From a virus: 23,106 nt of DNA. Below are positions 1 to 23,106 of this stretch, one piece after another. The position numbers and the translations under genes were made by a program. A model generated the notes under the pieces. That model was given only the letters and a program-made list of their open reading frames with translations. It ran no database searches and had not been told where the DNA came from. Position 1 is the first letter of the stretch; each line of letters starts with the position of its first letter. The DNA lies in the IMG/VR virus record IMGVR_UViG_3300045107_000741, positions 1 through 23,106 of that record; one strand, written 5' to 3'.

Positions 1-198
1 GGGCTGCGTCCCTTGCCAAGCCGCCATAATCCCTGGCGCGGGCATCTCGTGGACTGCCGCCGCGAGGCTTGCCCGCTTCGGATATTGATCGTGGTAGGCG
101 AAGATGCGCTGCTCATCGCCGCCCATCTCTGCGACCAGTTCCGGGATGTCGCGCAGCATGGCGACCAGGTTGGCGACCAGTTCCGCCGGATTGATCAT
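1..198 (-). CDS. Partial tail-terminator-like protein (N-terminal 66 aa)
   Basis: The reading frame opens with ATG at 198 and runs off the left edge, so only the first 66 residues are visible. The visible part starts MINPAELVANLVAMLRDIPE, then shows an acidic stretch around residues 25-30 and a segment near 50-65 rich in Met, Pro and Ala that ends AAWQGTQP. The ATG overlaps the stop of the upstream gene by 4 bases (ATGA), which argues for translational coupling and a real start. In lambda-like order the gene two places after the FII-type joiner encodes the tail terminator (gpU position). A role in ending the tail tube or joining tail to head is inferred from that position and from small size, not from a recognised motif. 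The true length and C-terminus are unknown. Confidence 0.6.
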   Translation of the reverse strand, partial: MINPAELVANLVAMLRDIPELVAEMGGDEQRIFAYHDQYPKRASLAAAVHEMPAPGIMAAWQGTQP

Positions 199-650
199 CG
201 CTGTTTTCCTCCAAGCGCCCGCTCCACAAGCAGGCGGGGCTTCATCGCCTCCAGCATCTTGCGGGCCGCCTCCACGACCGCCGCCTTGTTCTTCGGCGAA
301 AACACCATCCAGGCCTCGCGCTTCTGGTTGGCCCAGGCCTTGATCCGGTCCTTCCGGGTCGAGACGTTCGCCTTCGCCCGGTTCTCGCTGACCGTGCGGA
401 CCTGGAAGTTGCGCAGCAGGTCGCCCGAGAAGGTCAGGTTGCGGCGGTTGCCTTTACCCTTGCGGGTCTTCCAGATCGCGTAGCGCTTGGTGAGCGGCTT
501 GGCCGCGGAATCCTCCGGGCCCTGCGCGGCGGCGAGCCGCGCCTTCACCGCCGCGACGCCCGCGCTCCCCAGTTCGTACATCTGCCGCTGGCGGAAGTTC
601 AGCAGATCGAGCCGCAGTTGCTTCTTCTGATAGACACGGACGCTGGGCAT
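195..650 (-). CDS. Tail completion / virion morphogenesis-like protein
   Basis: This encodes 151 aa starting MPSVRVYQKKQ at ATG 650. The open frame continues upstream to 1010, but that part overlaps the preceding gene and the palindrome-filled gap, so the ATG at 650 is preferred. Visible features are an N-terminal basic helix, a central stretch (LTKRYAIWKTRKGKGNRRNL, then a TFSGDLLRNF segment) and a C-terminal segment with AWANQKREAWMVFSP. The pattern of 'put in place, x-G-x-L-L/hydrophobic, Q-R/K-x-A/P-W, then a C-terminal amphipathic helix' resembles tail-completion proteins of the lambda gpZ, P2 gpS and HK97 gp10 type. It follows a FII-like joiner and its stop overlaps the next ATG by 4 bases, as expected in the head-tail connector region. 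No strong ribosome binding site is visible. The assignment rests on pattern and position. Confidence 0.65.
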   Translation of the reverse strand: MPSVRVYQKKQLRLDLLNFRQRQMYELGSAGVAAVKARLAAAQGPEDSAAKPLTKRYAIWKTRKGKGNRRNLTFSGDLLRNFQVRTVSENRAKANVSTRKDRIKAWANQKREAWMVFSPKNKAAVVEAARKMLEAMKPRLLVERALGGKQR

Positions 651-666
651 CGATCGTCTTGAGAGA

Positions 667-747
667 ACTTGTGCGCAATTGCCCACAAGTCGCCAACATC
701 CGCCAGATCTGGCGGAAGTCCGACTTCCGGAAGATTTTCCGGAAGTC
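667..747. repeat. Tandem palindromes filling an intergenic gap
   Basis: The 95-base gap between the FII-like gene and the tail-completion gene is almost wholly made of inverted repeats. Positions 667-690 form a 24-base palindrome with one mismatched pair (674/683) around a perfect GCAATTGC core. Positions 699-716 are a perfect 18-base palindrome, TCCGCCAGATCTGGCGGA. Positions 722-747 are a perfect 11-bp hairpin, GACTTCCGGAA and its complement, with a 4-base loop (733-736). A further overlapping repeat, GGAAGT-CCG-ACTTCC, lies at 714-728. No T-run follows on the transcribed minus strand, so a classical intrinsic terminator is unlikely. The elements could be mRNA processing or stability hairpins in the late transcript, or protein-binding sites. 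Confidence 0.8.
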
Positions 748-1048
748 AGCCGGCCTTGCGCAGCCGGAGCACGGCGGCGCCCTCGGCGTCGGCCTCGATA
801 TCGAAGACCTTGTAGCGGACGCCTTCGATTTCGACCTCGTCGCCGCGCACGGGCGCCGCAGGCAGGTCCGATAGCCGGACAAACAGCACCGCATAGACGC
901 CGGGCGAGGCGTCTTCGGCTTCCCGAGCCGGCTGAAACACTGCTTGGACGGCGGCCTGCCCGCCCACCTCGGGAAGGTAGAGAACCTCCCGCCCGAAGAC
1001 CCGCAGGCAAGCCTCGTCCATCCGGCTCACTCGGACCGTAAACGCCAT
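746..1048 (-). CDS. Phage head-tail joining protein (lambda FII-like)
   Basis: This encodes 100 aa starting MAFTVRVSRMDEACLRVFG. The middle and end look like a compact beta-barrel: a run of hydrophobic strands, then PVRGDEVEIEGVRYKVFDIEADAEGAAVL split by turns, a pattern typical of FII/gp6-type joiners (for example 'GD.v.i.g..Y.V..i..D..G...L.L'). Lambda FII is 117 aa, so the size fits. In that family the protein sits on the portal-gpW ring and forms the site to which the tail binds. The start codon overlaps the stop of the decoration-protein gene (TGATG). No clear ribosome binding site is present, so re-initiation after the upstream gene is likely. The stop falls at the foot of the 722-747 hairpin. 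Confidence 0.75.
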   Translation of the reverse strand: MAFTVRVSRMDEACLRVFGREVLYLPEVGGQAAVQAVFQPAREAEDASPGVYAVLFVRLSDLPAAPVRGDEVEIEGVRYKVFDIEADAEGAAVLRLRKAG

Positions 1049-1389
1049 CAGGAGATAAACGCCCCGTTCAGCCGCACACGGCCCGTGGCGTCGCCGTCGG
1101 CCGCCGCCCTCACAGCGACGCCGATCAGCTTGTTGCCGGTCGCGGTCTTGGTGATCACCTTCGTCGTGTTGTTCCAGTAGATCAAGGCGCCCTGCGACCA
1201 GCCGGTGCTCGCGCCGGCCTCTCGGGTCAGATCGAAGACGCCCGCCACCTGGAACTCGCCCTCTTCGCCGCTCGCCACATCGGTTGCGGCCACGCCGAAG
1301 ATGGAGCCCACCAGTGCGCCGCCGCCCGAACTCACCGCATACGGCGCGGTGAGCGTCAGCGTTTCACCGTTCTGCACGTAGTTCCTCAT
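1048..1389 (-). CDS. DUF2190 capsid decoration-type protein
   Basis: This encodes 113 aa starting MRNYVQNGETLTLTAPYAVS. The order of features is typical of DUF2190: an N-terminal 'NG..L..TAP.AVSSGG' segment, a central 'GSIFGVA' and 'G...VAGVFDL' region, a 'W..GALIYWNN' strand, and an 'IGVAVRAAADGDATGRVRLNG' end. Members of this family lie next to the major capsid gene and are thought to decorate or stabilise the capsid surface, here in the place of lambda gpD. A GTG at 1395 could extend the frame by two codons, but the AGGAGG at 1402-1397 is 7 bases from the ATG at 1389 and only 1 base from the GTG, so the ATG is chosen. Confidence 0.85.
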   Translation of the reverse strand: MRNYVQNGETLTLTAPYAVSSGGGALVGSIFGVAATDVASGEEGEFQVAGVFDLTREAGASTGWSQGALIYWNNTTKVITKTATGNKLIGVAVRAAADGDATGRVRLNGAFIS

Positions 1390-1396
1390 GTTCACT

Positions 1397-1402
1397 CCTC
1401 CT
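1397..1402 (-). promoter_or_regulatory. Strong ribosome binding site that fixes the decoration-gene start
   Basis: On the minus strand the sequence reads TAGGAGGAGTGAACATG. The perfect Shine-Dalgarno hexamer AGGAGG overlaps the stop codon (TAG, 1403-1401) of the capsid gene. Spacing to the ATG at 1389 is 7 bases. It is among the strongest ribosome binding sites in the window, which fits a product needed in many copies per capsid. Confidence 0.8.
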
Positions 1403-3308
1403 AAGCACCCACATTCTTTTGGAGCCCGCGCCAGTCGATCGCCTTGGCCCCGAAGTCGAGCCGCGCTTTGATCTCCACCCCATCGACGTCGAAGCCTTGG
1501 CGCGTCTCGATGTACACGCCGTCCTGGCCCTCGAGGTAGGCGTATTCGATCGTGTCGATCTGATCCGGCGAGGCGAACAGATACCAGGCCGTCGTGCTCG
1601 CCGCGTCGAGCCGGGGTTCGGCAATCGGCGTCAGAGCCCGGATGTAGTCCGGCACGAGATCGGCGGATTTCGCGGGCGCCAAGTTCGGCGCGATCATCTG
1701 GAATGCCGCGAGTTGCAGCGCCACCGGCACCACCAGATAGCGCGGCTGCACGTTCAGCACGGTGATGCCATCAAGGCCTTTCTGCTTGGCCATGGCCGCC
1801 ATGCCCGCGCCCAGGCCCGTCAAGGCCAGCGCGCTGCCCGTGCCCGTGTTGAGGTTCGCGTGGTTCGCGTGGAACAGCGCCACGCCGTCACCCATCGCCG
1901 GGTTCGACGTGATGATGCCCCACACCGTATCGCTTTCAAGCGTCGCCGCCGCCACGCCGAACCCGGCGGGGATGCGCGTGAAGGCGCTCAGATCGTCGTT
2001 GATGATCGTTTGCCGGGTGATCGAAACGATGCGGCCATAGGTGGCGAGCTTGTAGGTCTCCTTCGATTCGGCGATCGAGCCGTGGGTGAACTCCCCCTTC
2101 TCGTTGACCTTCATCAAGCTCGGCGCTTCGCCCAACTGCACGGCGTTGATGTTTTTGAAATCGACCGCCGAGCGCCGGCGCGAGAACGGCAGGAAGGTGC
2201 GCGGGTAGGCTTCATAGGCCTGCCGCAGGGTCTTGTTGGCGACATCGGCGAGGATCGAGGGGAAGTCGGAGGTCGACAGGGCGAGCTTGGCGATCTCGTG
2301 GCGCGGCAGCCGCCTGGTGTGCGTACCGGAGATTTCGAGGCACTCCTTCGCCAGATCGAGCAGCGTCTGCCCGGCCCAGTCGCGGCCGAGGTCGTCCTTC
2401 AAGGGGAAGACCGCCGGATCGTAACGGTGCAACAGCGCCGCCATGATCCCGGCGCGGCGGGTGTCGGTCTGATCGCGCGTGACCACGGCGGCCGCGCTGC
2501 GGATGGGATTGCGCTCATCCTCTTCAGCCCGCTTGTCGAGCGCCAGTTTACGGAACTCTTCAATCGAAGTGCCCGCTTCGACGTGCTGAGCGACCAGGCG
2601 CGCATCGACATTCAACGTTCGCCCGACCTTCTCGATCTCCCGGATGCGCGTGCGTTCGGCGAGTGCGGCGGCCTGACGTTCGGCATCGAGGTTGATCTTC
2701 AGTTCGTCACGGGCCTGTTCGCCCGTGGCATTGTTCTTGGCGCCGGCAACGCCGGCTTCCACGATGGTTTCATCCATCTTCTGCTCCTGTGGGCCAGTTG
2801 CCCGTTCGAACTTGAACCCCGCGCCCGGATCGGCGCCGATGGGCACGAGCGACACTTCCTCGGGTTCCCAATCGGTCACCAGCACCTGGCGCATTGCAGA
2901 TCCCTGCGGCGTCACGTCTTCGATCGCGTGAATCGCGACACCCATGGAGGCATTGCGCAGGATGCCGTCCTGAACGTCCTGCCACACCGGGTCGACGTCG
3001 GCGCGCTTCGAAAACCGAACCGTGGCTTTGCCCTGGCCGTTCTCGACCCAGGCGCGCACGATCACGCCGATCACATCGTCGACGGTGAAGTCGCGATGAG
3101 AATTCAATAGCGGCGCCGCGCCGCTCGCGAGACGTCCCATGCGGATCGCACCCGGCTCCATCGAGAAGCGCATTTCGAATGGGCCGCGCGCGTCGTAGCG
3201 GCGGACGGATGCGCCCGTGTACCAGGTCAGTGTTGCCGTGCGCTCGTCGCGGTCGGCAGGGGCCAGCGCCTCAAACTGGGCTGCCAGCCGTTCTCTCGTT
3301 GGGGTCAT
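1401..3308 (-). CDS. Fused prohead maturation protease and Mu gpT-like major capsid protein
   Basis: This encodes 635 aa starting MTPTRERLAAQFEAL. Residues 1 to about 170 look like an HK97-type prohead protease: H71 in LLNSHRD, S121 in RNASMGVAI, and the EPEEVSLVPIGADPG signature at 149-162. A charged coiled-coil linker (about 180-270) follows, which may serve as an internal scaffold. From about residue 330 the sequence looks like a Mu gpT-type major head subunit (ANKTLRQAYEAYPRTF, then ITRQTIINDDLSAF, and FHANHANLNTG). In this arrangement the protease frees itself and the capsid part during assembly. The frame is open 16 codons further up, but AGGAA at 3320-3316 sits 7 bases from the ATG at 3308. 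The N-terminus overlaps the portal gene by 38 bases. Confidence 0.9.
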   Translation of the reverse strand: MTPTRERLAAQFEALAPADRDERTATLTWYTGASVRRYDARGPFEMRFSMEPGAIRMGRLASGAAPLLNSHRDFTVDDVIGVIVRAWVENGQGKATVRFSKRADVDPVWQDVQDGILRNASMGVAIHAIEDVTPQGSAMRQVLVTDWEPEEVSLVPIGADPGAGFKFERATGPQEQKMDETIVEAGVAGAKNNATGEQARDELKINLDAERQAAALAERTRIREIEKVGRTLNVDARLVAQHVEAGTSIEEFRKLALDKRAEEDERNPIRSAAAVVTRDQTDTRRAGIMAALLHRYDPAVFPLKDDLGRDWAGQTLLDLAKECLEISGTHTRRLPRHEIAKLALSTSDFPSILADVANKTLRQAYEAYPRTFLPFSRRRSAVDFKNINAVQLGEAPSLMKVNEKGEFTHGSIAESKETYKLATYGRIVSITRQTIINDDLSAFTRIPAGFGVAAATLESDTVWGIITSNPAMGDGVALFHANHANLNTGTGSALALTGLGAGMAAMAKQKGLDGITVLNVQPRYLVVPVALQLAAFQMIAPNLAPAKSADLVPDYIRALTPIAEPRLDAASTTAWYLFASPDQIDTIEYAYLEGQDGVYIETRQGFDVDGVEIKARLDFGAKAIDWRGLQKNVGA

Positions 3309-4851
3309 GGGGAGGTTCCTCGTCAGCAAGAAGTTCTGAAATTCCGCGCAACTCACGCTTCAGTTCAGCGACCGGCAGCTTTTGTTGCGCGCCGCTCTGC
3401 GTAACGCGGCGCGGATCGCAGTCGAGCACGATCCCACGCTCGTCGAGCAGCCGGTTGATTTCGGCGATCTGTTCGAGCTGCGCGTCGGGGTCATAGCCCT
3501 GCTCGGCGATCGCCTGCCGCAGCGTCAGCGTGCCCGTGCGCAGCCGGTTCAAGGTGGCGACCGAGTCCTTGTACGGGTCGACGCTGCCGAAACCGGGCGG
3601 CGTCCATTCGGCGCGAAACGGCCCTGGCTCGGGGATCGCGCCGGCTGCGTAGGCCACGGTGAGGAACCGCTCCCAAACCGGCGTGCAGAACATCGGAATG
3701 AACGTGAGCCAGCGAAATCCCTCGATGCCGTTGCGGAAGCTCAGCAGCCCCGCGCGGTAGCTCGAGTAGTTCACGCGGGAGAGGTCGCCCGTCAACTGTT
3801 CGTAGGTGAGCTGCAATCCTGTGGCGATCTGCGCTTGCTTGGCGGCGACGTAGTCGCGATAGCCCGCCGAGGCCGACGGAGAGGCGAAGGTGATCTCCTC
3901 GCCCGGCTTCAGGTACTCGATCATGCCCGGCTCGAAGCTTTCGACGCGCTTTCCGCTGGCCGGGTCCGGCGCTGTCGGCGCAATCGGCGGACCATCCGGG
4001 CCCTGCGGCTGCGTCACAAACGCCGCGAAGCAGGCCTCGATCTTCTTGCGGACCAGCTCGGCTTCCTCGTACTCATCGAGGTCGCGCAGCGTCACCACGA
4101 CGGGCGCCAGCCACGGCACGCCTCGGACCTGGCCGGGACGGTCCTTGCGGTAGATGTGCAGGACCTCGCTGGCAGGGACGCGCACGGATTCCAAGGCCGC
4201 CCCGCCACGCACACCCGTCTGAACCACATCTCCGGGATGCTGACCATAGAGCCAGTAGAAGACGCGCCGGCCCACCAGATCGAACTCGACACCCTGGATG
4301 ATGTAGCCCGTCTCGGTCTTCTGCGTTTTCGTATGGTCGAGGTAGTCCGGCTCGAGCACCTGGAGCTGCAACGGGACCGTAAGGCCGTCGCTCTCACGCC
4401 GCTGGCGGAAGCGCACCAGACATTCGCCGCTCTCAAACACCGTGCGGGCGATCAACGCCTGGAGCCCGTAGAAGTCGAGTTGGCCGTCGGCGTCGCATTC
4501 TTCGATCCAGTCCGCCCAAGCCACGTTGATGAGCCGGTCCAGGTCCGGCTCGCCGCTCCGCGCCTGTGCCGTGATGCCTGTGCCGATGGCGTTGCCCACC
4601 ATCTCGGCCACGGCGCGCGCCGCGTAGGCGTTGTTGCGGATCAGGTCGCGCGAGCGCTCGCGCAGCTTCGACAGCGCAACCGAGATCTCGGCGTTGGCCG
4701 AGTTGCCGGTGGTGACCCAGCCGCCCGTCCGGCGATCGGTCCGTGCGCCTTCGTAGGCCAACCGGATGAGCTCTCCAGCGCGGCGGGCGCGCATCCGCCG
4801 CAGACCCGTCTCGGGCGATACCCAGGCGATCGCTTTGTCGAGCCAGTTCAT
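3271..4851 (-). CDS. Phage portal protein, lambda gpB family
   Basis: This encodes 526 aa starting MNWLDKAIAWVSPETGLRRM. Family marks of lambda-type portals are visible: an early 'RARRAGELIRLAYEGA', 'LRERSRDLIRNNAYAARAVAEMVGNAIGTGI' near residues 62-95, 'FYGLQALIARTVFESGECLVRFR', 'VLEPDYLD', 'EVLHIYRKDRPGQVRGVPWLAPVV', 'EPGMIEYLKPGEEITFASPSA' and a late 'LTGDLSRVNYSSYRAGLL'. The protein forms the dodecameric ring at one capsid vertex through which DNA enters and leaves and on which the terminase docks. ATG 4851 overlaps the stop of the gpW-like gene by 4 bases and is preceded by AAAAGG. The C-terminal tail (DEEPPHDPNERTAGSPV) overlaps the start of the protease-capsid gene. No separate ClpP-like gpC protease lies nearby, in line with the fused protease downstream. 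Confidence 0.93.
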   Translation of the reverse strand: MNWLDKAIAWVSPETGLRRMRARRAGELIRLAYEGARTDRRTGGWVTTGNSANAEISVALSKLRERSRDLIRNNAYAARAVAEMVGNAIGTGITAQARSGEPDLDRLINVAWADWIEECDADGQLDFYGLQALIARTVFESGECLVRFRQRRESDGLTVPLQLQVLEPDYLDHTKTQKTETGYIIQGVEFDLVGRRVFYWLYGQHPGDVVQTGVRGGAALESVRVPASEVLHIYRKDRPGQVRGVPWLAPVVVTLRDLDEYEEAELVRKKIEACFAAFVTQPQGPDGPPIAPTAPDPASGKRVESFEPGMIEYLKPGEEITFASPSASAGYRDYVAAKQAQIATGLQLTYEQLTGDLSRVNYSSYRAGLLSFRNGIEGFRWLTFIPMFCTPVWERFLTVAYAAGAIPEPGPFRAEWTPPGFGSVDPYKDSVATLNRLRTGTLTLRQAIAEQGYDPDAQLEQIAEINRLLDERGIVLDCDPRRVTQSGAQQKLPVAELKRELRGISELLADEEPPHDPNERTAGSPV

Positions 4852-5051
4852 CCTTTTGAGGTCTGGGCGAACGAGAAACGATCCGTCGTGGTTCCGGATT
4901 CGATGGCCAGCGCTTCCTGGATCACGGCCCGCGCCTGGAGGAGCTCCTCCATCGAGCGGTAGGTCACCGTACGGTCGCCAAAGCGGACGGTCAGTTCGCC
5001 GCTGGCGATCGCCGCCTCAACGGCGTCGAGTTGTTGCTGCGTCCAGGCCAC
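4848..5051 (-). CDS. gpW-like head-tail joining protein
   Basis: This encodes 67 aa with a GTG start at 5051, directly after the TGA of the preceding gene; GGAGAA lies just upstream. The sequence starts MAWTQQQLDAVEAAIASGEL, followed by a two-strand stretch TVRFGDRTVTYRSMEELLQA and a C-terminal helix. This matches the gpW fold, which has two helices around a beta-hairpin, and the usual length of 60-75 aa. In lambda, gpW lies between terminase and portal genes and joins the head after packaging, before FII. The gene lies exactly there. The C-terminus is Ser/Thr-rich and the stop overlaps the portal ATG. Confidence 0.82.
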   Translation of the reverse strand: MAWTQQQLDAVEAAIASGELTVRFGDRTVTYRSMEELLQARAVIQEALAIESGTTTDRFSFAQTSKG

Positions 5052-5237
5052 TCAGTTTCTCCGGCGTTTGAAGTAGAACGTCGCCCGCGATCCGAACTCG
5101 CGCACAACGGCCACCAGTTCCCACCCTTGCGCGCCATGTTGGGCCAGCAGGTCAGGCGATTCCGCGTCGCCGGTGACCACCAGGTACTCCCAGGCACGAA
5201 GCGTCCCCTGAACGCCTGGCTGACTTCTGACTTTCAT
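5052..5237 (-). CDS. Small DUF4177-like protein
   Basis: This encodes 61 aa from ATG 5237 (MKVRSQPGVQG). A GTG at 5249 is possible, but the ATG overlaps the terminase stop by 4 bases (ATGA), which is the usual pattern in this operon. The core reads WEYLVV, then LLAQHGAQGWELVAVV and ends FYFKRRR. This 'W-E-Y ... L-x-x-x-G-x-x-G-W-E-L-V ... F-x-F-K-R' pattern is that of DUF4177, a family of about 60 aa with a single antiparallel sheet and no known function. It sits between terminase and gpW, so its expression is tied to late structural genes. A packaging or virion role would be inference only. Confidence 0.7.
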   Translation of the reverse strand: MKVRSQPGVQGTLRAWEYLVVTGDAESPDLLAQHGAQGWELVAVVREFGSRATFYFKRRRN

Positions 5238-8200
5238 CGCTTGAGCCACTTCCTCCCTCGCTCCCCCAGCCAGCGCTCGCGGTCCCGCTCATCCTCGGGC
5301 ACAGGACGGGGGCGGTTCGCCGCGAGGATCCGGTCCGCTTCGTTGTCGAGCGACAGGCCCATCGAGATGAGCGCCCGCAGCGCGGCGTAAGCGTAGACGC
5401 GCGCATCGAGCGCCTCCTGCCGGACGCCCGGTTTGGGCCGCCACTCGCGCTTGGGCTGGCCTTTCGCGTACGTGGTCACGAGCACCTCGCCCAGGAGTTG
5501 CTCAAAGTAGCCCTCCTCGCGGTCGGCTGGAAAGTGCGAGTAGCCAGGCGTGCCCGGCGTCGGATTCTTGAGCCGCCCGTAGATCGTTTCCTTCGCCGTG
5601 TCCGTGCCCACGATCCACGGCTTCTCACCCCGGATGTTCTTCGGCGTCGGCTTGCGTTGCCACACGGGCAATGGCCCACCCTTGCCCTTCACGGCGAAAA
5701 TGCGGCGGTGATAGCGGGTCCGGCTGAACTCATACACCGCCTGCGACTCGTAGCCCGCGTCGATCGCGCAAGCCGACACGGGCAACGAGATCCCCGTTTC
5801 GTGGGGCCAGCGGCGCTCGAGGTACGTGTCGAGTTCCTGCCAGACCAACGCGCCCGACGGGTCGCCCGGCAAGATGCGGTACTCGATCGACCACGATTCC
5901 TCGCCCCGCCCCCAGCCGACGAGTTCCAACTCGAGCCGGTCCTTCTGCACGTCGACGCCGGCGGTCAGCACGACCGCGCCGTACGGCACTGCCGCCCGGT
6001 AGTGCTCGCGCCGCGCCATCACCGCCGCCTGGTCGACCGCCGTTTCCGCCGCATCGTCCCAGGGTTCGGCGAGCACCGTGTTGACGAACTCGCGCAACGT
6101 CTCAATCGACTTCTTGTCGGCCAAGAACTTCTTCGCCAGCGCGCCCCACGTGCGCCAGGGCGAGTACAGGCCGTTGATCCAGAAACCGGCGATGTCGGCC
6201 ACCTCGGGCCGCGCGGCCCGCCACTCGCCGGCTTTGAGCATCGGGTGCTTCTGCCAGTCGGCAATCAGCTTCGAGCAGTGCTCGCAGCGGTACTGCGCCT
6301 TCTCCGGCGCCTCCTTCGGCCAGACGAGGTTGCCCCACGCGAGAACCTGAAACGCGCCGCAGTGCGGGCAGGGCACCCAGAAGCTCTGCTGGTTCGAGTT
6401 GTGCCAGGCTTGCTCGATGCGCGAGGCGCCCTTGGTCGTCGGCGTCGAACAGAGCACGATCTTCCGGTTCCAGAAGTTGGCCGTGCGTGTGATGGCCAGG
6501 TTGACCGGATCGCCTTCGCTACCGGCGCTTGCGGGATAGCGGTCCACCTCATCGAGAAGGCAGTAGCGGATCGAGCGCATCGCGAGGCCCGCCGGCGAGT
6601 TCGCCGCCGCGAGCGTAATCGAGCCGCCCAAGAACTTCTTGTGCAGGATCGTGTTGTTCGAATCCCGCGAGCGCGCATCAGCCACCTTGCCGCGCAGACA
6701 TGGCGTATCGCGCAGCATCGGAGCCAAGCGGTCCTTGGAAAACGCCTCGGCGTCGACCTCCCGTGGCTCGACAAGCAGCACCGGCCCTGGATCGAGCTCG
6801 ATGATGTAGCCAAGGAAGTTCTCGAGCAGTGAACTATTATGCGTCGGAATCATCCCCCGGCCTGCCAGGAACAATCGCGACGGAGAATCCACCGCCAGAC
6901 ACCGCACTGGAACCGATGAGACGGGTTCGATCGCGACGATGCTCCGGCGGCGGCTCTCGGTCGGGCGACTCTGACGCGAACCCACGCTACGGAGACGATC
7001 GAGCTTCCGCTGGAGCCGAAATGGCTGATCTTCCCGGTACGCCGTGAAAGTGATCCGGTACTTTGGGCCGCAGTCGGCGCCGCGGAGTGTCGCCCGCCCA
7101 ATTCTCAAGGCTGGTTTAAACCCCAAAGACACCGCGAGCTCGTAGAAATCGCGTGCGAGACGTTCGTTGGTGTTGGTGAATTCGACCGCTGAGCCCGTCA
7201 AAGACGCATATCCGTCAGTATCCAGCAGTCCCTGGAGCAGAGCGAGCCGTTGTCTCTCCGAAGCGCGCAGATACATCTGCGGGATGTGCTTGTCGCCCAG
7301 CACGCCCAAGCGCCGGAGTTGGGCAGTCATCGTGTCGGAGGTATCCGGCGTATTCGTTGCGCCAGAGACTCGCGGAAATAGCCGTTCCTGGCCGAGGCGT
7401 TCAATGCGCCGCCGCTTGGTCGCGACGGCCCGCATCGTCTTGCAGCGGCGGCAACCATACGGGCTTAAGTTCGCCCCTTCGAGGCGGTGCCCTCTTCGGC
7501 ATTCCGCGCGCAGAGCGAGGCGAGTTGCACGGCCCACTTGAACGGTGGCTACTCCGGTTGGCGTGCAGCGGATGACCCGCGCATCAGTGCCGGTCGCTCG
7601 CAAGAGTTGGTCCATTCCATCGCTGAGAAGGCCGGTAATCTGGGCCGAGTGAGCGTTGCCGTCACCCAGCCACACACCCAATGTGTAGGGTTCGACAGGC
7701 AGAACCACGTTGGGGAGCTCCAGTGGCTTGGTGCAAGCAATGCGGTATCGAGAGGCTTTTCGTGGTTGCCGCGGGATAATTACCTCCGCAGCCATCTCTT
7801 CCGTGCTCACTTCGCGAAAGCGGTCCTGCCGCCGGTCGTACGCCCTCCAGCGATGTTCGCCGTCGGTGACGATCTCGTTGCCGTCATCGAAGCGCACACG
7901 GTAACACGGGCGTCCATACTTGATCTCGCTGACAGCAACCACTCGACAAGTGGCGCCGCGGTCATCGAACAAGGTGTCGCCGGGTTGAACCTCCCCAAAC
8001 CGCATCCAACCGTCAGGCGTCGGAACTGGCGTGTCGAGAGCAAGGCATTTGCCACTTTGGGCTGCCCACATCATGACGACCGTCTCGTACGAGCTTGCCG
8101 GGCCCATGGCGTCCATCACCGCGCGCTGATACGGCGCCCGGTCCGTGCGCCACTCGCCCTTTTCCGCGGCCGACTCCGACGACAGCCGCCGGTTCTGATC

Positions 8201-8278
8201 CGCCCATTGCGAAACGGTCAGGTCCGGCGGCGGCAACAGCACATCTGCCGCCAGGATCTGGATTTCGTCAACGCGCAT
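5234..8278 (-). CDS. terL: Terminase large subunit, GpA family, interrupted by an intein
   Basis: This encodes 1014 aa, of which residues 78-481 are an intein, leaving a 610-aa mature protein, normal for lambda gpA-type terminases. The N-extein ends AAQSGK at residue 77 and the C-extein resumes SSLLENFLGY, so splicing restores the Walker A motif QSGKS. Walker B is LLDEVD (D576, E577); the coupling motif is CSTPTTKG (610-617). Two CxxC pairs (C637/C640, C665/C668) form a zinc-binding insert. The nuclease domain shows D776 in TAGVDVQKDR and D840 in CAIDAGYES. The enzyme drives DNA into the prohead and cuts it at packaging ends. Without splicing the ATPase would be dead. ATG 8278 overlaps the small-subunit gene by 11 bases and has no evident ribosome binding site, suggesting coupling. 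Confidence 0.95.
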   Translation of the reverse strand: MRVDEIQILAADVLLPPPDLTVSQWADQNRRLSSESAAEKGEWRTDRAPYQRAVMDAMGPASSYETVVMMWAAQSGKCLALDTPVPTPDGWMRFGEVQPGDTLFDDRGATCRVVAVSEIKYGRPCYRVRFDDGNEIVTDGEHRWRAYDRRQDRFREVSTEEMAAEVIIPRQPRKASRYRIACTKPLELPNVVLPVEPYTLGVWLGDGNAHSAQITGLLSDGMDQLLRATGTDARVIRCTPTGVATVQVGRATRLALRAECRRGHRLEGANLSPYGCRRCKTMRAVATKRRRIERLGQERLFPRVSGATNTPDTSDTMTAQLRRLGVLGDKHIPQMYLRASERQRLALLQGLLDTDGYASLTGSAVEFTNTNERLARDFYELAVSLGFKPALRIGRATLRGADCGPKYRITFTAYREDQPFRLQRKLDRLRSVGSRQSRPTESRRRSIVAIEPVSSVPVRCLAVDSPSRLFLAGRGMIPTHNSSLLENFLGYIIELDPGPVLLVEPREVDAEAFSKDRLAPMLRDTPCLRGKVADARSRDSNNTILHKKFLGGSITLAAANSPAGLAMRSIRYCLLDEVDRYPASAGSEGDPVNLAITRTANFWNRKIVLCSTPTTKGASRIEQAWHNSNQQSFWVPCPHCGAFQVLAWGNLVWPKEAPEKAQYRCEHCSKLIADWQKHPMLKAGEWRAARPEVADIAGFWINGLYSPWRTWGALAKKFLADKKSIETLREFVNTVLAEPWDDAAETAVDQAAVMARREHYRAAVPYGAVVLTAGVDVQKDRLELELVGWGRGEESWSIEYRILPGDPSGALVWQELDTYLERRWPHETGISLPVSACAIDAGYESQAVYEFSRTRYHRRIFAVKGKGGPLPVWQRKPTPKNIRGEKPWIVGTDTAKETIYGRLKNPTPGTPGYSHFPADREEGYFEQLLGEVLVTTYAKGQPKREWRPKPGVRQEALDARVYAYAALRALISMGLSLDNEADRILAANRPRPVPEDERDRERWLGERGRKWLKR
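6836..8047 (-). mobile_element. 404-aa LAGLIDADG intein in the TerL Walker A motif
   Basis: The element starts with Cys (codon 8047-8045) and ends His-Asn (codon 6838-6836), with Ser as the first C-extein residue. Intein-numbered marks are: block A CLALDTPVPTPDGW at 1-14 followed by PGDTLFDD; block B TDGEH with His65; LAGLIDADG motif 1 LGVWLGDG at 123-130; motif 2 LQGLLDTDG at 271-279; and C-terminal blocks CLAVDSP at 383-389 and GMIPTHN at 398-404. All residues needed for splicing are present, as are the acidic residues of the endonuclease (D129, D278). A zinc-finger-like insert (C183-x3-H187-x11-C199-x2-C202) lies between the two endonuclease motifs. The element is in frame with no stops, so it looks active both for splicing and homing. 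Confidence 0.95.
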
Positions 8279-8756
8279 GCTGGACGGCGCGGTGGGTATC
8301 GTTCAGCAGGACGCGCGCCTCGCGCATCAGCACGTCCCACACCTCGCGTTCATCGGTGAGCGGCGCGACCTCCGGCGCAACCCGGTTCGGCCAAGCCATC
8401 ACGGTTTCCCGGATCACCACGAGGATCGCCTCGATCCGTTGGCGAAACAAATCGGTCTCCATCAGCTTGCCCATCTTCAGGTCGTACTCGATCTTCCGCA
8501 GCCGGGCCTTGAAGACCATGTCGGCTGTCTTCGCCTGGGCAAACGTCGTCCCCGTGGACGCAGCCTCAATCGGAGCGGCTGCCACGCGTTCCGAGACCGG
8601 CTCGGGCCGGTCATCGAGCACGGCGTCCGAGGCCGGCGCGTCCACCTTGCCGCCACGCATAACCAGGACGCCGGCCTTGGCCAGCCGGCTGATGTACTGG
8701 CGGCTCTTGCCGCGGTGCCGCGCGTACTCGGCCTGGGTCATCAACCTGTCCGACAT
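8268..8756 (-). CDS. terS: Terminase small subunit (Nu1-like)
   Basis: This encodes 162 aa starting MSDRLMTQAEYARHRGKSRQYISRLAKAGVL. Residues 5-40 form a winged helix-turn-helix of the kind used by lambda Nu1 and DUF1441 proteins to recognise the packaging site. A variable Pro/Ala-rich linker (about 45-75) follows, then a helical domain with LRKIEYDLKMGKLMETD and an 'FRQRIEAILVVIRETVMAWPNRVAPEV' segment typical of this family. It lies directly upstream of, and overlaps by 11 bases, the large subunit. The start at 8756 has GGAG immediately before the ATG, closer than usual; ATG 8741 (MTQAEY) is an alternative. It is the first gene of the minus-strand packaging/head operon, so a promoter probably lies in 8757-8846. 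Confidence 0.88.
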   Translation of the reverse strand: MSDRLMTQAEYARHRGKSRQYISRLAKAGVLVMRGGKVDAPASDAVLDDRPEPVSERVAAAPIEAASTGTTFAQAKTADMVFKARLRKIEYDLKMGKLMETDLFRQRIEAILVVIRETVMAWPNRVAPEVAPLTDEREVWDVLMREARVLLNDTHRAVQHAR

Positions 8757-8846
8757 CTCCGGCTCTATCTGTTTGAAACGTCGCGAGATTCAGTTGTTCA
8801 ATTCCGCTTGATTGTTCGGCGCCCCCGAGCAATGAATGGAGTCGCA
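8757..8846. promoter_or_regulatory. Divergent intergenic region with a stem-loop
   Basis: These 90 bases separate the minus-strand head operon from a plus-strand four-gene cassette, so promoters for both are expected here. A hairpin at 8811-8833 pairs ATTGTTCGG with CCGAGCAAT (9 bp with one U-G pair, 5-base loop). It covers an upstream ATG at 8832, supporting the start at 8847. The motif TTGTTCAA and a similar TTGATTGTTC are repeated at 8794-8816. I could not find a convincing -10/-35 pair on either strand; a weak plus-strand TTGAAA with TTCAAT 18 bases later is the best candidate. The hairpin or repeats could be an operator. This is inference. Confidence 0.4.
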
Positions 8847-9098
8847 ATGAGGAACACCAAAGCGCAATCGACCACGCAACAAACCGCCGCTCACCTGTAC
8901 GCCGAGCGGTACGCCGAAGCCCAGGACCTGCTCAAGCGCATCGCCAGCCGCCTGGCTGAGCACAAGAAGCGGCAGGCCGCCGCGCCCGCCGATTGGCGCT
9001 ACGCGGGCGACCTCGGCCGCATCACCGAGCAACTCGCCTACGTGCTTGCCGACCTGGGCGACCGCAGCGCGGTCGACGCCAAGGGCCTCGAGTACTGA
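8847..9098 (+). CDS. Small protein of unknown function
   Basis: This encodes 83 aa starting MRNTKAQSTTQQTAAHLYAE. ATG 8847 has GGAG 5 bases upstream; ATG 8832 lies inside the hairpin and lacks a ribosome binding site. The protein is almost all helical and charged, with an amphipathic segment AEAQDLLKRIASRLAEHKKR and a C-terminal ADLGDRSAVDAKGL. No membrane segment, signal peptide or zinc site is visible. I do not recognise the family. It is the first gene of a plus-strand cassette of four closely spaced genes placed against the direction of the surrounding phage operons. Confidence 0.7.
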   Translation: MRNTKAQSTTQQTAAHLYAERYAEAQDLLKRIASRLAEHKKRQAAAPADWRYAGDLGRITEQLAYVLADLGDRSAVDAKGLEY

Positions 9099-9116
9099 AC
9101 CACCAGGAGACGAACC

Positions 9117-9305
9117 ATGACCGCACAACCCTACATCGAATGCTCGCTGTGCGATGAGGCGAAGCCGATCCAACGGAAGCTGACACTTACCAACGACGAC
9201 GGCCTCGTGATCGACGCAGCCCGTTTCTGCCGCGACTGCTGGAACGACATCCGGCAGTCGGTCGAAGACGCGAGCGGCCTCATCGACCGCCGCCAAGAGG
9301 ATTGA
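9117..9305 (+). CDS. Small zinc-ribbon-like protein
   Basis: This encodes 62 aa starting MTAQPYIECSLCDEAKPIQR. It carries two CxxC pairs, C9/C12 and C38/C41, spaced 25 residues apart, the layout of a single zinc ribbon. The region between them (LTLTNDDGLVIDAARF) looks like a beta-hairpin. The acidic C-terminus ends SGLIDRRQED. A role in binding nucleic acid or protein is possible but not shown. An AGGAG motif precedes the ATG. It is the second gene of the plus-strand cassette, 18 bases after the first, so the two are probably co-transcribed. Function unknown. Confidence 0.72.
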   Translation: MTAQPYIECSLCDEAKPIQRKLTLTNDDGLVIDAARFCRDCWNDIRQSVEDASGLIDRRQED

Positions 9306-9309
9306 CGCC

Positions 9310-9543
9310 ATGGCCATGACCCGCGAAGAACTCATCGCCTGGGCCACCCGCAACGGCTGGAAGCTCGACCGCTGGGGCCACCTCAGGAAGGAGTTCTCGA
9401 ACGGCACGCACCGCTTGAAGCTCAGCCGCATTGCCGCCCGGCACGAATTGCACACGCCTTTCGGGTGGTGCAGGCTTGCGAGCGGCTACTACAGGAACTT
9501 GCACCTCACCGCCGACGATCAACTCGCCGGCATGACCCGATAG
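9310..9543 (+). CDS. Small protein of unknown function
   Basis: This encodes 77 aa starting MAMTREELIAWATRNGWKLD. AGGA lies 9 bases before ATG 9310; an internal ATG at 9316 is also possible. It is rich in Trp, His, Arg and Leu. The start (EELIAWATRNGWKLDRWGHLRK) could be a short helix-turn-helix-like fold, and the middle (HRLKLSRIAARHELH) is basic. That would suit nucleic-acid binding, but I recognise no family. It starts 4 bases after the zinc-ribbon gene. The next gene starts 14 bases downstream, so all four genes of the cassette appear to be one transcript. Confidence 0.68.
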   Translation: MAMTREELIAWATRNGWKLDRWGHLRKEFSNGTHRLKLSRIAARHELHTPFGWCRLASGYYRNLHLTADDQLAGMTR

Positions 9544-9557
9544 AAAGGACACCTGCT

Positions 9558-10103
9558 ATGACGACGTTTGCCATTGACACCGACAACACGATCACCGCCT
9601 ACCTGGCTGGTGAAGCTGTCCCCGAGGACCAGGCGCGATTCTCGAGCGAAAAGGAACTCGCCAAACTCGCCGCCAACTGGCCCGCCGAGCGGCTGGTCGA
9701 GATCTGGAACGGCTTCGCCGGCGTGCCGCCCTTTGGCGACCTGAAGCCGGTCAAGAAGTTCACCGACCGCAAGACTTCCGTCGCGCGCATCTGGCGCGCC
9801 ATCCAAGCCCTGACGCCCACCCCCTCGCCCCAGGCGGCGCCCGTCGCGCAGAGGAAGACCAAGGCGGCCAAGGACACCACCCCGCCCAAAGACGCCCGCG
9901 TGGGCTCGAAGAAGGCCATCGTGCTCGAACTCCTGCGCCGCCCCGAAGGCGCCACATTGCAGGAGATCATGTCCGTAACAGGCTGGATGGCGCATTCGGT
10001 CCGCGGCTTCCTCTCCGGCGCGCTCGGTAAGAAGATGGGCCTCACGATCGAATCTCTCAAGACCGACGAAGGCGTCCGTGTGTATCGAATCAAACCTCAA
10101 TAG
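9558..10103 (+). CDS. DUF3489 domain protein
   Basis: This encodes 181 aa starting MTTFAIDTDNTITAYLAGEA. AAAGGA at 9544-9549 is 8 bases before ATG 9558. The N-terminal half (1-90) has EKELAKLAANWPAERLVEIWNGFAG, a segment seen in this family. A Lys/Ala/Pro-rich linker (about 95-120) follows. The C-terminal DUF3489 domain (about 120-178) reads GSKKAIVLELLRRPEGATLQ, then EIMSVTGWMAHSVRGFLSGA and ends in GVRVYRI, which has the look of a winged helix. DUF3489 is common in prophages, plasmids and mobile islands. DNA binding or regulation is likely from the fold but not proven. It is the last gene of the cassette and is followed by a hairpin terminator. Confidence 0.85.
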   Translation: MTTFAIDTDNTITAYLAGEAVPEDQARFSSEKELAKLAANWPAERLVEIWNGFAGVPPFGDLKPVKKFTDRKTSVARIWRAIQALTPTPSPQAAPVAQRKTKAAKDTTPPKDARVGSKKAIVLELLRRPEGATLQEIMSVTGWMAHSVRGFLSGALGKKMGLTIESLKTDEGVRVYRIKPQ

Positions 10104-10123
10104 CACCAGCGCCGCACCCTCCG

Positions 10124-10156
10124 CCGCCAGCCTCAGTCGCTGGCGGTTTCTCTCTT
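10124..10156 (+). terminator. Intrinsic terminator of the plus-strand cassette
   Basis: Positions 10124-10131 (CCGCCAGC) pair perfectly with 10139-10146 (GCTGGCGG), with a 7-base loop. The plus strand continues TTTCTCTCTT, which is a pyrimidine-rich, partly interrupted T-tract. It lies 20 bases after the DUF3489 stop and overlaps the last codons of the convergent minus-strand gene. An intrinsic terminator for the plus-strand transcript fits best. The interrupted T-run makes it somewhat weak. Confidence 0.65.
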
Positions 10157-10387
10157 CTGCCGTACGATCCCCTCGATCCGCTCCTCCAGCAGCGCGCTGT
10201 GCAACTCACATTCGGTCCGCCTGACGTACAGACCGTTCAGGCGCAAAATAATGCGGCTCTCGAGCTCGGCCAGTTCCTTTCGCACCTCGGCCAGCAGCGC
10301 ACGGTTCTGGAGACTGACGTAGGTAGCGATGAGCCCCGAGACCAACCCGATGCCCGGCACGATCGCCGTCAGGATCCGCTCATCCAT
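10133..10387 (-). CDS. Small one-TM coiled-coil protein
   Basis: This encodes 84 aa starting MDERILTAIVPGIGLVSGLI. Residues about 8-27 form one hydrophobic membrane segment (IVPGIGLVSGLIATYVSL). The remainder is charged and helical, including LLAEVRKELAELESRIILRL and SALLEERIEGIVRQKRE, consistent with a coiled coil. Length and layout resemble small phage membrane proteins of the spanin, holin-accessory or DUF1515/DUF2730 type, but I cannot assign one. The start overlaps the methyltransferase end by 8 bases. The gene is convergent with the plus-strand cassette. A lysis-related role is only inference. Confidence 0.7.
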   Translation of the reverse strand: MDERILTAIVPGIGLVSGLIATYVSLQNRALLAEVRKELAELESRIILRLNGLYVRRTECELHSALLEERIEGIVRQKRETASD

Positions 10388-11774
10388 TGCTCATGCTCGC
10401 GGTTGACAGCCTCGCGTCCCTGACTTCATCGAAAGTCTGCCCGGTCGCTTCCAGCTTGGCCGGTTTGCCAGAGAACTCCATGAACCGCCGACAGATCACG
10501 TCGCAGTACGGCGGATCGATCTCCATCAGCCTCGCCCGCCGCCCGAGCTTCTCGCAGGCGATCAGCGTGGAGCCCGAGCCGCCGAACAGATCCAGCACCG
10601 TCTGGCCTGCCTTCGAGGAATAGGTCAGCGCCCGAACGGCCAACTCGACCGGCTTCTCGGTCAGGTGAATCATCGACTGCGGAGGCACTTTCGCCACCTC
10701 CCAAACGTCGCGCACGTTGTTGTAGTCGGGATTGAACCAGTGCGCCGCCCCTTCGCGCCATCCATAGAATGCCCACTCATGCGCCCCCATGAAGTCCTTC
10801 CGCGTCAGCACGGGCATGTTCTTGACCCAGATGATGGCCTGCGAAAAGTACAGCCCGCACTCGGCCAGCGCCGGCGGGTAGTTGGCGCAGTTGGCGTAGC
10901 CGCCCCAGATGTAGAAGCTGCCACCCGGCTTCAGCACCTCGGCGAGATTGCCGAACCACTTTCTCAGAAGGACGTCGTAATCGGTATCCTTCATGAAGTC
11001 GTTTGCCAGCGCGCGGTCCTTCGGCCGCATCTTTTTCGTGGTGGCCTTGGCCTTGGATGCGCCCCGGTGAGCGTCGAAGCTCTGATGATGCTGCAAGCCC
11101 GCAAACGACGAAAGCCCGGCGGCGATGGCGTTGTTCGAGCGCGGCTCGACGCGCACATTGTAAGGTGGATCGAGGTTCGCGAGATCCACCGTTTCGCCCG
11201 CCACTAGGCGATCAACCTCTTCTCGATTTGCTGAATCACCACAGAGCAGCCGATGCTCGCCCAGCACCCACAGATCGCCGCGCCGCGACACCGGCTCCTC
11301 GAGCGGCTCGGGAACCGCGTCCTCCTCGGTGAGGCCCTCCCCGATTGTCGGTGGCTCGGCCAGCAGCGCTTCCATCTCCTGGTCGGAGAAACCCAGCACG
11401 TCCAGGTTGAACTCCTCCTCCCGCAGCTCGCTGAGCAGGCCGCGCAGGAGTTCCTCGTCCCAGCCGGCGTTCAGAGCCAGCTTGTTGTCAGCGATGATGA
11501 GCGCCCGCCGCTGCGCCTCGCTGAGGTGATCGAGCACGATCACCGGCACTTCCCTAAGACCCAGCTTCCGCGCCGCCATCACGCGCGCGTGGCCCGCGAT
11601 AACGCCCGCGTGTTTGTCCACCAGAATTGGGGATGTCCACCCAAATTCCACAATGCTGGCCGCAAGTCGAGAAACCTGTTCCTCTGAATGGGTACGCGGG
11701 TTTCTCGCGTAGGGAATCAACTTGTCGATCGGCCAGTGCTCAACCTTGGAGGCTAACCAAATCGGGTCGCGCAT
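10380..11774 (-). CDS. ParB-domain DNA methyltransferase fusion
   Basis: This encodes 464 aa starting MRDPIWLASKVEHWPIDKLI. Residues about 10-105 are a ParB/Srx-type domain with NPRTHSEEQ (25-33) and GHARVMAARKLGL (61-73). A middle segment (110-165) links it to an N4-cytosine or N6-adenine methyltransferase: DPPY at 202-205, 'GGSFYIWGGYAN' near 284-295, and the AdoMet-binding LDLFGGSGSTL at 394-404. DPPY before the AdoMet motif indicates the beta class. Such fused enzymes are common in phages and usually lack a partner nuclease. They may protect phage DNA from host restriction or mark it. The start directly abuts the stop of the HNH gene (TGAATG). The recognition sequence cannot be read from the protein. 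Confidence 0.9.
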   Translation of the reverse strand: MRDPIWLASKVEHWPIDKLIPYARNPRTHSEEQVSRLAASIVEFGWTSPILVDKHAGVIAGHARVMAARKLGLREVPVIVLDHLSEAQRRALIIADNKLALNAGWDEELLRGLLSELREEEFNLDVLGFSDQEMEALLAEPPTIGEGLTEEDAVPEPLEEPVSRRGDLWVLGEHRLLCGDSANREEVDRLVAGETVDLANLDPPYNVRVEPRSNNAIAAGLSSFAGLQHHQSFDAHRGASKAKATTKKMRPKDRALANDFMKDTDYDVLLRKWFGNLAEVLKPGGSFYIWGGYANCANYPPALAECGLYFSQAIIWVKNMPVLTRKDFMGAHEWAFYGWREGAAHWFNPDYNNVRDVWEVAKVPPQSMIHLTEKPVELAVRALTYSSKAGQTVLDLFGGSGSTLIACEKLGRRARLMEIDPPYCDVICRRFMEFSGKPAKLEATGQTFDEVRDARLSTASMSNG

Positions 11775-12311
11775 TCAGATGTGGCTCCACGTCTTGCCAG
11801 TGACAGCGTCGTACACCGTGAGCTTCGGGAATCCGAACTCGTCGGCAATCTCCCGGTAGAGCGCGCCTGCTCGTCGCCGGCTTCTCAATGCCAGTACAAG
11901 ATCGTTGGTGAGGCGGGCCATGGGATGTTTTTCACCCCTGGTATCCGGCAACCTTCCATGTCTGCGGCGGTCCAGTGCATTCTCGGAAGGCGTAGCCCAG
12001 CGGAGATTCGCCCAGTGATTGTTGTCCCGGCTGCCATCGCCATGTGCGACCTCATGCTGCGGAGTCGGTTGAGGGCCGATGAAAGCGAGCGCGACCAGAC
12101 GATGGACGAAGACATCATGAGCGATGCCGCGCTCCGAAAGCCTGACAGTCATATAGCCGAAGCGATTCCTTCGTTGCCGTAGGACCATCCCAGCCGGGTA
12201 ATGACGGAACGAAACCGCGCGCCGGATGTCGCCGCGCTCAGACGCCTCGTAGGATGGGAATCCTGGAATCGGGCGCCACTCGATAGGGCCTTGTGGGGTC
12301 GAATGATTCAC
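11775..12311 (-). CDS. NUMOD4-HNH homing endonuclease
   Basis: This encodes 178 aa with a GTG start at 12311 that overlaps the preceding stop (GTGA). Residues 11-31 (EWRPIPGFPSYEASERGDIR) are a NUMOD4 motif. The HNH nuclease core spans about 68-115, with H70 in VHRLVALAF, H86 and H90 in QHEVAHGDG, N97/N98 and NLRWATPSENALD. The C-terminus (about 130-175) reads as a helix-turn-helix that would recognise DNA (LYREIADEFG, then LTVYDAVTGKTW). Proteins of this layout are free-standing homing endonucleases found in phages. The stop abuts the methyltransferase ATG, so it sits exactly between two genes without disrupting either. No partner intron is apparent. Confidence 0.88.
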   Translation of the reverse strand: MNHSTPQGPIEWRPIPGFPSYEASERGDIRRAVSFRHYPAGMVLRQRRNRFGYMTVRLSERGIAHDVFVHRLVALAFIGPQPTPQHEVAHGDGSRDNNHWANLRWATPSENALDRRRHGRLPDTRGEKHPMARLTNDLVLALRSRRRAGALYREIADEFGFPKLTVYDAVTGKTWSHI

Positions 12312-12577
12312 TTCTTGATGTACGGGGCCTGCGCCGGCGTGCCGTCCGGGTTGGCGAAGTGGGCGAGCACGGCAGTGAGACCCTGCACCGCCGACAGCCC
12401 GACCATGGCCCAGAACTTGCCGCGCCCGGGCAGCAGATCGATCGAGGCGTTCAAGCCCTGCGCCACGAGCGCCAGCATCTGAATCGCAACGTTAACCGAG
12501 AACTTCATCTTTGTCAGCTCCTGGAATTGGTGGATGAGCGGCCGCAGCCGCCACCACAGCCGCAGTTCGCGAATCAT
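12308..12577 (-). CDS. Small membrane-type protein, holin-like candidate
   Basis: This encodes 89 aa starting MIRELRLWWRLRPLIHQFQE. GAGGAAG lies just before the ATG at 12577; the open frame extends to 12691 but the upstream part overlaps the previous gene. ATG 12628 is a possible longer start. After a basic N-terminus the protein has two hydrophobic stretches: about residues 27-42 (VNVAIQMLALVAQGLN) and 52-70 (WAMVGLSAVQGLTAVLAHF), joined by a short turn with DLLPGRGK. The C-terminus NPDGTPAQAPYIKK is polar. Two short membrane segments in an 89-aa phage protein suggest a holin, but no lysin lies next to it, so that call is tentative. Confidence 0.6.
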   Translation of the reverse strand: MIRELRLWWRLRPLIHQFQELTKMKFSVNVAIQMLALVAQGLNASIDLLPGRGKFWAMVGLSAVQGLTAVLAHFANPDGTPAQAPYIKK

Positions 12578-12650
12578 CGCTTCCTCGAAAAGAAGGGCGG
12601 CCCTGCGGAGGAGTGCGGAACCGCCCATGCGTGCGCCTGGAGGAGAAAGA

Positions 12651-13088
12651 CTACTTGCGGCCGGCCAGCGCATCGGCCACGGCGGCAGCAACCACGGTGC
12701 CGATCGCTTTCAACGAAACGTCGTCGATCGAGACCGCCCGTGCGGTCAGCGTGTCGCCCGCGCCGGCCTGGATGGGATTCCATTGGCCGTCGATGGCGAT
12801 GTCGCCGTGACGCACGGCCTGCTTCGACACCAGGTTGGCCGTCTCGACGGCGTTCTGTAGTGCCTGCGAGGCGATCTGGTTCAGCCGCGTCTGCTCGGTG
12901 AGAGCCTGCCGCGCGGCCTGGATGTCCAGGTCCTGGTAGACGTCATAGGTCCGCTTGATGTTGGCGAACGTCACGCGCTGGTTCTCGCTGTGCGCGGCCC
13001 CGGCGGTGGCGCTCGTGTTCTTGAACGATTCGTCCGTCCCGGTCTCGAACTCGCGTTCGGCCTGGTTCGGCGTGGCAACTTCAGGCAT
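12651..13088 (-). CDS. Phage protein of unknown function
   Basis: This encodes 145 aa starting MPEVATPNQAEREFETGTDE. GGGAGAA lies about 10 bases upstream of ATG 13088. The first 35 residues are polar and rich in Thr, Ser and Ala, probably disordered. Residues about 38-100 are helical (FANIKRTYDVYQDLDIQAAR, then LNQIASQALQNAVETANLVS). A short HGDIAIDGQWNP segment and a small C-terminal hydrophobic helix (AIGTVVAAAVADALAG) follow. The repeating Ala/Gln/Asn-rich helix has some resemblance to RebB-type proteins, but it is too weak to name. No enzyme motif or signal peptide is seen. Its place among accessory genes gives no further clue. Confidence 0.68.
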   Translation of the reverse strand: MPEVATPNQAEREFETGTDESFKNTSATAGAAHSENQRVTFANIKRTYDVYQDLDIQAARQALTEQTRLNQIASQALQNAVETANLVSKQAVRHGDIAIDGQWNPIQAGAGDTLTARAVSIDDVSLKAIGTVVAAAVADALAGRK

Positions 13089-13160
13089 GGTTGTTTGTTC
13101 TCCCTTCGAAGGTTGGTGTTGAATCAGAACGGTTTGCCCGTCGTGGTGCACGGGCATGAA

Positions 13161-13280
13161 CTTCTATCGAGCCTGCAATCCGGGCTACCTGCTCTTCGGA
13201 ATGCGTCCGGGGATCCCGGCATTGGGCCCCAACTTCTCGGCCGGCCAGGGATAGATCCGCGCTGGCAGGTGCGCGGTCAA
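13161..13280 (-). pseudogene. Frameshifted ParB-domain remnant
   Basis: Two frames together spell the start of a ParB domain like that of the methyltransferase fusion at 11774. From a TTG at 13280 one frame reads LTAHLPARIYPWPAEKLGPN plus A; the next frame continues RDPRTHSEEQVARIAGSIE. Compare WPIDKLIPYARNPRTHSEEQ in the intact gene. Restoring one C at the AATGCCGGGATCC junction (about 13211-13223) joins the frames. After SIE the similarity stops, so the rest of the gene is gone. The DNA differs from the intact copy at many third positions, so this is not a recent duplication. It sits just downstream of the HNH-AP2 gene. Confidence 0.75.
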
Positions 13281-13292
13281 AGCGCGGCAGCC

Positions 13293-14018
13293 TCAATCGA
13301 CGCGCAGGATCTCAGCCGCCGAAGCCACGATCTGTTGAATCAAGTCAAAACGTCGAGCACTGGGACCGGAACAAGGCACGACGTACATCGCGCCGTCGAA
13401 AGGCCGCAGCCGCTTACGGAGCTTATCGTATGGTCGATGCCACTGGATACGTTTGCCGATGAACCACAGAAGCAATGCTCGCAATTCGCCAAGCATCGGC
13501 AGCGGTTCAGGGTAGCTGAAGTTTGGCGCAGCAAACTCGCCGTGTAGCGCCATCGCCGCGAGGTCGTATGTGACTGCCGCCTCTTCTGCCGTCTCGTAGA
13601 TACCAAGGTAGTGAACCCTACCTTCATACCTGATCTGGGCTACCCACCGGTCATTGTCCCGGCCGAACCGACGCACTCCCTTGTACCCAGAGGTGTTTTT
13701 CTCGTTCCGGCTGCGGTTCCTTGCATTCCCGCCCCTGTCGGTCAAACGCAAGTTGCAGCGACGATTGTCCAGCCGGTTACGGTTCTTGTGGTCTACGTCG
13801 ACGCCGACGGGCGCATGGATAATCACCCTGTGCATGCGAAGCCATTTGCGACCCTCCCGGCGAGATAGCTGTCTAACTGCATATCCACCAACCATGCACC
13901 AGCGATGTTTGGCCAAGTCGGCGTCTTGGGGATCTACGAAAGCATAGGCCACCACCGTGCCGTCTCGCCTCCAAAGCGGTATCTGTACGGACGAGGATGG
14001 TTCCTGCTCCGGCCTCAT
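13293..14018 (-). CDS. HNH-AP2 homing endonuclease
   Basis: This encodes 241 aa from ATG 14018 (MRPEQEPSSSVQIPLWRRDG). The frame extends to a TTG at 14090, whose ribosome binding site is poor. The N-terminus has the usual 'Y.FVDPQDADLAKHRWCM' lead-in. The HNH core spans about 60-100: MHRVI (H63), DVDHKNRNRLDNRRCNLRL (H77, N80, N89) and NARNRSRNEKNTSG. Residues about 111-167 are an AP2 DNA-binding domain (GYKGVRRFGRDNDRWVAQIR, then LGIYETAEEAAVTYDLAA). Proteins of this type are free-standing homing endonucleases in phages. The 70 residues after the AP2 domain are basic and I do not recognise them. The ParB remnant immediately downstream hints at a past insertion or replacement here. Confidence 0.9.
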   Translation of the reverse strand: MRPEQEPSSSVQIPLWRRDGTVVAYAFVDPQDADLAKHRWCMVGGYAVRQLSRREGRKWLRMHRVIIHAPVGVDVDHKNRNRLDNRRCNLRLTDRGGNARNRSRNEKNTSGYKGVRRFGRDNDRWVAQIRYEGRVHYLGIYETAEEAAVTYDLAAMALHGEFAAPNFSYPEPLPMLGELRALLLWFIGKRIQWHRPYDKLRKRLRPFDGAMYVVPCSGPSARRFDLIQQIVASAAEILRVD

Positions 14019-14096
14019 GTCACCCACGGCCGGAGGCGAGGGTGACGTAACAAGGCTTTCTGTGGCAATCAGTTGCGCCTCTCTTGTCAACGCGCG

Positions 14097-14378
14097 TCAA
14101 CCTTGAAAAAGTCGCTGGCGCTGCCCGCAGCGTGCCATCGGGCCGAGGCGCTTCAATCGCCAGGCGACCGTTCCGTTGTCGAGCCGCTCGCGGAAGCTGT
14201 AGCGAGTTCCGGTTGGGACTCGCGTGGCGATGGCCGAGGCGCCGTCCGGCTGCTTCGCGTGGATCGCCTTCAAGTGACCCTTGCGTCCGTAGACGGCTTC
14301 GACGAAACCATTTGCGATCAGACGGCGCGCGGCCGCGAGCGAGCGGAAGCCCAAGGAGCGGCCGTCGGAGGCGTACAT
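14097..14378 (-). CDS. Small conserved-looking protein of unknown function
   Basis: This encodes 93 aa from ATG 14378 (MYASDGRSLGFRSLAAARRL). AGGAAA lies 5 bases upstream of that ATG. A start six codons up (ATG 14396) has no good ribosome binding site but is possible. The protein opens with 'DGRSLGFRS' and continues ARRLIANGFVEAVYGRKGHL, then a GTRYSFRERLDNGTVAWRLK segment near residue 58. It is basic and probably a small alpha/beta fold. I have an impression of similar small proteins in Acidobacteriota genomes but cannot name a family. The 205 bases upstream (14379-14583) hold no gene; a weak minus-strand TTGGAC/AGTATC pair with 17-base spacing around 14576-14542 could be a promoter. Confidence 0.6.
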   Translation of the reverse strand: MYASDGRSLGFRSLAAARRLIANGFVEAVYGRKGHLKAIHAKQPDGASAIATRVPTGTRYSFRERLDNGTVAWRLKRLGPMARCGQRQRLFQG

Positions 14379-14583
14379 GGGGATTTCCTGAGTCATGCCT
14401 GCTGCGAGTACACGTCGTCTGTCGAGGGGTAGGAGGGAAAGGGATTAGCGAGCGTCCCATCGCTCGGCCGAGCTTTCGGGTGAAGTCGCCTTCGTCGCCG
14501 TTGCTTCGCATTTGGCGGCCCGAACTGCGCTTCCGGTAATAGATACTCGCGAGAGGTCGAAATTGTCCAATCGAAATGCGCGG

Positions 14584-15225
14584 CTATCGCACGCGACGGA
14601 TCCAGGGCTGTTCGACGTCCGGGTTATAGAAGCGCTGGCGCACGCCGTTCGCAAGGATGATCTCGATGTATTGCCGCGTGACTTCGCCGATCTGGTCGGT
14701 GGCCTTGAGCAGGTTCGCGAGACCACATGCTTTTCCAAACAGAGCACGCGTTGTGCCGCTGGTCCCATAAAGGCTCTGCTCGGTCCAGCCAAGCGAGAGC
14801 GCCCGATCGCGGATTGCATCGACCATGGCCACGGCATCAGACGCGGTGGGCTCGGTTGCGGGCGCGGGGCGCACCGGCTTGTCTGGTTCGGCAACGGGCG
14901 GCGCGTAGCCGCGCGTGTCGAGATTGCGAACGGCCTCGCGCAAGGTGTCCTCGCCAAACTGAGCGACGGCCCACTCGTGCACGGCATTGAACTTCTCGCG
15001 CAGCTCGTCGAATGCCTCAGAGCTGAGCCGTCCCGCACCAGCGGCGAGCTTCGCCAGATTCATCCGCGAGCGGAGCCAGGCGTAGTATTCCGGATCCAGC
15101 CGCCGGTAGGCCGTATCGTTGATCTGCACGTCGCGGGCAAAGATTTCCGGCTGGCCGGTGGTCCAAGTGTCCAGCGCCGTCGAGACGAACAGAGAGGTCC
15201 GCGTGAAGACGTGGACCAAGTCCAT
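14584..15225 (-). CDS. Phage protein of unknown function, 213 aa
   Basis: This encodes 213 aa from ATG 15225 (MDLVHVFTRTSLFVSTALDT). The open frame continues to 15438; an ATG at 15348 is preceded by a G-rich stretch, but its codons run through the hexamer repeats and read GPRGPDGP, unlike the rest, so the shorter form is chosen. The N-terminal region (1-105) has 'IFARDVQINDTAYRRLDPEYYAWLRSR' and helices with KFNAVHEWAVAQFGEDTLRE. A Pro/Ala/Thr-rich linker (about 110-130) follows, then a helical C-terminal domain (AMVDAIRDRALSLGWTEQSL and on to VTRQYIEIILANGVRQRFY). No enzyme motif is visible. It is the first gene after the primase and the repeat region, so a link to replication is possible but unproven. 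Confidence 0.7.
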   Translation of the reverse strand: MDLVHVFTRTSLFVSTALDTWTTGQPEIFARDVQINDTAYRRLDPEYYAWLRSRMNLAKLAAGAGRLSSEAFDELREKFNAVHEWAVAQFGEDTLREAVRNLDTRGYAPPVAEPDKPVRPAPATEPTASDAVAMVDAIRDRALSLGWTEQSLYGTSGTTRALFGKACGLANLLKATDQIGEVTRQYIEIILANGVRQRFYNPDVEQPWIRRVR

Positions 15226-15515
15226 GGCCTCACTGGAGGTGCATTCTCTGTAAACGATTGATCGGGAACGCCTTTCCGGTTTAGGTCCATCGGGTCCACG
15301 GGGACCATGGGTGTTCTCTCTCTTCCTATACGAATTACACACATTCATCCCCTCACCCCCCATGCACTCCGTCGTTCTCAGACAATTAACAGGCAGAGGC
15401 GTGGACCACCTGGACCTGACCGGAAATCTCGCGCCCAATCAATTCGTTACGGCTTACGAGCCCCATGGACCCGGGCGTGGACCTCACATGGACCTGACTC
15501 CGGACATGGACCTGT
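15226..15515. repeat. Gene-free stretch with a GGTCCA/TGGACC hexamer cluster
   Basis: No convincing gene is seen in these 290 bases. Eight copies of GGTCCA or its complement TGGACC occur: GGTCCA at 15284 and 15293, and TGGACC at 15402, 15411, 15466, 15478, 15489 and 15507. A ninth lies at 15212 inside the next gene's start. By chance well under one copy would be expected. The left pair and one right pair share a 9-base spacing but in opposite orientation, giving a mirrored layout. GGTCC-ACGG-GGACC at 15293-15306 forms a small hairpin. AT-richer stretches lie between (about 15325-15345 and 15382-15390). Position directly behind the primase fits a replication origin with iteron-like sites, or an operator array. 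Confidence 0.6.
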
Positions 15516-18248
15516 TCACTCCAGGCGCCGGTATCGCCATTCGCGGCGGTCGCCGTATCTGGCCTTGTACTGCTTCCACCCGTTCGCTCTCAGACACCTG
15601 GCTACCCGGTTGCGGTCCATCTGCGTCCACATCTCGGTCTTCTTGTCGATGCACTGCGCGAGGATCTCCGGGATCGACACCGACTCCCGGCCCTCGACCC
15701 ACTTGAGGATCAGGTCATCCCATGGATCGCCCTCGTAGCGTTCGGCCTGTTCCTCGGCTGCCTCGCGGTTGAGCTCCATCGAGTCGAGCCACCACGGCTT
15801 GCCCTCGAAGTAGAGGTAAGTCGCCTCGGCCCAGAGTTGATCCCGGATGATGGCCAGCCCATCCGTGTCGATCACCGCGGCCTTGCACTCGACCGGCCAG
15901 AAGCGGCGCCCGCCGGTTTCATCCCGCAGGTACGTGCCGTGATTCACGCTGCCGGCGAAGACGCATTGGCGCGGAGAGGTAATGAGGCGCTTGCCGTACG
16001 GCGGCCGGAACCGGTCGATGGCCCGGCTCATGAACGCCTTGATCCGGCCAATCTCGGAGCGCGACATCGAATCCAGTTCGGCGATCTCGATCACCCACAC
16101 GCCCCGGGTTTGCAGCGCGGCGTCTTTCGATCCGAGATCCGCAATTTCATCCGTGAACCACGGCTCGGCCAGAATGCGCAGGGCGGTCGACTTGCGGATG
16201 CCCTGTTCACCTTCGAGGATCAGGCAGCAGTCGGCCTTCGAGCCGGGCTCGAACACGCGCGCCACAGCCGAGATCAGCCAGCGCGAGCCGACCGCCGCCG
16301 CATAGGGCGAGGGATCGACGCCGAGGTATTCCGAAAGCCACGATTCCAGGCGCGACGTACCGTCCCAGGTGAGTTCCTTGAGGTAGGTCCGCACGGGATG
16401 GAATGGGCGCTCCCGGGCGACGGCTTCGACCGCCTGGCCTGTCACGTCGACTGACACGAAGATACCCTGATGATGGAGCCACTCGGTCGCGAGCACGTCA
16501 TGGTTCGGGGTCCATTCCTCATGGACCTCCGTTCCGGGTTTCATCCACGGAGCGGGCTTGCGCAGCACGGTGCAATTCGAAAACTCGTTGTAGGCCAGCG
16601 CGCCCGACCACTCCTGCGCGCCACGCAACGCGGTGATCGCGTTGGCCAGTACGGGCTTGACCGTGTCATTGAGGTTCAGCAAGAGATCGTTGCGCCAGGA
16701 GGCAGCGCCGGGATTGGCTGCCCGCAAGGCTTGCGCGCTTGGACGTCGGCCCTTGCCGCCACGCGCTCCGTCAATCCGGACGACCTTCATCTGCTGCCGC
16801 AAGGCTGAGATCGGGAGACGGCCTTTGCCACACTTCTCCTGAATGAGCTTCAGGTAGCGTGGCTGCTCGATGGGATCAAGTTGATGAACCTCGGCCAGGA
16901 TCGGATCGAGCAACTTCGCCAGGTCCTGCGCGTCAGGCTGCACCTTCGCGATCGCCATCTCGAGCGGTGTCTGCGCAGCGGCGAGAATGGCTTCGAAGTC
17001 GGCGGCGGTATTGCCCGAGGCGAAGAACTCGTTGACGTCGATCTTGGCATCGGCGCGGAGAGTGTCAGCCTCCGGGCTCTCTTCTGGCAACTCGGCGCGC
17101 CTGGCGCGCGCGGCGATCTGCTTCTCGCCGAGCGGCAGGACCGCCACGCGCGTGGTAATCCCGTGCGCGGCCAGCCGGCGAGCCGTCTTCATCGCGCCGT
17201 GGAGCCCGGCTTCGGAAACCTCGTTGTCCTGGCAGATGTAGACGGTCTTGACGCCTGCCAGCTTCGAGATCAGCCGGTCCCAATCCGCCTCACGGATCTG
17301 GACGGTCACTGGAGACACCGCCGCGAAGCCGTGCTCGATGAGGGAAATGCAATCAGTGACGCCTTCGGTGATGACAATGCGCTCAGGCCGCGTGATCAGA
17401 GCGTCCTCGTTGTAGAGAACGTCGTTGCGGATGCACGAGGCGACGTGGCTGTGGTTGCGATCGTTGCGCACGGCCAGCTTCTTGTATTTCGACTTCTCCC
17501 ACTCGTGGTCTGGCGTCCACGGCGTGCGGCGGCCGATCAGGAAGACGACATGGCCGCGGCTCCAGTAGGGAAACACGATGCGGCGGTCGAAGAATGGCAC
17601 GATGCCGTCCTGCGCCGTGGGCCGGAAGGCGGAAGTCGCTGTCAACTCGCGCGGCGTGAACGCTGCGGGCCCATCCATGAGCAGGCGCGCGGCAGTCGGG
17701 GAGTTGTTCTCGGCGTAGCCGATCTTCAGCCGCTCGATCGTCTCCTCACTGATGCCATACTTGCCGCGAAACCACGAGAGCACTTCCGCGTTGCTCACGA
17801 GCCGCTGGTGATAGATTTCGGCCAGTGCGGTCAGCGCCTCGCGCACGCGCAGCGTGAGGCGGTGCTCGGCTTCGGCCTCCTCCGGCGAACCCGAGGCAAG
17901 CTGGGCCAGCGGCGGCAAGCCCGCGCGGGTGGCCAGGAAGTCGCGCGCCTGGCGGTGCGATTCCGGCATCGGCGCCGACTGGCCGCGCGTCACCACGCCG
18001 AAGCGGACGAATTCGACCAGCTGCAGCACATCGCCGCCCACGCCGCAGCCGAAGCAGTACCAGCCCTGTTTGTCGAGCAGGATGTGGAGCGAGCGGCGCG
18101 ACTGGCTCTTGTGATTCGGGCAATCGCAGAACAGCGTGCGCGGCGCTTCCTCGACGATGCGGCTGCCGAGCAGCTCGCGGGCGATCCCGCCAATGTCGGC
18201 CTCGGTGATGTGGCGGTAGTAGGCATGGACATCGATCGAAGTGCTCAT
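15516..18248 (-). CDS. Primase fused to VirE-type ATPase/helicase
   Basis: This encodes 910 aa starting MSTSIDVHAYYRHITEADIG. Residues about 40-80 are a CHC2-type zinc finger (C43, H46, C65, C68). The primase core and TOPRIM domain follow, with E296 in VITEGVTD and D341 in YICQDNE. From about 620 comes a VirE-type (PF05272) P-loop domain: Walker A GEQGIRKST at 680-688, a Walker B-like VWVIEIAELD at 717-726, and an arginine-finger region GGRRFWPVE near 779-787. Such fusions make RNA primers and probably load or drive a helicase at the phage replication fork. VirE here names the domain and does not imply virulence. The ATG overlaps the helicase stop by 4 bases. The repeat cluster lies just behind the stop. 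Confidence 0.92.
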   Translation of the reverse strand: MSTSIDVHAYYRHITEADIGGIARELLGSRIVEEAPRTLFCDCPNHKSQSRRSLHILLDKQGWYCFGCGVGGDVLQLVEFVRFGVVTRGQSAPMPESHRQARDFLATRAGLPPLAQLASGSPEEAEAEHRLTLRVREALTALAEIYHQRLVSNAEVLSWFRGKYGISEETIERLKIGYAENNSPTAARLLMDGPAAFTPRELTATSAFRPTAQDGIVPFFDRRIVFPYWSRGHVVFLIGRRTPWTPDHEWEKSKYKKLAVRNDRNHSHVASCIRNDVLYNEDALITRPERIVITEGVTDCISLIEHGFAAVSPVTVQIREADWDRLISKLAGVKTVYICQDNEVSEAGLHGAMKTARRLAAHGITTRVAVLPLGEKQIAARARRAELPEESPEADTLRADAKIDVNEFFASGNTAADFEAILAAAQTPLEMAIAKVQPDAQDLAKLLDPILAEVHQLDPIEQPRYLKLIQEKCGKGRLPISALRQQMKVVRIDGARGGKGRRPSAQALRAANPGAASWRNDLLLNLNDTVKPVLANAITALRGAQEWSGALAYNEFSNCTVLRKPAPWMKPGTEVHEEWTPNHDVLATEWLHHQGIFVSVDVTGQAVEAVARERPFHPVRTYLKELTWDGTSRLESWLSEYLGVDPSPYAAAVGSRWLISAVARVFEPGSKADCCLILEGEQGIRKSTALRILAEPWFTDEIADLGSKDAALQTRGVWVIEIAELDSMSRSEIGRIKAFMSRAIDRFRPPYGKRLITSPRQCVFAGSVNHGTYLRDETGGRRFWPVECKAAVIDTDGLAIIRDQLWAEATYLYFEGKPWWLDSMELNREAAEEQAERYEGDPWDDLILKWVEGRESVSIPEILAQCIDKKTEMWTQMDRNRVARCLRANGWKQYKARYGDRREWRYRRLE

Positions 18249-20422
18249 GCGCGCGCCTCCGGCTCCAGCAGAAATGAGAGGAACGTGTTGCGCCGGTCCA
18301 CCTGCCGCTTGGCGGCACAGTTCTCAATGCCCCAGCGGTCGCCGAGCAGGATGACGGATTCTCTTGCGCGCGTCACCGCGGTGTAGAGAAGGTTCCGGTG
18401 ATGCATGAAGGAGTGCGACTTGTGAGCGACGACGATGGCGCACGGAAACTCCGAGCCCTGGACCTTGTGGACCGAGCAGGCATAGGCAAGCTGAAGGCGG
18501 CTGGCGGCGTCTGAGCCGGGCTCGATTTCGACAACCGCGTCGTCGAACTCGACCGTCAGCGCGCCCTTCCCGGTGGCTCCGACGACGTAGCCCACCGCGC
18601 CGTTCATCACGCCCAGCTCGTAGTCGTTGCGGGTCTGAATGACCTTGTCGCCGGGGTAGAAGAGGGGCCTATGGCCCGGCGCGACATCCGGCACGTCGAA
18701 GCCGTGCAGCTTCTTCTGCAAGAGCCGCTGGAGTGCAACGTTCAACTCGGCCGTGCCGAGCGGGCCCTTGTGCGTAGGCGTCAGCACCTGCACATCGCGC
18801 AGCAGGTTGTAGCCGAGACGCTCCTGGAGGACTTCCTCGAAGAGCAAGAGCAACATCCGCCGCAGGTCCTCGCGGTCGCTGAAGCGGTCAATGACGTACC
18901 AGGGCCGGCGGCCACCGTCCTCGACGTCCGCCGTCGGCCGAACCTCGCCCGCGAGGATGGCGGTCGAGTTCTCCTTGAGCACGCCAGCCTGGCGGATGAT
19001 CCGGGTCAAGATTGTCGTCGGGATCATGCGAGACTTGACCAGATCCCGTAGAAGGTTCCCTGGGCCCACGGGCGGCAACTGGTTGTGATCGCCGACCAGC
19101 ACCACGGCCGTCTTGGTCAGGTCGACCGCCTGGAGCAGCCGCCAGGCGAGCGCGACATCGACCATCGACACTTCATCCACCACGAGAATGTCGGCCTCGA
19201 CCGGATTCCGCGCATCCCGCGCGTAGCTGCGGCCGTTGAAGCCGAGCAGCCGGTGGATGGTGCTCGCCTCGTGGCCCACGACCTCTTCGAGCCGCTTGGC
19301 CGCCTTGCCGGTAGGCGCCGCCAGCAAGACTTTCCGTTCCAGCCGCTCGGCGATACTCACGATCGTCGACACGGCGTAGGTCTTGCCGCTGCCCGCGCCG
19401 CCGGTCATCAGGGAAATGGAAAAGGTGAGCGCGTTCCTGACGGCCTCCCGTTGCTCGGGAGTCAGCTCGCCCCCTTCGACGTCGAGCAGCGCATCGAGAT
19501 CGGTCACTGCATGCGGGCTACACTGGCGCGCCTCTTTGAAGATCGCTGCCAGCTCCGTTTCCATGCGGTGGATCTCGGGATCGGCCACGATGAGGCGCTC
19601 GAATGCCTGCGAGACGAGGGCACCCTCGGCGATCAGCGCTTCCAGATACCGCTCGATCACCTCCCGGCTGTCGAGCGTGTCCATCACCAGCAGCGTGTTG
19701 GCGCGGTCGAGCAGATCCTCGTACTCGACCCAGCAGTCGCCGTCGTCGAGCGCACTGAGCACGCAATACTGAATCCCGGCGCGAATCCGCGAGGGCAGGT
19801 CCTTGGGCGTGCCCATCTTCCGGGCGATCTTGTCCACGCGCTTGAAGCCGAAGCCCGGGATCTCGCGCATCAGCACATAGGGGTCGCGCTCGAGAATCGC
19901 CACCACTTGGCTGCCGAACTTCCCGACGAGCGTGGTGACCTGGTGATGGGTCAGGCCGTAAGCGGCCAGGTGCGACATGGCATGGTTGAAATCGCGGTTG
20001 GCGATCCAGATCCGTCGCAGTTCGCCGATGGTCTCGACCGGCGCCTTCGCCACAGCCGCCACCGATTCCGGCTCGTTCCGGATGGCAGCATCGAATCGAC
20101 TGCCGAAGCGATCCGCGATCAGCCGCGCCTTGGCCGGGCCGATGCCCTTGATGTCGGGATGGTTGGCGAGGAAGTGGGCAAGCCCCTCGGGATCGAGTTC
20201 CAGGTTGTGGCCCAGGAACTCGGCCTCGAACTGGCGCCCGTACTTGGGATGCACGACCCAGCGGCCTTCCAGTCTGACGGCGTCGTGCTCGCGGACAAAG
20301 ACTTTGCCCGCGAACTGTACCTCGCCGCCATCCGGGGTCACCAGGCGGCCCGCACTGAAAGTGGGGCTCGAGTAGAAGACCGCGTCGACGATGCCTCGGA
20401 TGCACTCGCGTTGATCCGTCAT
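18245..20422 (-). CDS. RecD2-like 5'-3' DNA helicase
   Basis: This encodes 725 aa from ATG 20422 (MTDQRECIRGIVDAVFYSSP), which overlaps the preceding stop (ATGA) and has GAGG upstream. The N-terminus (1-70) looks like an OB-type fold. Helix-hairpin-helix motifs lie at 91-105 (IKGIGPAKARLIADR) and 188-202 (IPGFGFKRVDKIARK), as in RecD2. SF1 helicase motifs follow: Walker A GGAGSGKT at 341-348, APTGKAAKRL at 369-378, Walker B VVDEVSM at 414-420, GDHNQLPPVGPG near 444-455, and late motifs SVHKVQGSEF and LLYTAVTRARE. RecD2 proteins unwind DNA 5' to 3' and do not need RecBC. Among phage replication genes it probably serves fork progression or recombination. The length is typical. Confidence 0.93.
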   Translation of the reverse strand: MTDQRECIRGIVDAVFYSSPTFSAGRLVTPDGGEVQFAGKVFVREHDAVRLEGRWVVHPKYGRQFEAEFLGHNLELDPEGLAHFLANHPDIKGIGPAKARLIADRFGSRFDAAIRNEPESVAAVAKAPVETIGELRRIWIANRDFNHAMSHLAAYGLTHHQVTTLVGKFGSQVVAILERDPYVLMREIPGFGFKRVDKIARKMGTPKDLPSRIRAGIQYCVLSALDDGDCWVEYEDLLDRANTLLVMDTLDSREVIERYLEALIAEGALVSQAFERLIVADPEIHRMETELAAIFKEARQCSPHAVTDLDALLDVEGGELTPEQREAVRNALTFSISLMTGGAGSGKTYAVSTIVSIAERLERKVLLAAPTGKAAKRLEEVVGHEASTIHRLLGFNGRSYARDARNPVEADILVVDEVSMVDVALAWRLLQAVDLTKTAVVLVGDHNQLPPVGPGNLLRDLVKSRMIPTTILTRIIRQAGVLKENSTAILAGEVRPTADVEDGGRRPWYVIDRFSDREDLRRMLLLLFEEVLQERLGYNLLRDVQVLTPTHKGPLGTAELNVALQRLLQKKLHGFDVPDVAPGHRPLFYPGDKVIQTRNDYELGVMNGAVGYVVGATGKGALTVEFDDAVVEIEPGSDAASRLQLAYACSVHKVQGSEFPCAIVVAHKSHSFMHHRNLLYTAVTRARESVILLGDRWGIENCAAKRQVDRRNTFLSFLLEPEARA

Positions 20423-20868
20423 TGGCCCCACCTCTTCCACGCCGCCAGCAGATAGCCTTGCGTGAAATGGCGCGCCGCCTGGCGGTTGCCGCAGAACACG
20501 ACCGGCACGCCGAAGTCGAGCAGGATCGAGAGCGTCGAGCCCACGACGGCCGCCGGCCGGGCCTCGCCGCGATAGCGTTTGCCGAGCACGTCCAGAAGTT
20601 CGGCCTCGACCACGACGCAGGCGGCGCGGTACTGGCTGAGCTTGCGCAACTCCTCCCGGAAGCGCCGCCTGCGGTGGATCACCGTCGAGACGAAGTCATC
20701 GAGCGTCTTGCGCTCGACGGCCACCTGGTCTTCGAGCCCACCGACGGAGTAGTCCCCGGCCTGGAGCGCCCGCCGCTCGGCGCTCGTTAGCCGGGGATCG
20801 AACGAGTATGGCTCCTGCTCGCGCGAGTCGATGACGATGGTGGCCCGCGCCGCGTTAGAACGGCACAA
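20419..20868 (-). CDS. ERCC4-type nuclease
   Basis: This encodes 149 aa with a TTG start at 20868. No ATG or GTG lies in the frame before the first conserved block, and GGAGG lies 12 bases upstream. The XPF/ERCC4 nuclease fold is visible: IVIDSREQEPY (D14, E17), AGDYSVGGLEDQVAVERK (38-54, with E52 and K54) and a helix following with LDDFVSTVIHRRRRFREEL. The remaining strands include ACVVVEAELLD and VVFCGNRQAA. This domain cuts branched or flap structures in repair and recombination. The protein is a single-domain form with no helicase or HhH fused, so its partner may be another protein of the cluster. It overlaps the DUF669 gene by 14 bases and the helicase gene by 4. Confidence 0.85.
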   Translation of the reverse strand: MCRSNAARATIVIDSREQEPYSFDPRLTSAERRALQAGDYSVGGLEDQVAVERKTLDDFVSTVIHRRRRFREELRKLSQYRAACVVVEAELLDVLGKRYRGEARPAAVVGSTLSILLDFGVPVVFCGNRQAARHFTQGYLLAAWKRWGQ

Positions 20869-21313
20869 GGGCGTCGTCGGCCTCCCGCCGGAACTTGGCT
20901 GCGCTCTGGCTCGTCTCGATGCGGCGGTTGAAGTAGATGTTCTCGCTGTCGCCCTTGGTGCGCTTCGTTACCTCGAGCTTCACGTCGAGCAGCCGGTTGA
21001 GGTGCTTGGGCAGATCCGAGAGCCGTTCGAGATCGAGCCCGCACAGGTGCAGGTCCGTCTTCACGTACTTGAGCGTGTTCTGCGTGATGACGCTGTTGCG
21101 CCACATCAGGCGGTTCGTGAACTTCGGCGCCAGAATCCGCAGCGTCCACTTGATCATCGGGTTGCCCGAGGACTGGGCCTCGGTCAGCTCGACCTTGTCG
21201 ACCGTCACCTGATACTTGCCGTCGGGCACGCTCTCGAAGTCGCCGCGCTCTTCGGGCTGTTCGGCCCGGAAATCGTCATCGAACTGCGAAAGATCAATCG
21301 AATGTCTGCTCAT
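20855..21313 (-). CDS. DUF669 protein, putative phage ssDNA-binding protein
   Basis: This encodes 152 aa from ATG 21313 (MSRHSIDLSQFDDDFRAEQP). AGGAGA is 7 bases upstream. After an acidic N-terminus (about 8-24) comes a beta-rich core: VPDGKYQVTVDKVELTEAQS, then NPMIKWTLRILAPKF and RLMWRNSVI, followed by LKYVKTDLHLCGLD and DVKLEVTKRTKGDSENIYFN. This is the DUF669 layout. The family lies in phage recombination cassettes and is thought to bind single-stranded DNA; that is an inference from context. Here it lies between the Sak4-like ATPase and the ERCC4 nuclease. The C-terminus ends DDALVPF, with an acidic then hydrophobic tip, reminiscent of SSB tails that recruit partners. Confidence 0.82.
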   Translation of the reverse strand: MSRHSIDLSQFDDDFRAEQPEERGDFESVPDGKYQVTVDKVELTEAQSSGNPMIKWTLRILAPKFTNRLMWRNSVITQNTLKYVKTDLHLCGLDLERLSDLPKHLNRLLDVKLEVTKRTKGDSENIYFNRRIETSQSAAKFRREADDALVPF

Positions 21314-21335
21314 GCTGTTGTCTCCTGTTGATGGA

Positions 21336-22082
21336 TTACCTGGCCTGCTTGGGGCTCGCCTGCGGTTTCGGCGGCGCACTGGCCGCCGCCTGGAAGGCTT
21401 CGAGGAACTTGCGGTAGTCGAGGTCGATCGTCTCGGGCAGCCGCCCGGTGCGGTCACCGGCTTCGTAGTAGAGGCTCGGCTTGGTGCGGATCACGCGCCG
21501 GATGATCTGCTCGCCGTCGGCGCCGGCTAACACGTCGAGATCGCAGTAAAGGACCATGTCGACCATGCCGAGCACGATCTTGCGCGCCTTCTCAGGCAGC
21601 GTCGGCACGATGCGCGTGTACTTGCCCGTCCGCGTTTCGACCTCGATCTCCTTGGCGTGCGAGATCAGATACAGCCCGTAGGGCAGGAAGGCGAGCTTCG
21701 TCAGCACGCGCTGGAACTCGTTGTTGACGATGGCGTAGCCTTTGCCGTAGGCGAGGTCGGATTCGTGCTCGACCTTGTACTTGCGCAGGATGTACTCGGT
21801 GCAGAACTTGTAGGCGTTGTCGACGGTGTCGATGATGACGGTCTTGAACGGGTGCTTGCCCTCGCCGATTTCGGCGCAGGCCGCCAGCAGATCCTCCCAG
21901 GAAAGGATGGGCACCTGGAAGACCTCGAGGGCGTTCAAGCCCGGCTCGGTGGCGAGAAACACGGCGCCGTCGGCCTGCGCGCATGTCTGGCTCTTGCCGA
22001 TCTTGGTTTGCCCGTACCAGAGCACGGTCAGATCCGACAGGCTCGGCTTGGGCGGGGTTTTCGTCGTGGGAAGAATGGGCAT
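21336..22082 (-). CDS. Sak4/RecA-like phage AAA ATPase
   Basis: This encodes 248 aa from ATG 22082 (MPILPTTKTPPKPSLSDLTV). AAGGAGA lies about 5 bases upstream; the frame is open further but overlaps the nuclease gene. Walker A is GQTKIGKS (24-31), followed by a FLATEPGLNAL segment (43-52), and Walker B is VIIDTVDN (82-89). A later ISHAKEIEVETRTGKYTRIVP segment corresponds to the sensor region of RecA-fold proteins of the AAA_24 or Sak4 type. Such proteins are single-strand annealing or strand-exchange factors in phages. The neighbours (ssDNA-binding, nuclease) agree with that role. The Ala/Pro/Lys-rich tail (about 232-248) is probably disordered. Confidence 0.86.
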   Translation of the reverse strand: MPILPTTKTPPKPSLSDLTVLWYGQTKIGKSQTCAQADGAVFLATEPGLNALEVFQVPILSWEDLLAACAEIGEGKHPFKTVIIDTVDNAYKFCTEYILRKYKVEHESDLAYGKGYAIVNNEFQRVLTKLAFLPYGLYLISHAKEIEVETRTGKYTRIVPTLPEKARKIVLGMVDMVLYCDLDVLAGADGEQIIRRVIRTKPSLYYEAGDRTGRLPETIDLDYRKFLEAFQAAASAPPKPQASPKQAR

Positions 22083-22099
22083 CACAGTCTCCTTGGGTT

Positions 22100-23104
22100 T
22101 CAGAAAGCGGGTTCGGACGAGCCGGCCGGCAGAACGCGTAGCTCCTCGTTGGGCTCGGCGCGCTGGTAGAAGTTCTCGATCACGTTGGGATTGCCGTTCG
22201 ACCGGCATAGGGCGAAGTACGGGCAGGGGCGCTGGTAGTTGAAGCAGAACGAGGTGTTCTGGTAGAAGACCCCGCGGCGGCGCGCATCGAGGAAGGCTTG
22301 CGTCAACTCCCACAACTCGGCGCGCAGCACGTCGAAGCGGTCGTGCGACAGATACAGCCGCTCGCGGTGGAACATCGCCGGATCCGCGTACTTCTCGGCC
22401 AGCCGCTGCTGGAAGTCTTCGTCGGACTCCGGCTCGCGCCGCCGCGCCGTCGTGCGGCCGGTCTTCGACTTGGCGAGCAGTTCCGCGCGGCGCGCTTCGA
22501 ACTCCTCCTCGGTCTCACCTCTGGACTGTTGGAGCCGTGCCTTGACAAGGACGTTGTAGAGGATCCCGGTGATGGGAATGCCAAGGGTCTGCTCGACGTA
22601 GTGCGCGTAGAGCGTGATCTGAAAATCGGTCCAGAGCCTTTCGAGGTAATCGGAGTCGATCTGCGAGGCGGTTTTGTGCTCCAGAATGAAATACTCGCCG
22701 TCGATGCGAACGATCCCGTCGACTTTGCCCGCCAGGCGGAAGCTGCGTGATGCGGCTCCCGTCGCCGGGTTCACAATTGACCCTTCGAAGACGTGCTCCA
22801 GGGCAACCACCTCGAACTCTTCTTTGGCGTAACGCTCCGCATAGGCCCGCATCATCGCGGTGGCCAGGTGCCAATCGCGTTTCTGGTCCTCGTCCTGCGC
22901 ACGGGCCGCACAGCGGCGGTCGATGAGATCAAGCACCCGCACCCGGTCGCGCTGGCGGTGCCAGAGTTCCAGGCACTCGTGAATCAGCGAGCCGAAGTGC
23001 AGGTTGCGGTCCCGCTCGAGCGGAACCAGATGCTGGAGGTAGCGGAGTTCGGCCGCCTTCCGGCAGTTCCGGAACTGGTTCCACATGGAGTAGGTGGTCA
23101 CCAT
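22100..23104 (-). CDS. Cas4/RecB-like PD-(D/E)XK nuclease with Fe-S cysteines
   Basis: This encodes 334 aa starting MVTTYSMWNQFRNCRKAAEL. The nuclease motifs are H42/E43 in GSLIHECLE, D129 in GKVDGIV, and E142-x-K144 in FILEHKT, with Q162 in the following helix. C14 together with C287, C294 and C300 (CFNYQRPCPYFALCRS) gives the four-cysteine layout of Cas4/AddB-type Fe-S nucleases. A charged insert (about 195-245) separates the halves. The enzyme would act as a 5' or 3' exonuclease that makes single strands for the adjacent ATPase and ssDNA-binding protein. Despite the Cas4 likeness no CRISPR genes are near. The ATG lies 2 bases from the right edge, so a longer N-terminus cannot be excluded. 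Confidence 0.88.
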   Translation of the reverse strand: MVTTYSMWNQFRNCRKAAELRYLQHLVPLERDRNLHFGSLIHECLELWHRQRDRVRVLDLIDRRCAARAQDEDQKRDWHLATAMMRAYAERYAKEEFEVVALEHVFEGSIVNPATGAASRSFRLAGKVDGIVRIDGEYFILEHKTASQIDSDYLERLWTDFQITLYAHYVEQTLGIPITGILYNVLVKARLQQSRGETEEEFEARRAELLAKSKTGRTTARRREPESDEDFQQRLAEKYADPAMFHRERLYLSHDRFDVLRAELWELTQAFLDARRRGVFYQNTSFCFNYQRPCPYFALCRSNGNPNVIENFYQRAEPNEELRVLPAGSSEPAF

Positions 23105-23106
23105 GA

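Follow-up and report, generated by a model that had tools for sequence, protein, structure and literature searches.

Class 3 inteins are recognized by the WCT triplet (PMC6195587, PMC7664689) and, in the strict sequence definition, by a residue 1 that is not a nucleophile (PMC7664689, PMC7891396); a nucleophile at this position is reported as not required for their splicing (PMC5222942). In class 1 inteins, the Thr of the block B TxxH motif positions residue 1 (PMC6195587), and a Cys at F:4 by itself has also been seen in this class (PMC4031507). The origin of class 3 is debated, with descent from a class 1 intein of phages through loss of residue 1 (PMC3196547, PMC4031507) set against a separate route (PMC7664689). 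Among phage large terminases (TerL), the Lys/Thr position of mycobacteriophage TerL1 (here and below, the slash marks an insertion point) is site a, the 'classic' P-loop insertion (TerL1-a), and the survey that covers it found inteins in terminase_1 and terminase_6 types only among its TerL families (PMC5050341). The sequence studied here is a 23.1-kb virus record (hereafter the window, meaning the whole stretch of DNA analysed), in which an intein interrupts a TerL of the GpA type, a family other than those found to bear inteins in that survey. The terminase region is arranged as follows.

5234–8278, minus strand: GpA-type TerL precursor, 1014 aa, intein-interrupted (PF05876, PF20454, phrog_15 terminase large subunit)
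8268–8756, minus strand: terminase small subunit, neighbour upstream of the TerL gene (phrog_57)
8048–8278, minus strand: N-extein, 77 aa, ending in MWAAQSGK, i.e. Walker A through its invariant Lys
6836–8047, minus strand: intein, 404 aa, a LAGLIDADG homing endonuclease lying within a splicing domain of class 3 type
5234–6835, minus strand: C-extein, 533 aa plus stop, beginning with SSLLENFL, where Ser+1 is the Walker A Ser

Both domains of a GpA-type TerL are present in the window protein, namely the ATPase (PF05876, E=3.8e-84) and the nuclease (PF20454, E=3.3e-91), and the ATPase match is split in two with the break exactly at the intein, the C-extein starting at about PF05876 position 41. 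The intein occupies residues 78–481 of the ORF in frame, with its first codon, TGC (Cys), ending at 8047, its last codon, AAT (Asn), at 6836, and the junctions MWAAQSGK/Cys1 and Asn404/SSLLENFL. An earlier sequence-only reading of this DNA had placed the element at 6836–8047, and a codon check on the minus strand (ORF 5234–8278) returns exactly these coordinates; the Cys1, His65, His-Asn end (His403-Asn404) and Ser+1 that it listed are all found in frame, and its assignment of the host to GpA-type terminases, with the insert in the Walker A loop, is borne out by the two Pfam matches. Joining the exteins in silico gives a 610-aa protein with an intact QSGKS Walker A, which reproduces the lengths it had given for the element and the joined terminase. 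Because the Walker A of TerL would be unusable with the insert in place, DNA packaging should depend on removal of the intein, a dependence that the same reading had proposed.

Relatives of the terminase show what the site looks like without the insert. A protein search with the joined exteins, of a kind that favours contiguous matches, retrieved 80 viral loci. At least 51 near relatives (72–97% identical) have this TerL uninterrupted, and 9 further, more distant homologues cross the insertion site without an insert, 60 in total. The sequence-only reading had named, as the finding that would overturn it, homologues that keep the segment in the mature terminase; all 60 site-spanning homologues are uninterrupted, and a role of the segment as a piece of the mature terminase is ruled out by these empty sites. 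Isolated phages show the same alignment gap at the insert, with the exception of Acidovorax phage ACF1, whose GpA terminase has an intein at the same Lys/Thr. In one empty phage (L024), the 48-bp flanks are exactly those of an occupied locus (L007). The insert has the general properties of an intein, being in frame in a conserved gene and missing from homologues, and a chance origin of the intein reading is ruled out by the LAGLIDADG match over its cut-off, the DnaB intein match and the empty homologues.

The splicing domain carries three groups of diagnostic residues.

8045–8047, minus strand: Cys1 codon (TGC), atypical of the class 3 family
7847–7864, minus strand: block B, D62-x-x-H65-x-W67, comprising DxxH and Trp67 of the WCT triplet (from alignments; compare MsmDnaBi1 Asp62/His65/Trp67)
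6836–6901, minus strand: blocks F and G, C383 (F:4) and T402-H403-N404 (from alignments)

Blocks A, B, F and G, the C-terminal His-Asn, Ser+1 and the HINT fold are all present, and the class 3 signature is complete (Trp67 at B:12, Cys383 at F:4 and Thr402 at G:5). The intein matches solved DnaB inteins (E=1.8e-27), and its score with the Pfam Intein_splicing model stays under the cut-off of that model. In an AlphaFold2 model (mean pLDDT 89.5), the splicing domain superposes on the class 3 M. smegmatis DnaB intein 6bs8 at 1.1 Å over 125 residues with 46% identity, whereas class 1 inteins among the structural matches listed reach at most 27% identity. The mycobacterial class 3 DnaB inteins MsmDnaBi1 and MchDnaB1 (46% identity and 1.1–1.2 Å to the window splicing domain) share with it a P-loop K/S site, DxxH, WCT, the same block B numbering (Asp62, His65, Trp67) and Cys48; unlike it, they are endonuclease-free mini-inteins that begin with Ala and reside in a bacterial replicative helicase.

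Residue 1 is where the window intein departs from this family. A set of 169 inteins, comprising the window intein and relatives found in viral contigs, phages and GTDB genomes, retains Trp67 and Cys383 throughout (169/169 each) and Thr402 in 168/169. The first residue is Ala in 136 inteins, Pro in 13, Cys in 8 and Ser in 1, and seven of the eight Cys1 inteins belong to the clade of the window and the eighth to ACF1. These 169 are the top-scoring portion of longer hit lists, so that the pairing of Cys1 with WCT may be more frequent outside them. All four distinct alleles in the clade retain Cys1 (codon TGC, but TGT in L080); the most distant members of the clade are ~63% identical in intein nucleotides. 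Its presence conflicts with the strict sequence definition of class 3 and agrees with the Cys, Ser or Thr found at residue 1 in class 1, while block B lacks the TxxH typical of class 1: the block described earlier as TxxH-like reads D62-G-E-H65 and is DxxH. In an unrooted tree, the seven Cys1 inteins of the clade group together with full support, surrounded by Ala1 inteins. When five class 1 inteins, drawn from one Chloroflexi and one Mycobacterium genome, serve as the root, the tree places this outgroup outside the WCT family (SH-aLRT 99) and the Cys1 clade nested in Ala1 inteins, with weak inner nodes and long outgroup branches.

Because the clade is nested among Ala1 inteins in both trees, Cys1 is best read as regained, most likely as a secondary change within the class 3 family that would be dispensable for starting splicing, and the block F cysteine is the likelier starter since class 3 inteins are reported not to require a residue-1 nucleophile (PMC5222942). 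As judged from sequence, the window intein belongs to the class 3 sequence family, and the combination of Cys1 with WCT is its one unusual feature; given Cys1, it is filed as a class 3 lineage rather than as a proven class 3 intein. The identification as an intein thus stands, while the class 1 reading implied by the first description gives way to a family, WCT, DxxH and fold that are class 3. A class 1 route, in which splicing proceeds via the regained Cys1 and the class 3 likeness is a matter of descent with Cys383 now assisting, could draw on the conservation of Cys1 across the four alleles and on the occurrence of an F:4 Cys in class 1 inteins (PMC4031507), but we consider it unlikely: DxxH stands in place of the TxxH whose Thr positions residue 1 (PMC6195587), WCT is complete, most relatives are without a residue-1 nucleophile and the nearest solved splicing domains are class 3.

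Less probable still is a hybrid in which both routes are usable and either cysteine can start the reaction. It accords with two complete nucleophile sets and with the retention of Cys1 across so diverged a clade, but a class 1 intein that was stripped of Cys1 and given the WCT residues yielded hardly any spliced product (PMC7664689), and class 1 and class 3 active sites are for that reason not freely interchangeable. The specific proposal of a class 3 intein with a regained Cys1 and both nucleophile sets, in which either cysteine may start splicing, is unlikely; if true, such a dual-nucleophile intein would be a natural bridge between classes 3 and 1 that strict sequence definitions miss. The Cys1 plus WCT clade is a ready test object for the question of class 3 origin.

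Nucleophilic residues at position 1 are also seen in other WCT inteins. The ACF1 intein resembles that of the window in its GpA TerL host, its K/T site and its Cys1 plus WCT, but is ~35–38% identical, is without the zinc-finger-like segment described below and has Asn for the first endonuclease Asp. The intein of mycobacteriophage Catera Gp206, in a host gene other than TerL, starts with Ser. The StubbySaigey gp219 intein is in line with this, as a member of the WCT family with a nucleophilic residue 1, which is Ser and not Cys, in another host gene. Catera Gp206 has been described as a class 3 intein that splices (PMC3196547).

The region between the splicing blocks has the features of a homing endonuclease.

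7658–7681, minus strand: LAGLIDADG motif 1, LGVWLGDG, residues 123–130 (Asp129; from alignments)
7442–7501, minus strand: zinc-finger-like CRRGHRLEGANLSPYGCRRC, residues 183–202, within the endonuclease (pattern in ~30/169 relatives)
7208–7240, minus strand: LAGLIDADG motif 2, LLQGLLDTDGY, residues 270–280 (Asp278; from Pfam and alignments)

The LAGLIDADG domain PF14528 lies over its Pfam cut-off, the fold of this part matches PI-SceI and I-DmoI, both catalytic Asp residues (Asp129 and Asp278) are retained, and the endonuclease part is under purifying selection (pN/pS 0.18–0.24). The full-length model aligns with PI-SceI, the yeast VMA intein (Z 27.0, 3.5 Å, 325 residues), which likewise has a LAGLIDADG endonuclease with two motifs inside its splicing domain but is class 1, resides in another host protein and is 17% identical. 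The segment CRRGHRLEGANLSPYGCRRC sits between the two motifs; similar CxxGH...CxxC-like segments occur in ~30 of the 169 inteins, many of them at the GpA site, and are missing in ACF1. As a named domain it had no match in Pfam (searched at 7346–7570) and none in isolated phages, and its sole PHROG match is weak (HNH, E=0.008); the segment may be a zinc-binding element that assists in recognizing DNA.

Comparison between related phages points to recent movement of the intein. Its DNA is identical at 1212/1212 positions to that of two other loci (L003 and L004) and 99.6% identical to a third (L005). Against L003 and L004, 0/246 fourfold-degenerate sites of the intein differ, whereas extein fourfold sites differ by 13.7% (L003, p=3e-12) and 17.4% (L004, p=1e-15). 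The contigs were assembled from metagenomes, in which a 1.2-kb block common to several strains can lead to false joins, a worry lessened, not removed, by their coming from different metagenomes. Because the intein DNA is identical while extein fourfold sites differ, the intein has moved on its own. With L004, identity spans at least 700 bases upstream to ~500 downstream and then falls to 88–94%, as a co-conversion tract or other recombination would leave. At the same site, L007 has a C-extein 97% identical in amino acids and an intein only 74% identical in amino acids and 68% in nucleotides, with synonymous sites saturated; deep divergence despite a near-identical C-extein means that two old intein lineages share one site. 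A further intein (L006:476-1687) is mosaic-like, with the N-terminal splicing part nearer L007 and the endonuclease nearer the window, which suggests recombination between intein alleles. The sequences show a recent transfer of the intein between related phages, and the identity, allele, empty-site and selection data fit active homing. Unoccupied sites, copies of one intein in differing backgrounds and the second allele at this site together provide a clean homing record in uncultured phages. Free-standing HNH genes are found elsewhere in the window, at 11775–12311 (minus strand; HNH_3 and NUMOD4) and at 13293–14090 (minus strand; AP2 and HNH_3, the AP2 match being just below its cut-off); two such genes in the same small genome suggest more homing elements.

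Anatomy, class 3 family and recent transfer, each read from the sequence, are best explained by a mobile intein that belongs to the class 3 lineage, carries a LAGLIDADG homing endonuclease and occupies the Walker A loop of a GpA-type TerL, an explanation that we consider probable and from which we infer splicing, the starter cysteine and DNA cutting. The TerL precursor would be translated with the intein in place; Cys383, helped by His65 and Thr402, would attack the Lys-Cys1 peptide bond and take over the N-extein in thioester linkage. Ser+1 would next receive the N-extein, after which Asn404 would cyclise and the 610-aa terminase would be freed with its Walker A intact. As an endonuclease, the intein would cut intein-less terL around GGCAAA/AGT, and repair would copy the intein in. 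That the insert has decayed and no longer splices, leaving the terminase dead, is scarcely credible: there is a precedent in a single decayed class 3 intein (PMC3196547), but the present analysis gave the idea no support, and splicing and endonuclease residues are all intact, with no stops, purifying selection and recent spread.

A redox switch, in which a Cys48-Cys383 disulphide delays packaging until redox conditions allow it, would be compatible with any splicing route. Cys48 is present in the window intein and in 150/169 of the set, and DnaBi1, at a P-loop site of the same kind, is inhibited by peroxide (PMC6195587). We nevertheless judge such a switch improbable, as near-identical phages live without the intein and the conservation of Cys48 may reflect splicing alone, its change abolishing DnaBi1 splicing (PMC6195587). 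Splicing as a packaging timer, an idea raised in the sequence-only reading, may occur but is not needed for phage life, because many near-identical phages have no intein, and this favours a selfish element that is tolerated over a timer that is required.

The insertion point, earlier thought possibly new, turns out to be shared, since class 3 inteins occur there in many GpA terminases. In ten relatives including ACF1, the C-exteins begin at GpA profile position 41–43, which is the same site, and PHROG 15 itself spans an intein; a new insertion site is ruled out by the nine other tested GpA terminases plus ACF1 that share the position. TerL1-a of mycobacteriophages (PMC5050341) is alike in lying between the invariant Walker A Lys and the next Ser/Thr, but its host TerL is of the Terminase_1 family and not GpA. 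Six loci (L090, L091, L093, L095, L230 and L239) encode GpA-like terminases with class 3 inteins that start with Pro, and in these the Walker A Lys is replaced (GG/P or GA/P).

Other features of the window include a fusion of major capsid protein and protease at 1401–3356 (minus strand), ~40% identical to Pseudomonas and Rhodobacter phage proteins, and a DUF3489 protein at 9465–10103 (plus strand), coded against the direction of its neighbours. Long open frames lie opposite real genes, at 3382–4962 (plus strand) and at other places, and most likely reflect the G+C content of 64%.
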